A stretch of 64,000 bases of DNA from Halobaculum sp. CBA1158. Its GTDB lineage: Archaea > Halobacteriota > Halobacteria > Halobacteriales > Haloferacaceae. The stretch is taken from positions 62,001 through 126,000 of the forward strand of contig NZ_CP090373.1 of assembly GCF_021431925.1 (NCBI RefSeq), read 5' to 3'. Numbering within the stretch: position 1 is the first letter of the stretch; each line of letters starts with the position of its first letter. This document shows positions 1-64,000 of the stretch, one piece after another. The position numbers and the translations under genes were made by a program. The notes under the pieces are model-generated. The model saw only the letters and a program-made list of their open reading frames with translations, was not told the origin of the DNA and did no database searches.

Positions 1-1343
1 TCAAGGGCGGTGACGAGAATAAGCAGGACATCATTCAACGCTTTGCACCCGAAGCGTCAGGCTACCAGCAAACGCTCGCCGAGTCGGGGGACTCAGAGCT
101 ACAGTACGTAGTGGCCACTGACACGCTGAGTGAAGGGGTTAATCTTCAGGACGTTCATGTGGTGGTCAATTACGACCTGCCGTGGAACCCGATGCGGATT
201 GTCCAGCGTGTCGGGCGAGTCGACCGGATCGGGAGTACCGCCGAGAAACACGTCCACAACTTCTACCCGGACGGCGACATCGAGGCGGCGATTAAGCTCC
301 TGAAACGCCTACAGGCAAAGATCAACGATATTGCGCTCATCGTCGGAAAGGAGAACAACATCCTCGATCCGAACGAAGACCAGATTCTTGAAAAGACAGG
401 TGTAGACACGGAGAAGACTATCGGGGAATTACAGGTGGACGAGATTGAGGACTCTCTCCAGAAGTCCCGTGAAATTGACGACGTGAATGAACTTGACGAC
501 ACGAGCAAGAATCCGCTCCTCCGCAATGCTGGGAGTAATGAACACGCTGCGTTCGAGCGGTACCTTCTGAAGCGAGAACTGAACGAGGATTATGACCTGA
601 CTGCGGAAGACTTCGAGTACGCTGAGGACTTCTTTAATGACCCGCCCGAAGAACGAGAATTCCTCTACACGAATGTAACTGACCACGATGCCGGTCCTCG
701 TCCGGGCGTGTTCGCCCTTGCCCACCTCTGGTTTGACGATGATGACCACGAGTCCCCGCTTGGTCGCGTCCGTCGTGCTTTCTACTACAAGCCCTTCGCC
801 GACGAGGTCAATGAGCGGCCCGTGAGCACGCTCAATATTGACCCTTCAGTTGACGGCGAACCGATTACCGGGCATCCAGATACGGTGTTATCGAATCGTG
901 GTGAAATTCAAGCAGTGCTTGACGAGCGTCTTGAGGTGATTCGAGAGGGCCAAGTTGAGGGTGCTTTCAAACAGGGAGAGGCCTTCTCGAAGGAACAAGA
1001 GACGATCCTCGATTTCATCAGTCACTACGTTCAGCCGAATCACGGCGATGAGCCGGCTCCTGTTGAAGAGTTCGAAACGATAGGAGAATGGGCTACCGAC
1101 ATTGAAGCGCGGCTGCAGGAGGTAAAGCTGGCGAACACGGATGAAGACCGAATTCTACGGGAAATCTTTCGCCAGAACGAGCAGTACGACTCTTTCCCAG
1201 AGTGGCCGACCGGGGAGTTCCTCAGTCAGCTTGAGAAGTTCTTGGAAGAGAACGTCGAAGCCTCTACTGAATACCAGACGAAACTAATGGGAGAGAGTGA
1301 TGTACAAGCGAAGCTCGTATGCTGGGGCGTTGTCGGACAGTGA
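1..1343 (+). CDS. SNF2/HepA-type helicase, C-terminal part (5' end outside window)
   Basis: The frame is open from base 3, so the gene begins left of the window; a GTG at 111 is internal. The visible part starts in the second RecA-like domain. Motif V (VATDTLSEGVNL) and motif VI (QRVGRVDRIGS) are clear, as in SNF2/HepA helicases of phage-defence loci such as BrxHII or DrmD. About 350 acidic residues without recognisable motifs follow. It ends 8 bp before the stop of the convergent PglX-like methylase, so the two probably belong to one defence locus. ATP-driven DNA translocation is family knowledge; the Walker A and B motifs lie outside the window. The exact system (BREX or DISARM-like) is inference. 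Confidence 0.8.
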   Translation, partial: KGGDENKQDIIQRFAPEASGYQQTLAESGDSELQYVVATDTLSEGVNLQDVHVVVNYDLPWNPMRIVQRVGRVDRIGSTAEKHVHNFYPDGDIEAAIKLLKRLQAKINDIALIVGKENNILDPNEDQILEKTGVDTEKTIGELQVDEIEDSLQKSREIDDVNELDDTSKNPLLRNAGSNEHAAFERYLLKRELNEDYDLTAEDFEYAEDFFNDPPEEREFLYTNVTDHDAGPRPGVFALAHLWFDDDDHESPLGRVRRAFYYKPFADEVNERPVSTLNIDPSVDGEPITGHPDTVLSNRGEIQAVLDERLEVIREGQVEGAFKQGEAFSKEQETILDFISHYVQPNHGDEPAPVEEFETIGEWATDIEARLQEVKLANTDEDRILREIFRQNEQYDSFPEWPTGEFLSQLEKFLEENVEASTEYQTKLMGESDVQAKLVCWGVVGQ

Positions 1344-1351
1344 TTCGGGAG

Positions 1352-4300
1352 CTACGGTAGGGGCCCCTTCTGATCCAGTAAATCATATTTCTCCAAGACC
1401 AGATCGAAGTACATCTCGTCCATCAGCTTCGGACTCTCAACGCGATGGAAGTCGTCGAGGACAAACTTCACGTCACGACGTTCCAGGCCATACGCGTGGA
1501 ATGCGGCCGCGTCGATTTCAGCCTGTAATTCTCTGCGTTCCTGGTTTTCTACCGCTGCCTCGATTCCGCCGAGTCGCTCACGCATTTCTTTGAATTCTTT
1601 CCCGTAACAGTTCAATCGGGCAGCTCGTTCAGCGATATAATGGAACCAATCATCTCCGTCGGTGAGCCGTGGTAGCTGGGATTCCAGCAGCTCGCGCTTG
1701 ACGATGTGCGTCTCGACTTTAGTTCGCATCAGGAAATCGAACGCAATGCTGTTCAGGAGTCCCGTTGCCACGAAGAGTTCTTGATCCGTAAATCGCCGGA
1801 CGTAGGGTGACCGAAGTGGGGACTCTGTGAGGTGTTCCTCTTCCGGTTCAATAGCGAACGGCTTGAACGTGTTAATGGTGTGGAGACAGATGACGTCCTT
1901 CGGAAGTACCGTAGCTATTATCGTCCGCTCGTCCCGGGATCGAGAAACGTCTCGAATACCGATTCGGTATTCAGTGCAATCGAGCAGGACATCTTCTTCC
2001 TCAAGTCCGTGACTACGGTGTTCTTCGAGTAGTTCATCTACGAATTGAACTTGAGACTTCCTCGTCTCTGAACCTCCAAAGGCGTCGTAGATTGCCCGTT
2101 TGAGATTACCCCTGTTGAATTTCTTCTCTCGAACACGGTACTGAGCACTATTCGGTGGATCGTACATCCCCCGACTCCAGTACTGCGGTCCATCTAACGC
2201 ATCTGTGTGGGTATTATCGTACTGAAACTGATGGATATTTTTGCCGCCATAGACGGGATAGTCGGCCTCCTCCGGCGATGTCAGGAGCCTATCCTTATCA
2301 GTCGATTCAACGAACTCCTTAGTGAGCATATCAACTGTCCAAGCCTCCTCTAAATCTTCACCCAAGGAAGGCTGCTCAACTACCTTCTCCAAGACGCTTA
2401 CTTCGATCTGCGAGGTGATGGATGGGAAGATTCCCCCTTCTGGAGAATAACTGACGAGTACGTCGCGCGGAATGTTGACTGCCTCATCTTCGATCCTGTA
2501 GACTATATCCATGTCACGTTGGTTGAATATCCCCCGAAGGGCTGATGTCTTCCCCCCATATTCGAACGTCAGAATCGCGAACCGGTATCTATCGTCGATG
2601 GCCTCAAAGATTCCCTTGTTCTCGAACCCGATGAGATTCTCCACGTCCGTATGGTCCAGCAGATGCATTCGGAGGTCTTTCCCCATTACTCCCCCGAAGA
2701 TAGTACCGGGGAGGAGCAGACTCACCTTCACGCCGTCTCTGGAGAGTCTGAAGACCCGCTCAAGAAATAGAGCTGAAAGTTCGTTCTTTGTCGGCATCGT
2801 TCGACCCCCCACCACCGGAGATTGGAGCTTATAGACATCTCCCTGCGTGAAGAAGTCTGCCTGAGTTTCCATCGACTCCTTGTAGTCCTCCCATTCCCAC
2901 GCAACTTCTGAGTTTGAGAGGAGGTCTTCCATCACACCGTCCTTTTCCTCCGACGGATAGGTACGGAACTGCTCATCGTAGCGGATGAAGAAGTCGTCGC
3001 GATTCGCGTAGAGCATGTCCCACGGTGGATTCCCGATGAACACGTCGAATCCACCTTTCTCGAAGACGTCGGCGAACTCCAACGGCCAGTGGAATGGGGA
3101 CCACTCCCGAATCCCCTCGATCGTTATGTCGTCAAAGCCAGCGTCTTGGAATTCTCGCCGTAGGATTTCGTCAAATTTGTCCCGATGTTCCTCAATTCTA
3201 TCTTCTGCTTCTTTCCGCCATTCTTGAGCTTCAACACTGGTCTCCGCTTTCTTGTGCTTCTTGATGGCCTCTTTCACGTCCTCAAAGCGAGTTTTCACCT
3301 CCCAAGAATCGAGATCGCTGTCTCCGTCTTCGTTACTCTCGATGTCGGTATCGAGTTGGCCGATTAGGCTGTTCCCTTGCCGTACGTTGAAATCGATATT
3401 GGGGAGCGGCTCCACCTCACTCGGTTCATCCTCGATATCAGCGACCATCGACAACCAGAGTCTGAGCTTGCAAATCTCAACAGCACCTTCGTCGATATCG
3501 ACTCCGTACAAATTGTTGAGGATGGCCGTTCGCTTTGCGTACAGTGATGAGGAGCCTTTCCCTGACTCGATTTCCTCTATCTCTTCTCGCGTTCTGGATT
3601 CTAGCTCCCAGCCTTGCCCTTCAGCTTCGAGCCGCTGGAAATACTCAATGCATTGCATGTATAGGTCCATCAGCACCTCCTGTGCGGCGAGCAGGAAGGC
3701 GCCACTTCCTACGGCGGGATCGAGAATGTGCGCTTCCTTCAGAATGTCGTGGTAGAGAGTCTCCACATGGCTGGTCTGGACATTTTCCGTTGGAACTTGC
3801 TGAGTTATGGTTCCGCCATCGGCAACAGCTTCTGCGCTACTATCTGCCTCGGGCACGGGGAATCCGAACACATTGTCAATCTCGTCGTAGTCTGCGTCCA
3901 CAGCCTCGTTAAGTTGATCGAGCAGATACGGATGGATCGTTCGGCGGGCCATGAACCCCGTGATCTCTTCCGGTGTGTAGTACGCCCCCATCTCCTTCTG
4001 ATTGACCGTTTGTTCGAAGATATGGCCCAAGATCGCCGGGGAGAGGTTCTTGGGATCGACGATGTCGAGTCGTTCGTCGACGTTCCAATTCCAGTCGGAG
4101 AGGAAGTCGAGGATATCATCGAAGAGCCCGTTCGTTTCCTCGGCAGAGCCACCTAATTTCGCGTCCTCAAACTCCTCTTCGACAGGATTCCTTGCGAACA
4201 AGCCACCGTTCAGGTACGGAAGACTACCGAAGTCAGGGTTCTGTTTGTCTTCTGCGAGGTATTCGAAGAAGAGCGGTTCGTAGAACTCTTCGTAGTGGTC

Positions 4301-4963
4301 ACCACCCTCGTCAACGACTTCATTCGGCTGTTCGTGAAGGTAATTCGGGTTCCGATCAAGAAGGCGTTTTTCCTGGATGAAGTATAGGAAGATCATCCGG
4401 TCAAGAATGACCTGCACATATCGTTGCTTCGCATCACCACGATCGTCAGGGATGCCTGTAACCTCTTGAATGAGATCTGTCCGGAGTTCCTCGAACTGTT
4501 CATAGAACTCCTTGACGACCTGTTGCGTATCGTAGAGCGTATCGTATATCGCAGCAGAGGAACCGTACTCGATCGAGTTCAGCTTCTGGAGAATAGTGTT
4601 CTTCTCTCCGCTGTCCCGCGTGAACTGCTCCTTCGAGAACGAAATCTTTTGATGCTTAATTCGACCGTGCTGCTGCCCCTCCCAGCTTCGGACTCGCGTA
4701 ATGAAGGTGAAGGTCTCGAAATCGTTGGTGGCAACAAGGTTGGTATGCCGTGAGCGATTTTCCGGTTTGAAGTCCGTGGCAGTCTCACCGGGGCCAGCAT
4801 TGACAACGACGATGAATTCGTCATCATCAAGCTGGACTACGAGTTCGTTATCGCCCCCAAGTTTCGGGCGTGGTTTGAGCCCGCGTTTTTCAAAGGAGTT
4901 CGCTATATCGTGTAAAGAGTCCCAGCCCGCGATATCGGATGCGGTGATCTGCTGGAGAGTCAT
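1352..4963 (-). CDS. pglX: PglX/Eco57I-type N6-adenine DNA methyltransferase, expressed copy
   Basis: A 1203-residue protein with the SAM-binding motif DPAVGSGAF near residue 415 and the N6-adenine catalytic motif NPPW near residue 645. A variable, probably target-recognition region follows, then a conserved C-terminus (GDDWFHYIAERAA). Length and order fit BREX PglX or DISARM DrmMI; no PD-(D/E)XK nuclease is evident at the N-terminus. The start is supported by AGGTGG just upstream of the ATG. From residue 436 (MQCIEYFQ) the protein matches a second copy at 5126-7474 in opposite orientation, with an inverted DNA repeat at exactly that point. This is therefore probably one state of a switchable methylase. 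The family call is firm; the BREX assignment is inferred. Confidence 0.85.
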   Translation of the reverse strand: MTLQQITASDIAGWDSLHDIANSFEKRGLKPRPKLGGDNELVVQLDDDEFIVVVNAGPGETATDFKPENRSRHTNLVATNDFETFTFITRVRSWEGQQHGRIKHQKISFSKEQFTRDSGEKNTILQKLNSIEYGSSAAIYDTLYDTQQVVKEFYEQFEELRTDLIQEVTGIPDDRGDAKQRYVQVILDRMIFLYFIQEKRLLDRNPNYLHEQPNEVVDEGGDHYEEFYEPLFFEYLAEDKQNPDFGSLPYLNGGLFARNPVEEEFEDAKLGGSAEETNGLFDDILDFLSDWNWNVDERLDIVDPKNLSPAILGHIFEQTVNQKEMGAYYTPEEITGFMARRTIHPYLLDQLNEAVDADYDEIDNVFGFPVPEADSSAEAVADGGTITQQVPTENVQTSHVETLYHDILKEAHILDPAVGSGAFLLAAQEVLMDLYMQCIEYFQRLEAEGQGWELESRTREEIEEIESGKGSSSLYAKRTAILNNLYGVDIDEGAVEICKLRLWLSMVADIEDEPSEVEPLPNIDFNVRQGNSLIGQLDTDIESNEDGDSDLDSWEVKTRFEDVKEAIKKHKKAETSVEAQEWRKEAEDRIEEHRDKFDEILRREFQDAGFDDITIEGIREWSPFHWPLEFADVFEKGGFDVFIGNPPWDMLYANRDDFFIRYDEQFRTYPSEEKDGVMEDLLSNSEVAWEWEDYKESMETQADFFTQGDVYKLQSPVVGGRTMPTKNELSALFLERVFRLSRDGVKVSLLLPGTIFGGVMGKDLRMHLLDHTDVENLIGFENKGIFEAIDDRYRFAILTFEYGGKTSALRGIFNQRDMDIVYRIEDEAVNIPRDVLVSYSPEGGIFPSITSQIEVSVLEKVVEQPSLGEDLEEAWTVDMLTKEFVESTDKDRLLTSPEEADYPVYGGKNIHQFQYDNTHTDALDGPQYWSRGMYDPPNSAQYRVREKKFNRGNLKRAIYDAFGGSETRKSQVQFVDELLEEHRSHGLEEEDVLLDCTEYRIGIRDVSRSRDERTIIATVLPKDVICLHTINTFKPFAIEPEEEHLTESPLRSPYVRRFTDQELFVATGLLNSIAFDFLMRTKVETHIVKRELLESQLPRLTDGDDWFHYIAERAARLNCYGKEFKEMRERLGGIEAAVENQERRELQAEIDAAAFHAYGLERRDVKFVLDDFHRVESPKLMDEMYFDLVLEKYDLLDQKGPLP
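3605..3658 (-). repeat. Inverted repeat arm inside pglX (switch site, left)
   Basis: Read on the minus strand this is the start of the MQCIEYFQ segment of the methylase. It matches 5126-5179 on the plus strand over 54 bases with one mismatch (base 5164); the first 38 bases are identical. Both arms begin at the same ATG codon in the same frame, so recombination here would keep the reading frame. Confidence 0.9.
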
Positions 4964-5125
4964 ACCACCTGAAAGTTGCTTTACTCATATGAAAATGATG
5001 GATATGAGGGTGGCTTTCGACTGAACTGGTCAATACACTTGTTGAATAGAGTGTAAGAAGCAGCTCGTATTTCACCGGCAATCGTAGATATAGTCGAAAA
5101 CAGCCAATAGCGAGACGATCAGTTG

Positions 5126-5179
5126 ATGCAATGCATTGAGTATTTCCAGCGGCTCGAAGCTGAGGGGCAAGGCTGGGAG
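5126..5179 (+). repeat. Inverted repeat arm at start of the silent pglX cassette (switch site, right)
   Basis: Partner of 3605-3658, with a single mismatch at 5164. It begins exactly at the ATG that opens the homology with the expressed methylase. Outside the repeat, on the side of the N-terminal segment, the two copies share nothing obvious. Confidence 0.9.
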
Positions 5180-7474
5180 TTGGAGAGTCGTAGCCGTGAA
5201 GAATTGGAGAGAATAGAAGAGGGACATGGAGGGGTCTCACTTTTCGCAAAGCGTTCTATCATCCTTCACAATCTCTATGGAGTCGATATCGAGGACGGGG
5301 CAGTCGAAATCTGTAAACTACGCCTGTGGCTGTCGATGGTCGCTGATATCGAGGACGAACCGAGCGAGGTGGAGCCGCTCCCCAATATCGATTTTAACAT
5401 CCGTCAGGGTAACTCGCTGATCGGGTTCACTGAGCTCCAAGAAGTCGCACGGGAAGATGCTGGCGACGCGTCACTCTCGAATTGGGGTGTCGGAACTGCA
5501 GTCAAAGATCTCTATGAGGATGTCATCCGGGAACAGGATCGCCATCGAGCTGCGGATTCTGCCCGTGAAGCGCAGAATGCCCGTAAAATGGCTGAACGAA
5601 AAATCGACACCCACAGCGAGGAGCTTAATGAGAAGATCCGCGATCAGTTCAACGAACTTGTCGACGAGGATATTTCTCTTGAGGAATTAGAGGAGTTCTC
5701 ACCGTTTCATTGGGTGCTCGAGTTCGCGACAGTCTATCGGGAAGGTGGCTTTGATGTCATCATTGGGAACCCACCGTGGGATGAGCTGAAGCCATACCGG
5801 ACGGACTTCTTCCCAAAGTACGATACTGAGTTTCGTAGCCGCCTACCAGGTGAAAAGGACAAGAAGGTAGAGGAACTCTTAAAGAACCCTGAAATCGCTG
5901 CCGAATGGGAGAAGTTCCAGCGTGACAAGGAACGGCAAGCGACCTATATCAACCAGAGTGGAGAATACGAGTACCAGACACCAAGCGTAGAAGGACAACA
6001 GGTTGCACGGACGAACGACCTGTCCCTACTGTTCTTTGAGCGAGTCTATGATATCGTCAGAGACGGTGGTTATGTTTCACAGTTGCTTCCTGGTCCGTTC
6101 TTCAATGCCGCCGCTGGAAAGGATTTGCGAGTACATGCATTGGAAGAGTCTGAGATTCAGAGTATCATCGGATTTGAAAATCGCGGTATCTTCTCCGATA
6201 TAGACACTAGGTATAACTTCGGTATCGTTACGCTCCGAACAGAGGGAAGCACTGATACTGTCCACGGAATCTTTCATCAGACTTCCGTTGATGTTCTTCG
6301 GTCAATTGACGATGTAGCTCTAGAAATTCCAGCGCGAATCCTCAAAGAGTATTCTCCTGGCGCTCGAATTTTCCCCAACATCGAGGACCAGCAGGAGGTT
6401 TCAGTGCTGGATAAAATTCTCCAGACACCACCATTGGCGACTGAAATTGAAGGTGCTTGGCGAACGGTCTTGTACAAGGAACTGGATCGAGGACGAGATC
6501 GGGATAGATTCATCGAAGACGAATCCAAAGGGGATTATCCGGTCTATCAGGGAAAGAACATTCACCAATTCTGTTATGAGTCGACTTACGTCGACGATCT
6601 CAAACCCATCTCTTTGTGGAGTGTCGATGAGGATAACGAGGAGCTGAGCGCGAAGCGTCGCGTTCGAGAGAAGAACTTCCGTGCCCGGGACGATGCGATC
6701 AGCCTGAAGAAGGCTATCTACAACAAGTTCGCTGATGACCCTGAGTTCCGCCATCTCCCGGCAAGTTCGCAGAAGCGGTTCGTCAATCGGTTGCTAACAG
6801 AAGAATTCGACCGCCCCGAACTTTCTTTGGAGGACATCCGTCTCCATAGTTCTGAGTACCGGCTTGTGCTCCGTGAAGTCGCTCGTGCAACCGACGAACG
6901 GACGCTCATTGCGGCTGTAATCCCACCGGGTGGAGTCGTCGTCCATACGCTGTACACGGTTCGGCCATTCGAAGCAAACCCTACCAAGGACGACCTTTCG
7001 GAATTCCCGATGCACAGTGCTTACGACCGTGTTTTCTCTGATAAGGAGCTTTTCGTCGCACTTGGGCTGATCAACAGTATCCCGTTCGATTTCTTGATGC
7101 GGACAAAGGTCGATTCCCACGCCTCGAAGTACAAGTTTGAGGAGTCACAGGCTCCTCGTCTCACTGACGGCGACGACTGGTTCCACTACATCGCTGATCG
7201 AGCGGCGAAGCTCAACTGTTATGGTGAGGAGTTTGCTGAGATGCGTGAGCGACTCGGCGGGATTGAGCCGGCGACGGATATGGAGACCCGGCGTGAACTA
7301 CAAGCCGAAGTCGACGCGGCCGTGTTCCACGCATATGGGCTGGATGAGGAGGAAATGCAGTTCGTCCTTGATGACTTCCATCGGGTGTCGAATCCTCGAA
7401 TTATGACGGAAGCGTACTTCGAGAAGGTCGCTGAGAAATACACTTATCTTGGAGATGTAGGCCCGATGGAGTAA
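5126..7474 (+). CDS. Silent alternative C-terminal cassette of the PglX-like methylase
   Basis: A 782-residue frame homologous to residues 436-1203 of the methylase at 1352-4963. It keeps NPPW (IGNPPWDEL) and the conserved C-terminus, but has no SAM motif I and none of the first 435 residues. The central region, likely target recognition, differs strongly, whereas the first 90 residues and the last 100 are close. The frame is intact over 2.3 kb, so selection maintains it and it is unlikely to be a decaying duplicate. No convincing promoter lies directly upstream. It is best read as a stored specificity half that becomes active when the 3605-5179 segment flips. A TTG at 5123 would add one codon. 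Confidence 0.8.
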   Translation: MQCIEYFQRLEAEGQGWELESRSREELERIEEGHGGVSLFAKRSIILHNLYGVDIEDGAVEICKLRLWLSMVADIEDEPSEVEPLPNIDFNIRQGNSLIGFTELQEVAREDAGDASLSNWGVGTAVKDLYEDVIREQDRHRAADSAREAQNARKMAERKIDTHSEELNEKIRDQFNELVDEDISLEELEEFSPFHWVLEFATVYREGGFDVIIGNPPWDELKPYRTDFFPKYDTEFRSRLPGEKDKKVEELLKNPEIAAEWEKFQRDKERQATYINQSGEYEYQTPSVEGQQVARTNDLSLLFFERVYDIVRDGGYVSQLLPGPFFNAAAGKDLRVHALEESEIQSIIGFENRGIFSDIDTRYNFGIVTLRTEGSTDTVHGIFHQTSVDVLRSIDDVALEIPARILKEYSPGARIFPNIEDQQEVSVLDKILQTPPLATEIEGAWRTVLYKELDRGRDRDRFIEDESKGDYPVYQGKNIHQFCYESTYVDDLKPISLWSVDEDNEELSAKRRVREKNFRARDDAISLKKAIYNKFADDPEFRHLPASSQKRFVNRLLTEEFDRPELSLEDIRLHSSEYRLVLREVARATDERTLIAAVIPPGGVVVHTLYTVRPFEANPTKDDLSEFPMHSAYDRVFSDKELFVALGLINSIPFDFLMRTKVDSHASKYKFEESQAPRLTDGDDWFHYIADRAAKLNCYGEEFAEMRERLGGIEPATDMETRRELQAEVDAAVFHAYGLDEEEMQFVLDDFHRVSNPRIMTEAYFEKVAEKYTYLGDVGPME

Positions 7475-7523
7475 TCCCTGAAATAGCGCTACGCCTGGTT
7501 CCTGAATATCTGTGGGTTCAGAT

Positions 7524-8195
7524 TTACTGATGAATACTGTCCAGCGCTCGTCGGGTCATAGCTCCATCGACATTTAGATATTGACGTGCGGTCGTGATGT
7601 CCTCCCACCCGAACATTGCTCGGAGTGCGGGAAGATCCAAGCCTCTTCCTGCATGGTACGACGCTGCTGTGGCACGTAACCCATGTAATGAGGTTGCGTC
7701 GTTAGACAATTCTGGGGACAATTTCAGGGCCGTTTCTAGACGTCGCTGTAAGGTCGAGAACGAATACGGCCAGCCACTATGTTCGTCGAGTAACAATTCA
7801 ACCCCGACTCGAACCCGATACGAAAAGTGGTACGGAACTGTTCGAGATGCGGCTTCTGTTTTCGGGAGCCAATAACGCTCAGCAAAGCTCTGAAAATCCG
7901 TATTGGGATTGTGATCTAGCCGTTGTTTTACCGCCTGCCGGCAGTATCCACAGATGCCACCATCCCGTCCCTTCGTACAGTTTTCCTGTGTGGGAATCTG
8001 GATCATCTGCCGCTCTAGGTCAACCCACGATTTCGACAAGTGCGTTGTTTCTCCTGGTCTAAGTCCAAGACGGCCTCCAAGGAGAATGGCCGCTCGTGTT
8101 TCGAGTCTCTGTTGTGTATCATCTATTCGCCCAGCACCTTCTAACAGTAGTTCGAACTCGCGTTCGCTAAGGGCCCTCTCTCGTGTTGCTACCAT
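7524..8195 (-). CDS. Small tyrosine recombinase (catalytic domain only), candidate pglX invertase
   Basis: About 223 residues from the ATG at 8195, which has a TATA-like ATTATC about 27 bases upstream; an ATG at 8219 would add eight residues. Visible tyrosine-recombinase residues are an Arg in GLRPGET, the HGLR box, a Trp in GWEDITTARQ, and the Tyr in RQYLN. A cysteine group (ENC, GICGYC) forms a possible zinc knuckle, which I associate with haloarchaeal integrases. The N-terminal core-binding domain of ordinary integrases (about 300-400 residues) is absent. It ends 49 bp after the silent cassette and points toward it. Position and type make it the natural candidate for flipping the pglX segment; that role is inferred. 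Confidence 0.8.
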   Translation of the reverse strand: MVATRERALSEREFELLLEGAGRIDDTQQRLETRAAILLGGRLGLRPGETTHLSKSWVDLERQMIQIPTQENCTKGRDGGICGYCRQAVKQRLDHNPNTDFQSFAERYWLPKTEAASRTVPYHFSYRVRVGVELLLDEHSGWPYSFSTLQRRLETALKLSPELSNDATSLHGLRATAASYHAGRGLDLPALRAMFGWEDITTARQYLNVDGAMTRRALDSIHQ

Positions 8196-8297
8196 ATCCA
8201 TCGCTGTCTGTCGATACAAAGATAATCCGCTTCTTCTTCGAGTGGCAAGGTGAATCGGTTCACAGCCGCCAGAATTGCCGTCTGATATGACAGGAAG

Positions 8298-8303
8298 TAC
8301 TTA
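8298..8303 (+). promoter_or_regulatory. TATA-like element for the gene at 8327
   Basis: TACTTA centred about 27 bases before the ATG at 8327, the spacing of leaderless haloarchaeal transcripts. This favours 8327 over the ATG at 8303. Confidence 0.5.
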
Positions 8304-8326
8304 TGGGTGCCCTCCGGACGAAGCGT

Positions 8327-8893
8327 ATGGGACTCTTTGAGACCTTATTTAGCTCATCCACTGGGGACACTGACCCTCAGGCACAGCAACCGAGTCAGCA
8401 CGAAATCTTCCCCGAGGACAAGTACAATGTCGCATACGCTGTAGCCGCTCGGCGTGAAGAAATTCGGGCGTTAGAACACCTTCTAGAAGCGGATCAGACC
8501 TCACCTACCGCCTTGGAGGCTGAGCCTTTCCTTCAGGATATAATCGAAGAGATGGAGCGGGATCGGGAATACTCCCTCCGCCTTCGCACCTCTGGGGAGG
8601 AGCTCGTCGACGATATCCGTGAACTCATAGAGCATTGGGACAATCAGGTAGATGAGCAGATAGGGACGATTTGGTGGCCTATCGGAGCAGATACGAGGTT
8701 CAGGTTGTACCTCCATTATCTGGAACTCCGTGCTGACGCGGAGGATGACCAATTTTCGTTCCCGGAGTCTGCTGGACAGGTTCACACTCTCGTCCAGCGT
8801 GGTCTCAGTGCAATAGAAGATGATGACGACTCGAAGCTCGCTGTAGTCCACAAGCGAGACATTCCTTGGGAAGAACCAGTTGAGGACAGCTGA
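8327..8893 (+). CDS. Hypothetical acidic, mostly helical protein
   Basis: A 188-residue soluble protein starting MGLFETLF. I do not recognise a family. Most of it is charged helix with many Glu/Asp residues, and a tryptophan pair lies in GTIWWPIGAD near residue 116. There is no signal peptide or membrane segment. The ATG at 8303 is in frame, but the TATA-like TACTTA at 8298-8303 would then overlap the coding region. It is the first of three small co-oriented genes downstream of the recombinase. Length and codon use suggest a real gene; no function is proposed. Confidence 0.6.
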   Translation: MGLFETLFSSSTGDTDPQAQQPSQHEIFPEDKYNVAYAVAARREEIRALEHLLEADQTSPTALEAEPFLQDIIEEMERDREYSLRLRTSGEELVDDIRELIEHWDNQVDEQIGTIWWPIGADTRFRLYLHYLELRADAEDDQFSFPESAGQVHTLVQRGLSAIEDDDDSKLAVVHKRDIPWEEPVEDS

Positions 8894-8950
8894 TCCAGTT
8901 CTCTCCTTCTCAAAGAGACCGATTAATTGTATCCAGTATCAAACCCAGTT

Positions 8951-9385
8951 ATGGTAGAAATCTCAGACTCCCTGTGTTCGCTGTTCACTGCGAAAATTAA
9001 GGAGGAGGATGGAACTTTCGTCATCGAGATTCCTCCGAGTGAGATCAAGCACGGGGCGCTGACCGGTGATGAAACGTATCGCATCGCTCTCCTTGATTCC
9101 TCCTCCGAAGCTGAATCAACATCCCCACAGGCCCCACGGAATCCCGCCTCTCAGGGGAGCACGAGCCATGATTCATCTGGTCCTCCTGTTGATGAGGGAG
9201 AAGTGCGCGACGTGACAATCGAAACCGTCGGTGATCAAGGAGACGGTATTGCGAAAGTCGAACGGGGGTACGTCGTGATCGTCCCCGGCGCTCAGCCCGG
9301 TGACGAGCCAACAGTCGAAATCGAACAAGTTCAGGAGAACGTCGCGTTTGCGAGCATTGTCGATAGCGATCCGCGAGCACTCTAA
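8951..9385 (+). CDS. TRAM-domain protein
   Basis: A 144-residue protein. The last 55 residues (from RDVTIETVGDQGDG through YVVIVPGAQPGDE) fit a TRAM domain, a small beta-barrel that binds RNA. Small TRAM proteins are numerous in haloarchaea and are thought to act as RNA chaperones. The N-terminal 45 residues are a separate small module, linked by a Ser/Pro-rich stretch. A TTAATT element about 27 bases before the ATG at 8951 favours this start over the upstream in-frame ATG at 8927. The RNA-binding role is family knowledge; the target is unknown. Confidence 0.75.
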   Translation: MVEISDSLCSLFTAKIKEEDGTFVIEIPPSEIKHGALTGDETYRIALLDSSSEAESTSPQAPRNPASQGSTSHDSSGPPVDEGEVRDVTIETVGDQGDGIAKVERGYVVIVPGAQPGDEPTVEIEQVQENVAFASIVDSDPRAL

Positions 9386-9504
9386 CCTGTTGTCCCTTCT
9401 GTGGATCGGTCTTCTTCTCGGTAAACCATCGGTGTGAGAAGGCTCCGTTCGCGTTTGTCTGATGGAGGTGGTTCTGAAAGTCACGTTTTCTTCACGCGCT
9501 CGCG

Positions 9505-9810
9505 ATGGCACAACCCTCCAAAGCCGAAATACAATCTATGACAAAGGAACCGATTGAGGTACTCGACGACCTGGCCAACCAGGTCGCCGATGAGTTCGAG
9601 GCGTATAGACAGCCGGACGAATTCAAGGATGTCTCGCTCGTGATTGAGAACAGCGACGAGGAGCGTCCGACGCTAATCGTCCACGTCGATAGGGAGGATG
9701 CGGAGGCTCTTGCCGACCGCATTGATGAGTTCCTCCGCGAGCACGGTGCTCGTACTGAACGGGAACGACACTCAGCTACGGATGTCCGTGTGTTAGCGAC
9801 GGTCGACTGA
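9505..9810 (+). CDS. Small conserved-looking haloarchaeal protein, unknown function
   Basis: A 101-residue acidic protein. It has an N-terminal helical part (EVLDDLANQVADEFEAYR), a beta-strand pair (SLVIENS, TLIVHVDRED) and a helix (AEALADRIDEFLREHG). I see no metal site, signal peptide or membrane segment. The fold pattern resembles a small alpha-beta binding domain but cannot be assigned. An internal ATG at 9538 is an alternative start, giving 90 residues. It stands alone between the TRAM gene and the convergent nucleotidyltransferase. Confidence 0.55.
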   Translation: MAQPSKAEIQSMTKEPIEVLDDLANQVADEFEAYRQPDEFKDVSLVIENSDEERPTLIVHVDREDAEALADRIDEFLREHGARTERERHSATDVRVLATVD

Positions 9811-9894
9811 CAACCACCCCTCCAATTTTTGACCGACTGCAAGCACCGCTGAAGGGCCTTATCTTCACTTCTGGTCAAGGGAGTCCCGACCGAT

Positions 9895-10590
9895 TCAGCT
9901 CAGGTGGTCAATCTGTGCAGACAGATACTCTTGGAGAGCGGTGACCGTTTCTTCTGAGACAGCTGAGGCCCCGAAGTCACTCCGAAATCCATGCTTGAGT
10001 TCGTCGCTCTCCAAGATATCCAGTCCACGCTCAAGTTGCTCCCGTAGGGCATTGTCGTCCCCTCGCCGCAGATGGGGCGTGACAGCGTTGAGGTCGATCT
10101 CTTCAGCCACTGCCAGGACGTCTCGGAGGTCCGTTTCTCGGCCACTGTGGAGCTTTGCCGCCACGAGGACGGCCCCATCGATGACTCTGGCCGTCGTCGT
10201 CACTGTGCCCCCGCTCACCTCCTGTTGGTGGCTGTGGTCGTACAGGTAGTCGAACGACCACTGTGCCTCCGTCTGGCGACACCCGAGTCCGTTTACCAGG
10301 AGATCGAAGCCGATCGGCTGCTGCGGCGTGAGCCGCTTCTCGTACTCGATTACTTCGGTGTCGTAGAACCATTTCTTGGCGTGACTGTCCGTTTCCTCGA
10401 ATTTCTGCTGTTCGAGGAACTCGACGAAGTCAGCCTTGGAGTCCGGCGCGACGACGATATCGAGGTCCGTGGAGAAGCGAGCATTGAACGCTGAGACAGC
10501 GTAGCCGCCAACAAGAACGTACTCGTGACCCTGTTGGGTGAGCTCCTCGAGCAGTTCGATGAGCGCGTCACTTCGGTTGTTGAAGCTCAT
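9895..10590 (-). CDS. Nucleotidyltransferase-fold protein of a two-gene toxin-antitoxin-like pair
   Basis: A 231-residue protein with the minimal nucleotidyltransferase signature: a glycine pair in LVGGYAVSAF followed by the acidic pair in STDLDIVV. A second strand (IGFDLLVNG) could supply a third carboxylate. This pattern matches DUF6036/AbiEii-like nucleotidyltransferases. Its ATG (10588-10590) overlaps the stop of the upstream winged-helix gene, so the two are translationally coupled. That order, regulator first and transferase second, is typical of AbiE-like type IV pairs, where the transferase is the toxin. Toxicity is inferred; the fold is well supported. The frame is open further upstream, but that part is out-of-frame overlap with the neighbouring gene. 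Confidence 0.75.
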   Translation of the reverse strand: MSFNNRSDALIELLEELTQQGHEYVLVGGYAVSAFNARFSTDLDIVVAPDSKADFVEFLEQQKFEETDSHAKKWFYDTEVIEYEKRLTPQQPIGFDLLVNGLGCRQTEAQWSFDYLYDHSHQQEVSGGTVTTTARVIDGAVLVAAKLHSGRETDLRDVLAVAEEIDLNAVTPHLRRGDDNALREQLERGLDILESDELKHGFRSDFGASAVSEETVTALQEYLSAQIDHLS

Positions 10591-11261
10591 GACTGTGCCC
10601 GTTCGGTCTCTCGATACGTGACGCCGAGGTCGAGATCCTCGTACATCCGGTCGAGCATCGCCAGCCCCGACTGGAACTGGGCGTAGTTCTCGCGCATGTA
10701 CTCGATTGTCTCTGCTCTCGGGATCACCGGGTATCCTTCGACGTGCTCGATATCGAGTGACGCGCGTGGCTCGAGGACGATCTGCAGCGGTCCGTCCAAC
10801 TCGTCTCGGGGCTGTCGTTCGAATGCGGTCGGGAGGTCGAACCACTCGAAAAATGTCTCCCAGGCGTCGACGTCCTGCTCACGAACAGCCAGGAACAGTG
10901 GATAGTCGTCGGGCTCGCGACCGACCTGGTAGCCGCCCTGAGTCCACACGTAGACGGCGTCGATCCGCGTGAACGCGAACGGCCAGTCACTGAACTGTGG
11001 GATGACGTACGTTTCCTCGATGGAGGGTGGACTGACGCCGGCGCTGGCAGCGACGAGATCGAGCGCTGCGTCGCGTACGCGCTCGTCGACTACAGTGAGG
11101 CCGTCGTCATAGGAAACGTAGCCTGCCTCTTCCAGCCGATTGACGGCCTGTCTCACTGTCTCGTAGGGCGTGTGGAGGTGTTGGGCGACACGGCGGATGG
11201 AGTCACCACTCTCGATGGTGAGGATGACCTGCGCCGCGGTGTCGTCGAGAACCTCATACAT
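10587..11261 (-). CDS. Winged-helix partner/antitoxin-like protein coupled to the nucleotidyltransferase
   Basis: A 224-residue protein. Residues 1-60 form a winged helix-turn-helix (ILTIESGDSIRRVAQHL, then YETVRQAVNRLEEAGYV). The remaining 150 residues are an alpha-beta domain with several tryptophans (DWPFAFTRIDAVYVW). The start at 11261 (MYEVLDD) is preferred because the fold begins there and an A/T-rich element lies at about 11291-11296; a longer frame reaches 11342. Its stop overlaps the start of the nucleotidyltransferase by four bases. It is probably an autoregulating antitoxin, by analogy with AbiEi. Divergent iteron-like repeats begin about 100 bp upstream. Confidence 0.7.
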   Translation of the reverse strand: MYEVLDDTAAQVILTIESGDSIRRVAQHLHTPYETVRQAVNRLEEAGYVSYDDGLTVVDERVRDAALDLVAASAGVSPPSIEETYVIPQFSDWPFAFTRIDAVYVWTQGGYQVGREPDDYPLFLAVREQDVDAWETFFEWFDLPTAFERQPRDELDGPLQIVLEPRASLDIEHVEGYPVIPRAETIEYMRENYAQFQSGLAMLDRMYEDLDLGVTYRETERAQS

Positions 11262-11370
11262 CTGGTGGTTACCAATAATCCGGTAACAGTTAAAAGCCTT
11301 ACTAGAGTACGGGGTAGAATTGCTCTGTCTGAGTTCTATCACTCAGGACTTTCAATTGAATAACCGAAAA

Positions 11371-11729
11371 ATGTAGATCTCATAGCCAATCTGCATAATG
11401 TGGATAATGTAGATAATGCAAATTGGACTTCTTCAATTGGTTCGTGTGGGTGGCAAAGATTGCGATAAATACGTATGAAATGCTTATAATCTAAATTATG
11501 TAGATTGCGTAGGGTCGACGGTGATTATGCCAATTAAGATTGTGCCAACAATCTACGTAATGTACGAAATGTAGATTGTGTAGATGGCGTACGCAATCTG
11601 TCTGACACAGAATTAAGATGGACGAGCTTCATTGACCGCGTATGACCAGTGCGAAACTTACATTATCGACAAAACTCGCGCAACCTTCAACATCTACCCA
11701 ATGTACATTACCTACAAAATGTACAAAAT
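11371..11729. repeat. Iteron-like repeat array upstream of parA (candidate centromere or origin)
   Basis: The gap between 11262 and 11754 is AT-rich and carries repeated ATGTAGAT units at 11371, 11407, 11498 and 11569, the last extended to ATGTAGATTGTGTAGAT. Inverted forms (AATCTAC at 11550, CATCTAC at 11691) and related ATGTACAT/AATGTAC units at 11701 and 11718 follow. Such spaced direct and inverted units next to parA are typical of partition sites (parS) or replication iterons. A further copy lies after the parA operon at 13150-13174. No replication initiator gene is visible nearby, so a partition site is the simpler reading. Confidence 0.7.
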
Positions 11730-11754
11730 CCGCTTCTTATGGGGGTGCTGAGCT

Positions 11755-12627
11755 ATGAGTGCTGACGAGTTTGAAGGGCTCCCCGGAGCAGCTGTCTCGT
11801 TGCTCAAGGGAGGGGTAGGGAAATCCACGATCGCGCTCAACATCGCTGATCGACTCGCTGCTCGTGGCCATGAGACGGTACTATTGGATCTGGATAAGGA
11901 CGGGCACATGACGACCCAGTTGGGATACGACGATGCGTACGACCGAGATGCGAACCTCGGTGACGCCCTTATCGATGGTGAGGACCCCGAAGACCTGCTT
12001 ATCGAGACGGACTTCGGCGTTCACCTACTCCCGTCGAGTAACGAACTCGAGAACGTCGAGACGAGGCTGAAGGACGAACGGTTCGCAGACGTGAAGCTTC
12101 GACGGAACGTTGTCGATCCGCTCATACAAAACGGATACGACTACGTGATAATTGATGCCGCAGGCGGCCGTGGGAAACTCTCCGATAACGCCCTCATCGC
12201 TGTCCAGCGCGTCATAATCCCGCTAATCCCGCGTGCTGGCTCGATCAACGGCCTCAATAAGATGATTGAACGCCAGATCTCCCCAATCCGGCAGAATATC
12301 GGGTTGGATATCCTCGCAGTCACTCCGAATATGATTCGCGAAACAATGGGACAACGCAACGAGCATCGGACTCTCGTTGAAAATCTCAACCGGGAGTTCG
12401 GTTCATTCGTCCCCGAGTACGCTCGTGTGGACCCGGAGATCTTCGATGCCCTCGATGATTCGGGACGCACCATCGATAGTATTCCGAAGCCAGGGATTCG
12501 CGAACGGACCGCAATTTCCCGCGCGTTCAAGCAAGGAATGCCGGTCTCGGAGTTCGACGAAGATTGTGACCAGATCCCGAATTTCGACCACTTAGCGGAC
12601 CTCGTGGAGGAACACAGCCATGCCTAA
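11755..12627 (+). CDS. parA: ParA-family partition ATPase
   Basis: A 290-residue protein with the deviant Walker A motif KGGVGKST at residues 19-26, a Walker A' strand (VLLDLDKDGHMTTQLG) and Walker B (YVIIDAAGG). These mark a ParA/Soj/MinD-type ATPase that moves plasmid or chromosome copies. The first 13 residues do not contain a helix-turn-helix, so it is the small (type Ib/Soj-like) form. It follows directly on the repeat array and overlaps the next gene by eight bases, as expected of a parA-parB-parS cassette. In type Ib systems repression usually comes from the partner protein. Confidence 0.9.
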   Translation: MSADEFEGLPGAAVSLLKGGVGKSTIALNIADRLAARGHETVLLDLDKDGHMTTQLGYDDAYDRDANLGDALIDGEDPEDLLIETDFGVHLLPSSNELENVETRLKDERFADVKLRRNVVDPLIQNGYDYVIIDAAGGRGKLSDNALIAVQRVIIPLIPRAGSINGLNKMIERQISPIRQNIGLDILAVTPNMIRETMGQRNEHRTLVENLNREFGSFVPEYARVDPEIFDALDDSGRTIDSIPKPGIRERTAISRAFKQGMPVSEFDEDCDQIPNFDHLADLVEEHSHA

Positions 12628-13105
12628 TGAGGACGACCGTTTCGGGGACGTCGCTGAACAGCTCAAACAAACGGAGGAAGGAGCCGAATCGGATGACGAC
12701 GAACGTACTGACACCCAGGATGAACCGCAACCGGATGAAGAGATAATTCCTGAGGACACAGAGTCGGAGACTGAGTCCATTCCTGAGCAGGATGAGGAGG
12801 ATGTGGACGAATCCACCGGTGGACCGGCCTTCTCCTTTGATGAGACCGATATGCACGGCTTCTATGTCCGGGAGGACACGTGGAATGGCGTCACCCGGAT
12901 GCGATCATCGGTAACTGCTGCGTGCTCTATGTTTGATGTTCCCGAATTTGAGGGAAGAGAGTTTCAAGATGCGTGTCTCCGGGTAATTGCGGACCACGGT
13001 GATGAGGTCGCCCTCCAGATCCTCCGGGAGCGTGGTATCGAAGCCGATGAGGAACGTGTTCAGGAAGTTGTGGAGATGCTGAGCGAGCAAGCTACGAACG
13101 ACTAA
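12620..13105 (+). CDS. Acidic ParA partner protein (putative centromere-binding adaptor)
   Basis: A 161-residue protein overlapping parA by eight bases. Residues 1-70 are an extremely acidic, probably disordered tail. Residues 70-161 are a compact helical domain (DTWNGVTRMRSSVTAACSMF, then EFQDACLRVIADHGDEVALQILRERG). There is no ParB nuclease or KorB-like domain. Size and operon place suggest a centromere-binding partner as in small archaeal or plasmid partition systems, with the C-terminal domain binding the iteron-like units. This role is inferred from position only. Confidence 0.65.
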   Translation: MPNEDDRFGDVAEQLKQTEEGAESDDDERTDTQDEPQPDEEIIPEDTESETESIPEQDEEDVDESTGGPAFSFDETDMHGFYVREDTWNGVTRMRSSVTAACSMFDVPEFEGREFQDACLRVIADHGDEVALQILRERGIEADEERVQEVVEMLSEQATND

Positions 13106-13573
13106 CATTAGATTTGGGCGATTTCCCTCATCATTCAGATTTCGTGCGCATTGTACATTATGCAGATTGTGTAGCAAGCCATCTGCTTGCAGTCTCGCGA
13201 TTATTCTCGGAACCGGGTCCGAACGGCGGTCGCGGTTTTGGTATAGCGGTATATGATTTATATCGTTGGCCAACTCCGAATTTCGGGAGATAGAACTCCT
13301 CTATCATCGGAAAAATGGTTATGAGACTTCTGTCACTGGTGGTCCTGATTACGCCGGTAATCACGACCACTTTGAAGTACCCCGCCGCCGTCGGTGAAGC
13401 ACGAATGCTGCAATCGGCTCAGAAAGACGCTTCCCCCGGGGTAGAGCCGCCAAGAACAGGGTTCGAGATTTCTCTGACTCTTTTCAGCCGAGTCCGCGGA
13501 GATGGCGAGGGCAGTCCTCGTGATAGACTAAATGCCTGTGACCTATTTTATGACACAGCACGAACGGGGTTGT
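13106..13573. other. Intergenic region with one more iteron-like unit
   Basis: There is no convincing gene in these 468 bases. At 13150-13174 a unit related to the array before parA is present (ATTGTACATTATGCAG then ATTGTGTAG). An A/T-rich stretch with GTATATGATTTATATC lies near 13244-13265. The TATA element of the next gene (ATTTTAT, about 13545-13550) closes the region. A frame starting at 13318 has poor codon use and is not called. Confidence 0.5.
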
Positions 13574-14113
13574 ATGACTGGAGGTGAATCGATTTCCGAG
13601 GGTCCGATGGAACGCCAACCCACGGGTGAAGACCGGGTGCGGATGGTCGCCCGACAGGTTTCAGAGCCGCGGACAGCAAACTGGATCGCCTCCGAAGCAG
13701 ACTGGTCACACGGGCCGACCAAACGCGTCCTCGAACATCTCGTCGACGACGACATCCTCCACCGTGACGACACCGGGGGCCACACGACATACTTCCCCGA
13801 TTATCGCCGTCAAGCGCTCACGGAGGCCATACGCCTTCGGGACAGCGACTACACCGTCGAAGACCTCACCGAACGGCTCACCGAGATGAACGCTCAGATC
13901 CGAGGATGGAAGGTCGAGTTCGATGTCGAGTCACCGAACCAACTTCGCGAGACGATCGCTGACCAGGTACTCGACGTCACCGAAGAGGATCGTCGCCGAG
14001 AGATAGCGCGTGAGTGGGAACAGCTCCAACGGCGAATCGAAATTGTGGGTTTTGCTATCCGAGAGTGGGACTTTCTAGCCCCAGCGACCGAACGCGGTGA
14101 GACCCGGAGGTGA
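13574..14113 (+). CDS. Haloarchaeal winged-helix regulator (DUF7342-like)
   Basis: A 179-residue protein with a winged helix near residues 25-75 (EPRTANWIASEADWSHGPTK, then VLEHLVDDDILHR) and a long helical C-terminus (TEEDRRREIAREWEQLQRR). I associate this architecture with a haloarchaeal ArsR-like/DUF7342 family, though the number is from memory. A TATA-like TTTTAT about 27 bases before the ATG at 13574 decides this start over upstream in-frame ATGs. It precedes an MNT/HEPN pair but is separated from it by 100 bp and a separate promoter, so it may be independent. Confidence 0.65.
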   Translation: MTGGESISEGPMERQPTGEDRVRMVARQVSEPRTANWIASEADWSHGPTKRVLEHLVDDDILHRDDTGGHTTYFPDYRRQALTEAIRLRDSDYTVEDLTERLTEMNAQIRGWKVEFDVESPNQLRETIADQVLDVTEEDRRREIAREWEQLQRRIEIVGFAIREWDFLAPATERGETRR

Positions 14114-14183
14114 CGGACCTCGTTCTCCGCACGTCCGTTGCTGGCAGATGAATATTTAGGCTGATTCCGACTCACGTATAATG

Positions 14184-14191
14184 TTTTTATA
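14184..14191 (+). promoter_or_regulatory. TATA element of the HTH-nucleotidyltransferase gene
   Basis: TTTTTATA centred about 27 bases before the ATG at 14214. This fits a leaderless transcript and selects 14214 over the in-frame ATG at 14202. Confidence 0.65.
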
Positions 14192-14213
14192 GTAGTGGTC
14201 CGTGATACGGCAC

Positions 14214-14909
14214 ATGAACCGCGAGACGGATAGTACGAATTCGTCTGGAGCAGCTATTTCTCTTTCAATACCCCCTTCAGATCCGACTTTATTCAAACAC
14301 AAGGCGACGAGCGACGTCCTTCTCTTTTTAACAAACCACCGATTCAGTGACTTCTCACTGCGAGAACTCGCGACACAGATCGGTCACTCACACCAGTCTG
14401 TCCGACGGGCAGTAAACGTTCTCAGCGCGAACGACTTGGTCGTCGAATCGGCCGAAAGCAATCAGCGACTCGTCCAGATCAACAGACAGCGCCTGTCGAT
14501 TCCAGACGATCCGATCCTCCGGATCCCCCAACCAGAGTATCATCAACCCGTCAAAGCTGCGGTTACGGAGCTTCGTGAGAACATCAACGACGTCGTCGGC
14601 ATCATCCTCTATGGGAGTGTGGCTCGAGGCGAGGCTGACCGACGGAGCGATATCGATCTCTGGGTGCTAACCCGGTCTGGGCGGGCCGAAAGCCAACGAG
14701 AAGCGAACACCATTGCCCGTGACCTCGAAGACACGGAGTTCGATGGTGACCGATACGCCTACGATATCGATGTCGAGGCCGTCCAGGCGATCCCGGCGTA
14801 CACCGAAGACATCCGAGAGATCGTCGTTTCAGGGATTCCGGTCTACAAGACGAATGACTTCGAAACCGTCGAGAACCTCCTCTTGGAGGAAGGTGCCACT
14901 GATGAGTAA
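14214..14909 (+). CDS. HTH-fused minimal nucleotidyltransferase (MNT antitoxin)
   Basis: A 231-residue protein. Residues 30-90 form a winged helix (FSLRELATQIGHSHQSVRRA). Residues 125-170 carry the MNT signature GSVARGEADRRSDIDLWV with the two catalytic aspartates, and DIDVEAV may supply a third. MNT proteins paired with HEPN toxins act as antitoxins by adding AMP to the toxin. The stop overlaps the start of the HEPN-like gene by eight bases. The HTH fusion suggests that it also represses its own promoter. The pair stands just before an integrase. Fold assignment is strong; function is by family. Confidence 0.8.
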   Translation: MNRETDSTNSSGAAISLSIPPSDPTLFKHKATSDVLLFLTNHRFSDFSLRELATQIGHSHQSVRRAVNVLSANDLVVESAESNQRLVQINRQRLSIPDDPILRIPQPEYHQPVKAAVTELRENINDVVGIILYGSVARGEADRRSDIDLWVLTRSGRAESQREANTIARDLEDTEFDGDRYAYDIDVEAVQAIPAYTEDIREIVVSGIPVYKTNDFETVENLLLEEGATDE

Positions 14910-15411
14910 CGGCTCGGACCCGACCGCTGTGCTCACAGCACTCGACCGTGCACAGGATGCCTTCGAGATGGTCGGACGCGGGCGAACAGCGTTCGAGGAC
15001 GGGATTAGTGCCGACGAAGACTGGAAGACACAGTTGACGAAAGCGTGCCGCCTCCTCGAGGTCGTTGACACTCTCCAGTCACAGGATGGGTACTACACGG
15101 CCGTCATCGAGGTCTGTTTCGGCGCGATCGAACGGTCGATCGAGGCGTACGCGCTCGCGATGACGAACGATACGCTTCAGGACTTTCAGGACCACCAGTT
15201 CAGCTACGAGCGTGCCCACCAATTCGGGCTGTTTGAGCGGGAGACTGCAGAGGCGATGAAGGACCTCTACAGCGAGAACCGGACAGAGAGTTATTACGGC
15301 GGCGGGCGTCCAACCGAAGAGCAGGCGGAAGCAATGGCTGACCTCGCCGGCGCTGTCCATCAGTTCGCAGTGAGCCAGATCCGGGAAGGCGGCGTCTGTC
15401 TGTGTGACTGA
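14902..15411 (+). CDS. HEPN-domain toxin-like protein paired with MNT
   Basis: A 169-residue, all-helical protein starting at the ATG of GATGAGTAA, where the upstream MNT gene ends. The helical core (QLTKACRLLEVVDTL, then EVCFGAIERSIEAYAL) and a late NRTESYYGG box near residue 130 fit the HEPN pattern, where Arg-Asn-Tyr residues form the RNase or modification site. A classical RX4-6H motif is not obvious, so activity is uncertain. HEPN/MNT pairs are common in archaea as type VII toxin-antitoxin modules. Coupling with the upstream gene makes this reading likely. Confidence 0.75.
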   Translation: MSNGSDPTAVLTALDRAQDAFEMVGRGRTAFEDGISADEDWKTQLTKACRLLEVVDTLQSQDGYYTAVIEVCFGAIERSIEAYALAMTNDTLQDFQDHQFSYERAHQFGLFERETAEAMKDLYSENRTESYYGGGRPTEEQAEAMADLAGAVHQFAVSQIREGGVCLCD

Positions 15412-15438
15412 CAACGTTCAATAGTTCAGGAGAGCACT

Positions 15439-16692
15439 ATGGACCGGAATACACCGACGGAACAGACGCCATTGACCTCACTCTCCGAGTCGTTCGAGCG
15501 CTACCTCCAGGACAAGGGGAAAGGCCGCGGCGGCGACGGCGGGAACTATCGACGGAACGCAGCCCGCGAGCTCAAGCGGTTCGCCGAGTGGGCAGCCGGT
15601 GACCGCGGTGACGACGACTGGACCGGGATCGTCCCCGAGGACGTCGACCGCGACCCCACCTTCGAGGACCTCGACGAACGCGTGTTCCGGGAATATGCCC
15701 GGCATCTCGCCGGCGATCGAGGACTCAAACAGAACACGGTACAAACCTATTATCGCTATATCTCTGCGTGGTGCGGGTGGTGTGTCAACGAGGGATATCT
15801 CGAAGCGCATTACGCCCAGCGGGCGAGTGCGATGGCGCCGCTGCCAGAGGACGACGGCCGCAAGCCCGGCGACCAGCAGGCCTGGACGTCCGAACAGCGC
15901 CACGCCCTCACCCGCCACGTTGACGAACGGGCCCGCGACGCCGTCGAGGCGTACACGACCCTTCTAGAGGATACTGACCCCCTCGACAAGCAGCGAGGAC
16001 GCTACGCGGCGCTGAAGGCAGCTCGTGACCGGGCTCTGGTGTTCGTCCTCGCATACACCGCCGTCCGCGTCGGCGAACTCCTCCGGGACCCGAATGATCC
16101 GCGCCGCCGCGGTGTTCGCTGGGAGGACCTCTCCCTCGACGACGGGAGTATGGACGTCTACCGGAAGAAACAGCAGTGGGACGCCGCCAGTCTTCCCGAT
16201 CCGGTGATCTCGCCACTCCGGAGCTACCGCCAGCTGATGGACCCACCCACGGATCGATGGCCGGTGTTTCCGACGTTCGATCAACGGACGCTCGCGGAGC
16301 TCGTCCGGGAAGAGTTAGCCGACCGAGGGGAACGCCCAGAGGTAATTGCTGAGGGGCGTGATGAGTACGCTCGCGACCTCCTGCTGGCGCTCGATGAGGA
16401 CATTCGGCCGCCGTCCATTACGACGGACGGCGCACGGTCGATTCTCCAACGGCTCTCGGAGACTGCAGAGATCGATATCGACCACCCGAAACACGATTAT
16501 CTTGCTCCGCACGGTGGTCGGCGTGGGATGGGTGAGGTTCTCGTTCGAGCATTCGGATATACTGTCGCCGCCCGGTATCTCGATAATTCGGAGGAGATGG
16601 TTCGGGAGCGATACTCGCATATCGAGGCCGGCGAACTGGGAGACGTGGCGACAGAAGCACTCGATGAAATCGAACCACGACCTCAGGGCTGA
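15439..16692 (+). CDS. Tyrosine recombinase/integrase, full length
   Basis: A 417-residue protein with an N-terminal SAM-like core-binding domain (residues 15-125, including NTVQTYYRYISAWCGW) and a C-terminal catalytic domain. Visible catalytic residues are Arg in TAVRVGELLR, Lys in YRKKQQW, HGGRR, and the Tyr in RERYSHIE. It is XerC/D-like and typical of haloarchaeal plasmids and integrative elements. It begins 27 bp after the HEPN gene and may be co-transcribed with the toxin-antitoxin pair. It could serve multimer resolution of the parA replicon or integration; the window does not decide this. It differs from the catalytic-domain-only recombinase at 7524. Confidence 0.9.
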   Translation: MDRNTPTEQTPLTSLSESFERYLQDKGKGRGGDGGNYRRNAARELKRFAEWAAGDRGDDDWTGIVPEDVDRDPTFEDLDERVFREYARHLAGDRGLKQNTVQTYYRYISAWCGWCVNEGYLEAHYAQRASAMAPLPEDDGRKPGDQQAWTSEQRHALTRHVDERARDAVEAYTTLLEDTDPLDKQRGRYAALKAARDRALVFVLAYTAVRVGELLRDPNDPRRRGVRWEDLSLDDGSMDVYRKKQQWDAASLPDPVISPLRSYRQLMDPPTDRWPVFPTFDQRTLAELVREELADRGERPEVIAEGRDEYARDLLLALDEDIRPPSITTDGARSILQRLSETAEIDIDHPKHDYLAPHGGRRGMGEVLVRAFGYTVAARYLDNSEEMVRERYSHIEAGELGDVATEALDEIEPRPQG

Positions 16693-16709
16693 ACGACCGC
16701 AGTCAGCCA

Positions 16710-17342
16710 TCAGTTCTTGCTCGTCGAGACCCCCTCGTAAAGGGCTGGGAGGCCGAGGGGGAGGGCCAGGATGCCGAACCCGATTAGTGCATACTTGGTT
16801 CCGCGTGTTCGCTGTAGTATCAGAATCGTGGCGACGGCGCCGAGAAGAGCAATTAGGAACGCTGCGTTACTCCAAATGGTGTCGTAGGTCGAACAGTACA
16901 GCCAGCAAACGAACGTGTAGGCCGGGGCGTTCCAGGTCGGAGGATGGAGCTTCGGCCAGAAGAACCGGCAGTACGTGGTCCAGCCCAGCATCGCCAGGGT
17001 CGGCAACCCGACGAGCCATACCGCTGCCCCACGATTCCCGTCGCCGTATCGCCGGTATCCGGCGAGGAAGAGTGCGGGGAAGCAGAAAACCCACAGCCAG
17101 ATGCCGATAGTGTAGGTCACCGGCCAGTGCTCGATCCGGGGCTGGGCAATCGGTAATCGTAGAGACTCGGGCAGCGTCGCCCACGGGAACGAGGGGTCGG
17201 GGACTGGATTCGTGAGAAACGCGGCCAGACAGAGGACAGTCCCGACGAGTAGTCCGTACAGACCCAGCGTCGTGTATCGGTCAAGCCACGCTGGAAGCTT
17301 CGGACGCGTCGACTGTTGACGGCGGTCGGAGAATCCGATCAT
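16710..17342 (-). CDS. Polytopic membrane protein, unknown function
   Basis: A 210-residue protein with about six hydrophobic segments (for example LGLYGLLVGTVLCLAAFL and LIALLGAVATILIL). A central stretch is rich in aromatic residues and cysteines (CRFFWPKLHPPTW, CWLYCSTYD), which could bind metal or heme. I do not recognise the family. It is convergent with the integrase, with a 17-bp gap, and 23 bp downstream of the SHOCT gene on the same strand. It marks the left border of the metal block and may be co-transcribed with the SHOCT gene. Confidence 0.7.
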   Translation of the reverse strand: MIGFSDRRQQSTRPKLPAWLDRYTTLGLYGLLVGTVLCLAAFLTNPVPDPSFPWATLPESLRLPIAQPRIEHWPVTYTIGIWLWVFCFPALFLAGYRRYGDGNRGAAVWLVGLPTLAMLGWTTYCRFFWPKLHPPTWNAPAYTFVCWLYCSTYDTIWSNAAFLIALLGAVATILILQRTRGTKYALIGFGILALPLGLPALYEGVSTSKN

Positions 17343-17365
17343 CGGTCAAGTTTGCCGGACGGGAG

Positions 17366-17737
17366 CTAGGTATCTCGTTCGAGTGCTTCGCGTCGCTGTT
17401 CGTATTCCTCGTCGGTCAGATCACCGCGGGCGTAGGCGAGCCGGAGCTCCTCGAGGGCTTGGTTTGAGCTACTCTCACTTCCCGTAATCGCGCGGTAGAT
17501 GAGGTAGCCACCGCCGACGAGGGCGGCGAGGAACAGTAACTGCATCACGATGCCGACGATGAACATCCAGCCAGGCATCGTCCCGTCGCCCCACATATGA
17601 CCGCCCCACGTACCACCCATCATCGGACCGAACCCCATCATTCCGAAGCCCATGAAGAACAACGGGACGATGAATACGGCGCCGATGATAACGAGAAGGA
17701 GCGTGACAAGTCGCGTGTCATCTGAATTTGTCGGCAT
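17366..17737 (-). CDS. SHOCT-domain membrane protein with Met/Gly-rich loop
   Basis: A 123-residue protein. There are two transmembrane helices (about 10-32 and 58-82) around a Met-rich loop (GFGMMGFGPMMGGTWGGHMW). The C-terminal 28 residues are a SHOCT domain (LEELRLAYARGDLTDEEYEQ). The loop is well suited to bind Cu(I) through Met and His. Close relatives lie at 22162 and 23037. SHOCT is a short oligomerisation domain often at the C-terminus of membrane proteins. A role in copper handling is inferred from the loop and from the neighbours. Confidence 0.8.
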   Translation of the reverse strand: MPTNSDDTRLVTLLLVIIGAVFIVPLFFMGFGMMGFGPMMGGTWGGHMWGDGTMPGWMFIVGIVMQLLFLAALVGGGYLIYRAITGSESSSNQALEELRLAYARGDLTDEEYEQRREALERDT

Positions 17738-17918
17738 ATTGTGATCCCTCCGTGAGTTTGGGTCTCAAGTAGTACTACGTCCTAACTATTCAATGCGGTT
17801 GTGCCTTCGACCTGCGTATTCCACCCACCGCTAATCTTTTGAATTCATACATGCCGCGGCTCTAACCCGAACTATCTGAAGGAAAACTGCAAAAGATGAT
17901 CCACACGATGATACATCT

Positions 17919-19313
17919 ATGCAGGTGACGATGGTTGAGGGAATCTTCGAAGCCCTCCGAATCGGTGTCGGGTTCCTCTGGACGGCGGCGTGGGCGATCA
18001 TTATGGGCCTCACGATCACGAGTCTCGTCCAGGTCTACGTCTCCAAGGAGCGAATGGCACAGGTGCTGGGCGACGGTGATCTGAGCGGGCTCACCAAGGC
18101 GACTGCGTTCGGCGCGGCGAGCAGCGGCTGCAGTTTCGGCGCTGTCGCTATCGGGAAGGGACTGTTCAAGAAGGGAGCACACGCGGTCAACTTTCTCGCG
18201 TTCATGTTCGCGTCGACGAATCTCATCGTCGAGCTCGGATTGATGATTCTGATTCTGCTTGGTTGGGAGTTCCTAGTCGCAGAGTTACTCGGTGGACTCA
18301 TTCTCATCGCTGTGATGGCAGTAATCGTCCACTTCACGCTCCCTGAGAATCTCTTCGACGAGGTCCGGGAGACGCTCAACGAGCGCGACCGTGAGACGGG
18401 TGTCACCGAAGACCCGACCTGCGGGATGGAAGGCAAAGACGAGTATACGCTCACGACCGACGGCGGTGAGACGCTCAAATTCTGCTCGGAGGGCTGTATG
18501 GAGACCTACCGCCAGGAGACGTCGAGTCGCGGCGGGTGGCGTGACGAGTTGTTGTCGTGGGGTGGCTGGTACAAAGTCGGGAATCAGTACCGCAAGGAGT
18601 GGTCGATGATCTGGAAGGACATCGTCGCTGGCTTCCTTATTTCTGGGTTCGTCATCGTCTTCGTCCCGCAGTGGGTGTGGAACACGCTGTTCATTCAGGG
18701 CGACGGCCTGCTCGTGACCGCCGAGAACGCAATTATGGGTGTCACCATAGCCGTCCTCAGTTTCGTTGGCAGTATGGGTAACGTCCCGTTCGCCGTCGCG
18801 CTGTGGGGCGGTGGCGTCAGCTTCGCCGGGATCATCGCGTTCGTCTACGCCGACCTCATCACGATTCCCGTGCTGAACGTCTACCGGAAGTACTACGGCT
18901 GGAAGATCATGCTGTACATCCTCGGCGTCTTTTTCGTGACGATGGCGTTCACCGGCTTCCTCATGGAGCTGCTGTTCGACGCGCTGGGAATCGTTCCGGA
19001 TCTGGCGGGCGGCGAGACGGCGACCGAGCAGACGTACTTCAAACTCAACTACACGTTCTATCTCAACCTCATCGCGTTCGCGCTCTCCGGGTTCCTGCTG
19101 TATGTTTATCGTCGCGGTCTCGGTGCGCCCGGCCAGTACCGCGACCCCGTCTGTGGGATGCGGACTGACGATAGCGAGCCATCGGCGACGCACGACGGCG
19201 AGACGTACTACTTCTGCTCGCAGACCTGTAAGGAGACGTTCGAAAAGGACCCAGATGAATTCGCCCATCAACACCCAGAGGCGGGAGCGTCTCAGGATCA
19301 TGACCACCATTGA
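17919..19313 (+). CDS. COG0701-type permease with two YHS metal-binding domains
   Basis: A 464-residue protein. The first four or five membrane helices contain the typical GAASSGCSFGAVAIGKG motif of YraQ/DUF318 permeases. A YHS-type domain (DPTCGM, CSEGCMETY) lies at residues 165-205, and a second helix bundle contains SFVGSMGNVPFAVALW. A second YHS domain (DPVCGM, CSQTCKETF) at about 408-445 is followed by a His-rich tail. YHS domains bind copper in ATPases and regulators. Export or import of Cu or a related thiophilic metal is inferred. An ATG at 17931 is an alternative start. A truncated paralogue lies at 23956. Confidence 0.85.
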   Translation: MQVTMVEGIFEALRIGVGFLWTAAWAIIMGLTITSLVQVYVSKERMAQVLGDGDLSGLTKATAFGAASSGCSFGAVAIGKGLFKKGAHAVNFLAFMFASTNLIVELGLMILILLGWEFLVAELLGGLILIAVMAVIVHFTLPENLFDEVRETLNERDRETGVTEDPTCGMEGKDEYTLTTDGGETLKFCSEGCMETYRQETSSRGGWRDELLSWGGWYKVGNQYRKEWSMIWKDIVAGFLISGFVIVFVPQWVWNTLFIQGDGLLVTAENAIMGVTIAVLSFVGSMGNVPFAVALWGGGVSFAGIIAFVYADLITIPVLNVYRKYYGWKIMLYILGVFFVTMAFTGFLMELLFDALGIVPDLAGGETATEQTYFKLNYTFYLNLIAFALSGFLLYVYRRGLGAPGQYRDPVCGMRTDDSEPSATHDGETYYFCSQTCKETFEKDPDEFAHQHPEAGASQDHDHH

Positions 19314-19444
19314 ACATCGATTGGGGATATCGAATTTGTGGGGCCGCCACCCCCGTGATTGCGTTGGCCAATCAAAACTGGTACAGCAATGTCTCACGAA
19401 CTCTCACATATGAGCAAGTGTCCCGGAGGATCGAGGTGGAGAAA

Positions 19445-20038
19445 ATGAATCGACGGCGAGCCGATGCCGTAGCCGGTGCCTTGGTCGCTGCCGTCCTCAT
19501 AGTCGGTGGTGTGCTCACCTGGCAAGCGTACCAGCAACAGCAGGCCTTCGAGCAGATGGGCTCGATGATGGGTACGTCGATGGGTGCGGTTCACGGAACG
19601 AACCCACTCTTGTACGTTCTCGGAACGCTTCTTGTTTCGGCTGTCGTTGGTGGGGGCTATCTCGTGGTTCGGGACGAGTTCACTACCACAGAGGTAGCCG
19701 ATCGCTCACAGACTGGCATGGCGAATCAAACCGATTCTGAGAGTATCGAATCGCAGGATTGGCCCGTTCAATCAGAGGGAAAAATCAATCCGGAGTCCCA
19801 GCCACAGGCTCGCGTATTGGACCTCTTGCCGGATGATGAACGCCGAATTCTTGAACCGGTCCTCTCGTCGCCCGGTATCACACAGATCGAACTCCGGGAT
19901 CGCTCGAACTTCTCGAAAAGCAAGGTCAGTCAGACGGTGAGTGCCCTCGAGAAGCGCGGCTTACTGTACCGCGAGCGACAAGGGCGAACGTATCGCATCT
20001 ATCCGAGCGACGACTTACAACAGAAACAGGCGAACTAG
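19445..20038 (+). CDS. Membrane-anchored winged-helix regulator
   Basis: A 197-residue protein. There are two N-terminal transmembrane segments (about 5-25 and 50-72) with a Met-rich stretch between them (QMGSMMGTSMGAVHG). A linker and a C-terminal MarR-like winged helix follow (ITQIELRDRSNFSKSKVSQ). The ATG at 19445 is preferred because GGAGG/GGTGG lie upstream and the fold begins there; the frame is open back to 19310. A DNA-binding domain tethered to a membrane part with a possible Cu-binding loop suggests a sensor of external metal. This is inferred, but fits its place between the permease and the multicopper oxidase. Confidence 0.75.
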   Translation: MNRRRADAVAGALVAAVLIVGGVLTWQAYQQQQAFEQMGSMMGTSMGAVHGTNPLLYVLGTLLVSAVVGGGYLVVRDEFTTTEVADRSQTGMANQTDSESIESQDWPVQSEGKINPESQPQARVLDLLPDDERRILEPVLSSPGITQIELRDRSNFSKSKVSQTVSALEKRGLLYRERQGRTYRIYPSDDLQQKQAN

Positions 20039-20161
20039 CGGGGGATTCTCGGGAATCCATGATCGTTCACCGTATCGCCCGGCCTAAACTCGGAACGAGG
20101 ATGGCCGTATGAACGTCTCTCATCGCGAGGCCTTTACTCGCTGACCGCGAAAACAAAGGCA

Positions 20162-21577
20162 ATGACCTCCTCGGGACTTTCTCGCCGTAAACTCCTCCAA
20201 TTATCGGGGATCTCGACTCTCGGAGCGCTTGCGGGGTGTGCCAGTCCGCTACCAGGCACCGACGATGGTGGGGGTCGTGCGGTGACCCCTCGTCCAACTG
20301 TCACAGCTGATCCAGATACATCGGTCAGCCTCACTGCGACGTCTGGGACCATTCGACCAGCTTCGGATACGTCGACGACTACGTGGCTATACGATGGACA
20401 GTATCCGGGCCCAGAGTTGCGCGTGCAGGAGGGTGACGTGCTCAGCGTAGAACTGGCTAATGACCTGCAGGAGGAGACGACGATTCACTGGCACGGGATT
20501 CCTGTTGCGAATCCGGTCGACGGCGTCCCGAACGTGACGCAAGAGCCGGTTGCATCCGGTGATACATTCACATACAAGTTCCGTGCTGAACCCGCTGGGA
20601 CGTATTTTTACCACAGCCACGTCGGACTCCAACTCGATCGTGGATTACTCGGCCCTCTGATCGTTGAAGAACGTGACCCACACGTCGAGTACGACCGCGA
20701 GTACGTCGTCGTGCTCGACGATTACCTCTCTGGAGAACCTCGTCTTCCGTCGGACGGTGGGATGGGTGGCGGTGGAATGGGTGGAATGATGGGAGACGTT
20801 CGACCGCCATACGAGGGGCTTTTGATCAACGGTCAACTGCCCGAGAATCCCCCGACGTTCGACGTAACGGAGGGCGATCGGATTCGCTTTCGGTTCGTGA
20901 ATGCCGGCAGTGCGACAGTCTTCGGTGTGCGAATCGCTGGACACGAGATGTCGGTGACCCACGCCGATGGCCAGCCCGTCGAACCGGTTGAGGCCGACTC
21001 GTTCGTTTTTGGTGCTGGTGAACGGTACGATGTCGTCGTGGAAGCGACGAACCCGGGGCGATGGTTCGTTCAGGCGAACGCACTCGACGGGAACGAACCA
21101 CCGGCCAGAGCTGTCGTTGAGTATGAATCCACTGACGGTTCGAGCACTCCACAGCCTCCATCATCTTCGAGTAACAGATTGGAATACGGCGACCTGCAAG
21201 CACTCTCCTCGCTCGACGGTGTGAGTGGAGATCCCGACCGGACGTTCGATCTGACGCTCTCTCGCGGTAGAAACCAGTCCTACACGTGGACGATAGACGG
21301 ACAAGCCTATCCGGATGCCGACCCGCTTCAGATTCGGCCTGGGGAACACGTCCGAATTCGGATGACCAATCAGAGCCCGGTCATCCATCCGATGCACCTT
21401 CACGGCCACTTCTTCCAGGTCGGCAACGCGATCAAAGACACGGTTATGGTCCCTGGACATCGAGGACAGGTGACACTGGACTTCCACGCGGATAACCCCG
21501 GTCGGTGGTTGTTCCACTGTCACAATCTGTACCACCTCGATGCGGGGATGGCGCGTGTTGTGGAATACGTCGAATGA
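20162..21577 (+). CDS. Multicopper oxidase with Met-rich insert, Tat-exported lipoprotein
   Basis: A 471-residue, three-domain multicopper oxidase. It has a twin-arginine signal (SRRKLLQLSG) with lipobox LAGC. Copper sites are HWHG near residue 108, HSH near 150, HPMHLHGHFF near 408 and HCHNLYH near 451, giving T1, T2 and T3 ligands. A Met/Gly-rich insert (GGMGGGGMGGMMGD) near residue 200 recalls the Cu(I)-binding segment of CueO/CopA. It probably oxidises Cu(I) to the less toxic Cu(II) on the cell surface. A TTTACT element about 27 bases before the ATG supports this start. The enzyme class is clear; its substrate is inferred. Confidence 0.9.
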   Translation: MTSSGLSRRKLLQLSGISTLGALAGCASPLPGTDDGGGRAVTPRPTVTADPDTSVSLTATSGTIRPASDTSTTTWLYDGQYPGPELRVQEGDVLSVELANDLQEETTIHWHGIPVANPVDGVPNVTQEPVASGDTFTYKFRAEPAGTYFYHSHVGLQLDRGLLGPLIVEERDPHVEYDREYVVVLDDYLSGEPRLPSDGGMGGGGMGGMMGDVRPPYEGLLINGQLPENPPTFDVTEGDRIRFRFVNAGSATVFGVRIAGHEMSVTHADGQPVEPVEADSFVFGAGERYDVVVEATNPGRWFVQANALDGNEPPARAVVEYESTDGSSTPQPPSSSSNRLEYGDLQALSSLDGVSGDPDRTFDLTLSRGRNQSYTWTIDGQAYPDADPLQIRPGEHVRIRMTNQSPVIHPMHLHGHFFQVGNAIKDTVMVPGHRGQVTLDFHADNPGRWLFHCHNLYHLDAGMARVVEYVE

Positions 21578-21806
21578 GTGGGTTGAGACTCGATTTCTGG
21601 TTGATCAATCTGTGGCCCGTGTGGTCTTAGTTCCGTTCCGAACGAGGCGTTGAGTGCCATCCCGGCGAATTCGAGCCGGATGAACGCTCTTGTTTCTGAA
21701 ACACGATTAAAACGCTGTATACACGTTCTCGAACGTTCTCCTGCGTGAGTTCACGCCCATCGTCATAACTCCCGAGCGGTCCTACGAGTAACCGAGGAGA
21801 AAGACA

Positions 21807-22103
21807 ATGACCAACTTCAAACTCGGCGGCTGGCTGCTCGTGGCGCTCGCTCTCGTCGGACTCGTGGTCGCCTCCCCCGTGGTCAGCGCACACGGTACCG
21901 ACACGACAGCTGACGACGCGCCCACGGACAACGCTACCGCTGATGACTGGGCTGCTTGGATGGAGGCGCAGATGACCGAGCACATGGGCCCTGGTAGCGT
22001 CGAGTGGATGGAGACGCACATGGGTGTGACCGTCGACGAGATGGGCCAAGACATGGCTGACAACGACTACAACGGCGGGATGTACGGGCAGGGCCACTGC
22101 TGA
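21807..22103 (+). CDS. Small secreted Met/His-rich protein
   Basis: A 98-residue protein with a Sec-type signal (GGWLLVALALVGLVVASPVVSA, cleavage after the second VSA region near residue 28). The mature part is short and acidic, with many methionines and histidines (MEAQMTEHMGPG, MDTHM-like repeats) and a terminal GQGHC. Such a composition fits a periplasm-like copper binder or carrier between the multicopper oxidase and the SHOCT protein. I do not recognise a named family. The 229 bp before it hold no gene. Confidence 0.65.
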   Translation: MTNFKLGGWLLVALALVGLVVASPVVSAHGTDTTADDAPTDNATADDWAAWMEAQMTEHMGPGSVEWMETHMGVTVDEMGQDMADNDYNGGMYGQGHC

Positions 22104-22161
22104 CGGCCTCTGACCGTTTCGATTGCTTCAAACGACAACCACGGTTCACCAACTCAGGATA

Positions 22162-22518
22162 ATGACGCAACTTACCACTCATCTCGGACGCACTGCTCGC
22201 CGCCTCGCGATCCTCGCCATCCCGCTGCTGGTCGCGGCGACTGGAACGGCTTCCGCCCACGGCGGCGGGAGCTATGGCGGCGGGATGATGGGCGGAAGCG
22301 GCTGGGGCCTCTTCGGCGGAGCGATGGGGCTCTGGGGACTCCTCTGGATGGGACTCCTCATCGCCGTTCCGCTCTACCTCGTCTATGCGCTCCTCAACCG
22401 AGGATCCGGTGGGAACGATGAGCAGTCGTTGTCGGTTCTACGCAAGCGGTACGCCCGTGGCGAGATCGACGACGATGAATTCGAACGGCGGCGAAAACAG
22501 CTCGAACGTACCGGATGA
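22162..22518 (+). CDS. SHOCT-domain membrane protein with signal and Gly/Met-rich loop
   Basis: A 118-residue protein. It has an N-terminal signal or membrane helix (LAILAIPLLVAATGTASA), then a Gly/Met/His-rich loop (HGGGSYGGGMMGGSGWG), one more membrane helix, and a C-terminal SHOCT domain (VLRKRYARGEIDDDEFERRR). The frame extends upstream to 22123, but the signal begins with the ATG at 22162. It is paralogous in layout to the genes at 17366 and 23037. Loop and position between copper genes suggest Cu(I) binding at the membrane; function unproven. Confidence 0.75.
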   Translation: MTQLTTHLGRTARRLAILAIPLLVAATGTASAHGGGSYGGGMMGGSGWGLFGGAMGLWGLLWMGLLIAVPLYLVYALLNRGSGGNDEQSLSVLRKRYARGEIDDDEFERRRKQLERTG

Positions 22519-22613
22519 TCGGAACGGCTGCTGTTCCAGCCGAAACACTGCCCTCCCCAACAATTGCTGTTGGGCACCCAACGGTTAACCCCGCGGACGG
22601 GGTATGATATTCC

Positions 22614-23030
22614 ATGGAATACACAATACAGACCACAGTCGCTGGCGAATTCGACGACGTCGTTGATGCAACGAACGCTGCACTCACGGACGAGGGATTC
22701 GGTGTCCTCTGTGATATCGACATTCAGGCGACACTCAAGGAGAAGCTTGGCGAAGAGTTCCGTCAGTATCGCATCCTCGGTGCGTGTAACCCTCCGCTAG
22801 CATACGAAGGGTTAACCGAGGAAATCGAGCTTGGTGCGCTCTTGCCCTGTAACGTCATCGTCTATGAGACTGATGACGGCGACATCGTGGTGAGTGCGGT
22901 CGATCCGGAGCAGTTGGTCGGGATTGCTGATAACGACGCGCTTGATCCCATCGCAACTGAGGTCACCGAGCGATTTGATCGTGTACTGGCAGCTGTTAGA
23001 GACGAGTTCGACCCCGCGTCGGAGGCCTGA
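22614..23030 (+). CDS. DUF302 protein
   Basis: A 138-residue soluble protein that fits the DUF302 family over its full length: YTIQTTVAGEFDDVV, then GFGVLCDIDIQATLKEKLG, YRILGACNPPLAYEGL and LLPCNVIVYE. DUF302 proteins have a small alpha-beta fold and often occur beside metal, sulfur or redox genes; their reaction is unknown. The cysteines in GVLCDID, GACNPP and LLPCN are well-placed candidate ligands. It is six bases upstream of the SHOCT gene at 23037 and likely co-transcribed. Confidence 0.85.
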   Translation: MEYTIQTTVAGEFDDVVDATNAALTDEGFGVLCDIDIQATLKEKLGEEFRQYRILGACNPPLAYEGLTEEIELGALLPCNVIVYETDDGDIVVSAVDPEQLVGIADNDALDPIATEVTERFDRVLAAVRDEFDPASEA

Positions 23031-23036
23031 TCGTCG

Positions 23037-23390
23037 ATGGCTTCATCGAATCAACTGGACACAACGACGATACTGCTACTGATCCTCGGAGCGTTCATCC
23101 TCCTTCCGTTGCTCATGATGGGGATGGGCTTCGGCGGGATGATGGGATACGGGGGAATGATGGGCCAGTACGGTAGTACCGGCGGCTGGTGGCCCGTTAT
23201 CGGAATGCTTGTTCCACTCGTCTTCCTCGTTGCGCTTCTTGGCGGGGGCTATCTCCTCTTCAGACGGGTAAGCAAAACACAAACCTCTGACAATCCCGCG
23301 ATGGAAGAATTACGTCTGGCGTACGCCCGTGGCGATCTCACGGACGAAGAGTTCGAATCCCGCCGAAACAAACTCGAACAATCAGAGTGA
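23037..23390 (+). CDS. SHOCT-domain membrane protein with Met/Gly-rich loop
   Basis: A 117-residue protein with the same plan as the gene at 17366. There are two membrane helices, a loop rich in Met and Gly (GMGFGGMMGYGGMMGQYG), and a C-terminal SHOCT segment whose MEELRLAYARGDLTDEEFE is nearly identical to that of 17366. The two are therefore recent paralogues. The gene follows the DUF302 gene by six bases. Confidence 0.8.
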   Translation: MASSNQLDTTTILLLILGAFILLPLLMMGMGFGGMMGYGGMMGQYGSTGGWWPVIGMLVPLVFLVALLGGGYLLFRRVSKTQTSDNPAMEELRLAYARGDLTDEEFESRRNKLEQSE

Positions 23391-23529
23391 CCGTCCGCTA
23401 AGGTACACACGCAGTTACTCCTTTTTGCATCTCGTTCCCGGCTCGAAGCTGGTACTGTTCGGACTTCCCTCGTTCTCGCCAGATAGGACCGCAGCGGGAA
23501 TTATGTCCGTACCGGTCCTACCATATCGT

Positions 23530-23925
23530 ATGATTCGAACACTCGTGGGTGTCCTTGGCGCTCTCTCAGCGCTGTTCCCGGACGAAATCGTCGAGCTCTT
23601 CGAGAAACTCGCGATTGCGAATCCAAGCGAGGGAACGGTGAGAGGGTGGGTACGTCCAGCAGTCCGGTCGGAGGGCGTTCTGATAGCTGCGATTTCCCTC
23701 TTTAACGGGCGGGCATACACGTGGCTAATGAATCTTACCGGCCTGTTCGGCGCGATCGTCCTCCTGTTTCCCGATCTGTATCGGAGATTTGCCACCGCGT
23801 TCCTGTACGAGCGTCCGGAGTCGATCGAATGGAACGAGCGATTCAAATCGGCCGTTCGAGCTATCGGCGCACTATACGTCTTTTTCGCAGCGAAGACGTA
23901 CAGAGAGCGCCACAACGATACCTGA
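23530..23925 (+). CDS. Small membrane protein, unknown function
   Basis: A 131-residue protein with two or three membrane helices (TLVGVLGALSALF, WLMNLTGLFGAIVLLF, AIGALYVFFAA). A GAATTAT element about 27 bases before the ATG at 23530 favours this start over the in-frame ATG at 23503. I do not recognise the family. It is convergent with the broken permease gene that follows. Confidence 0.6.
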   Translation: MIRTLVGVLGALSALFPDEIVELFEKLAIANPSEGTVRGWVRPAVRSEGVLIAAISLFNGRAYTWLMNLTGLFGAIVLLFPDLYRRFATAFLYERPESIEWNERFKSAVRAIGALYVFFAAKTYRERHNDT

Positions 23926-23955
23926 GCCTACCCGCTATCGACAGCTGGCCAAGCG

Positions 23956-24705
23956 TCAGTTCATCATCGTCGCGTGGTCTTCACTACTGGGTTCCCCGCC
24001 ACTCACCGAGTCCTGTTTGTGGAGCCAGTAGAGGAACAGGAAGAACACCGTCGCGAGGACGTTCAACACGAGCTTGTAGTTGAGTTCGATGGATACCTCG
24101 GCAACCTCGGCGGCAGCCCGCGAGGGGATGAGGCCAACGCTCAGGAAGAGGAAGTGAATCACGAACCCGACGATAACTGCAGCGACGAAGATCATCAGAG
24201 ACAGCACCGCCGCGAACGTCGTTCCGTAGTACTCGTCGTAGGCTTTCATGATCGGGGGGACGATGAGGTCAGCGAAGATGTACGAGAGCACCGATCCGAA
24301 TGGCAGCCCCCGTGTCCAGAGAACGGTGCCGAACGGGACATTCCCGACCGAACAGACGAAGGTGACGACACCAATAATCGCCCCCAGTGCAGCCGTCCAG
24401 AGGACGTACACCGGCAAGCCGAACGTGGCTCCGGAAAAGACGCTCGTCCAGACTGATTCGGGGATGAACCCGGCAATGAGGCCGGCGAAGATGAACCCGA
24501 TAGCGATTTCATCCCACAACATCGCCCATTCTTTCCACTGTTTGTCCGCGAGCGACTTCCACCCCGACCATGAGGTCGCCTTCTCCGGGATAGAGGTGTT
24601 CGCCGCTTCCGGGTCGAAGGAGTCCTTGCAGGACTGTGAACAGAAGTAGTACGTCTGGCCATCGTGTTCGATGGAGTAGTCCGTCTCCTCGGGATCGACG
24701 TCGTC
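23956..24705 (-). pseudogene. COG0701 permease, C-terminal half with truncated YHS domain
   Basis: From the ATG at 24522 the frame encodes the second permease bundle (VTFVCSVGNVPFGTVLW, FADLIVPPIMKAYDEYY). It is homologous to the second half of the intact permease at 17919. The open frame continues upstream through a YHS domain (YFCSQSCKDSF) that stops being recognisable just before its expected CGM motif, near 24700. There it meets the start of an unrelated gene fragment on the other strand. The first helix bundle is missing. The remaining frame is intact, so the loss may be recent, or a half-transporter may still be made from 24522. Confidence 0.75.
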
Positions 24706-25083
24706 ACGATGGCGTCGGTTGTCGTCGCCGTGTTCGCGTTTACGCCCGAATCGACCGTTCCGTTCGTCGCCGCGACGCTGCTGGTCGGGCTCACGTACGG
24801 TATCCTCGGCGTTGTTGTCGGCATCGTGTTGGGTCGATTGGGCGGGGTGTACGTGATGCTGTTTTCGCCGATGGTCGACGTCCTCCTGTTCCAGAATCCG
24901 CTCGCGACCGACGCGCCTGAGTGGACGAAACTACTGCCGAGCCACTACGCGACGAACGCGCTCTTCGACGCGGCATTCACGTCGAGCATCGACGTGTGGG
25001 ATTTCGGCGGTGCCGTCGCATATACCGTCGCCCTCCTCGTAATCGGCGTGCTGGTCTTCTATCAGGCGACGGACGTCGAGTGA
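24697..25083 (+). pseudogene. ABC-2-like permease, C-terminal fragment
   Basis: About 128 residues with four hydrophobic segments (for example LLVGLTYGILGVVVGIVLG and LLVIGVLVFYQA) and the segment FSPMVDVLLFQNP. This resembles the C-terminal end of a haloarchaeal ABC-2-type permease. The first 150 or more residues expected of such a protein and any ATPase partner are absent. Homology appears to begin near 24697, at the same place where the oppositely oriented permease is cut. It is read as a deletion remnant. Confidence 0.55.
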
Positions 25084-25140
25084 CTTCTCCAACGACCAAA
25101 GTCGAGGGAGAAGTCATGAAGCGCGGCGCGTAATCCCGAA

Positions 25141-25740
25141 TCAGTCAGCCTCTTCTCGGAGTTGCTCGTACTTCTCCTCAAACCGAGCCTCACACGATGG
25201 ACAACAGAACTGGTACAGCTCTCCATCGATGCGGGTGGCTGTTCCTTCACTGTCAACTGTATTTCCACACTGAGCGCAGGAGAGCGCGAACTCCGTTTCC
25301 CCCAATTCTGGTGCCCAGTTAGCGCCTGCGAGAAGCGTTACCTCAAAGTCGTCGACTGCTCCGGTGTCGATGGTATCCGCAAGCCAGCTTGCGATGTCTG
25401 TATCTGGAACTCTGGCGTACAGGACTAGGTCCGCTTCGGCGGTGGTAAATACGTGTTCGATGGCGCCTTCGTCGATGAGATCGTCTTTGATCGATGCAGC
25501 GCTATGGCTGGCTGATTCGACATCGAGCGTAATCAGGACCGGAATTCCGCCGCGGAGCTGTGAGCGATCGACGTCAAGCGTGAACCGATTAATAATTCCC
25601 ATCTCTTGTAGCCGTTCGACTCGGTCCGACACAGCTGGCGCTGAGAGGTCTACAACATCTGCGATCTCACTATACGGTCGACGAGCGTCCAACATCAGTA
25701 GCTGAATAATCTCGAGGTCAGTTTCGTCCAAGTCGCGCAT
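25141..25740 (-). CDS. Lrp/AsnC-type regulator with C-terminal TRASH domain (copper-responsive)
   Basis: A 199-residue protein. Residues 5-60 are an AsnC helix-turn-helix (PYSEIADVVDLSAPAVSDRV), followed by a divergent ligand domain. Residues 150-185 form a TRASH metal-binding domain with cysteines in LSCAQCGN and FCCPSCEARF. This architecture matches the Halobacterium copper regulator VNG1179C, which activates the copper-efflux ATPase gene. Here it lies divergent from the CopZ-like gene and the CPH-type ATPase, as expected for their regulator. The shared 131-bp gap should hold its operator. Specificity for Cu(I) is inferred from the family. Confidence 0.85.
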   Translation of the reverse strand: MRDLDETDLEIIQLLMLDARRPYSEIADVVDLSAPAVSDRVERLQEMGIINRFTLDVDRSQLRGGIPVLITLDVESASHSAASIKDDLIDEGAIEHVFTTAEADLVLYARVPDTDIASWLADTIDTGAVDDFEVTLLAGANWAPELGETEFALSCAQCGNTVDSEGTATRIDGELYQFCCPSCEARFEEKYEQLREEAD

Positions 25741-25871
25741 AGTAGCACGCCGTTGGCGAGTAACTAAAGAATCACGACCATCTCTGTTTTGATTCTAAAG
25801 TCAAACCGAACCTCATACCAGCCTATCGAAGGAGAAATCCGCTAAAGGGAGGAGGACATACATTCATACGT

Positions 25872-26069
25872 ATGACGACGACCATCAGCGTTGAGGGGAT
25901 GACCTGTGGCCACTGTGAACAGACAGTAGAAGAAACGCTTCAAGAGATACCTGGTGTGACCGACGCGACCGCAGACCGGGAAGCTGAACAGGCGAAGGTG
26001 GATGGTGACGCCGACGCCTCGGTCCTCGTTGAGGCTGTCGAAGACGCCGGTTACACTGCCCACGCCTAA
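25872..26069 (+). CDS. CopZ-like heavy-metal-binding chaperone
   Basis: A 65-residue single HMA domain with the metal motif GMTCGHCEQ (Cys at 12 and 15) and the usual ferredoxin-like ending EAVEDAGYTAHA. Such proteins carry Cu(I) to P1B ATPases. It lies between the divergent Lrp-TRASH regulator and the ATPase at 26219, with a 149-bp gap to the latter, so it may have its own transcript. The start is fixed by domain length; SD-like GGAGGAGG lies 16 bases upstream. Confidence 0.9.
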   Translation: MTTTISVEGMTCGHCEQTVEETLQEIPGVTDATADREAEQAKVDGDADASVLVEAVEDAGYTAHA

Positions 26070-26218
26070 GTAGTGTATCTCTGGGGATAGCACATCACGC
26101 TCCTGGGTGAACGGTCCACCGTTCTCTTCGGAGTTTGCCCACCTTGACCCTGTTGTACGGTTTCAGGGACCGAACTTTCAGGAAGCCGGCGGAACCACCT
26201 CAATAGAGAACATGACCT

Positions 26219-28501
26219 ATGGACGACCACAAAGATACAGCTGAGAATTCCCAGGGCGGAGAGGACCAGCAGGACACCACCAGTCACCAGCACGAACACG
26301 GCGACCTCGATGAAGCGGTCGCGGAATCTGACGAGGAAGGGGTAGAACAGGAGCTACTGGAGGACGAGGCTCACCACACTGCGGCAGGTGAGATGGCGTC
26401 CCACGAGCAGCACGAGCACGCCGGCCACGAGGGCGACGGCCACGGCCACGATTCCCACGAGGGACACGGCGAGGGCCATGGCGGGATGCACGAAGGCCAC
26501 GAGCAGATGTTCCGGCGGCGCTTCTTCGTCTCGACGCTCCTGTCGATTCCCGTCCTCCTGTACAGCGAAATGCTACAGGAGTGGCTCGGGTTCTCCGTCC
26601 CGGCATTCCCGGGGAGCGAATGGATCAACCCCGTCTTCGCGGTCATCGTCTTCGCGTATGGTGGGGTCCCGTTCCTCAAGATGGCAGTGCCGGAGCTGAA
26701 AGATCGGTCGCCGGGGATGATGACGTTGATCTCGATGGCCATCTCGGTCGCGTTCGTCTACAGTCTCGCGAGCGTAGTATTCCCGACGCAGTCGGCGTTC
26801 TTCTGGGAGCTCGTGACGTTGATCGACATCATGCTGCTGGGGCACTGGATCGAGATGCGGTCGGTGCGCCGTGCCTCGAGCGCGGTCGACGAGCTGGCGA
26901 AGCTGATGCCCGACACCGCAGAGCGAATTACTGATGATGGAGACACCGAGGAAGTCCCCGTCAGTGAGCTCTCGGAAGGCGACCTCGTGCTCGTCCGGCC
27001 GGGCGCGAGTGTCCCTGCTGACGGCACCGTCGAGGAGGGCGATTCGGACGTCAACGAGTCGATGATCACGGGCGAGTCCAAGCCCGTCTCGAAGGAGCCC
27101 GGTGACGAGGTCATCGGCGGCACCATCAACGGCGATGGTAGTCTCCGCGTCCGTGTTGGCGCGACGGGTGAGGAGACGACACTCGCGGGCATCATGCGTC
27201 TCGTCGAGGAAGCCCAGCAGAGCAAGTCCAAGACGCAGGTACTGGCCGACCGGGCGGCCGGCTGGCTGTTCTACGTCGCGCTCGGGGCGGCAGTCGTGAC
27301 GGGGATTGCGTGGACCGTCGCGGTCTCGTTCGACGTGACCGTCATCGAACGCGTCGTCACGGTACTCGTCATCGCCTGCCCACACGCTCTCGGGCTCGCC
27401 ATCCCGCTGGTCGTCGCCATCAACACGTCGCTCGCCGCTCAGAACGGGATGCTCGTTCGCGACCGCATCGCGATGGAGGATGCGCGGAACCTTGACGCGA
27501 TCATCTTCGACAAGACAGGGACGCTCACCGAGGGCGAACACGGCGTCGTGGATATGGCGACCGTCAACGGCGTCGACGAGGACGACGCGCTCGGGCTGGC
27601 GGCAGCCGTCGAGAGCGACTCCGAGCACATGATCGCGCGAGCGATTCGCGAGGCCGCCGACGAGCGAGACCTAACTACTCCCGACGCGACCGCCTTCGAG
27701 GCGATCAAAGGCCGAGGGGTTCGCGCGAACGTCGACGGAAACGAGGTGTACGTCGGTGGGCCGAACCTGTTGACCCAGCTCGATAGCGAGATCCCCGACC
27801 ATCTCCAGCGCTTCGCTGACGAGGCCGGACAGAACGCCCAGACAGTGGTGTATCTCGTTCGTGACGGAGAGCTAATTGCCGCCTTCGCGATGGCCGACGT
27901 GATCCGCGAGGAGAGTTTCCGCGTCGTCGACGCGCTCCACGATCTGGGTATCGAGGTGGCGATGCTGACGGGGGACTCCCAGGACGTCGCCAACGCCGTC
28001 GCCGACGAACTGGGCATCGGCACGGTGTTCGCGGAGGTCCTCCCCGAAGACAAAGACGAGAAAGTCCAGGAGCTCCAGGACCAGGGGAAGCTGGTGGGGA
28101 TGGTCGGCGACGGCGTGAACGATGCGCCGGCGCTGACGCGGGCCGACGTCGGCATCGCGATCGGGAGCGGCACCGACGTCGCAGTCCAGTCGGCCGACGT
28201 CATCCTCGTCCAGAACAACCCCATGGACGTCGTTCGGCTGGTGAAGCTCAGTAAGGCGAGCTATCGGAAGATGCAGGAGAACATCGTCTGGGCCGCCGGG
28301 TACAACGTGTTCGCGATTCCGCTCGCAGCAGGCGTCTTGGCACCGATCGGGATTCTGCTCTCCCCCGCTGTGGGTGCGCTCCTGATGTCGCTGAGTACGG
28401 TGATCGTCGCGATCAACGCCCAGCTGCTCCGCCGCGTGGACCTGTCCATCCCCGAGCTTCCAGGCGGGACACCAGCGACTGACGCACAACCTGCAGACTG
28501 A
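26219..28501 (+). CDS. P1B-type copper ATPase with CPH motif (CopB-like)
   Basis: A 760-residue protein. Residues 1-100 are soluble, very acidic and His-rich ([18 protein letters not shown]), replacing an HMA domain. Eight membrane helices follow, with TGES near 283, the transport motif CPH at about 387-389, the phosphorylated Asp of DKTGT at 431, SEHMIARAI as a variant of the HP box, and GDGVND near 629. CPH defines the P1B-3 (CopB) group, which exports Cu and Ag. The variant SEHM in place of SEHP is notable. The gene follows the CopZ-like gene and is probably controlled by the Lrp-TRASH regulator. Confidence 0.9.
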
Positions 28502-28687
28502 AACGCGCCCGATCGCTTCGGAGCTTCTTTCAATTGAGTTCGGTTGGTGGTCAGCAACTGGCGGCACTGTGTAATTTCGGTGAGTATCGCTATGCGGTCA
28601 CTGATTCCACAGTTTTCCCGAGGAGTACGAAGTTCGGTATACACAGACGCTTCCTCTGATGGGCCACATAGCTACGCCAGCACTAGG

Positions 28688-28693
28688 TTTATA
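28688..28693 (+). promoter_or_regulatory. TATA element for the 34-residue gene at 28718
   Basis: TTTATA centred 27 bases before the ATG at 28718, the spacing expected of a leaderless haloarchaeal transcript. Confidence 0.6.
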
Positions 28694-28717
28694 CCGCTTG
28701 ACGGACTTCTTCCCGAT

Positions 28718-28822
28718 ATGAGCCTCGAAGAGACGGTTGACTACCTCGCCGAGGAACTCGACCTCGAGCGAAGTGAACACGTCCGTGAGGTCGGTCAGTC
28801 GGTCGCCGAGCTTCGCGACTGA
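28718..28822 (+). CDS. 34-residue acidic microprotein
   Basis: The frame MSLEETVDYL... ends with SVAELRD. It is short, but has a canonical TATA element at leaderless distance, a helix-rich acidic composition typical of real haloarchaeal genes, and a stop that abuts the stop of the convergent Fic-like gene (no intervening base). It may be a small antitoxin or regulator, or the N-terminus of a gene truncated at this junction. I do not recognise it. The 215 bp upstream contain no other gene. Confidence 0.5.
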   Translation: MSLEETVDYLAEELDLERSEHVREVGQSVAELRD

Positions 28823-29710
28823 TCAGAACATTTCTCTGAAGTCCCGTTCGATGAGTCCGTCCTCCAGATACGTGATGAACTCTTGTTTCGTTGGTCCTTG
28901 ACAGTCGAGCAGATCGTCCCGCTCTGCACGTTTGAGGACTGCCTGTGCGAAGTCCGTACAGTGGGATTCATGCTGCTCAGCGTACTTCGAAAGGGCATCT
29001 CGCCAATGCATATCCAGCTCGAACTCGGCTAATCGAATTTGGATCCCGTCTTTCCGTTCGACGAGGTTGACGTCTAGGTCTTCGAGCTGCTTGAAACGGA
29101 GGTTGTTCCGGCGGACCGTGATGAGCCGTTTGGAATCCACGATGTAGGGATCGACCCACTCTCGCCAGGTATCGTCGTCGACGTGCGTTCGTGGCATCGA
29201 AAAATTCGAATCTACACTCTCAATACAGAATTGTAGCATCGCGATGCCAGTTCGATGATTCGCATTCGGGAGGGAATGTCGGAGAATCAAATTCGACATC
29301 ACTTCGCCGGCGACTTCAGGAACTGATGCTCCCCAGGATACGTGATCAAGTGCCTGTTGTATCTTCTGCGGTTCGAACTCCTTGTAAAGCCGAAACTCAT
29401 CCTCATCTCGAACATCGACAGCAGCTTCGAGCAATTCCACTAACCGGAAGGCGACAACTTGCCCAGGACGAGGGAGGTCACGAATACGGTCGCTCAGCCA
29501 TTCCTGATCGAAGTCAATATCTTGGGCTGATTCGATCTCTGATTCGCCTTCGTAGAGGACATAGACCGGTGTCTCGAAGGGGTATCCGATGAGTTTCGTC
29601 GACTCATCGGATTGCTCTCGCTGAGACCGGATTTCTGCTACCGATGCCGAACTATATTTGAGTGAGAAATTCTCGGCCTGTGGGTGATGATAGAAGACGA
29701 GCCGAGCCAT
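28823..29710 (-). CDS. Fic/Doc-like protein
   Basis: A 295-residue protein from the ATG at 29710, which has a CTTTAC element about 27 bases upstream; the frame extends further but without support. Near residue 150 lies HSLPNANHRTG, matching the Fic/Doc signature H-x-F/L-x-x-A/G-N-x-R. The helix before it (VAGEVMSNLILR) fits the fold. Fic enzymes transfer AMP or other groups to proteins; Doc phosphorylates EF-Tu. The usual inhibitory motif is not obvious. It is convergent with the tiny gene at 28718, which could be a partner. Family call moderate, activity unknown. Confidence 0.6.
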   Translation of the reverse strand: MARLVFYHHPQAENFSLKYSSASVAEIRSQREQSDESTKLIGYPFETPVYVLYEGESEIESAQDIDFDQEWLSDRIRDLPRPGQVVAFRLVELLEAAVDVRDEDEFRLYKEFEPQKIQQALDHVSWGASVPEVAGEVMSNLILRHSLPNANHRTGIAMLQFCIESVDSNFSMPRTHVDDDTWREWVDPYIVDSKRLITVRRNNLRFKQLEDLDVNLVERKDGIQIRLAEFELDMHWRDALSKYAEQHESHCTDFAQAVLKRAERDDLLDCQGPTKQEFITYLEDGLIERDFREMF

Positions 29711-29763
29711 TTCAATGTGTATTCGTGCGAAGTGGGTAAAGCAGTCCCGCTTGTATGTTGATT

Positions 29764-30060
29764 CTACGACTGGGTGGGTGCGTTCACGTCTTCTAAATAC
29801 TGGCTTTCCCACTCACGTCGCGCCTCGATCTCCCGCACTCCGCGTTGTGTGACCGTGTACACGTTCGTCCGTTTGTCGAGTTCACCTTTCTCCAGGAGGC
29901 CTTTGCCGACGAGGTCGTCGAGGTTTGGATAGAGCCGTCCATGGTTGATCTCTTGTTCGTAGTAGTCGTCAAGTTCGGCCTTTACTGCGAGCCCGTGTGG
30001 TTCCTCGAGCCCGGCGATCACGTACAAGATGTCCCGCTGGAACCCAGTTAGATCGTGCAT
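29764..30060 (-). CDS. PadR-family transcriptional regulator
   Basis: A 98-residue winged-helix protein of the PadR type: FQRDILYVIAGLEEPHGLAV, then INHGRLYPNLDDLVGKGLLE and VYTVTQRGVREIEAR. PadR proteins are usually dimeric repressors of transport or stress genes. It is divergent from the CPW-type ATPase, with about 210 bp between them, and may control that gene or the Fic-like gene downstream. The small size without a long C-terminal helix is common in haloarchaea. Confidence 0.85.
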   Translation of the reverse strand: MHDLTGFQRDILYVIAGLEEPHGLAVKAELDDYYEQEINHGRLYPNLDDLVGKGLLEKGELDKRTNVYTVTQRGVREIEARREWESQYLEDVNAPTQS

Positions 30061-30164
30061 CCGTGTGCTCCCTATTTTTGAGGGGTGGCATATGTTCTCT
30101 CTGGTACTCAGAGGCGGTGATTCGGACCAAGGGTATCAACTAATATACTCGTCACCGAACAGCG

Positions 30165-30170
30165 TTTAAT
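30165..30170 (+). promoter_or_regulatory. TATA-like element upstream of the CPW ATPase transcript
   Basis: TTTAAT centred about 27 bases before the ATG at 30195. If transcription starts there, the 22-codon leader frame at 30195 would be read first. Confidence 0.4.
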
Positions 30171-30194
30171 ATCGAGGCATCTGTATCACCGGTA

Positions 30195-30263
30195 ATGTCC
30201 CTTCGGCTGAGGTCGCCGTTGAGGTTCCGTGGCTGTGATCGGCCGACTATCAGATGGTGGTAA
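30195..30263 (+). CDS. Possible 22-residue leader peptide before the CPW ATPase
   Basis: An ATG at 30195 placed as for a leaderless transcript opens 22 codons ending in TAA at 30261-30263, in the same frame as the ATPase and seven bases before its GTG start. The peptide is basic (MSLRLRSPLRFRG), unlike most halophilic proteins. It may be a leader controlling translation, the former start of the ATPase split by a stop codon, or chance. Confidence 0.25.
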   Translation: MSLRLRSPLRFRGCDRPTIRWW

Positions 30264-30269
30264 TCAATT

Positions 30270-32795
30270 GTGTCTCCATCTCAATCGCTATCTTCCACAT
30301 GCGCGCTTTGTGGGGGGACTGTCCCCGATGATCGAGACGTAGCTGAAGACGACATCGTCTTCTGCTGTGATGGATGTCGAAACGTCCATCGAGTGCTCGG
30401 TAGCGATGGAGATCACAGTCGGATGGCTCCGACGGACGATATTATACACAAGCCTGAGTCTGGAACGCACGAGCGAGAGGCAGCCATGCATCGATCAGGA
30501 GCTGAGGACCGTGTCTTCCTCCAAGTCGACGGGATGCACTGTGCGACGTGTGAGGGATTCCTCGAATCGGTCGCCAAGGATTGCGAAGGTGTCGTCGATG
30601 CGGCAGCAAGCTACGTTACCGAGACGGTCTGTATCACATACGACCCTGACCGCATCTCGATGGACACTCTCTGTGATACCCTGAGTACACTCGGCTATTC
30701 GGCAACCCTCCGTGCTGGAGGGAGTGATGACGCACCGACTGTAATCGGACAGTCACGGCGGTCTGACGAGCCGAATGAACGAGGCATTGACGAGGTGCTG
30801 GGATTCCGTTACGCTGCTGGCGTCATTTTCGGGACGTTCATGCTCCTCCCGTATGCGGTCCTCCTCTATCCGGCGCAGCTCTCGTCGTTCTTTGGTGAGG
30901 GGACACTCGATATGTACGCGAGTGCGTCCGGGATCGGCGGTGGAGATGGCCTGTTGATCCTGCCGCTCTTTCTCGTTCTGACGGGTGTCGTCCTCGTGTT
31001 CACCGGCCTGCCGCTGTTACAGGGTGCGTATGTCAGTCTGAAGATGCGACAGCCGAACACGGACCTGCTTGTCGCACTCACCGTTGTGAGTGCCTACGTG
31101 TACAGTACAATCGCCTTTCTCCTCGGTCGGCTCGACGTCTTCTACGACCTCACGATTGTGGTTGCCGCGAGTGTGGTGGCCGCCATCTTCTATGAATCAC
31201 TGAGCAAGCAGCGAGCGATGGATCGCCTGACGAATCTTACTATCTCTCACGTCACCGAAGCCAGGCGGTACGGCGCCAATGGGACGACGACGGTCGATGT
31301 TCATGACCTGAAAGCCGGGGAGCGGGTCCTCGTCCGTGAGGGCGAACGAATCCCGGTCGATGGAGTTCTCGCTGAGGGTGAGTGTACGGTCGACGAAGCG
31401 ATCGTGACAGGCGAGTCGCTCCCGGTATCGAAGCAAGCGGGAGACGAGGTCGTCGGCGGGGCAGTCGTCACAAATGGTGCTGCTGTTCTCACAGTGAGCG
31501 ATAGGACAACCAGTAGTATCGATCGCCTCATCACCTCTGTCTGGAATCTCCAGAGTGGGGATCACGGCGTCCAGCGGCAGGCCGATCGGCTCGCGTCAGT
31601 CATCATCCCGGTCGTCGTCGGTGGGGCGGTACTCGCCGGAGTGGGGTCGCTTCTGGTGGGGACGGGGATTCCCGTCGCCGTCCTGACGGCGCTGGTGGTT
31701 CTCTTGGTTGGGTGTCCGTGGGCACTTGGCCTGGCAACCCCGCTCTCGGTGGCAACCAGTATCGAACAAGCGGTAGAGCGGGGCATCGTCATCTTCGACG
31801 AGACAGTCTTCGAGCGCCTTCGGAACGTTGACGTCGTCGTCTTTGACAAAACGGGGACTCTCACGACCGGTCAGATGGATGTCCTCGAGGCGGATGCACC
31901 GTCGGATCTGCTTGAAATCGTCGCGGCCCTCGAACAGCGAGCATCCCACCCAGCGGCCGACGCAATCGTGAATACGTTTGCACACGGGAATCAGGAGGAC
32001 GATCGCTCGAGAGCTGATGGGGGTGTTACCGATGGAAGTGAGCACGAGCACGCAGAGCACATCACCGAGTTCACGAGCCACACGACTGGCGTCGAGGGAG
32101 TCGTCGAGGACACGCGCGTTCTCGTCGGAAACCTCGATCTCTTCGCGGAACTCGGGTGGTCGGTGAGCGAGCAGATCGAGACGCGTGCCGCAGAGGCACG
32201 AACGGCCGGTCACCTTCCGGTCGTCGTCGGTCGTGACGGCCATGCAGAGGGCGTCATCGTCGTGGGCGATGAACCCCGCCCGAGCTGGGATGACACACTC
32301 ACGCAACTGAGTGACCGTGACATCGAGATCGTCGTTCTGACCGGTGATGGCGAGGCTGCTACTGACTTTCTCGACAGCCATCCTGCCGTCGATCACGTGT
32401 TCGCGGGGGTCCCGCCGGCAGGCAAGACCGCGACGATCCGGCGGTTACAGTCTCGTGGGCAGGTTACGATGGTCGGTGATGGGACGAACGATGCCCCGGC
32501 CCTAGCGACAGCAGATCTGGGAATCTCCCTCGGTGGGGGGACAGCACTCGCGTCCGATGCCGCGGATATTTCTATCGTCGATGATGACCTCGCGGCGGTG
32601 GAGACGACGTTCGACCTCGCAGATGCAGCTCGTCGGCGTGTCAGACAGAACAACGGGCTGGCGCTGCTCTACAATGGAGTCACGATGCCCCTCGCAGCGA
32701 CGGGGTTGCTGAATCCGGTGTTCGCGATGGGTGCGGTCGTGGCGACCGGCGGTCTCCTCGCGGCGAACTCGTTCCGAGACCTGCTTCACGAGTAG
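30270..32795 (+). CDS. P1B-type heavy-metal ATPase with N-terminal Cys domain, HMA domain and unusual CPW motif
   Basis: An 841-residue protein. Residues 11-40 carry a cysteine cluster (CALCGG, FCCDGC) like the domain at the head of CcoI/FixI-type ATPases. An HMA domain has CATC at 91-94. Eight helices follow with TGES, the motif CPW (482-484) where CPC is usual, DKTGT at 526, SHPAADAI and GDGTND. CcoI-type pumps supply copper to cytochrome oxidase. Loss of the second cysteine of CPC should change metal choice or affinity. The start is GTG; no ATG fits the domain. The PadR gene is divergent. Confidence 0.85.
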   Translation: MSPSQSLSSTCALCGGTVPDDRDVAEDDIVFCCDGCRNVHRVLGSDGDHSRMAPTDDIIHKPESGTHEREAAMHRSGAEDRVFLQVDGMHCATCEGFLESVAKDCEGVVDAAASYVTETVCITYDPDRISMDTLCDTLSTLGYSATLRAGGSDDAPTVIGQSRRSDEPNERGIDEVLGFRYAAGVIFGTFMLLPYAVLLYPAQLSSFFGEGTLDMYASASGIGGGDGLLILPLFLVLTGVVLVFTGLPLLQGAYVSLKMRQPNTDLLVALTVVSAYVYSTIAFLLGRLDVFYDLTIVVAASVVAAIFYESLSKQRAMDRLTNLTISHVTEARRYGANGTTTVDVHDLKAGERVLVREGERIPVDGVLAEGECTVDEAIVTGESLPVSKQAGDEVVGGAVVTNGAAVLTVSDRTTSSIDRLITSVWNLQSGDHGVQRQADRLASVIIPVVVGGAVLAGVGSLLVGTGIPVAVLTALVVLLVGCPWALGLATPLSVATSIEQAVERGIVIFDETVFERLRNVDVVVFDKTGTLTTGQMDVLEADAPSDLLEIVAALEQRASHPAADAIVNTFAHGNQEDDRSRADGGVTDGSEHEHAEHITEFTSHTTGVEGVVEDTRVLVGNLDLFAELGWSVSEQIETRAAEARTAGHLPVVVGRDGHAEGVIVVGDEPRPSWDDTLTQLSDRDIEIVVLTGDGEAATDFLDSHPAVDHVFAGVPPAGKTATIRRLQSRGQVTMVGDGTNDAPALATADLGISLGGGTALASDAADISIVDDDLAAVETTFDLADAARRRVRQNNGLALLYNGVTMPLAATGLLNPVFAMGAVVATGGLLAANSFRDLLHE

Positions 32796-32858
32796 CGGAT
32801 CAAATCCCGCGAAGCGGCAAATACCTGCTGTAACCGGGTGAAGACGGGTCCTATCGCT

Positions 32859-33041
32859 TCATTCGAGAAATTCGAAGGCACCGAGGCCCGCGTACCCGAC
32901 CGCAAAGCCCGCGACGATGATGCCTCCAGAGAGGACTTGGTAGAACGGGGTCGATGGGAGGAAGCCGGTTCCGAGTGTGCCGACGACGATTAATACTGCT
33001 GCCAGTCCCAAAAACACGTACTGTCGACGTTTCCTCTTCAT
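32859..33041 (-). CDS. Small two-helix membrane protein
   Basis: A 60-residue protein with a basic start (MKRKRRQYVF) and two hydrophobic helices separated by LPSTPFYQ. It is likely inserted with the N-terminus inside. It lies 55 bases downstream of the polytopic protein at 33097 on the same strand and convergent with the ATPase. Unknown function. Confidence 0.6.
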   Translation of the reverse strand: MKRKRRQYVFLGLAAVLIVVGTLGTGFLPSTPFYQVLSGGIIVAGFAVGYAGLGAFEFLE

Positions 33042-33096
33042 ATCTTGAGATATTCGTCCACCCCGGGTGCTGTGTTCTCACGGTAGATACCTCACC

Positions 33097-34308
33097 TCAG
33101 TCGGCGGGGATGATGGCGGCCGATTGATCGGGCTGTCGGGCTGCTTGGACCGAGTAGATCAGGCTCCCGGTGAAGAGGACGAAGCTTCCTACGATGAATA
33201 CTGCACTGAGCGGCGAGGCCGAATCGACGAACACCCAGTAGAGGGGGGCGGCAATCGATGGTCCGGCAGCAAGTACCGCGATCTTCGCGACGAGTGGCCC
33301 ACAGCACCCACAGGTACACGTCCCGACGATTGCAGCACTCCCGGCGGTTCCTTCGGTCATGCCGGCTCGTTCCTCGACACGCCAGTGACGGGCAATGAGA
33401 GCGGCGTTCAACCCGATGAGTGCGCTTAGCATTCCGACAACGATGACCTGACCGGGTGACACGGCCAGGAAGAACGGGATATGTATGAACGGGAGATGCG
33501 GAATCGCGATTTCGAGCGTCGGCCACGATACTAGCTGATAGATTGCGGGCAGAACGACGACTGTCACTTCCTCAGGGAAGCCCTCCTCGGGGAACAACGA
33601 GAGGTACCCCGTTATCGAGACGAAAAAGAGAGCTAATACGACACCGACGCCGATTCCGAAGCGACGCGCAACCGGATCACGCATGACTGCGCGAATGACA
33701 CTCCCTGCGTCCTTCCAGACGACATACCCGACCAGGAGTGGCGTGCCGAGGACGATGGCGTACCCGAGTGGATGCGTATCGCTTGCCAGTCCTGGAAGGA
33801 GGTAAGGGTACGAAATCCACAATCCCATGAGGATGCCGAGGAACGTGTACCGTGGTCGCGATGGCCAGCGGAGCCACCCAACGACGAAGCTCGCGACCAT
33901 GATTCCCAAGCCACTCAGCAGGGCCAGTGGCTGATACCACGCCCGGGGGAACGGCATCGAACTCGCAGTATATGTCGGATCTGGGGAGAGCCCTTCGAAG
34001 AGTACGGCTCCAAGCGCAGTAATAGCGATACCGGCGAACACGCCGTACAGAGCGGTTGTCGCTGTGATCCGATCTGTCCGTTTGAGAAGGATGAATCCAC
34101 CGAGAATAACGGCACCAACGAAAGCAATAATTATACCGTGTCCTTGCGAGAGTCCACCGCTTCCGGCTGTACCGTGGGCGGACGCGACGGGAACCTGAGT
34201 GAGCGTACCAATCGCGGCGAGAAGTATAGAGAGTGGCCGAAAAGACCCGATTCGAGAGGTCTGTCCACGGGAGGGGTCCCCACGTGGTTGACGCTCTTCT
34301 GGTGACAT
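33097..34308 (-). CDS. Polytopic membrane protein with a CTCGCCGP loop
   Basis: A 403-residue protein with an N-terminal signal-like helix ending SAHG and about ten further membrane helices. Near the C-terminus a cysteine-rich turn (GTCTCGCCGP) directly precedes a helix. This is well placed to bind a thiophilic metal or to form disulfides at the membrane face. I do not recognise the family. The context (ATPases, halocyanin) favours a copper-related role. Its start is followed by a basic stretch before the signal helix, so the true start could be a later codon. Confidence 0.65.
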   Translation of the reverse strand: MSPEERQPRGDPSRGQTSRIGSFRPLSILLAAIGTLTQVPVASAHGTAGSGGLSQGHGIIIAFVGAVILGGFILLKRTDRITATTALYGVFAGIAITALGAVLFEGLSPDPTYTASSMPFPRAWYQPLALLSGLGIMVASFVVGWLRWPSRPRYTFLGILMGLWISYPYLLPGLASDTHPLGYAIVLGTPLLVGYVVWKDAGSVIRAVMRDPVARRFGIGVGVVLALFFVSITGYLSLFPEEGFPEEVTVVVLPAIYQLVSWPTLEIAIPHLPFIHIPFFLAVSPGQVIVVGMLSALIGLNAALIARHWRVEERAGMTEGTAGSAAIVGTCTCGCCGPLVAKIAVLAAGPSIAAPLYWVFVDSASPLSAVFIVGSFVLFTGSLIYSVQAARQPDQSAAIIPAD

Positions 34309-34436
34309 TATTCTGTCTTGGACAGGGAGCCACTTCTACCTGACTGATTCACCTCTCATATTCTGGATTTGACTGTCGTTGGCTTATGCTGGGTGTGGAA
34401 TTTTCCTCCTCCGAAAGTATGACCGGCGCGGTGAAT

Positions 34437-34856
34437 TCACTCGCCGTCCAGAAACACGAGCAACTGTATGTGCTTGAGGAACCAGACCGGAAGAACGGCC
34501 CCAACTCCTGCAGCGAGTAGGAGACTATTCGCTGCTGTCCACACGATTTGCCCGAGGACGGTGCTAATAATCAAGATGCCGTTGTATGCGATCGCATTCA
34601 CCGCTAAATCGCCTCTCGACTCAGGCCGGGGCCACTTGATGAGACTGGGCTTGATTGCTGACGTCCGACCGGAAGCTACGGCGACAAGAAGTCCGAGTAA
34701 GCCGGATACAAACCATCCGAGAACAGCCGGTGGCCAGCTGTATACAACCGTTGCGGTGGCAAGAACAATCAGACACGGACTGGTGATTGTACCGATCTCT
34801 ACGGAGGTATAGCGGGTTAAAATGTGTTCCTCGGTTCCTTGTTGTGCGGTAGCCAT
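34437..34856 (-). CDS. Membrane protein, unknown function
   Basis: A 139-residue protein with four probable membrane helices (for example TSPCLIVLATATVVY and AAGVGAVLPVWFL). The middle loop is basic and proline-containing (KPSLIKWPRPES). I see no motif. It lies between the tRNA and the polytopic protein, all on the minus strand, with gaps of about 40 and 130 bp. Confidence 0.55.
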   Translation of the reverse strand: MATAQQGTEEHILTRYTSVEIGTITSPCLIVLATATVVYSWPPAVLGWFVSGLLGLLVAVASGRTSAIKPSLIKWPRPESRGDLAVNAIAYNGILIISTVLGQIVWTAANSLLLAAGVGAVLPVWFLKHIQLLVFLDGE

Positions 34857-34896
34857 CTGTGAGGATTATGAGTAGAGCAGTGGAACGAATGGGGAA

Positions 34897-34971
34897 TGCT
34901 CCGTCGAGGATTTGAACCTCGGTCCTCGGCGTGAGATGCCGAGATGATTGGCCGAGCTACACCAACGGAGC
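34897..34971 (-). tRNA. tRNA-Glu (CUC anticodon)
   Basis: On the minus strand the 75-base sequence folds as a tRNA. Acceptor arms are GCTCCGT and ACGGAGC with discriminator A, and the anticodon stem is TCGGC/GCCGA around the loop ATCTCAC, giving anticodon CTC. The T arm contains GGTTCAAATCC. No intron is seen and CCA is not encoded. Its 3' end faces the membrane protein at 34437. Confidence 0.93.
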
Positions 34972-35069
34972 ATCTCTAACTCGGGGCCTCAGTACTTCAA
35001 ATACGGCCGGTGTCCTACTCAGTGGGAATCCGCCGTTTCCCCTTATCTTGGGGTCTTTGATACTGTGGT

Positions 35070-35633
35070 ATGGAGCGTCGACAGATTCTCAAGACGGCTG
35101 GAATTCTCGCTACAGGTGGCGTAACTGGTCTCGCCGGATGCAGTAGTTCGGGGAACGGAGACGGTGGCGGTGAGCCGACCACGACTGAAACGCAGGAGAC
35201 AGCTGGTGGGTCAGGAGACTCGAATACCGTCATGATGGTCACCGAAGGGAGCGAGTATTATTTCGATCCCATCGGCCTGTTCATCGAATCTGGGGAAACT
35301 GTGACATTCGAAATCCAGAGCGGGAGCCACTCGGCAACCGCCTACAAAGAGGGAACGAGTTCAGCCTCGGTAAATCGGATTCCCGAAAGCGCAGAAACGT
35401 TCAATAGCGAAACGCTGAGTGAACAGGGCGCAACGTACGAGCACACGTTCGAGACCACAGGGACGTACGATTACTTCTGTATCCCGCACAAGACCCTAGG
35501 GATGGTCGGCCGGATCGTCGTCGGCGAACCCGGCGGTCCCGCCGAGGGGAGTATGCCGCCGGACGGAGACGTTCCCGAAAGCCAGACCATCGTCGATCAA
35601 GGCAGCGTCTCGTACAGCTCGTTCTCCGGATAG
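35070..35633 (+). CDS. Halocyanin-like blue copper lipoprotein
   Basis: A 187-residue protein with a Tat-type signal and lipobox (RRQILKTAG, then GLAGC), a Gly/Thr linker, and a plastocyanin-fold domain. Type 1 copper ligands are His 87 in SGSHSA, Cys 136 and His 139 in YFCIPH, and Met 144 in LGMVG. Halocyanins carry electrons at the outer face of the membrane. A CCTTAT element about 27 bases before the ATG supports the start. It stands alone just after the tRNA, in line with the redox genes of this island. Confidence 0.9.
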   Translation: MERRQILKTAGILATGGVTGLAGCSSSGNGDGGGEPTTTETQETAGGSGDSNTVMMVTEGSEYYFDPIGLFIESGETVTFEIQSGSHSATAYKEGTSSASVNRIPESAETFNSETLSEQGATYEHTFETTGTYDYFCIPHKTLGMVGRIVVGEPGGPAEGSMPPDGDVPESQTIVDQGSVSYSSFSG

Positions 35634-35736
35634 GCGGCCGCGTATACTGCGAGCTGTGCGCTCTGGATTCGCTTGAACACCATATGAACGACATTGACTC
35701 TGCTTCGGACCTACAGTATGGAGACATACGCTATCG

Positions 35737-36489
35737 ATGACGCTCGCACAAGGCCCGTGGCCGACATACACGGATGCTGCTCTCGATAGTGTTCGACAAG
35801 AACGACGCGAGGTCGAACGCGAGTGTCAAGCCTTCAAACGCTTTCGCCAGCGTATTCAGACCGTCGAAACACAGACTCTACGGTTCGAACGGTCAGTTGT
35901 TGGAGTGAATCAGAACCTTACACCCGAAGAGAAATCGGTCCGTGATACCATCGAGCTGTGGTATCATGATACTGTGATGGCGGTCGACCACTACGGCGAC
36001 GTGTACGGTGATTCGTTCGAGGCGAGCCTCAGCGCCGAATTCGGGGTCGATGTACTGGTTCTGATCTCGGAAGCGACTACGTTCTCACCGCTCATCAAAC
36101 AACGACTCCTCGAGGCTGCACAGCAGTGTATTGACAACCGTCGGGTCTTTCTAGAAACTCTCGAAGACGAATTCAATACGCTCAAAGACGCGCAATCTAC
36201 AGTTCAAGAGATTCGAGAGGCGATAGCAGAATTTGATTCGACGGAATTACAGGGGATCTCAGATACTGAACTGACCGACAGATACGAGACGCTTCACACA
36301 TTGAATGATGAATGTAAGAGTTGGATCCAGCAACGGCAGGAGGAAATCCACGCTCATCGAATCGATCGGTCGGCAGACGTGGATGCCTACACTGACCTCT
36401 GTTCGTATCTCTATGAAGATCTGGAGGTTGATTATCCGGTATTGGCGACGTTTGTCGATATCTTGGAGATTATTTCCCAATATGAGTAG
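35737..36489 (+). CDS. Coiled-coil protein (DUF7260-like)
   Basis: A 250-residue soluble, acidic protein made almost entirely of helices with heptad character (RQERREVERECQAFKRFR, then EDEFNTLKDAQSTVQ). I recall a haloarchaeal family of similar length (DUF7260), with no known function; the number is from memory. There are no membrane segments. The IS element begins about 70 bp downstream. Confidence 0.65.
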   Translation: MTLAQGPWPTYTDAALDSVRQERREVERECQAFKRFRQRIQTVETQTLRFERSVVGVNQNLTPEEKSVRDTIELWYHDTVMAVDHYGDVYGDSFEASLSAEFGVDVLVLISEATTFSPLIKQRLLEAAQQCIDNRRVFLETLEDEFNTLKDAQSTVQEIREAIAEFDSTELQGISDTELTDRYETLHTLNDECKSWIQQRQEEIHAHRIDRSADVDAYTDLCSYLYEDLEVDYPVLATFVDILEIISQYE

Positions 36490-36561
36490 TTCCCTCTTTC
36501 ACCTCTTACCCAGTCGTCAGTGCCGGTTTCCAGCAAATCTACAGAGAAAGCAAGACGAGTG

Positions 36562-36582
36562 CCTCGGGGCTTGACCCCGAGG
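36562..36582. repeat. Left-end hairpin of the IS200/IS605 element
   Basis: A palindrome with stem CCTCGGGG/CCCCGAGG and a short CTTGA loop. The same 21 bases occur at 38514-38534. Confidence 0.85.
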
Positions 36583-36595
36583 GTGAAGCCGACAC

Positions 36596-37003
36596 TTAGA
36601 CGTGTTCTGTTCGTTCAATGTACCGTTCAATCGTCTCAGTTGAGACGGTTCCCGCAGTCCCGATGTAGTACGAACGTTCCCAGAACCCACTGCCCCACAG
36701 ATACTTCTCCAAGAACGACTCGTGCTGTTCCCACATCTTCCGGGCCGTGACGCTCTTGACCGTCCGAACAATCTCGCTCGGTGCGTGCTTCGGGTGAGCG
36801 GAAAGAAACAGATGTACGTGGTCGGGCGAGATGTGTAACGACAGTATCTCGTAGCCGTACTCGTCGCATACGTCGCTGAAACTCGCTTCCAACGAGTTCT
36901 CAATTGGTTCGAGTATCGAGTGACGATACTTCGGACACCACACGAAGTGGTAGTTGACGTTGTACACCGTGTGATTTGACCGCTTCTCGCCCATATCGAA
37001 CAC
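36596..37003 (-). CDS. tnpA: IS200-type HUH transposase TnpA
   Basis: A 135-residue protein of normal length for the family. The HUH motif is PDHVHLFLS near residue 60, and the fold continues through WERSYYIGTAG and a C-terminal helix (TETIERYIE) that should carry or position the catalytic tyrosine. It cuts and joins single-stranded element ends at the hairpins. An ATG three codons in (36994) is an alternative start. It is divergent from the DUF2080-like gene, with 44 bp between. Confidence 0.92.
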   Translation of the reverse strand: MFDMGEKRSNHTVYNVNYHFVWCPKYRHSILEPIENSLEASFSDVCDEYGYEILSLHISPDHVHLFLSAHPKHAPSEIVRTVKSVTARKMWEQHESFLEKYLWGSGFWERSYYIGTAGTVSTETIERYIERTEHV

Positions 37004-37047
37004 ACTACATCAACACAGTTAAGTATATCCAAAGGATATACACAGGT

Positions 37048-37203
37048 ATGGGGAATCGATTTGAAATCGACGGCGAGGAAGTTCTGGACGGCGAGGTCAA
37101 ACCGTTCGGGAACAGCGCCCACGTCACCGTCCCCAAGCGTTGGCGTGGCGCGGACGTGAAAGTCGTCCGAATCTCAGAACCCACCGGACAAGACGGAGAA
37201 TGA
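37048..37203 (+). CDS. DUF2080-like transposon-associated small protein
   Basis: A 51-residue protein, MGNRFEIDGEEVL then KPFGNSAHVTVPKRWRG, with the look of an AbrB/SpoVT-type or related small DNA-binding fold. Such genes precede tnpB in many haloarchaeal IS200/IS605 elements and are annotated DUF2080. Its stop overlaps the tnpB start (ATGA), so tnpB translation is probably coupled. A regulatory role for the element is inferred. Confidence 0.8.
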   Translation: MGNRFEIDGEEVLDGEVKPFGNSAHVTVPKRWRGADVKVVRISEPTGQDGE

Positions 37204-38495
37204 ACAACTCGCAGGGCCTCGTCAAGACGCTGGATTTCCATCTCAACATCCAGAGTGACAACGAGGGCCTGTTGTACGACGCCACGCTCGAAGCCCGCCG
37301 AGTGTACAATGAAACCACCCGGCTCGCCAAAGGGGGCGTAGACTGGGACTCGATTTCCACGCGCCTCGAAGACGATGCCGACCTCGTAAAGAACACGACC
37401 CAACGCATCGTTGCCAAGGCACTCGGGGCGATGGAGAACTACTACGAGTACGACGACTTCGGCAAACCCAGCCACACAAAGGACGGCACGTACCCGCTTC
37501 GGGCGAACTTCTCGGAGGGTTACAATCTTTCGCTCACCGATGAAGGCGATGTGGCGTTCCGAATCAGCGCGAAGCCGTACAACCACGTCAAGGGCGTCCT
37601 TGATGGAAGTGATGCCCACCTCGACCTCCTCAAGACCGCGCTCAAAAGCGACGAGTGGAAGGTCACAACGTCCGAGACGCTGTGGTGTGACGGTGAACCG
37701 GAACTCCACGTCAATATCCGCAATACCGAGCAGACCGTTCGAGACAAGCAAGACTCACGGACGGTCGTCGGCGTGGACGTGAACGAGGACAACGTGGCCC
37801 TCACCGCACTCTCAGAGGATGGCGTCGAAGACACGCTGGTCATCGACTTCCCCGAAATCAAGTTCGAGCGCCATCGCTACTTCACGATGCGGAAGCGCGT
37901 CCAGAACGCGGGGAAGGACAGCATACACGACACGCTGGAAGGGCGTGAGGAACGGTTCGTCCGTGACCGACTCCACAAAGTGTCTCGGCACATCGTGGAG
38001 TGGACTCAGCAGTTCGAGAGGCCGTGCATCGTCTTTGAAGACCTCAAAGAGATGCGCGACAGTATCGACTACGGCACACGGATGAACCGACGCTTGCACC
38101 ACCTCCCGTTCCGCGCTCTGCAATACTACACGTCGTACAAGGCGTCGTTCGAGGGCATTCCGACCAGATGGATTAATCCCGAGTACACGAGCCAGCGGTG
38201 TCCGATGTGTGGGCACACGGAGCGTGCGAATCGGAACAAGAAGCGGTTCAAGTGTAAGGACTGTTCCCATCAAGACCACAGCGACCGAGGCGCAAGCGTC
38301 AACATTTCCGTGAAAGGCATCAAGAAGCATCAAGATTGGAATGTGCCTGCTCTCAACAGCCTTCCACAAGTTCGGAAGGTGCGACGGCAGGCATCGGGGG
38401 CCGTGGACGCCCCGACCGCAACCCGCTCGTCCGTTCGAGACGACCGTGACCCATCTCGGGGTGTGGCGTCGAGGACGGCGGGAGTGTCAGACTAA
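37200..38495 (+). CDS. tnpB: TnpB RNA-guided nuclease of the IS element
   Basis: A 431-residue protein. The RuvC-like site is split as Asp in VVGVDVNED (near 192), Glu in IVFEDL (near 279) and Asp in HSDRGAS (near 361). A zinc ribbon (CPMCG, CKDC) lies near 333-350. All catalytic residues are present, so it may be active as a guide-RNA-directed nuclease that favours retention of the element. The ATG at 37200 overlaps the stop of the small gene. An upstream in-frame codon at 37140 overlaps that gene and is less likely. Confidence 0.92.
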   Translation: MNNSQGLVKTLDFHLNIQSDNEGLLYDATLEARRVYNETTRLAKGGVDWDSISTRLEDDADLVKNTTQRIVAKALGAMENYYEYDDFGKPSHTKDGTYPLRANFSEGYNLSLTDEGDVAFRISAKPYNHVKGVLDGSDAHLDLLKTALKSDEWKVTTSETLWCDGEPELHVNIRNTEQTVRDKQDSRTVVGVDVNEDNVALTALSEDGVEDTLVIDFPEIKFERHRYFTMRKRVQNAGKDSIHDTLEGREERFVRDRLHKVSRHIVEWTQQFERPCIVFEDLKEMRDSIDYGTRMNRRLHHLPFRALQYYTSYKASFEGIPTRWINPEYTSQRCPMCGHTERANRNKKRFKCKDCSHQDHSDRGASVNISVKGIKKHQDWNVPALNSLPQVRKVRRQASGAVDAPTATRSSVRDDRDPSRGVASRTAGVSD

Positions 38496-38534
38496 ACTGC
38501 GGGAAGACAGAGGCCTCGGGGCTTGACCCCGAGG
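38400..38534 (+). ncRNA. Probable omega/reRNA region at the tnpB 3' end
   Basis: In characterised IS200/IS605 elements the guide scaffold overlaps the end of tnpB and the right-end hairpin, with the guide taken from flanking DNA. The hairpin at 38514-38534 ends such a region here. Borders are approximate and inferred from the family. Confidence 0.4.
38514..38534. repeat. Right-end hairpin of the IS200/IS605 element
   Basis: The same palindrome as at 36562-36582, 18 bases after the tnpB stop. The flank beyond it should supply the TnpB guide. Confidence 0.85.
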
Positions 38535-38581
38535 TGGTTCACTTTGTTAACGGTTTTGTCTATCCGGTCACAACAGTACAT

Positions 38582-38767
38582 ATGGAATTCGACTTCGTGC
38601 GCTCGGTGGCTCCTCTCGTCGTAATTGTCGCCGTCGCAGCGATTGCGCTCACGACCGTGATGACCTCCTCGACAGTCTTTATGATGGTTCTGCCCTCGAT
38701 GATCGTCTTCTCGGTCATCGCGTTCTTCTTCGGGATGAAACACGGCGAGTTCCGCGCCAGTCCGTAA
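38582..38767 (+). CDS. Small membrane protein
   Basis: A 61-residue protein with two hydrophobic helices (SVAPLVVIVAVAAIALTTVM and VLPSMIVFSVIAFFFG) and a short charged tail. Similar tiny proteins are common in haloarchaea. It starts about 47 bases after the right IS hairpin, so its promoter may lie in or across the IS end. The 220 bp after it show no gene; a short stretch with a possible transposase remnant was not assignable. Confidence 0.6.
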   Translation: MEFDFVRSVAPLVVIVAVAAIALTTVMTSSTVFMMVLPSMIVFSVIAFFFGMKHGEFRASP

Positions 38768-38987
38768 CAGGCCGATCCAGTAGCCGAAATCCGGCGGGTG
38801 GGGGTCCACGTTAGCTCCCAGCGGTGTCGATTTCGGTTGATTTCGATGACCGATTCGCAGTCCTCAGTAGGTCATAGATGCGTTCGTAGACCCTGTTTCG
38901 GCCCGTTGAACATGTTCAATAAGAGCGACCAAACTAACTACACCGAAGTTCAGTATGTGGGCGATAGAGTCTAAAGTTAAGAATGGA

Positions 38988-39845
38988 TTACCTCTCGGTG
39001 ATTCGAACCTGCTGTTCGCGGTCTTCTCCCGACCACAGCATACGATAGCTCATATCTGGTTCATCATCAGTTTCGTCGTTTCCGGGATCTCTCACTTCGA
39101 ATGGGTCAGTCAAAGACCACTCAACGGTTTCTCCAGCGGAAATGGGGTGTGAAATAGCCGCAACTGGAGCGTAGGCGATTCCACCACCAGTTCGGTTGAG
39201 GCCGGCGACGAACCGTGTTTGCAGGTCGCTGTCGTTTGTGACGGTGAACGTGATTTCAGGCTCGGTGCCAATGGAGACCGTCTCGGGGACCGACCACTCG
39301 ACAGTCAGCGATGGCTCCGGAGCAGCAAGTCTGGCCTGCAGCGTGGAGTCTGGCTGCCAAGCTCCCCCCGGCCAGAGAAGACTAGTGTCGGTCGTCTCCC
39401 CGCTTTCAGGTAATTCAAAGAGAACCCAGCCATTCCCGGTCTCGGCATCGTATCGACGTTTTTTGTTTCCGTATAACCGGTACAAGTCTCGAGCACCTTG
39501 GGCTTGTGACGGGCCGAATTCTTTGCCATCGAACCGGAAGACAAGGTCGGACCGGGCGGGTGGCTCGCCGGCGGTCACCGACAACTCCAGAAAGAAAAAC
39601 TGCCCACGGTCGTTGACACCGAGTGAGTCTGCGGTTGCCAACTGGACAATCGCGGGTTGAAGCGCATCTAGTTCTACGGAAAGATCTAAGCCATCGGGCG
39701 TTCCCGTCGGAGTCTGCGTGGATGTCGCAGTAGGGGTGTCAGACCTCACACTGCCGTTTGAAGTTAGCCTTTCAGAACCACCTGTACAGCCAGCTAATCC
39801 GCCAACTGTCGCACCACACAGAGCGAGTAGTTGTCGGCGTCTCAT
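38988..39845 (-). CDS. Secreted lipoprotein, unknown function
   Basis: A 285-residue protein with a basic start, hydrophobic core and lipobox (MRRRQLLALCG, then GLAGC). A Thr/Pro-rich spacer follows, then a beta-rich domain ending in an Ig-like part (SIGTEPEITFTVTNDS). It is likely anchored on the outer surface. An ACTTAC element about 27 bases upstream supports the ATG at 39845. No metal-binding pattern is obvious. Its family is not recognised. Confidence 0.65.
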   Translation of the reverse strand: MRRRQLLALCGATVGGLAGCTGGSERLTSNGSVRSDTPTATSTQTPTGTPDGLDLSVELDALQPAIVQLATADSLGVNDRGQFFFLELSVTAGEPPARSDLVFRFDGKEFGPSQAQGARDLYRLYGNKKRRYDAETGNGWVLFELPESGETTDTSLLWPGGAWQPDSTLQARLAAPEPSLTVEWSVPETVSIGTEPEITFTVTNDSDLQTRFVAGLNRTGGGIAYAPVAAISHPISAGETVEWSLTDPFEVRDPGNDETDDEPDMSYRMLWSGEDREQQVRITER

Positions 39846-40321
39846 GTATGCGTGATACAAGCATCTCGGTAAGTGTTTTCTGGAGGCTATAAAGAAATTT
39901 TAGCCATCTGTAAAATTCTATTCCACGCCTACGAACTCCTTTCATATTGATGCCTCACTATACGAAATCAGTCTGGGATACCGTCTCCTGAACTGAATCA
40001 GCCGGTAACATGGCAGATAAAATCCCTCGGGACTGTTCGATAGGATATCTAATCGCAGAAGTGAGTACTACATTGAGATGTCTACTTTTACATCAAGGTG
40101 CATATTTCCGGTGGTTATCAAGTTATTTGACGGTCAGTACGCACATTCTCTAACGATTTATTCTTAATTTGACTAAAAACCTTCCAGAAACCGTCCTACG
40201 ACACGCTCAGTCCGCGCGACGGCTGTTTCAGCCGGGCAGTGTCGAACCAACAGGAGTCCACCAGAGCCGATAAGTCCTATCGTTCAGTTAGATCCAGTCC
40301 TGGTCGTCGTGTAGAGCATCT
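39846..40321. other. Intergenic region, no gene seen
   Basis: These 476 bases are AT-rich compared with the neighbours. They include a promoter-like stretch next to the lipoprotein start and a short hairpin (CGGCTG-TTT-CAGCCG, about 40218-40233). The hairpin segment could be a terminator or the end of an old insertion. No open frame with haloarchaeal codon use is present. Confidence 0.4.
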
Positions 40322-41476
40322 CTACGTGGAGTAGCCGGCGTACTCCATGAGCTGGTTGAAGATGTCCGTATCCATGACGGACCGATAGACCACGCCGGTG
40401 AGCATCCCGCCGGGATAGAACGTGCCGTTCATCACGTGATTGACCTTATGACAGTGCATCAGGTAGATGCCGGGGTCCGCATCGGCAGTAAATTCGATTG
40501 TGTGTCGTTCAGCAGGGGCAACGTTCGTGACGTCCATGTCGTGTCGGGCAGCCTCCGGAATCGTCCCGCCGTCCTTTTCGACGCGCTGGAAGCGGTGGTT
40601 ATGGATGTGCATCGGGTGCGACATGTACCCACCGTTGACGAGGTGGATACGAACTGAGTCGCCTTCGTCGACGATGATCGGCGACCCTTCTTCGGGGTGC
40701 AGCGTCCGGGGAGCGCTCTTCCCATTGACGGTAAACACGTCCGGGTTTCGACTTGCCGAATTGTAGGTGAAGTCCGCCTCACCGGCCCACTTCCGTGGAA
40801 CTCGCGAGTCCCAGTCCTTGATCGTCATGAAGTATTCGCGGTCCGCCGGTTCGTAGCCTTCGGGATCGACTCGGTAGACCCCGTACATGCCCATGTCGAT
40901 ATGCCGGTGGGTCTGGAAGTGACAATGGTAGAAATGCGTCCCAGGGACGTTAGCGGGGATCTCGTAGGTGTGTGTCTCCCCTGGCGGGACCTGAATGCCG
41001 GTCGTCGTCGGAACGCCATCGTTCTCCCACGTCTTGCGAACTCCGTGGAAGTGAATCGTATGGGGACGTCGACCATCGGTGTTGTCGAGTCTCACCTCCA
41101 TCGCGTTACCCTCGGTCGTTCTGAGAATTGGGCCAGGGACGCTGGGGTCGTTGTCGTCGGCCTGGAACGCCCAGACGCGGGGGAATTCGACGGGCCCACC
41201 CATTGTATCGAGCGGGTGGACCGCGTGTCGGGCCTGCTGAGTCCGCATCGTCACTTCGCCGCCCTGCTCGTCGACGTTGACGACTGTTGGAGGGCTGGTG
41301 TAGGGGAGATCAGGCGAGTCAGTTTGTGCCTGCGTGGGGGTACCGCTCGTTGCTGCTGGCTCGTTGGCTCCGCCCGCAGAACAGCCTGCTAACGAAGCGA
41401 TACCGGTCGCGCCAGTTGCCGCGAGAAACTCACGCCGGGACAGTCCGGTTCCGGGTGCGCCGAAACGTGTAGTCAT
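40322..41476 (-). CDS. Multicopper oxidase, short form, Tat-exported lipoprotein
   Basis: A 384-residue protein with a twin-arginine signal and lipobox (SRREFLAATG, then LAGC). Copper motifs are HFHG, HCHFQTH, HPMHIHNH and HCHKVNH, so four histidine clusters are present within a length closer to two-domain laccases and nitrite reductases than to CueO. The T1 Cys-His pair is in the last cluster. A different branch from the oxidase at 20162. Oxidation of Cu(I), phenols or nitrite reduction are all possible by family; the clusters favour a laccase-like oxidase. Confidence 0.85.
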   Translation of the reverse strand: MTTRFGAPGTGLSRREFLAATGATGIASLAGCSAGGANEPAATSGTPTQAQTDSPDLPYTSPPTVVNVDEQGGEVTMRTQQARHAVHPLDTMGGPVEFPRVWAFQADDNDPSVPGPILRTTEGNAMEVRLDNTDGRRPHTIHFHGVRKTWENDGVPTTTGIQVPPGETHTYEIPANVPGTHFYHCHFQTHRHIDMGMYGVYRVDPEGYEPADREYFMTIKDWDSRVPRKWAGEADFTYNSASRNPDVFTVNGKSAPRTLHPEEGSPIIVDEGDSVRIHLVNGGYMSHPMHIHNHRFQRVEKDGGTIPEAARHDMDVTNVAPAERHTIEFTADADPGIYLMHCHKVNHVMNGTFYPGGMLTGVVYRSVMDTDIFNQLMEYAGYST

Positions 41477-41644
41477 GATACACTCGGTATTTTGGTTGGC
41501 CTAAACATAGGGCGACTGCGGTGTCCCAATTCACGGGACAGCGCGTGGATATGTTCGGCAAAAGGTGAATGAAGATGGCGGCTTTTCACCTATACTTGTT
41601 CGCCGTTAGGAGTCCGAGATTGGGGCTAGAAAGCGATCAGATTT

Positions 41645-42370
41645 TTAGAGTCCGCCCGTGGACGACAGATAGACTCCTGCGAACTGCACCGCGTTATACG
41701 TCCCGTGAATCACAGCCGGCACTGTGAGGTTGTCCGTGTACTCGTACGCTGCTCCCAGTACTAAGGCCAGGACGAATGCGATACCGATGTACACCAGTTT
41801 GCCTTCCCCTGACAACGAGAAGAGATGGATCGATGCGAACAGAGCGCTTGCGAGGACGATTGCACGGGCCGGATGGAGACTTTCACGGAGGGTGCCCTGG
41901 ACGAGGCCCCGGAACAACAGCTCTTCTCCCGGGCCGACCAACAGGAATTGGAGGGGGATCAGAAGAAGGAAGACACTCGGATTTTGTCGCCCGACCTCGA
42001 CGATCTGATTCTGAGCCGAGTTCAGACCGAGGGCCGTGATTACTGAGGACGCCACAAAGAGCAACCCCAGGATCGCTATACTCCCCCCGACAATCACCGC
42101 CCCATCACGCTTGTCAGGCAGACGAACTGGAACGAATCCGAATCCGAGATCACGGCCTTTGAGATAGAGGATGGCGATGCCCCCAAACGTCACTCCTTGG
42201 AGGAAGAACGTACTCAAAACCAGCCTGAGGGCTGGACGCGACGCAAGGTCGACTCCAAACAGCCCAACGCCCGTAGCGACGGCAAGGAATACGATAGCCC
42301 CCGCGACGTATGATCCATACGTGAGACCAATAGCAGAGGCGACAGATCGGAAGCGAGATGTCGACGACAT
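41645..42370 (-). CDS. CPBP-family intramembrane protease
   Basis: A 241-residue, eight-helix protein. The Abi/CPBP signature is present: the Glu pair in GPGEELLFRG, a His in FASIHLF, and a third site in VIHGTYNAV. Such proteases process prenylated or peptide substrates and some give bacteriocin self-protection. It resembles the broken gene at 49999 throughout. It is transcribed toward the multicopper oxidase, with a 168-bp gap. Confidence 0.85.
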   Translation of the reverse strand: MSSTSRFRSVASAIGLTYGSYVAGAIVFLAVATGVGLFGVDLASRPALRLVLSTFFLQGVTFGGIAILYLKGRDLGFGFVPVRLPDKRDGAVIVGGSIAILGLLFVASSVITALGLNSAQNQIVEVGRQNPSVFLLLIPLQFLLVGPGEELLFRGLVQGTLRESLHPARAIVLASALFASIHLFSLSGEGKLVYIGIAFVLALVLGAAYEYTDNLTVPAVIHGTYNAVQFAGVYLSSTGGL

Positions 42371-42468
42371 AAATCAGACGTGATTGTAGGGCTCCACCCT
42401 ACAAGCTGGCTTCGATAGGTCGATTCCGGTACTATTCATTCCAAGACATCCCGCGGTAATGATTTTGT

Positions 42469-42912
42469 TCATGGCTGACGTTCAGGTTCGACGAGGTTGG
42501 ATCCAGCGAGGACTGTAATCGTCACGAGCACGAACGCGATGAGTGAGAGATTCGGAATCGTGAGTCCGAGTACCGGTGCCTGCCACTGGACGACTGCACA
42601 GGGACCAGCAAAGGTGCATGATGTCATGGTTATCTGGAGATAAGAGTGATATGCAGCGATCATCCCGCCGGGCACGGACAGTGGCACGACAGTCCGCCAG
42701 ATGGTGTTGTGGTTCTCGATGGCAGCAACGCCGACAACGACAACGTGTGGGTACATGAGGATCCGTTGGTACCAGCAGAGGGTACACGGAACGAGGCCGA
42801 GTCCGAGGCTGAACCAGAGGCTCCCGACGGTTGCGACTGCCGCGACGATCGCCCCGCTCGCGAGCCAGAACCGACCGTTGGCAGTGGCCGGCTCAGTTCG
42901 ATCCGATTGCAT
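42469..42912 (-). CDS. dsbB: DsbB-like disulfide-bond oxidoreductase
   Basis: A 147-residue, four-helix protein with the first redox pair in PCTLCWYQRILMYP and the second in SCTFAGPC. The QR after CWY is the quinone-contact site typical of DsbB. It re-oxidises DsbA and passes electrons to quinone. The ATG at 42912 lies inside the end of the upstream dsbA-like gene (20-base overlap), so the two are coupled; a longer frame exists but would run deep into that gene. Confidence 0.88.
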   Translation of the reverse strand: MQSDRTEPATANGRFWLASGAIVAAVATVGSLWFSLGLGLVPCTLCWYQRILMYPHVVVVGVAAIENHNTIWRTVVPLSVPGGMIAAYHSYLQITMTSCTFAGPCAVVQWQAPVLGLTIPNLSLIAFVLVTITVLAGSNLVEPERQP

Positions 42913-43879
42913 CCTCGATGAGCTGTCTCGTTCGATCTCCGTTTCCGAGTGGGTTGATTGTCGTTCCATCGATGAGGAGCGCCGGCGTGGAAGAGATCCC
43001 GTTATTTTCCGCAGCGCTGTCCGTCGCCCGAAGTGCGTCAGTATACTGGTTTTCCTGAATCGCCGTCCGGACCGGGTCTGTCTCTGAGACTCCTGCCGAC
43101 CGAGCAAATTGTACCATCTTATCTGCAGTTGCCCATTGCTCACGTTCGGGCGGCTGATTCTGGAACACGTATTCGTGAAATGCCCAGTAGGAGGCCGGTT
43201 CGGCGTTCCAGACGGCTAACCCGGCTTGCCCAGCTGCCGGCGCATCTGGGCCAAGAAACGGTTCGCCACCAAAATAGGCGAGATCGCGAAATTCGAGTGC
43301 GATATCACCCGGCTCGACGTAGTCCGCCACCAACTGCGAGAGCATTCCCGTACTGAACTGGGCGCAGTATGGGCACTTCCAGCTCCCGAAGTAGGTGACT
43401 GTAACCTCGGCGTCAGCAGACCCCATTGTTGCGTACCGGAATTCGCTCGGCGATTCGGGAATTGGTGCGGACGTGATGACACCCGTTTCACTGTTTGCAT
43501 TTGTGCCCCCACCGGATTTGGCGCTCGGATCGTCAGAGAGAACGGATCCGCCAACGACGAGCGCGGCAGCGGCGCTCCCACCGCCGGCGAGGAGGAGCTG
43601 TCGACGAGTGAGTCCCCCGACGGCAGTACCGACCCCACCCTCAGAGAGACGCTCTGTGAATGTGAGAGAGTCGACGGCCGCGTCCGCTCGCTTGGAGTCA
43701 ACGCGTGAGAGGTCGTCGGGATGTGCAGCGAGCCAATGACGATACAATTGCTTGTGGGGTTCTTTTTCCAATTGCGTACCACAGTAGTGGCACGCGCTGT
43801 GGGCGTTCCATGTGTGATCGCGGGTGGCTCCAGCTGTTTCGAACTGGTCGGCACAGATTGGGCACGTGTGTGATGTCAT
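42893..43879 (-). CDS. DsbA-like thioredoxin-fold protein with N-terminal zinc finger and internal Tat signal
   Basis: A 328-residue protein. Residues 1-50 form two Cys/His units (CPICADQF, CHYCGT) of the C2H2 type. At about residue 90 a twin-arginine motif (TRRQLLLAGGG) leads into a hydrophobic helix. The thioredoxin domain has the active site CPYC near 168 and a cis-Pro loop (SSTPALLIDG). The finger would stay in the cytoplasm and the redox domain outside, if the internal signal acts as an anchor. It forms disulfides in exported proteins together with the overlapping DsbB. Confidence 0.88.
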   Translation of the reverse strand: MTSHTCPICADQFETAGATRDHTWNAHSACHYCGTQLEKEPHKQLYRHWLAAHPDDLSRVDSKRADAAVDSLTFTERLSEGGVGTAVGGLTRRQLLLAGGGSAAAALVVGGSVLSDDPSAKSGGGTNANSETGVITSAPIPESPSEFRYATMGSADAEVTVTYFGSWKCPYCAQFSTGMLSQLVADYVEPGDIALEFRDLAYFGGEPFLGPDAPAAGQAGLAVWNAEPASYWAFHEYVFQNQPPEREQWATADKMVQFARSAGVSETDPVRTAIQENQYTDALRATDSAAENNGISSTPALLIDGTTINPLGNGDRTRQLIEDAIGSN

Positions 43880-43986
43880 TTTAGTCGCTACTTAGAGTAG
43901 GCTGTATCAGAGATGTAGTATCTCGTTTTCGGTAGCCGGGTTGAGTGGTTGTCATTGGTGGGGTCATTCAACGGGGGAGTGATCGG

Positions 43987-44502
43987 TCAGTCACGAAGAT
44001 ACGCGACGAGAACGGTCGTCAGGAGACAGAGCAGAATGAGGATCGCCACACCGAGGTGGGTCGTCACGATAATCGGATGTAGATTTTTCGTGACCGTGAG
44101 ACCTCCAAGAATGACTTGGAGCGGAAGGAGGACGAGAGCGACCGTGGCCGACCATTTGACAATAGCATCATTGCGGTGTGTCACCCAAGCTCCGATCGCT
44201 GTGCCCAAAATTAGGAACCCAGCTGTCATCGCGAGCCCCCGATGAGCCCATTCAGCGAATATCTGTAATGCAGAGTACGGCGAATTGGCGATGATACTGG
44301 GTTGGAGGAAGGGTACCCAGGTTCCATAACAGGTCGGCCAGTCGGGGCAGGAGAGCCCGGCACCGATCGCACTCGTGTAGGCACCGAGTAGCATCACGAT
44401 GTACGTTAGACCCAGCGTCAGGCCGGCAATGTGTTCGTACTCTACTGGAACCCCTAAAATAATCTTTCTCAGGTCGTTTGATGTTGTTGGATTTTGAGCC
44501 AT
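43987..44502 (-). CDS. Half-length CtaA/COX15-like heme A synthase
   Basis: A 171-residue protein with four membrane helices, the cysteine pair of SCPDWPTCYG and heme-ligand histidines in WAHRG and TTHLG. Bacterial CtaA has eight helices in two halves; four-helix forms are known in archaea and act as dimers. It would convert heme O to heme A for terminal oxidases. The ATG at 44502 starts near the fold; an ATG at 44553 would add 17 residues. It is close to the Dsb pair and the TFB gene, with no oxidase gene in the window. Confidence 0.8.
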   Translation of the reverse strand: MAQNPTTSNDLRKIILGVPVEYEHIAGLTLGLTYIVMLLGAYTSAIGAGLSCPDWPTCYGTWVPFLQPSIIANSPYSALQIFAEWAHRGLAMTAGFLILGTAIGAWVTHRNDAIVKWSATVALVLLPLQVILGGLTVTKNLHPIIVTTHLGVAILILLCLLTTVLVAYLRD

Positions 44503-44671
44503 GTCTGGGTTGGGTAGGAGATCCTCGGGTACGGTGTGTCTCATCAAAGCCAAGGTCGCAAAGGTATAGTTCGGATTCCCATCGAATGGGATTCCGGCAT
44601 CTATTCATTGAGAACCCAATCCACAGCATTGATAAGAAGACCCACAAGTTGCCGGGAGACCACTTGGACGT

Positions 44672-45643
44672 ATGAATCCCATGATAAATAAAAAACAAAC
44701 CTACGAACGGTCGTCAGATGGCCATGAGCGGGACTTGGTGTCTGTTGATGATAATACGTGTCCCGAGTGTCAAGGCCAAATCACCCAGGATGGCGACCAG
44801 GGCGAAGTAACGTGTGAAAGCTGTGGATTAGTTTTCGAGGAAAGCCGGGTCGATCACGGCCCCGAATGGCGCGCGTTCACGTCGGACGAACGCGATGAAA
44901 AGAGTCGCGTTGGTGCACCGACGACGAAGTTGATGCACGATAAGGGGTTGAGTACGACCATCGGCTGGCAGGACAAGGACGCTTACGGACAGGCGGTTTC
45001 CGGTCGTAAACGTGCTCAGTTACAGCGTCTTCGGACGTGGGACGAGCGGTTCCGCACAAAAGATTCTCGCGATCGGAATCTCAAGCAAGCGCTCGGTGAG
45101 ATCAGCCGCATGGCGTCTGCACTCGGGCTCCCCGAACCGGTCCAGGAAACCGCTGGTGTCCTCTATAGGCGTGCAATAGAGGAGGACTTGCTCCCCGGCC
45201 GCTCAATCGAGGGTATGTCGACAGCTTCGTTGTATGCGGCTACTCGACAGCATGGAATGCCTCGAACATTGACTGAATTTGGAGATGTAAGTCGCGTCGA
45301 AAAGCTCCGATTCCAGCGGGCATATCGATATCTTTCCCGTGAACTTGGGTTGAAGATCGAACCTGAAAATCCCACTCGGTATCTCCCACAGTTTGCGTCA
45401 TCGCTTGACGTGAGTGACGAAGCAGAACGACGCTCTCGGGAACTGCTCGAGGTGGCAACAAATAACGCCGTCCACAGTGGCAAAAGTCCAGCGGGGTTGG
45501 CAGCTGCCGCTCTGTATGCTGCGAGTCATCTCACGAACGAGCAACTCACACAAGAGACGGTGAGTGAGGTTGCTAGTGTCAGTCAAGTAACGATCCGAAA
45601 TCGGTACCAAGAGCTTCTCGAGGTGTACAAGGAGAATGACTGA
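44672..45643 (+). CDS. tfb: Transcription initiation factor TFB
   Basis: A 323-residue protein with the N-terminal zinc ribbon (CPECQG, CESCG), the B-finger region (ESRVDHGPEWRAF), and two cyclin-like repeats (residues 125-215 and 220-315). This is a full TFB. Haloarchaea carry several TFBs that direct distinct gene sets. An ATG at 44681 is an alternative start. The small winged-helix gene follows with an eight-base overlap, so this TFB may be part of a local regulatory unit for the propeller genes. Confidence 0.93.
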   Translation: MNPMINKKQTYERSSDGHERDLVSVDDNTCPECQGQITQDGDQGEVTCESCGLVFEESRVDHGPEWRAFTSDERDEKSRVGAPTTKLMHDKGLSTTIGWQDKDAYGQAVSGRKRAQLQRLRTWDERFRTKDSRDRNLKQALGEISRMASALGLPEPVQETAGVLYRRAIEEDLLPGRSIEGMSTASLYAATRQHGMPRTLTEFGDVSRVEKLRFQRAYRYLSRELGLKIEPENPTRYLPQFASSLDVSDEAERRSRELLEVATNNAVHSGKSPAGLAAAALYAASHLTNEQLTQETVSEVASVSQVTIRNRYQELLEVYKEND

Positions 45644-45929
45644 CCAGGCAGATAGTTCGGATGACAAATCGGTACCGAATGACCTGCAGCCCGGATCTAC
45701 TACGGGAGGGTTCCCGATTCAGACCGAAATCGACGTATTGGAAACACTGGCAGATCGGTCGCCATGCCACGTAATGGAGATTGCTACTGCCGTAGATGGA
45801 CATCCCATTACTGTTGACCAGGCATGTACTCATCTCCATAATGCCGAATGCATCCGTCCACTCGGGAGGGGCCTCTACGAAATCACCGCAGAGGGAGAAC
45901 GACGACTCGAAACTCAGCACCGGCCATAA
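45636..45929 (+). CDS. Small winged-helix protein
   Basis: A 97-residue protein overlapping the TFB gene by eight bases. Residues 28-92 form a winged helix (TEIDVLETLADRSPCHVMEI, then GLYEITAEGERRL). The ending resembles haloarchaeal PhiH1-repressor-like regulators. Coupled expression with TFB suggests a joint role. Confidence 0.7.
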   Translation: MTDQADSSDDKSVPNDLQPGSTTGGFPIQTEIDVLETLADRSPCHVMEIATAVDGHPITVDQACTHLHNAECIRPLGRGLYEITAEGERRLETQHRP

Positions 45930-46091
45930 CATTCCACTACCAGTGTCACCATGTCAATTCTCGTTCCGCGGCTCTTTCGACAGCTCCTCCGTGTCGAGTT
46001 TGGATTGCGATCTGTTCCTGATTCGTTCCATCGCGAGAACTCTCGAAGGTCAATCGGACACCATATCCCGACGAATACGTACAATCGAATA

Positions 46092-46469
46092 ATGGGAGAT
46101 AATCCAGTATTGTCCGAGGACACGCCAGCCTTACAGGATGTTCTCGATGCGCTGGATGATCCCGAGTGCCGGGCTATTCTCCGTGAAACCGTTGAACCCA
46201 TGACTGCCAACGAACTCATCGAAGCCTGTGACATTCCCAAGTCGACCGTGTATCGGAAACTAGAGCTGCTCAGCTCCGCTTCTCTCGTGCGAGAGCGGGA
46301 TTCGATCAATCCGGGTGGTGGACGTGTCACCCACTACGAACGGTCGTTCGACGACGTAACGATCTCTATGGATGAGACAGGTGAGTTCTCGGTAAGCGTC
46401 GACCGGCCACCACAGTCGGCTGATGAACGGCTTGCAGACATCTGGTCGATGATGGGTGACGAGGTATGA
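46092..46469 (+). CDS. Winged-helix regulator (ArsR/IclR-like fold)
   Basis: A 125-residue protein from the ATG at 46092; the frame is open back to 45951 but the upstream part is basic and unlike a halophilic protein. Residues 15-75 are a winged helix (PMTANELIEACDIPKSTVYR). It ends with a four-base overlap into the membrane protein gene at 46466. A regulator plus small membrane protein pair of this kind is frequent in haloarchaea and may sense a membrane signal; this is inferred. Confidence 0.75.
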   Translation: MGDNPVLSEDTPALQDVLDALDDPECRAILRETVEPMTANELIEACDIPKSTVYRKLELLSSASLVRERDSINPGGGRVTHYERSFDDVTISMDETGEFSVSVDRPPQSADERLADIWSMMGDEV

Positions 46470-46744
46470 ACGAATTCATAACTGCCATCGCTGTGGTCAA
46501 GTCCATTATTTTGGTGCTTGGCACCGGAATCACATACATCGCGCTCAAAGCTTATCGTCGGACAGGTGAGGATTCGTTACGGATTCTGGGTGTCGGGTTC
46601 GGTATCATCTCCGTCGGAGCACTGCTGACCGGTGTGGCCAATCAGTTTTTTTCGGTCTCACTGGCTCTAGGGGTGTTGGTCAACAGCGTATTCGTCGCTA
46701 TCGGTCTCGCTGTCATCATGTACTCCCTTCGGATTCAGAAATGA
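46466..46744 (+). CDS. Small membrane protein coupled to the regulator (DUF7521-like)
   Basis: A 92-residue protein with three hydrophobic helices (AVVKSIILVLGTGITYIALK, ILGVGFGIISVGALL, LGVLVNSVFVAIGLAVIM). I associate it with haloarchaeal DUF7521, from memory. Its start overlaps the regulator stop, so they are made together. It ends four bases into a short unassigned frame before the first propeller gene. Confidence 0.75.
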   Translation: MNEFITAIAVVKSIILVLGTGITYIALKAYRRTGEDSLRILGVGFGIISVGALLTGVANQFFSVSLALGVLVNSVFVAIGLAVIMYSLRIQK

Positions 46745-46943
46745 TCACCACGTTCATACGGAAGTACGAACCGGAGACCTCTGATATCAGGCGAAAAGGT
46801 ACAGATGATGCATCAATTAGTCTGAATTTCTACCAGAGGCAAAACAATCCTAACGGGATTAATAGTGTCACCGCAATAATCGACTATCGAAGCGTGATTG
46901 AAACCGTACCTAACATCCCGCTCATCGACCCTATCCAGATACC

Positions 46944-48350
46944 ATGAAAATGCCATCTGAACGGTCATATCGTTTGTGGGCGATTCGTGGAGTGATACTA
47001 GTGGTCGTCATCGGTCTTCTGGCTCCGACGGCAGTCTCCGCGTTCACCTACGAGCCGACTACACTCCAACCCGGGACGATCGAAAGGCCGGCAAATGGAA
47101 CGACGGTTATCTCGGTACAGGGTTTCAAGATCGCAGGGCAGGAAAGCGGTAAGAAACCAGCTCGTCTCGTTGGAGTCGGTCCAAAGGGGAACGTTGAGTG
47201 GGTGTACAATGGAAGCGAGAACGGCATAGTATGGTTTTATGACGTCGATCCGCTGGAGAATGGGTCGATCCTCATCACTGGAACGAAGCCTGGAGAAACA
47301 GTGGTCACCATCTGGGATCCTCAAACGCAGCGAGCCGAGTGGTCGCGGACGTTCGACTGGGAGGACACTCATGATATTGACCTCGTCAACGGCGATCAGT
47401 TGCTCGTCGCCAACATGCGAAACTACAACGAATCGACGGGCAAAAACAACGACAGACTACTCCTCTACGACCTCTCGAAAGACGATGTCGTCTGGGAGTG
47501 GAAATTCCGTAAGAACGGCTACAACAGAACCGGTGGCGGGAAGTACACCGACGACTGGACGCACGTCAACGACGTTGATAAGATCGGCCAGGGTCGATAT
47601 CTCGCTTCACCCAGAAATTATGACCAGGTGATCGCGGTCAATCGATCCACGAAGAACGTCACGATGCGGCTCGGTTCGGATGAGAACTGGGATACGATGT
47701 ACGAACAGCACAATCCACAGTATCTCGAAAGTAAGAACGGAACGGAGACACTGCTGGTCGCCGACAGCGAGAACGATCGCATCGTAGAATACGCGAAGAA
47801 CAATGGAAACTGGACCCGAACATGGCTGCTCAGAGGGAATTTCAACTGGCCTCGGGACGCCGACCGGCTCCCGAACGGCAATACGCTGGTCACGGACACG
47901 CTCAATCACCGTGTCATGGAGGTGACCCCGAATGGCGAGGTCATCTGGGAGTTCTACGCTCCGTGGGGAACGTACGAGGCCGAGCGCATGCAGCTTGGAG
48001 ATGAGCCCGGTGGCCCGACCATCCGAGATCAAAACTCGACTGGGACAGCCACACTCACCGGGAGCGTTGCGCTGACACCCGGCACGGGCGACCGCTCTAC
48101 GTTTGCAGAATGGGTAACCAACACGTTCGCCGGTACGCCGATTGATTCCGAGGTGGCGTGGCTTGCCGATCGGTGGGCACATATCACACCGTGGATTCGT
48201 CCCGTCTGGATGGGATCATGGGATTTCGCCCGGACAGTTCTTGCCGGAGGAGTGGTCCTCGGGTGGCTCACCGTCGACGCCATATACCATCGAACTCAGA
48301 TTATTCATCGACTGAGAACTGTCGGCACTCGAGTTAGATCGCGAATATGA
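46944..48350 (+). CDS. Arylsulfotransferase-like beta-propeller protein, membrane-anchored (copy 1)
   Basis: A 468-residue protein with a signal helix (VVVIGLLAPTAVSA), a long beta-propeller and a C-terminal membrane helix (FARTVLAGGVVLGWL). Repeated blades carry NRSTK-, ADSENDRIVE- and FNWPRDADRLPNGNTLVTD-like motifs of the arylsulfotransferase (ASST/PQQ-like) group. Many NxT/S sites suggest surface glycosylation. The ASST His/Arg residues are only partly recognisable, so sulfotransfer is uncertain. A paralogue follows at 48411. Confidence 0.8.
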   Translation: MKMPSERSYRLWAIRGVILVVVIGLLAPTAVSAFTYEPTTLQPGTIERPANGTTVISVQGFKIAGQESGKKPARLVGVGPKGNVEWVYNGSENGIVWFYDVDPLENGSILITGTKPGETVVTIWDPQTQRAEWSRTFDWEDTHDIDLVNGDQLLVANMRNYNESTGKNNDRLLLYDLSKDDVVWEWKFRKNGYNRTGGGKYTDDWTHVNDVDKIGQGRYLASPRNYDQVIAVNRSTKNVTMRLGSDENWDTMYEQHNPQYLESKNGTETLLVADSENDRIVEYAKNNGNWTRTWLLRGNFNWPRDADRLPNGNTLVTDTLNHRVMEVTPNGEVIWEFYAPWGTYEAERMQLGDEPGGPTIRDQNSTGTATLTGSVALTPGTGDRSTFAEWVTNTFAGTPIDSEVAWLADRWAHITPWIRPVWMGSWDFARTVLAGGVVLGWLTVDAIYHRTQIIHRLRTVGTRVRSRI

Positions 48351-48410
48351 ACTCTGCTATGACACGATCAATCAAAACGACCATTCAGCCGAATCAAGAG
48401 TCATCCACCG

Positions 48411-49748
48411 ATGCCTAAGAACTCGATCGTCCCTGAAGCCGGGAATCAGCTCCCATCTACCTCTCGTGGTTCTCTCTTGATCCTCGCCGGAATCCTACTC
48501 TTAGTAGGGACGCTTACCGTAAGCGCCGTGCTCGCGCCATCGATCGGACAAACAGACGCATCCGATCACCAGTCCCTCACACTTGTCGGATCACAGGGGG
48601 GTGGCCCAGGGTGGCACGAGTACGGCAGCGTCTATCTTCTCAACGGTACGACCGTCACGTGGAGTGAGTCGAGCGCAGACAGCTACTTCGACGTGACGAA
48701 AACCGAGAATGGAACCGTCCTAGCCGGGTTTATGGATAGTGGGTACGTTTCGTGTGGTCCATACGAATCGCCATGCACGCGTACTGGATTCCGGGTTATC
48801 GACCCACAGCCTGGCCCTCGCGTGCTTTCTGAGTATAGTTTTCCCGTGAGGACGAGCAAAAACAGTGAAGTCCACGACGTCGAACAGCTCGAATCGGGAG
48901 AATACCTGCTCACCGACATGGAGTACGAGCGAATTTTCACAGTCAAGGATGGTGAAGTCACGTGGCAGTGGAACGCAAGTTCGTTTTACGATGCCCCACC
49001 AGACCCGACGACGACTGACTGGCTCCACATCAATGATGTCGATGTCATCGATGAGGGTCGGTATCTCGTCTCAGTCCGCAACGCCAACCAACTCGTGGTT
49101 GTTGAGCGTGGTGAAGGGGTTGTTGAGGTCATTAATAAGGACACGACCGATTCGAACGACGCGAACTGCCGCAAGTCCGGACAGCTCACAGATTATGACG
49201 GAGATGGACAGATACGATGCGGTGATCCCACAGTTCTCGACCATCAGCACAACCCCCAGTGGCTCGGGGAGGACGCTGTCCTTGTTGCCGATAGCGAGAA
49301 TGATCGCGTGGTTGAACTCCACCAGACTGCGAACGGCAGTTGGACACCAGCGTGGACACTCGAACGTGCTGGTGGTGTCGCGTTCAACTGGCCCCGCGAC
49401 GCCGATCGACTCCCGAATGGGAATACGTTGATAACGGATACGCTGAATCGACGTATTGTCGAAGTGAACGAATCGGGGGAAGTTGTCTGGAGTGTCCAAA
49501 CGGAGCGAATTCCGTACGAAGCAGATCGACTCCCAGTTGGTGAGTCCGTGGGAGCACCTCAGTATGCTACAGATTCGGGGTCAAACAACACTCCCTCTGA
49601 TGACGTACCAGTACTTTCGCTGATGCTGGTCGGCCTCCGAGCGGTTTTTCCGTCGACACCGTTCTGGTTCCGCGAGCCACAACTCGGGCTAACAATCCTA
49701 TCAGTGCTTTCTGTTCTTGTAGGTATCGTAGATGAATTATCGAGGTGA
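48411..49748 (+). CDS. Arylsulfotransferase-like beta-propeller protein (copy 2)
   Basis: A 445-residue protein with the same plan as copy 1: an N-terminal helix (LILAGILLLVGTLTVSAVL), propeller blades with ADSENDRVVELHQ and FNWPRDADRLPNGNTLITD, and a C-terminal membrane helix (GLTILSVLSVLVGIV). An acidic segment (DYDGDGQIRCGD) looks like a calcium-binding loop. It follows copy 1 by 60 bp. The pair is a tandem duplication that has diverged. It probably acts on the outer surface; substrate unknown. Confidence 0.8.
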   Translation: MPKNSIVPEAGNQLPSTSRGSLLILAGILLLVGTLTVSAVLAPSIGQTDASDHQSLTLVGSQGGGPGWHEYGSVYLLNGTTVTWSESSADSYFDVTKTENGTVLAGFMDSGYVSCGPYESPCTRTGFRVIDPQPGPRVLSEYSFPVRTSKNSEVHDVEQLESGEYLLTDMEYERIFTVKDGEVTWQWNASSFYDAPPDPTTTDWLHINDVDVIDEGRYLVSVRNANQLVVVERGEGVVEVINKDTTDSNDANCRKSGQLTDYDGDGQIRCGDPTVLDHQHNPQWLGEDAVLVADSENDRVVELHQTANGSWTPAWTLERAGGVAFNWPRDADRLPNGNTLITDTLNRRIVEVNESGEVVWSVQTERIPYEADRLPVGESVGAPQYATDSGSNNTPSDDVPVLSLMLVGLRAVFPSTPFWFREPQLGLTILSVLSVLVGIVDELSR

Positions 49749-49998
49749 CTACCAATAGAATTTGAAGTAATACAAAACACGAAATTGAAGGCGAGAAGAA
49801 GGGCAGTACGACTGCTTTTGAGATGATCTCGAAACAGGAGAGCCGTACTAGGGAGTGGCCAATCTAAGACAGTCACGGTCGGGTCGAAACGTCAGTATCA
49901 GTCCGCACGCGTATCCTGTGTACTACCTGCGTACACCAGCAACTATCGGGACTCGGATCGATAGACAGGAAGATACAACCAACTTCAGTCCAAAAACT

Positions 49999-50727
49999 AT
50001 GGCAATGGAGATGCGACTACGGCAGCGAGGTCGAAGTTTGCTAACGGCCGTTACATTAGCCGTGAGTGGATTTTTTCTTGGAGCACTTCTCGTTTTTCTC
50101 ACGATTCAAGGGCTGATTTTCGCAGGTGTCGATGTGATGAATGCACCAGCGGTACAGCTCGTTATCTCGACGGTGATGTTGCAGGGTGTCGCCTTTGGTC
50201 TGTTGGCGCTCGGGTATCTCAAGCTGAGTGGACTCGGGTTTGACTTTCTTGCACTCCGCCGGTCGACTCTGCGAGACGGAGGGTGGATCGTCAGCGGACT
50301 CACCGTCTTTTTTGTCCTCTATGTGGCAATGAATTTCGCCATCTCGGCACTCGGAATCCCAGTCGCGGAAAATCAAGTAGCCCAAATTGGGGCCAAAAAT
50401 CCCGACGTACTCTTGCTGTTGGTACCATTCTCCTTACTGCTCATCGGTCCTGGTGAGGAAGTTCTATTCAGAGGTCTCATTCAAGGAACGCTTCGACAAA
50501 CGTTTTGACCGTGGAGTGCGATCGTCATCGCGAGTGCGATCTTCGCAGTGAGTCACGCGTCAGCGCTCACCGGTGATGGTCAATTCACCTACATGGCCGT
50601 TGTATTCATACTCGCGCTTATCCTCGGTGTCACCTACGAATACGCGGAGAATCTCATCATCCCGACGGTGATACACGGTATTTATAATGCTATACTATTC
50701 TCCTTCCTCTATTTGCAAGTAACGTGA
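49999..50727 (+). pseudogene. CPBP-family intramembrane protease with in-frame TGA stop
   Basis: The frame from 49999 matches the intact CPBP gene at 41645, with the GPGEEVLFRG signature. A TGA at 50506-50508 ends it directly after RGLIQGTLRQTF. The same frame then continues through SAIVIASAIFAVSHASAL and VIHGIYNAIL to a TGA at 50725, restoring the rest of the family. Only one codon separates the parts. The stop removes the histidine and the last helices. Either a recent nonsense mutation or a sequencing error. Confidence 0.8.
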
Positions 50728-50843
50728 GTTTCTCAGTTGGTCTGGCAACTGTTGAACCCAAAGATCCAATAACTGAGCATTAATAACTCAGAGCAATTCA
50801 ATTATTAATGTTGCCTAGCTAATGGCCGTTTTATAGCAGCTAA

Positions 50844-50850
50844 TTTAATA
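50844..50850 (+). promoter_or_regulatory. TATA element of the ZntA-type ATPase gene
   Basis: TTTAATA centred about 28 bases before the ATG at 50876, as expected of a leaderless transcript. Confidence 0.6.
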
Positions 50851-50875
50851 ATACTCCAGCACCTAGCCTCTGCTA

Positions 50876-53506
50876 ATGACATCGTCCGACCGGGATCCAC
50901 CCGACTCAAGCGATGAATCCCATGGACACAACCATGACCACGACCACGAACATGACCATCACACCAGTGGACGGGAAGGTGATAGCGTAACCGCGACTTC
51001 GTCGAATAGGGACGATGTCGCCCAGTTTTCGGTACCTGAGATGGACTGCCCGTCCTGTGCGGGGAAGGTCGAAAATAGTGTCCGGAAACTCGATGGTATC
51101 ACCACTATTGAACCTCAGGTAACGACTGGGACGCTCTCGGTATCCTACGATGGAGGCCACACCTCTCCGGACGAGATTGCCGAACGCGTAGAAAAAGCTG
51201 GGTACACGGTCGAAAACCAGGGCGAGACGACCGCGACGTTCACTGTCCCTGAAATGGACTGTCCATCCTGCGCGGGGAAAATTGAGAATGCCCTGGATGA
51301 CATCTCGGGACTCTCGAGTTACGAGACACAGCCGACGACCGGGAAGGTGATTACGACCTACAATGGTGATTCGGTTTCACCATCGAAGATCACTGCTGCG
51401 ATCGAAAGCGCAGGCTACGAGGTGACCGACTCGACAGCGAACAACACCGACACTGAGAGCGATCCCACCGATGACCGCGGGAGCGTTTGGACCAGTTCGC
51501 GGGCGATCAAAACGTGGATCAGCGGTGGGTTCGTCGCACTCGGCCTCCTCTTCGAGTTCTTCCTCACCGGCCAGAACGTCCTCGTGGCCGAACTCGTCGG
51601 CCGTGAGTTACTAATCGCCGACATCCTCTTCCTCATTGCTGTCGGGGTTGCTGGCCAGATTATCTTCCGAAACGGCTACTACTCCGCGCTGAACCGCAAC
51701 CTCGACATCGACCTGTTGATGAGTATCGCCATCAGCGGCGCCATCATCGCCAGCCTGGTCTTCGGGGAAGCGCTTTACTTTGAGGCCGCCACGCTTACGT
51801 TCCTGTTCAGCATCGCGGAGCTGCTCGAGCGATACTCGATGGACCGGGCCCGGAACTCACTCCAGGAGTTGATGGACCTGTCACCCGACGAGGCGACGGT
51901 CAAACGAGACGGCGATGAGGTGACAATCCCTGTCGATGATGTGGCTGTCGGTGATATCGTCGTCGTGCGTCCGGGCGAGAAAATCCCGATGGACGGCGAG
52001 GTTCTCGACGGGGAGAGTGCCGTCAACCAGGCCCCGATTACAGGCGAGAGCGTGCCCGTGGACAAGACCTCGGGTGATGAGGTGTACGCCGGAACGATCA
52101 ACGAACAGGGCTATCTCGAGATCGAAGTTACCTCCGAAGCAGGCGATAACACGCTCTCGCGCATTGTCCAGATGGTCGAGGACGCTCAGTCCAACAAGAC
52201 CGAACGCGAGCAGTTCGTCGATCGATTCTCCTCGTACTACACCCCCGTCGTCGTCGGATTCGCGGTCTTAGTGGCGGTTGTCCCGCCGCTCCTGTTCGAG
52301 GCGTCGTGGCCGACATTCATTGTCTACGGACTCACGCTGCTAGTGCTCGCATGTCCCTGTGCTTTCGTCATTTCGACGCCAGTGTCCGTGGTGTCGGGGA
52401 TCACCAGCGCCGCGAAGAACGGCGTCCTGATCAAAGGCGGCAACCATCTCGAAGCGATGGGCGCGGTGGAGGCCATTGCAATGGACAAGACCGGCACAAT
52501 CACCAAAGGGGAACTCACCGTTACCGATGTCGTCCCGTTGAACGACAACAATGAGGACGATGTCCTCCGATGTGCCCGTGGGCTGGAATCGCGGTCGGAA
52601 CACCCCATCGGTGATGCAATCGTCGAATTCGCAGAGGACAGTGATATCGGAGCACCGACAGTCGATGACTTCGATAGTATCACCGGGAAGGGTGTCGAGG
52701 CCGACCTGGACGGGGAGAAACACTACGCAGGGAAGCCTGGATTCTTTGAGGAACTCGGGTTCGATCTCGAACACGTCCACGCGACGACTGACGGCGGTGT
52801 CGTCACGACGAAGAGTCAGCAGATGTGTGAGCGCAATAACTGTGTTGACCTTCTTGCAGAGACGGTGCCCGAGCTCCAGTCGCAGGGGAAGACTGTGGTC
52901 TTAGTCGGGACCGAGGACGAGATTGAAGGCGTGATCGCCGTGGCAGACGATATTCGTCCCGGAGCGAAAGCAGCGATCCAACGGCTCCATGATCTCGGCA
53001 TTGAACACATCGTTATGCTCACGGGTGACAACGAGCGCACTGCCCGGGCGATTGCCGAGGAGGTCGGTATCGACGAGTTCCGCGCAGAACTCCTGCCCGA
53101 CGAGAAGGTCGAGGCGATCAAAGAACTCGACGAACAGTACGACGGTGTCGCAATGATTGGTGACGGCGTCAACGACGCACCCGCGCTTGCGACGGCGACC
53201 GTGGGTATTGCGATGGGTGCCGCTGGGACGGATACTGCCCTCGAAACCGCCGATATCGCGCTCATGAGCGACGACCTCTCGAAACTGCCGTATCTCTACG
53301 AACTCTCACACGATGCGAACAGCGTCATCCGGCAGAACATCTGGACGAGTCTCGGTGCGAAGGGTCTGCTTGCACTGGGCGTGCCGTTCGGGCTGGTCCC
53401 GATCTGGGCGGCCGTCCTCATCGGCGATGCAGGCATGACAGTTGGCGTCACCGGCAATGCAATGCGCCTCTCCAGAATTAAACCCGATTCGTTACTGACC
53501 GATTGA
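50876..53506 (+). CDS. P1B-2-type zinc/cadmium/lead ATPase (ZntA-like) with two HMA domains
   Basis: An 876-residue protein. A His-rich start (HGHNHDHDHEHDHH) leads into two HMA domains with CPSC at 58-61 and 129-132, each preceded by EMD. Eight helices carry TGES, CPC at 493-495, DKTGT at 537, SEHPIGDAI and GDGVNDAPA. The last helices contain GDAGMTVGVTGNAMRL, where the Asp is the P1B-2 marker. Family knowledge therefore points to Zn, Cd or Pb export. A CERNNC pair between the P and N regions is an extra cysteine site. It is not linked to a regulator gene. Confidence 0.9.
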   Translation: MTSSDRDPPDSSDESHGHNHDHDHEHDHHTSGREGDSVTATSSNRDDVAQFSVPEMDCPSCAGKVENSVRKLDGITTIEPQVTTGTLSVSYDGGHTSPDEIAERVEKAGYTVENQGETTATFTVPEMDCPSCAGKIENALDDISGLSSYETQPTTGKVITTYNGDSVSPSKITAAIESAGYEVTDSTANNTDTESDPTDDRGSVWTSSRAIKTWISGGFVALGLLFEFFLTGQNVLVAELVGRELLIADILFLIAVGVAGQIIFRNGYYSALNRNLDIDLLMSIAISGAIIASLVFGEALYFEAATLTFLFSIAELLERYSMDRARNSLQELMDLSPDEATVKRDGDEVTIPVDDVAVGDIVVVRPGEKIPMDGEVLDGESAVNQAPITGESVPVDKTSGDEVYAGTINEQGYLEIEVTSEAGDNTLSRIVQMVEDAQSNKTEREQFVDRFSSYYTPVVVGFAVLVAVVPPLLFEASWPTFIVYGLTLLVLACPCAFVISTPVSVVSGITSAAKNGVLIKGGNHLEAMGAVEAIAMDKTGTITKGELTVTDVVPLNDNNEDDVLRCARGLESRSEHPIGDAIVEFAEDSDIGAPTVDDFDSITGKGVEADLDGEKHYAGKPGFFEELGFDLEHVHATTDGGVVTTKSQQMCERNNCVDLLAETVPELQSQGKTVVLVGTEDEIEGVIAVADDIRPGAKAAIQRLHDLGIEHIVMLTGDNERTARAIAEEVGIDEFRAELLPDEKVEAIKELDEQYDGVAMIGDGVNDAPALATATVGIAMGAAGTDTALETADIALMSDDLSKLPYLYELSHDANSVIRQNIWTSLGAKGLLALGVPFGLVPIWAAVLIGDAGMTVGVTGNAMRLSRIKPDSLLTD

Positions 53507-53789
53507 TGTCCCCTCCACCTTGGTGGGCGAGGATCCCCGAGTTCGTTGGTATATCTCGGTTCGCGGTTAGCGACCTGTGCTCGTTGGGCGATACTGCCGT
53601 CACTACGGTCGAACAGGTTCCAGCTGGTTGTGGCGTCAGCCGTCATCCACTCTATGAATGAGTGATGTATCCTTGTGGGTGGGTCTCACAGATCTGCACG
53701 GTGGTGTGCGTCGAAGCCTGAGTCCGTACTGGTTCAAAAGAAAGTGAGTAAAACAGTGATGACAATTTCGAAATAACACCGAAGAATCA

Positions 53790-54866
53790 ATGACTGAATA
53801 TCATACGCGGCGCGCATTCCTCGCGAGTAGTGCAACAGCAGTGGCTCTCGGCCTAGCCGGCTGTAATGGCAACGGTGCTGGCGCTGGAGATAGTGGTACA
53901 CCGACCGACAGTCGAACCCAGAATAGCGGCGACTACGGAACACCGACGGCGACCCCGATGGCCGACTCAATGACCATATTCCATGGGGGGTTGCTCGCGC
54001 CATCGTTCAGCGCTACAGAACCGAAATTCGAGAACGAGTATAAAGTAGACGTCACCCGAGAGGTGAGAGGTCCAGTCGCCTCAACCCAGAGAATCACCCA
54101 GCAGGGTCGTAAGGCCGACGTGCTCGGCGTCTCCGACTTCCAGTACATCCGGGACCGCATACTTCCTGAGTTCAGTAAGTGGTACGCCATCTTCGCGACG
54201 AACTCGATGTCGATACAGTACCGAGAGGACTCTCCAGGTGCAGAGGATATCTCTAAGGACAACTGGTGGGAGGTACTCACGCGCGACGGCATTACCATCG
54301 GTCACTCCAACCCGGCGGTCGACCCTAGCGGCTATCGAGCGGTGATGACACAGCAACTTGGAGCGAAGGAACTCCACGGTGAACGGCTCTACGACCAGTC
54401 TACCTACGAGAAGCTTCGCGAGAACTCGACGATTCCTACGGGGACAGAAACCAATATTCAAACCCAACTTGAGTCTGGCGAACTCGACTATATCATCCAC
54501 TACCAGTCAATCTCGGCGAGATCAGGTCTCCCATACATCGATCTCCAGCCCGAGGTTGACCTCTCGAAAGCAACAAGCGCATATGCGGACCACTACGCAA
54601 AGGTCAAAGTCGAGACCAGTAGTGGGACGTTCACCGGCGCACCCATCGCGTACGGCCTGACTGTGCCAAGCAACGCCGAGGCACTGAGGCGCGGCGCCCA
54701 GTGGGTTGAGTACTTCGCAACTGAGCCGGGTCGAAAAGTTCTCCGAAACAAAGGGCTCGTTCCGGTGGATCCAATCGTCGTTCCGAAGAGCGGTCAGGAC
54801 GCCGTACCCGACAACGTAATGCAGGTCGCTAGCGCACATCGTTCACTCGGCCCGCTGGAGTTATAA
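53790..54866 (+). CDS. Solute-binding lipoprotein (WtpA/ModA-like)
   Basis: A 358-residue protein with a Tat signal and lipobox (TRRAFLASSATAVALGLAGC). The binding domain starts with SMTIFHGGLLAPSF and continues through VRGPVASTQRITQQGRKADV, WYAIFATNSM and ELDYIIHYQS. This layout matches the tungstate/molybdate binding protein WtpA. No permease or ATPase of the transporter follows, so it must use partners encoded elsewhere, or act alone. The 283 bp before it hold no sure gene. Confidence 0.75.
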   Translation: MTEYHTRRAFLASSATAVALGLAGCNGNGAGAGDSGTPTDSRTQNSGDYGTPTATPMADSMTIFHGGLLAPSFSATEPKFENEYKVDVTREVRGPVASTQRITQQGRKADVLGVSDFQYIRDRILPEFSKWYAIFATNSMSIQYREDSPGAEDISKDNWWEVLTRDGITIGHSNPAVDPSGYRAVMTQQLGAKELHGERLYDQSTYEKLRENSTIPTGTETNIQTQLESGELDYIIHYQSISARSGLPYIDLQPEVDLSKATSAYADHYAKVKVETSSGTFTGAPIAYGLTVPSNAEALRRGAQWVEYFATEPGRKVLRNKGLVPVDPIVVPKSGQDAVPDNVMQVASAHRSLGPLEL

Positions 54867-54996
54867 GGCTATGAAAATCAAATTTCGTTGGTACAGTATC
54901 ATAGAACATTTCAACAGAGCCGAATTGGTGTCTGTTGTGAGTCACCCCTGAGACCATTCCGAGTATACTATATTGGTCGAGATGACACCTGATAAT

Positions 54997-55200
54997 ATGA
55001 ACACGAGAGTGGGAAACTCGCTGATGGGAATCATGCTTTTCTTGGTCGTATTGGTCATGGGGACGTATATGCTGAATCCAGTTCCAGAAGAATCGCCATT
55101 GGCAGGTATTATGATTTTATCCTCGGTTGCTATATTGCTTCTACTACTGTTCACACTCGCTGGAATGGTGGTGAAAGACGGCGAATTTAGTGCCCACTGA
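54997..55200 (+). CDS. Small membrane protein
   Basis: A 67-residue protein with two hydrophobic helices (GIMLFLVVLVMGTYML and MILSSVAILLLLLFTLAGMV). A TATACTATATT element about 28 bases upstream selects the ATG at 54997 over earlier in-frame ATGs. Unknown function; convergent with the zinc exporter gene. Confidence 0.6.
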   Translation: MNTRVGNSLMGIMLFLVVLVMGTYMLNPVPEESPLAGIMILSSVAILLLLLFTLAGMVVKDGEFSAH

Positions 55201-55251
55201 ATGGTCGAATAACATGTCTGTCGCACTTTGACTGGAACCTTCTTCTCCTAA

Positions 55252-56172
55252 TTAGTGGGCGTGCCTCGTAGTACCGTTAGGATCGCCATGGATGACGAGT
55301 TCAACGGTCGCGTGGTCGATCCCTTGCTCTGCGAGATGGTCGTGAACCCGGGATCGGATAGCCCGTTGTTCCTCGAGTGTGGTCCCGGTATCCGTTAGTT
55401 GAACGGTCGCAACGGTTAGCTGACTACAGACTTGCCAGACGTGTAAGTCCTCGATCTGATCGACACCGTCGAGTGTAGTCAATTCGGCTCGGAGTTCCTC
55501 CGGCGATACAGGACTCCGTTCCAGCAGGATCGATGTGCTTTCACGGAGAACATTTCCGGCCGACACAAGTACTAGCATTCCGATGAGCACGGCCGCAGCT
55601 GGGTCAGCCACGGGCAGATCGAAGACCGCAACGGCGACCGTCGAAACGATCACCGCGACCGATCCACCTGCGTCACCGAGTAAATGGTAGAAGGCCCCTC
55701 GTTCGTTGAGGCTCATCTCATCTCCCTGCAACACGTACACGGAGCCGACGTTCACCAGCAGGCCACCCGTCGCAATGATCAACGTCAACTCTGGATTGAT
55801 CGCCACCGGTTCGAGAAACCGCTGGTAGGACTCCCAGAGAATGTAGCCGACCATCGGTAACAGTAATACGCCGTTCAGAAAGGCAGCAACCGGTTCCAGC
55901 CGATGTAATCCGTAGGACCACTCCTCGCCGCCGTCGAACCGTTCTGCGGTGTAGCTCGCAGCGAACGCCATCGCATACGCGAGCACATCGAACAACATGT
56001 GGATCGCGTCGCTGATGAGGGCGACCGAACCGAACAAGAGTCCGCCGGCGAGTTCGACGACGAACCCGACTAGGTTGATGACTGCAACGAACGCTAACCG
56101 CCGGGAACTTCTACTAGTCGTGGCTCGTTCACTATCCGAATCGGTCGCGTCTCCGTCGTGTGTATGGGACAT
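55252..56172 (-). CDS. Cation diffusion facilitator (CzcD/ZitB-like zinc exporter)
   Basis: A 306-residue protein with six membrane helices. Metal site A is HMLFD in SDAIHMLFD and HLLGD in YHLLGDAGGS, the HxxxD pair typical of Zn/Cd exporters. The C-terminal domain (EDLHVWQVCSQLTVATV, ATVELVIHGD) has the ferredoxin-like fold of CDFs. N- and C-termini carry extra His. It exchanges Zn or Co for protons. With the ZntA-type ATPase 2 kb away it gives two exporters for the same kind of metal. Confidence 0.9.
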   Translation of the reverse strand: MSHTHDGDATDSDSERATTSRSSRRLAFVAVINLVGFVVELAGGLLFGSVALISDAIHMLFDVLAYAMAFAASYTAERFDGGEEWSYGLHRLEPVAAFLNGVLLLPMVGYILWESYQRFLEPVAINPELTLIIATGGLLVNVGSVYVLQGDEMSLNERGAFYHLLGDAGGSVAVIVSTVAVAVFDLPVADPAAAVLIGMLVLVSAGNVLRESTSILLERSPVSPEELRAELTTLDGVDQIEDLHVWQVCSQLTVATVQLTDTGTTLEEQRAIRSRVHDHLAEQGIDHATVELVIHGDPNGTTRHAH

Positions 56173-56188
56173 TAATTACCCATGCCAG

Positions 56189-56608
56189 TCATGTATCGGT
56201 GGTCTCGTCTGTCAGCTGGTCGTCTCTCGGGTTCGAATCCTCGGTCTCGTTCAGATCTGCTCCATCGTCGGTCGGTGATTCGTCCGCCTGTTCGCCAGCG
56301 GGTTCGTCGTCAGCCGGCTTCTCCCGGATCTCGGAGACGTCCATCCCGCTCGACCCGGTGAGGTCGAGGGGTCGTAACCAGATATACCAGACGACGAAGA
56401 TCGTCGTACCGTATCCAGTCACCCAGACGATATCGGAGAGAAGTCTAAGACCAGCGCTATCGAGCGCATAGACCGCTAGCCCAGGGCCAATAATGCCGAT
56501 TACCACAACAACTACGAACAGCAATGGTGAGGAGAGTCCAAACGGGTATTTCTGTCCGTCACTGCCGACGCCGCTCGACTCTTCGTTCAGTGTTGGTTGC
56601 GAACTCAT
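56189..56608 (-). CDS. Haloarchaeal membrane protein with acidic tail
   Basis: A 139-residue protein with two membrane helices (LLFVVVVVIGIIGPGLAVYAL and IVWVTGYGTTIFVVWYIWL) and a very acidic, probably disordered C-terminus (about 60 residues). Its start overlaps the stop of the small gene at 56605 (ATGA), so it is coupled. It could be a small subunit of a respiratory or transport complex; no motif confirms this. Confidence 0.65.
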   Translation of the reverse strand: MSSQPTLNEESSGVGSDGQKYPFGLSSPLLFVVVVVIGIIGPGLAVYALDSAGLRLLSDIVWVTGYGTTIFVVWYIWLRPLDLTGSSGMDVSEIREKPADDEPAGEQADESPTDDGADLNETEDSNPRDDQLTDETTDT

Positions 56609-56790
56609 GCGTTCAAACTCTCTGGTGTCGGCGCCAATGCGGAGAGCTTGATCCGGGAGAACTGTATCGCGTTTCCGATGACGCTTTCGTACTCAATGAT
56701 ATCTCGCTTGGCGACTGATGCATTGCCGGCTTCGGCGACGATCGCCTCGCCGATGGATGCGATTACCAGTTTGTTATATCGGATTTTCAT
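56605..56790 (-). CDS. Small protein coupled to the membrane protein gene
   Basis: A 61-residue protein (MKIRYNKLVIASIGEAIVAE, ending PTPESLNA). It is amphipathic rather than clearly membranous. Translation coupling on its 3' side and a 20-bp gap to the gene upstream suggest a place in the same operon. Not recognised. Confidence 0.5.
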   Translation of the reverse strand: MKIRYNKLVIASIGEAIVAEAGNASVAKRDIIEYESVIGNAIQFSRIKLSALAPTPESLNA

Positions 56791-56810
56791 TTCTAGTTTG
56801 TCACTGGGGT

Positions 56811-57239
56811 TCAGTCAGATGTTGTTTCCGATGTCTGGGACGCCGACACCTTAGAGCGGGATTTCTTCGGAACGAAACCTGCCCAGAGAAGTGCACCAAC
56901 AAGGCAGATGATGCCAGCGATTACAATTGATTGACCACGGATTGTCGTCCCAGACTGGTCCCCTGTGATCAACAGGGTGCCAATGCCGATGAGGGCCAAT
57001 GCTTGAACACCTGTACCTTTCGCAGGGTCCGTGATATACCCTGCTTCTGTGAGAATGCCGGCAACAGACACCACGAACAACAATAGTCCAGCAACTGACA
57101 CGGGACGAAGTCCGAGAAGTACACCGATTTCTGAAAGTACAAATCCAATAGCGACGAGGGGGGGCCATGGACTCGCTCCTGTGAAGGTCGAGTCCGAGTC
57201 TGATGAATAGGTCACAGCCCATATTGGGGTTTGCTGCAT
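56811..57239 (-). CDS. Haloarchaeal membrane protein (DUF7541-like)
   Basis: A 142-residue protein with four membrane helices (for example VAIGFVLSEIGVLLGL and VAGLLLFVVSVAGIL) and a basic/Ser-rich tail. I recall similar proteins (DUF7541) beside haloarchaeal heme-copper oxidase genes, but no oxidase is in this window. First gene of the three-gene minus-strand set 56189-57239. Confidence 0.6.
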   Translation of the reverse strand: MQQTPIWAVTYSSDSDSTFTGASPWPPLVAIGFVLSEIGVLLGLRPVSVAGLLLFVVSVAGILTEAGYITDPAKGTGVQALALIGIGTLLITGDQSGTTIRGQSIVIAGIICLVGALLWAGFVPKKSRSKVSASQTSETTSD

Positions 57240-57418
57240 AATAAGTCGGCTGTTATCTATGCCCTCATTCTTAATATGTTCTACCAGAATACTGGTGAGT
57301 AGTTATTACAATAAAAGTATCGTGAGACTTCTTTTGATCCGGAGGTGGCTCTTCGACCATTGAACCATAACGGTTTCAACGCTGAATAGACTACGAGCGA
57401 GCAACACCTTACGAGAAT

Positions 57419-57685
57419 ATGTCATACGAAGGTACTACCATTTCACGGAGCGAGTCACCCGCAGATCGTTGTGATTACTGTGGGCATCCGTTTCCGACAA
57501 CAGATCGTCTCGTCCTCCACAAAGGCTTAGAACATCCCCAGCAGTTGGATGATAGCGAGGAGGAGGCATTCTTCTCTGCCCAGGCGGACGAGGAAGACGA
57601 GTTACGTACACTGCGTGTAAAAGCACTAGGGGGGCTTGTGCTCCTGTACTTCGGCCTTCTCTTCATGTATGCCATCTTCGCCTGA
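57419..57685 (+). CDS. Zinc-finger membrane protein
   Basis: An 88-residue protein with one C2H2-type unit (CDYCGHPF, then HKGLEH) at residues 18-40, an acidic linker and one C-terminal membrane helix (LGGLVLLYFGLLFMYAIFA). The finger probably faces the cytoplasm. It overlaps the next gene by 17 bases, so the two are likely partners. I associate it with a DUF7410-type haloarchaeal family, from memory. Confidence 0.75.
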   Translation: MSYEGTTISRSESPADRCDYCGHPFPTTDRLVLHKGLEHPQQLDDSEEEAFFSAQADEEDELRTLRVKALGGLVLLYFGLLFMYAIFA

Positions 57686-59177
57686 CTCAGACACGAAGTC
57701 CAGATGTAGTGAGAGATGCACAGAGCCATCTCCAGGACCGAGGCTTCGCAATTGGATCGTGTCGAACACAAAGCTCAGACTCCTGGTTCAGTTTGTAACC
57801 TGGGTCTCGGTATTGACGCTGTTTACCGAAACAGTCGCTGCCGGGAACGGAATGACGCTCTCGAAGCAGCCACGGGATACCCTTGCCGTTCCCCGATGGC
57901 TGTACCTTGCCACCGGTGGTGCCACGATCGGCGCCTCTGCCCTACTTGCGAGCTTCGTCACTGATCGAGCCTTTATCCGCTATCTCCACAACTGGTCGCT
58001 CCCCGGCCCGACGGTCGACGACTGGTGGACACCGATTCGATGGATCGGACGTAGTCTTGGGATTGTCGTCCTTGGACTGGCAGTGTATCTCGGACTGACC
58101 GGACCGCAGCTCCCAACGGCCAGCTTCACCATTCTCGTCACATTTGTCGTCGTTCGAGCGGGCTTGCCGATGCTTACGTATCTCGGAGGGAACGTTTGGC
58201 CAGCACTGAACCCCTGGCGAGGGATCGTCTCGCTTCTCCCAGCTGGACACCGAACGTATCCTAAAGAATTAGCCCGGTGGCCAGCTGTAGGTGGCCTATT
58301 ACTACTCGTGTGGATTGAGGTGATTTTCCCTGTCAGCACGATTCCGTCCGTTCTTTCGATTGCGATTCTCGGCTACAGTGTCGTCACAATCGCAGGCGCG
58401 GTACTCGTCGGTCCCAACGCATGGTTCGGGAACGCAGATCCGTTATCCGTCTTGTTCCGATTCTTCGGGGCTGTCGCTCCTGTAAAACGGCGGGACGGGA
58501 AGCTCACTGTAAAACTGCCCGGTAGCGACCTGACTGACTCAGACTTAATCACGGACACCTCCGATGTTGCGTTCGTCATTGCGCTGATTTGGGAGCTCAC
58601 GTACAGCGGCTTCATCACGACGCAGACGGGCGCAGCAACTATCGAGGCACTCGTCGGTCTCTCCAATATTGGAGTGGGAGCTGTACAGATCCGTGCGATC
58701 CTCATCTACACACTCCTTTTCGTCAGTGGCTACGTCGTTTTCTTCGCCGCGTATTGGTATGCGGGGGTACTCTCTCGGCGACGGACCGGGACATACATCA
58801 CAGCGAAACGTATCGCCTTTCGGTTTGCACCCTCGCTATTGGCCATCGCAGCGGGATATCACCTCGCTCACTACACCGGACTGGCTGTATCCCTCAGTCC
58901 GGCTCTAGGCATGGCAATTGTCTCCCCACTATCGCCCCCAGCGAATCCCCTGACATTGTCTCCACCTGGGTGGTTCGAGGGCTTGAGTATCGCCTACGTG
59001 CTCATCGGGCATCTCCTCGCTATCTGGGCAGCGCACGCGACCGCCTACGAACTCTTCTCGAGTCGTCTCGTCGCAATCCGGAGCCAGTACCCGTTCATTG
59101 TTGTGATGATCGGTTACACCGTCATTAGCCTCTGGATTCTCTCACTCCCAGGAGCGACGCCCCCTTATCTACCCTGA
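57669..59177 (+). CDS. Polytopic membrane protein coupled to the zinc-finger protein
   Basis: A 502-residue protein with about twelve membrane helices. The ATG at 57669 lies in the end of the zinc-finger gene. Conserved-looking blocks are NVWPALNPWRGIV, GPNAWFGNADPLS and GYHLAHYTGLAV, with an HATAYELF segment and VVMIGYTVISLWIL near the end. The His residues in two late helices could bind heme or metal. I do not recognise a transporter family. A paralogue enters the window at the right edge (63639-64000) in the opposite direction. Confidence 0.8.
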   Translation: MPSSPDSDTKSRCSERCTEPSPGPRLRNWIVSNTKLRLLVQFVTWVSVLTLFTETVAAGNGMTLSKQPRDTLAVPRWLYLATGGATIGASALLASFVTDRAFIRYLHNWSLPGPTVDDWWTPIRWIGRSLGIVVLGLAVYLGLTGPQLPTASFTILVTFVVVRAGLPMLTYLGGNVWPALNPWRGIVSLLPAGHRTYPKELARWPAVGGLLLLVWIEVIFPVSTIPSVLSIAILGYSVVTIAGAVLVGPNAWFGNADPLSVLFRFFGAVAPVKRRDGKLTVKLPGSDLTDSDLITDTSDVAFVIALIWELTYSGFITTQTGAATIEALVGLSNIGVGAVQIRAILIYTLLFVSGYVVFFAAYWYAGVLSRRRTGTYITAKRIAFRFAPSLLAIAAGYHLAHYTGLAVSLSPALGMAIVSPLSPPANPLTLSPPGWFEGLSIAYVLIGHLLAIWAAHATAYELFSSRLVAIRSQYPFIVVMIGYTVISLWILSLPGATPPYLP

Positions 59178-59240
59178 TTCTGGTGGGTTCGAGGGTACTG
59201 CTGGTCGCACACTGGCTGACAGAAACCATCCTTCGGAACT

Positions 59241-60311
59241 TCACTCGACAGTGAACTCTATCGGGTCCATATCGAGGAACGCGGTTTCGTAGCCATCGTG
59301 CCGCGCCAGTTGGGGTGGTGTCTCGACGGTGAGTCTGACCGTATCGCCCGTCTCGAGTTCATCTAGACCCATCCCATAGAAACTCCCGAGGTCGGGATCG
59401 AGGGACGCTTGGAGTGTCCCTTGTGCGATTGCGTCCCCCCCTCGATTGAGTGTTGCTGAAAGAGCCATCCTCGGGAGCATCACGCGATTGTAGGGTGTTC
59501 GAGGAGAAACGATTAGGAAGGGTCCTTCAGTATCACTAAACCGATGGTCACCGTCAACGAGAGCAACCAGCATCGTTGCGTCACCGGATTGCCCTTCGTG
59601 GAGTAGTCGACCGGGAAGCTCGGATTTTGTCGGCACGACCGGTTCAGGGATCATTTCCATATCCATTAGATCGACTGTCCCACGGGTGCCCGCTTTTTCG
59701 CCTAATCGACGAATCTCCAAATTGTACGTCTCATCCGTATCGAACGTGAACTGCATCGTGGCTGACTGCCCTCGGGTAAATCGGCCTTCGAGCGGGTCAG
59801 TACGTGCTGTCTGTAGCGGACCGACCTGGAGCGTCACATCGTACTGGCCTTCTCCCGGAAGCGCAATATTGTCGCCGTAGTGGAATCCCATATTCGGCGA
59901 AATCATTGGCCAGAGATTGGTAGAGGACACCTGGCCATCGCTGTTACTGATATCGACAGAGACGTCGACCGGAAGGACTGTCTCCGTCTCGGTGTCCCAG
60001 ATACTCGCCATTAGATGCACCGAATCATTGGATCGAACGACCACTTTCGTCTTGCGGGAGCCGGTGAGATTCCAGAAGCGGTGGGGGAAGGAATGCATCA
60101 GCGCAAATCCGATATCGCCGGCTGTCGTCGTTCCATACATTCCCATCCCTTCGATAATAGCTGGATAGTAGACTGCATCAGGTCGATCCTCTACGAGCGG
60201 CGGATCACGCCATGCAGACTTTGTTTCGAATCCGAGCTGCTTCATGCAGCCAGACAGTAGCACTCCCCCTGATAGTGCAGTTCCCTGTTTGAGAAGCGTT
60301 CGTCGATTCAT
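59241..60311 (-). CDS. Tp34/FetP (P19)-like metal-binding lipoprotein
   Basis: A 356-residue protein with a Tat-type signal and lipobox (NRRTLLKQG, then LSGC). The region EGMGMYG and later MISPNMGFHYGDNIALPG with GQYDVTLQV resembles the Tp34/P19 (FetP) fold, where Met and His residues bind Cu and Fe for high-affinity iron uptake. The second half is a further beta-rich domain, repeated in style. Downstream genes on the same strand include a peroxidase-like protein, giving an EfeO/B-like set. Family call is moderate. Confidence 0.7.
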   Translation of the reverse strand: MNRRTLLKQGTALSGGVLLSGCMKQLGFETKSAWRDPPLVEDRPDAVYYPAIIEGMGMYGTTTAGDIGFALMHSFPHRFWNLTGSRKTKVVVRSNDSVHLMASIWDTETETVLPVDVSVDISNSDGQVSSTNLWPMISPNMGFHYGDNIALPGEGQYDVTLQVGPLQTARTDPLEGRFTRGQSATMQFTFDTDETYNLEIRRLGEKAGTRGTVDLMDMEMIPEPVVPTKSELPGRLLHEGQSGDATMLVALVDGDHRFSDTEGPFLIVSPRTPYNRVMLPRMALSATLNRGGDAIAQGTLQASLDPDLGSFYGMGLDELETGDTVRLTVETPPQLARHDGYETAFLDMDPIEFTVE

Positions 60312-60411
60312 TGGCTCATCTGGGATGGAATGATTGGTTCATATCGAATTGATCTCGCTGTCGCCAACTGGAGGTATCCGTAACTCCCAGCGTCGGTCAC
60401 TCTGTGTACGC

Positions 60412-60498
60412 CTACGCCAAGCGAACGGCGAACCCGGTGAGTACCAGTAGTGAGACAACGCCGAGTAACGCCGCCAGTACCAGGTGCTTCTCTTCCAT
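60412..60498 (-). CDS. 28-residue single-helix membrane peptide
   Basis: From the ATG at 60498: MEEKHLVLAALLGVVSLLVL followed by TGFAVRLA and a stop at 60412. A compact acidic-start, one-helix peptide between two co-oriented genes of the iron-related set. It could be a small subunit or regulator. Short length makes the call uncertain. Confidence 0.4.
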   Translation of the reverse strand: MEEKHLVLAALLGVVSLLVLTGFAVRLA

Positions 60499-60605
60499 GC
60501 ACTCAGTTTCGATCGGGTTTCTAAAGACCCCTTTGGAACTATACCGTCATCTGCACGTCCGGAATATCAATGAAGGCTGTTTCGTATCCCCAATACGTTA
60601 TCTCT

Positions 60606-61886
60606 TCAGTCCTGGATCGGCTGTGCGGGTGGTAGCGCGCGCAATGACCGTGGAGGAACGAGAAAGTTACCACGCCGCACTGTTCGGATGTACTGCAGGA
60701 TGCCGTTGTTATTCCGCTGACCGACAGCCGACTGTTCGGCGATATCTGTTCCGTTCATCGCCTTTCTGGTATCGACAAAATCGTTGATCTCTCGCTGGAG
60801 TGCGAGGAAGTGTAGGCCGGCGACCCCATCGTCAGTCGAATCGAAGTCACGCCGAAGGATGAGCGGTGAGTCATTATCATCGCGAACGCGAGCATTCTTC
60901 TGTGCGTGGCCGATGACGCCCATCTCACGTGCTGTTTCCCCTGGTAATCCAGCATCGTCGACTCCGCTGCTGTCGCCGAGGTTGTTCCCGACACCGTCGA
61001 TAATATCGTTTTCGGCGTGATATGGAGAGAACATCTTTGCCACACGTTGCCAGCGATCATCCTGATTATACCACTGGTTGAGGTTTAGTTGGAGCTTGGA
61101 GATATGCTGCGTCGTTCCACCGGCGAACGGCCCCGCTTGGATTGTGACTCGATCTTCGCTGGCCTGATTCTTTTTGAACCCCGATTTGAATCCCATAAAC
61201 AGTGGTGCGTCTTCGGGGACCTTGGTGGCCGGAACACCCTCTATATCGTCTGCATTTTTCGCTGGGAGTCCGTCCCCGATAAATCCCGTTCGCCGGTCGG
61301 CGATGGTGAAGACGTCGCTGAGGGAAGTGCCCGGCTGATCGATGCCGTTGAGCGTCGATTTGTTTCCTTTGAGTGCCTCTTCAGCGCCGAGTACCACCTG
61401 TGCCGTGTTACTTGCGAGATGGACAACTGCATCTGCCGTATCGAACTCGGGATCTTCGAACGGAGCGAGCGCATCGGGAGCGGGGAGATCTGCGCTTTCT
61501 GGAAGTGACTCATCGAACCGATCGAAGTATGCTCGGGAATAACTCACCGTGAGCAGTAATCCATCCCCGCTTCGCTCGTAGGAGTGTTCGATGCCACGGA
61601 GAGCTGTCTCAACCCGTTCGCGGTCGTCTTCGTTTGGTTGCCCGTCTCGTCGATAATTCAAATAGAGGAGCACACGATGGTTGGGAGCCACGACGTTCCC
61701 GTGGTCGTCCCGTGGAAGGACATCGTTCCAGGCGTGCTGACGCCGTGGATACGACGAGAGATCATCCGGTCCAGTTGGGACATCAACTTCTTCACGGCCC
61801 AAACAAGCACTAAACGCGGCTGCTCCTCCGATTGCGACAGCCGATTTAAGAAACTCCCTGCGAGGGATACTCTTCCCGTCAGCCAT
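60606..61886 (-). CDS. DyP-type (EfeB-like) peroxidase-related protein, Tat-exported
   Basis: A 426-residue protein with a Tat signal (PRREFLKSAVAIGGAAAFSAC). The C-terminal part has GHAQKNAR with the likely heme-ligand His, followed by PLILRRDFD and GLHFLALQREINDF, the DyP pattern. The GxxDG catalytic motif of typical DyPs is not evident, so it may be a diverged heme protein. EfeB takes iron from heme or oxidises Fe(II) at the cell surface. Neighbours support an iron role. I recall related haloarchaeal proteins named DUF7405. Confidence 0.7.
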   Translation of the reverse strand: MADGKSIPRREFLKSAVAIGGAAAFSACLGREEVDVPTGPDDLSSYPRRQHAWNDVLPRDDHGNVVAPNHRVLLYLNYRRDGQPNEDDRERVETALRGIEHSYERSGDGLLLTVSYSRAYFDRFDESLPESADLPAPDALAPFEDPEFDTADAVVHLASNTAQVVLGAEEALKGNKSTLNGIDQPGTSLSDVFTIADRRTGFIGDGLPAKNADDIEGVPATKVPEDAPLFMGFKSGFKKNQASEDRVTIQAGPFAGGTTQHISKLQLNLNQWYNQDDRWQRVAKMFSPYHAENDIIDGVGNNLGDSSGVDDAGLPGETAREMGVIGHAQKNARVRDDNDSPLILRRDFDSTDDGVAGLHFLALQREINDFVDTRKAMNGTDIAEQSAVGQRNNNGILQYIRTVRRGNFLVPPRSLRALPPAQPIQD

Positions 61887-61990
61887 TACTCAATAGTTAG
61901 GTAGGCAGCCAAATAGCGATTCTGGTAGAGTTCTTAAATCAGATTTTCACTCCGAGTTTCAAGTCAACACCGTTCGAGAGGCCGTTGTGG

Positions 61991-62938
61991 CTACGAGAGG
62001 AAGACGAGATATGTCACGGCGTACGCGGCAGCGGCGAGCGTTACAGCGCTCAAAGCGGTCGTGACTGCGTCCACTACTTGAGTCGATCTATCTTGGCGCC
62101 GGTCCGAGCGAACTGGAGTTCCGATGAATCCGACCGCGAGGACGCTGAACACGAACGGCGACGCCACTTCGATGGTCGGTACTGGAATCACGAAGACCGC
62201 ACCGGCGTAGGCCACTCCGAGTGCCGCACGCCGATTGATATGCCGGCTGAGGCGCCATCCTTGCAGCCGAGCGACGATGAGCAGCCCGGCCCAGATTGTC
62301 GCGATCTCGATAAAGAAGGCTCCGAGAAGATGCAGCGTCGGATCGGGGTGTAGGAGAACCTGTCCGTTCAGTAGACCGGCGTTGAACGGAAGGGGATACA
62401 GTAGCGCCGGCGATGGACCGGCGAACACGTCGCCGAACGGGTGTGACAGTAGGCCGAGTCCTCCGGTGGCCAAGACGGCCCTCGGACCGAGCCCGACGCG
62501 TTCGCCGAGTGTGACCAACCCGACCCCACCAAGCACGAACGCAGCAACCACGGCACCAGGGGCAATCCCGCTGACAAGCGTGACGACACCGACCAGACTC
62601 CCGAGAATGAGTTCACCAAGAGTGCCAATACGGGGGTCATTCCCGTCACGAGCACACCAGGCGGCAAACCCGGTCGACGCGACGAGACCGACAACTAGCG
62701 AGTGAGTGGCTCCGCGGTGGATCTCGTTTGCGACATCCCAGAATGCGTCAGAGGTTATGAACACACCCTCCAGGCTACCGACAAGCCCGGCAACGGCATA
62801 CAGCATGTCGATGTCCGGGAGCATCGCAAACGCGCCGGCCATCGCCCCAACCGCGAGCGCGCGCTCGTCGGGCCACCCCCGCCAAGCGGCGACACTCGTC
62901 GCGAGGACGAACGCAGCTAGAAAGTGTCCGGCAAACAT
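61991..62938 (-). CDS. YdjM/YbcI-like membrane metal-dependent hydrolase
   Basis: A 315-residue protein with about nine membrane helices. Conserved sites are HFLAAF at the start, MLPDIDM and HRGATHSLVVG, the signature of the LexA-binding, membrane-bound metal-dependent hydrolase family (DUF457), and LSHPFGDVF as a further His/Asp site. The reaction is not known. It reads away from the small genes at the right edge and toward the peroxidase gene, 104 bp from it. Confidence 0.8.
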   Translation of the reverse strand: MFAGHFLAAFVLATSVAAWRGWPDERALAVGAMAGAFAMLPDIDMLYAVAGLVGSLEGVFITSDAFWDVANEIHRGATHSLVVGLVASTGFAAWCARDGNDPRIGTLGELILGSLVGVVTLVSGIAPGAVVAAFVLGGVGLVTLGERVGLGPRAVLATGGLGLLSHPFGDVFAGPSPALLYPLPFNAGLLNGQVLLHPDPTLHLLGAFFIEIATIWAGLLIVARLQGWRLSRHINRRAALGVAYAGAVFVIPVPTIEVASPFVFSVLAVGFIGTPVRSDRRQDRSTQVVDAVTTALSAVTLAAAAYAVTYLVFLS

Positions 62939-63257
62939 ACCGTTCAGATGTCGTCACGGCGTATAAGTATTGCTTGAGTGAAATTCTCACCCCTAGTCGT
63001 GCGGGCGTACTCGAAAGCCGCTGATTCGATGAAGTCCATCGTCACTAGGAATCGGGAACCAATCGCCAGCTCGACACATTCGACAAACCAATGGTCGTGT
63101 ACGACAAACGAACACTTGGGATCAAAGGCGGTGGGTTCAAATCGACCACTTCCGCGTGAGACGTTGCCTTCAGGACAAAGACACATGCTCCGCTCGACGT
63201 CAACTTTAATCTCATCTCAACAGGCCCCTGCTGAGGCCTAAACCGAGTTGTTTCAGG
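62939..63257. other. Intergenic region, no sure gene
   Basis: 319 bases between the hydrolase gene and the frameshifted membrane gene. Overlapping frames on both strands (62978-63241 plus; 62944-63186 minus) are open. The minus frame has some acidic content but no motif, RBS or TATA. Nothing else is seen. Confidence 0.35.
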
Positions 63258-63631
63258 TCAGCGGTCAGCGCCACGAGCGGCCGGCTTCATCTTCGACATC
63301 GCCCCAACGAAATAGACCGCTGCAATGATAAACACGGCAATGGCGACGTCGAGCCCATGTTCGAGGAGGTGGTGGGAACCGGTCGGGAAGACGTAGAAGT
63401 ACGCCAGTACACCGGTCGCTGATCGCGAGAGCAACGACGTCAGTGCCAGCACAATAAGCAAGTACGACCGCGATTGACGCTTGGCGGCGGCGATGACGGC
63501 CGACTTACCAATAGGGCAGTCAGGACAGCAGCGATGGTTACCACCCCGATGGTGACCGGTTCGTGCCCTATTCCCGCCGCCACACCAAGGTGCATCATCG
63601 AGCCATCCCCGTTGGGTTCGACGAGAGTCAT
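63258..63631 (-). pseudogene. Small membrane protein split by a frameshift (DUF7471-like)
   Basis: Read from 63631, the first frame gives GIGHEPVTIGVVTIAAVLTALLV and then falls into Pro/Ser-rich sequence and stops at 63440. A second frame takes over near 63510 (KSAVIAAAKRQSRSYLLIVL) and continues through two helices to 63258. Joined, they make a protein of about 125 residues with three helices, a coherent haloarchaeal membrane protein. A one-base change near 63505-63515 explains both pieces. Sequencing error is possible. Confidence 0.6.
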
Positions 63632-63638
63632 CTTGAGG

Positions 63639-64000
63639 TCACCCGGTCACCACCGGTCGTGAAACGATCCAGAGTGAGAGCACCGTATACCCGATCATTA
63701 GGACAACAAGCGGGAGGTGGCCACGGCGTGCATTCGGCGGTGTTCGATACCGGTTGTGGGCAACCCCGTGGGCAGCGACGACGGCGACGATATGGCCACC
63801 AACAATAAGCAACACCTGTGAGCCCCAGAAGATTGGGAGGCCAAGCCATCCGAGCAACGAGATATCCACGAAAATCCCGGCAGCAGCAATGGTTAGTTCG
63901 AGCGTCCGGCCAACGCTCCGAACGACAGAGGGATAGTAATGAGCAAACTCGTAGGCGGCGGCGATGGGAATCACTGTGGGGGCAAACGCGCGCGCCGCAC
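63639..64000 (-). CDS. Polytopic membrane protein, C-terminal part (5' end outside window)
   Basis: The frame is open to the right edge; the GTG at 63974 is internal. The part seen (AFAPTVIPIAAAYEFAHYYP, IVGGHIVAVVAAHGVAH, VVLMIGYTVLSLWIV) aligns with the last 120 residues of the protein at 57669-59177, including the His of the HY and HGVAH positions. It is thus a paralogue in opposite orientation. It ends 7 bp before the frameshifted small gene on the same strand. Confidence 0.8.
   Translation of the reverse strand, partial: AARAFAPTVIPIAAAYEFAHYYPSVVRSVGRTLELTIAAAGIFVDISLLGWLGLPIFWGSQVLLIVGGHIVAVVAAHGVAHNRYRTPPNARRGHLPLVVLMIGYTVLSLWIVSRPVVTG

What the first reader, a model, noticed from the sequence alone, without database searches (positions are those of the whole stretch)
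30270..32795. P-type ATPase with CPW instead of CPC
The membrane metal motif reads C-P-W (residues 482-484), while all catalytic motifs, the HMA CATC and the N-terminal cysteine cluster are intact. CPC, CPH, SPC and TPC are the usual classes; CPW would leave a single thiolate in the site. The pump may have a new metal specificity or act in slow delivery to an oxidase, as CcoI does.
Basis: seen in the sequence. Interest (0 to 1): 0.65.

Follow-up and report, generated by a model that had tools for sequence, protein, structure and literature searches.

The report
Pump family with dismantled copper site
The odd Cys-Pro-Trp motif is real and marks a widespread family of ATP-driven membrane pumps in salt-loving archaea that descends from copper pumps, has lost nearly every residue that holds copper in the membrane, and has kept its engine plus one never-changing tryptophan, so it probably moves or does something other than pump copper.

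Summary
CPW is really there (residues 482-484, TGT CCG TGG, 31713-31721) in an intact 841-aa P1B-type ATPase. It is no mutation or read error. The Trp is present in all 107 full-length relatives of this clade (77 after 95% dereplication), which form one haloarchaeal clade nested inside CPC-type, CcoI-like copper ATPases. The Cys is not conserved: the motif is mostly SPW, also CPW, TPW, APW, GPW and NPW. So it is not a single-thiolate metal site.

The clade has dropped the other known copper ligands too: the entry Met (T264), both CPC cysteines in most members, and MxxSS in M6. These positions drift on the tree (12-22 changes at 482, 823, 826 and 827), while Trp484, Tyr181, Phe190, Cys372 and Asn802 change 0 times and the phosphorylation motifs are intact. 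dN/dS is about 0.13-0.17. Members tested fail NCBI's copper-ATPase cut-off; their CPC cousins pass.

Best reading: a neofunctionalised pump that uses the P-type cycle on a cargo not held by sulfur. A copper-responsive, non-pumping ATPase is the main rival. The substrate is unknown. The window copy lies in a plasmid-type copper island and keeps cytosolic copper-binding cysteines. I found no description of this group in the open-access papers searched.

The parts
30270..32795 (+). P1B-type ATPase of the haloarchaeal xPW clade, 841 aa
   Evidence: Pfam E1-E2_ATPase, Hydrolase, HMA; TIGR01525 410.8 bits vs cut-off 346; Foldseek LpCopA 4bbj TMt 0.80
30300..30377 (+). N-terminal CxxC...FCCxGC zinc-ribbon/TRASH-like cluster (residues 11-36)
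   Evidence: weak Pfam PF12156 ATPase-cat_bd E 0.0025, below cut-off
30519..30698 (+). HMA domain, MHCATC (residues 84-143)
   Evidence: Pfam HMA 40.6 bits
30810..30839 (+). MA helix positions Tyr181, Phe187, Phe190: invariant or nearly so in the W clade, not in CPC cousins
31059..31061 (+). Thr264 at the position of the copper-entry Met (AfCopA M158)
   Evidence: Alignment; T in 69/77 vs M in 38/39 CPC cousins; role of M158 in PMC9433437
31383..31385 (+). Cys372 in the actuator domain, 77/77 in the W clade, mostly Ala/Gly in cousins
31713..31721 (+). CPW motif at the M4 kink (residues 482-484)
   Evidence: residues 482-485 non-helical in the AF2 model
31842..31859 (+). Phosphorylation site FDKTGT (residues 525-530)
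32670..32675 (+). Tyr801-Asn802 of M5, retained
   Evidence: Y 73/77, N 77/77
32736..32750 (+). M6 VVATG in place of MxxSS (residues 823-827)
26219..28501 (+). CopB-type ATPase with CPH motif (copper-island neighbour)
25872..26069 (+). CopZ-like HMA metallochaperone
   Evidence: Pfam HMA 74.7 bits
25141..25740 (-). AsnC/Lrp regulator with HVO_1752-type TRASH domain
   Evidence: PF24273 86.1 bits
29764..30060 (-). PadR-like regulator divergent from the CPW gene
   Evidence: PF03551 54.3 bits; conserved in 9 W loci
33097..34308 (-). Multi-helix membrane protein with invariant CxCGCCGP; frequent neighbour, family unknown
   Evidence: 16 of 43 W loci; no Pfam/NCBIfam match; alignments A2/A3
35070..35633 (+). 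Halocyanin/plastocyanin-type copper protein
   Evidence: PF00127 52.5 bits
40322..41476 (-). Multicopper oxidase
   Evidence: PF07731 113.6 bits

Best explanation
The gene encodes a member of a single-origin, haloarchaeal P-type ATPase family that arose from CcoI-like CPC copper ATPases. SHOWN by sequence: the membrane copper ligands are gone (second CPC Cys always, first CPC Cys and entry Met in most, MxxSS), Trp484 is fixed at the M4 kink, aromatic residues are fixed in helix MA, and all phosphorylation/dephosphorylation motifs are kept under purifying selection. INFERRED: Trp484 fills the former copper site, so the protein no longer moves Cu+ by the known sulfur relay; it still runs the E1-E2 phosphorylation cycle, triggered by a different cargo that is not held by thiols, along a path lined by Trp484, the MA aromatics and Tyr801-Asn802. 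In the window's copper-island subclade the HMA and N-terminal cysteines are kept, so cytosolic copper may regulate it. The cargo is not known.
For: Trp484 is invariant in 77 dereplicated members with 0 changes on the tree, while 482, 823, 826, 827 and 189 change 12, 12, 20, 22 and 15 times. One clade, SH-aLRT 100, nested in CPC relatives, trait columns masked. Mapping to AfCopA M158, C380, C382, M711, S714, S715 (alignment, M6 mapped through haloarchaeal CopA; PMC9433437, where Ala at CPC, YN and MxxSS impaired Cu+ binding). Eight of eight W members score below the Cu-ATPase cut-off (TIGR01511, 302-371 vs 397), six of six CPC cousins above it (419-444). dN/dS median 0.126 outside the window subclade and about 0.16 within it. 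Trp484 aligns with the M4 residue that is Glu in Ca2+ pumps and Ile in lipid flippases (PMC4937031), a position that changes with the cargo class.
Against: No substrate, transport or ATPase data. The window subclade keeps C482 and the HMA/N-terminal cysteines and sits among copper genes, which fits some copper role. M6 is weakly conserved in the clade, which is odd if it lines a cargo path. W-clade neighbourhoods differ between lineages and name no cargo. The AF2 model was returned without coordinates, so that Trp484 fills the site is not shown.
Confidence: 0.45

Rival explanations
1. Transport-dead copper-responsive ATPase: the cycle is used to regulate or assemble other proteins (sensor, chaperone release, buffering) and no cargo crosses the membrane.
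For: Ligand positions and most of M6 drift as if unselected. Cytosolic cysteine sites persist in the copper-island subclade and the HMA fold is kept throughout. The locus has a PadR gene and copper genes next door.
Against: P-type phosphorylation normally needs cargo binding, and new invariant residues were fixed inside the membrane domain (W484, Y181, F190), which suggests a membrane function. Most members also lost the first HMA Cys (S in 56/77).
Confidence: 0.25
2. It is still a Cu+/Ag+ pump with a weaker or rearranged site (N802, Y801, E309, D439, in the window also C482).
For: YN and the acidic entry residues are retained. Window-type members sit beside CopB, CopZ, a TRASH regulator, multicopper oxidase and halocyanin.
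Against: Several sulfur/hydroxyl ligands are lost together and drift freely; the first CPC Cys is absent in 64/77. Ala mutants at CPC and MxxSS impair Cu+ binding in AfCopA (PMC9433437). All tested W members are below the Cu-ATPase cut-off.
Confidence: 0.18
3. CPW is a genuine new CPx metal site with one thiolate and a new metal specificity.
For: The window and 12 other dereplicated members have CPW.
Against: The Cys varies to S/T/A/G/N with 12 changes, while only the Trp, which is not a usual metal ligand, is constant.
Confidence: 0.06
4. Point mutation, decaying gene or read error.
For: TGC/TGT to TGG is one step.
Against: W in 107 sequences from many genomes, single origin, open frames, dN/dS about 0.13-0.17.
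Confidence: 0.01

Closest known systems
Haloarchaeal CcoI-like P1B-1 ATPases (CPC, MxxSS)
   Same: Same architecture: N-terminal CxLC...FCCxGC, HMA, 8 TM, P-type core; about 42-52% identity; the W clade nests inside them.
   Different: They keep C-P-C, the entry Met and MxxSS, pass the Cu-ATPase cut-off, and sit next to DsbD_2 (18/38) and COX1 (10/38) genes; W loci show 0/43 and 2/43.
Bacterial CcoI/FixI (CopA2 type)
   Same: Extra N-terminal Cys site before an HMA domain (PMC8475189).
   Different: CcoI keeps both transmembrane copper sites and drives Cu(I) efflux; the W clade keeps only the Tyr and Asn of them.
P1B-2, -3, -4 ATPases (CPC with TM7 Lys, CPH, SPC)
   Same: P1B fold and cycle.
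   Different: None has Trp after the M4 proline; the CPC (Lys) and CPH pumps of the own genome are only about 28-34% identical.
P4 lipid flippases (PISL in M4)
   Same: The ion-ligand position after the conserved M4 proline is a bulky hydrophobic residue (PMC4937031).
   Different: No homology beyond the P-type core; eukaryotic, 10 TM, partner subunit (own knowledge). An analogy only.

Membership tests
P1B-type (heavy-metal) ATPase fold | DKTGT, TGE, HP, GDGxND, 8 TM with MA/MB, HMA; TIGR01525 above cut-off | tested here: met
   410.8 vs 346.25 bits; motif columns invariant in 77 members; Foldseek ATP7B/CopA on top
P1B-1 Cu+/Ag+ ATPase | CPC in M4 | tested here: not met
   CPW; Trp in 77/77 of the clade
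P1B-1 Cu+/Ag+ ATPase | MxxSS in M6 | tested here: not met
   VVATG in the window; V/A/L/T at 823 and G/A/C/T at 827 in the clade, Ser in 6/77 at 827
P1B-1 Cu+/Ag+ ATPase | YN in M5 | tested here: met
   Y 73/77, N 77/77
P1B-1 Cu+/Ag+ ATPase | TIGR01511 score above curated cut-off | tested here: not met
   371 vs 397 for the window; 8/8 W members below, 6/6 CPC cousins above
P1B-1 Cu+/Ag+ ATPase | Cu+ transport | not testable with these tools
   needs an assay
CcoI/FixI (CopA2) oxidase-assembly ATPase | extra N-terminal Cys site plus HMA | tested here: met
CcoI/FixI (CopA2) oxidase-assembly ATPase | both transmembrane Cu sites | tested here: not met
   definition in PMC8475189
CcoI/FixI (CopA2) oxidase-assembly ATPase | gene linkage to oxidase or its assembly genes | tested here: not met
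   DsbD_2 0/43, COX1 2/43 W loci
P1B-2 Zn/Cd ATPase | CPC with Lys in TM7 and DxG in TM8 | tested here: not met
   YN in M5, no DxG in M6; definition in PMC4932525
P1B-3 (CPH) and P1B-4 (SPC) | CPH or SPC in M4 | tested here: not met
P1B-5 to P1B-7 | class-specific motifs of Smith et al. 2014 | not tested
   Paper not held; P1B-7 is listed only as substrate unknown in PMC7558416

The most novel reading that the evidence does not exclude
A copper ATPase lineage escaped metal transport altogether: replacing the M4 ligand by Trp and adding MA aromatics made a prokaryotic P1B-derived pump for a hydrophobic or organic cargo, much as Ile in place of the ion ligand marks the P4 flippases.
Probability: 0.15. 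Interest if true: 0.9.

Novelty: new variant of a known kind. Interest (0 to 1): 0.58.

Why it matters
P1B ATPases are assigned a metal from their M4-M6 ligands. This clade, present in roughly 30% of sampled haloarchaeal species (counted by eye), is annotated as heavy-metal or cation-translocating but lacks those ligands while keeping the catalytic machinery. It is a natural experiment in how a P-type pump changes or loses its cargo, and its annotation as a heavy-metal pump should be treated as unproven.

Tried and rejected
Obligate membrane partner (33097-34308): rejected, because it also occurs in genomes without the W type, near Zn-type ATPases and other genes; its AF2 model is poor (pLDDT 61) and Foldseek gave nothing better than E 1.1. 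W type as strict replacement of the CPC cousin: rejected, since many genomes hold both and one carries them in tandem, while the window genome lacks the cousin. Natrialbaceae neighbours (sulfatase, ATP-grasp, GNAT, propeller protein) and Halolamina peptide-ABC genes as a common pathway: rejected, lineage-specific. C482 tied to the HMA and N-terminal Cys: they co-occur often but are phylogenetically clustered, so not taken as proof. Relatives outside class Halobacteria: in 393 phylum genomes the listed hits outside the class are at most about 37% identical. No open-access paper found that describes a CPW/SPW group.

Full report
Observation. The ORF 30270-32795 (+) starts with GTG and encodes 841 aa. 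Residues 482-484 are C-P-W, codons TGT CCG TGG at 31713-31721. Pfam finds HMA, E1-E2 ATPase and HAD hydrolase. TGES, DKTGT, SHPAAD and GDGTNDAP are intact, as are HMA CATC and the N-terminal CxxC plus FCCDGC cluster.

Is W real and shared? One genome-collection scan gave 80 relatives, whole-genome searches gave more, and a plasmid search gave named relatives such as Haloarcula marismortui pNG600 at 91.5% DNA identity. Of 107 full-length sequences with Trp after the M4 proline (77 at under 95% identity), position 482 is S51, C13, T7, A4, G1, N1. Apart from these, all close relatives (over 40% identity) carry the canonical CPC; no intermediate was seen. Some loci of the first scan were picked by short window peptides, among them the patches around Cys372 and Thr264; the whole-genome set, found without those peptides, shows the same pattern.

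Origin. A tree with the trait columns masked puts all W-type proteins in one clade (SH-aLRT 100) nested among haloarchaeal CPC-type ATPases that carry the same N-terminal cysteine domain. W is therefore most simply derived from CPC, once. In 393 genomes of the phylum, listed hits outside class Halobacteria are at most about 37% identical (their motifs were not read one by one). By eye, from the truncated table, roughly 85-90 of 292 haloarchaeal species carry a W-type gene.

What else changed. Between 52 W and 39 CPC proteins the diagnostic sites are: Met to Thr at 264, CPC lost, Met to Val/Ala/Leu at 823, Ser to Gly/Ala/Cys at 827, Met to small residues at 189, Met to Leu at 192, HMA Cys91 to Ser in most, N-terminal Cys33 to Ser in most, and M5 Trp797 to Leu. 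By the alignment, residues 264, 482, 484, 801 and 802 are AfCopA M158, C380, C382, Y682 and N683; 823, 826 and 827 correspond to M711, S714 and S715 through the haloarchaeal CopA. PMC9433437 names these as the entry and high-affinity copper ligands and reports that alanine at CPC, YN and MxxSS impairs Cu+ binding, although M158A did not lower ATPase activity in its liposome assay. The clade keeps Y801 (or Phe), N802, E309 and mostly D439, and gains invariant Tyr181 and Phe190 (Phe187 in 76/77) in MA and Cys372 in the actuator domain.

Constraint. On the tree, 484, 181, 190, 372 and 802 show 0 changes inside the clade; 482 shows 12, 823 12, 826 20, 827 22, 189 15, HMA 91 10. The old ligand positions behave as if released, the Trp as if essential. 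Median dN/dS is 0.126 for pairs outside the window subclade and about 0.16 inside it, so these are working genes. Eight of eight W proteins score 302-371 bits against the NCBI Cu-ATPase model (cut-off 397), six of six CPC cousins 419-444.

Structure. AlphaFold2 with 40 aligned relatives gives pLDDT 78 and an eight-helix P1B arrangement with residues 482-485 non-helical in the middle of M4. Foldseek ranks ATP7B and LpCopA first (4bbj, TMt 0.80).

Neighbourhood. CPC cousins lie beside a DsbD_2/SafE membrane protein in 18 of 38 loci and COX1 in 10 of 38, as expected of oxidase assembly; W loci show 0 and 2 of 43. W genes fall into two kinds of place: copper islands on plasmid-like contigs (the window; CopB, CopZ, TRASH regulator, halocyanin, multicopper oxidase, the CGCC membrane protein), and other sites, largely in Natrialbaceae and Halolamina, with lineage-specific neighbours. 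The window genome has COX1 genes but no CPC cousin.

Mechanism. Established biochemistry says a P-type ATPase is phosphorylated after cargo binds. Keeping the full catalytic set under purifying selection while the copper ligands drift points to a cycle run by something other than Cu+. I favour a pump for a cargo not held by sulfur (0.45); a copper-responsive ATPase that moves nothing is next (0.25); a residual copper pump is possible above all for the window subclade, which keeps C482 and the cytosolic cysteines (0.18). That Trp sits where flippases have Ile and Ca2+ pumps have Glu (PMC4937031) is an analogy, not membership.

Verdict. New variant of a known kind, with unknown cargo.

Noticed in passing
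window 33097-34308 (-): Multi-helix protein with invariant CxCGCCGP motif, no Pfam or NCBIfam match, in 60 of 292 haloarchaeal genomes and near Cu- or Zn-type ATPases in several of those read; function unknown.
   Followed up: partly
L157 12001-14526 (pNG600): The RefSeq start of WP_004594578.1 lies about 51 codons downstream and cuts off the conserved N-terminal cysteine domain.
   Followed up: no
L173 4641-7103 and 8154-10430: A CPC (canonical) and an SPW (W-type) ATPase lie in tandem on the same strand.
   Followed up: partly
window 28823-29812 (-) and 29764-30060 (-): A hypothetical protein and a PadR regulator are conserved upstream of the CPW gene in nine loci.
   Followed up: no
L017 around 8001-10492: The CPW gene copy in Halonotius terrestris is split into two frames (343 and 470 aa), perhaps a broken copy or an assembly error.
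   Followed up: no
Natrialbaceae loci such as L026, L034, L038, L059: SPW genes follow a same-strand run of sulfatase, small protein, TM-propeller protein, GNAT and ATP-grasp genes, some touching the ATPase frame.
   Followed up: partly
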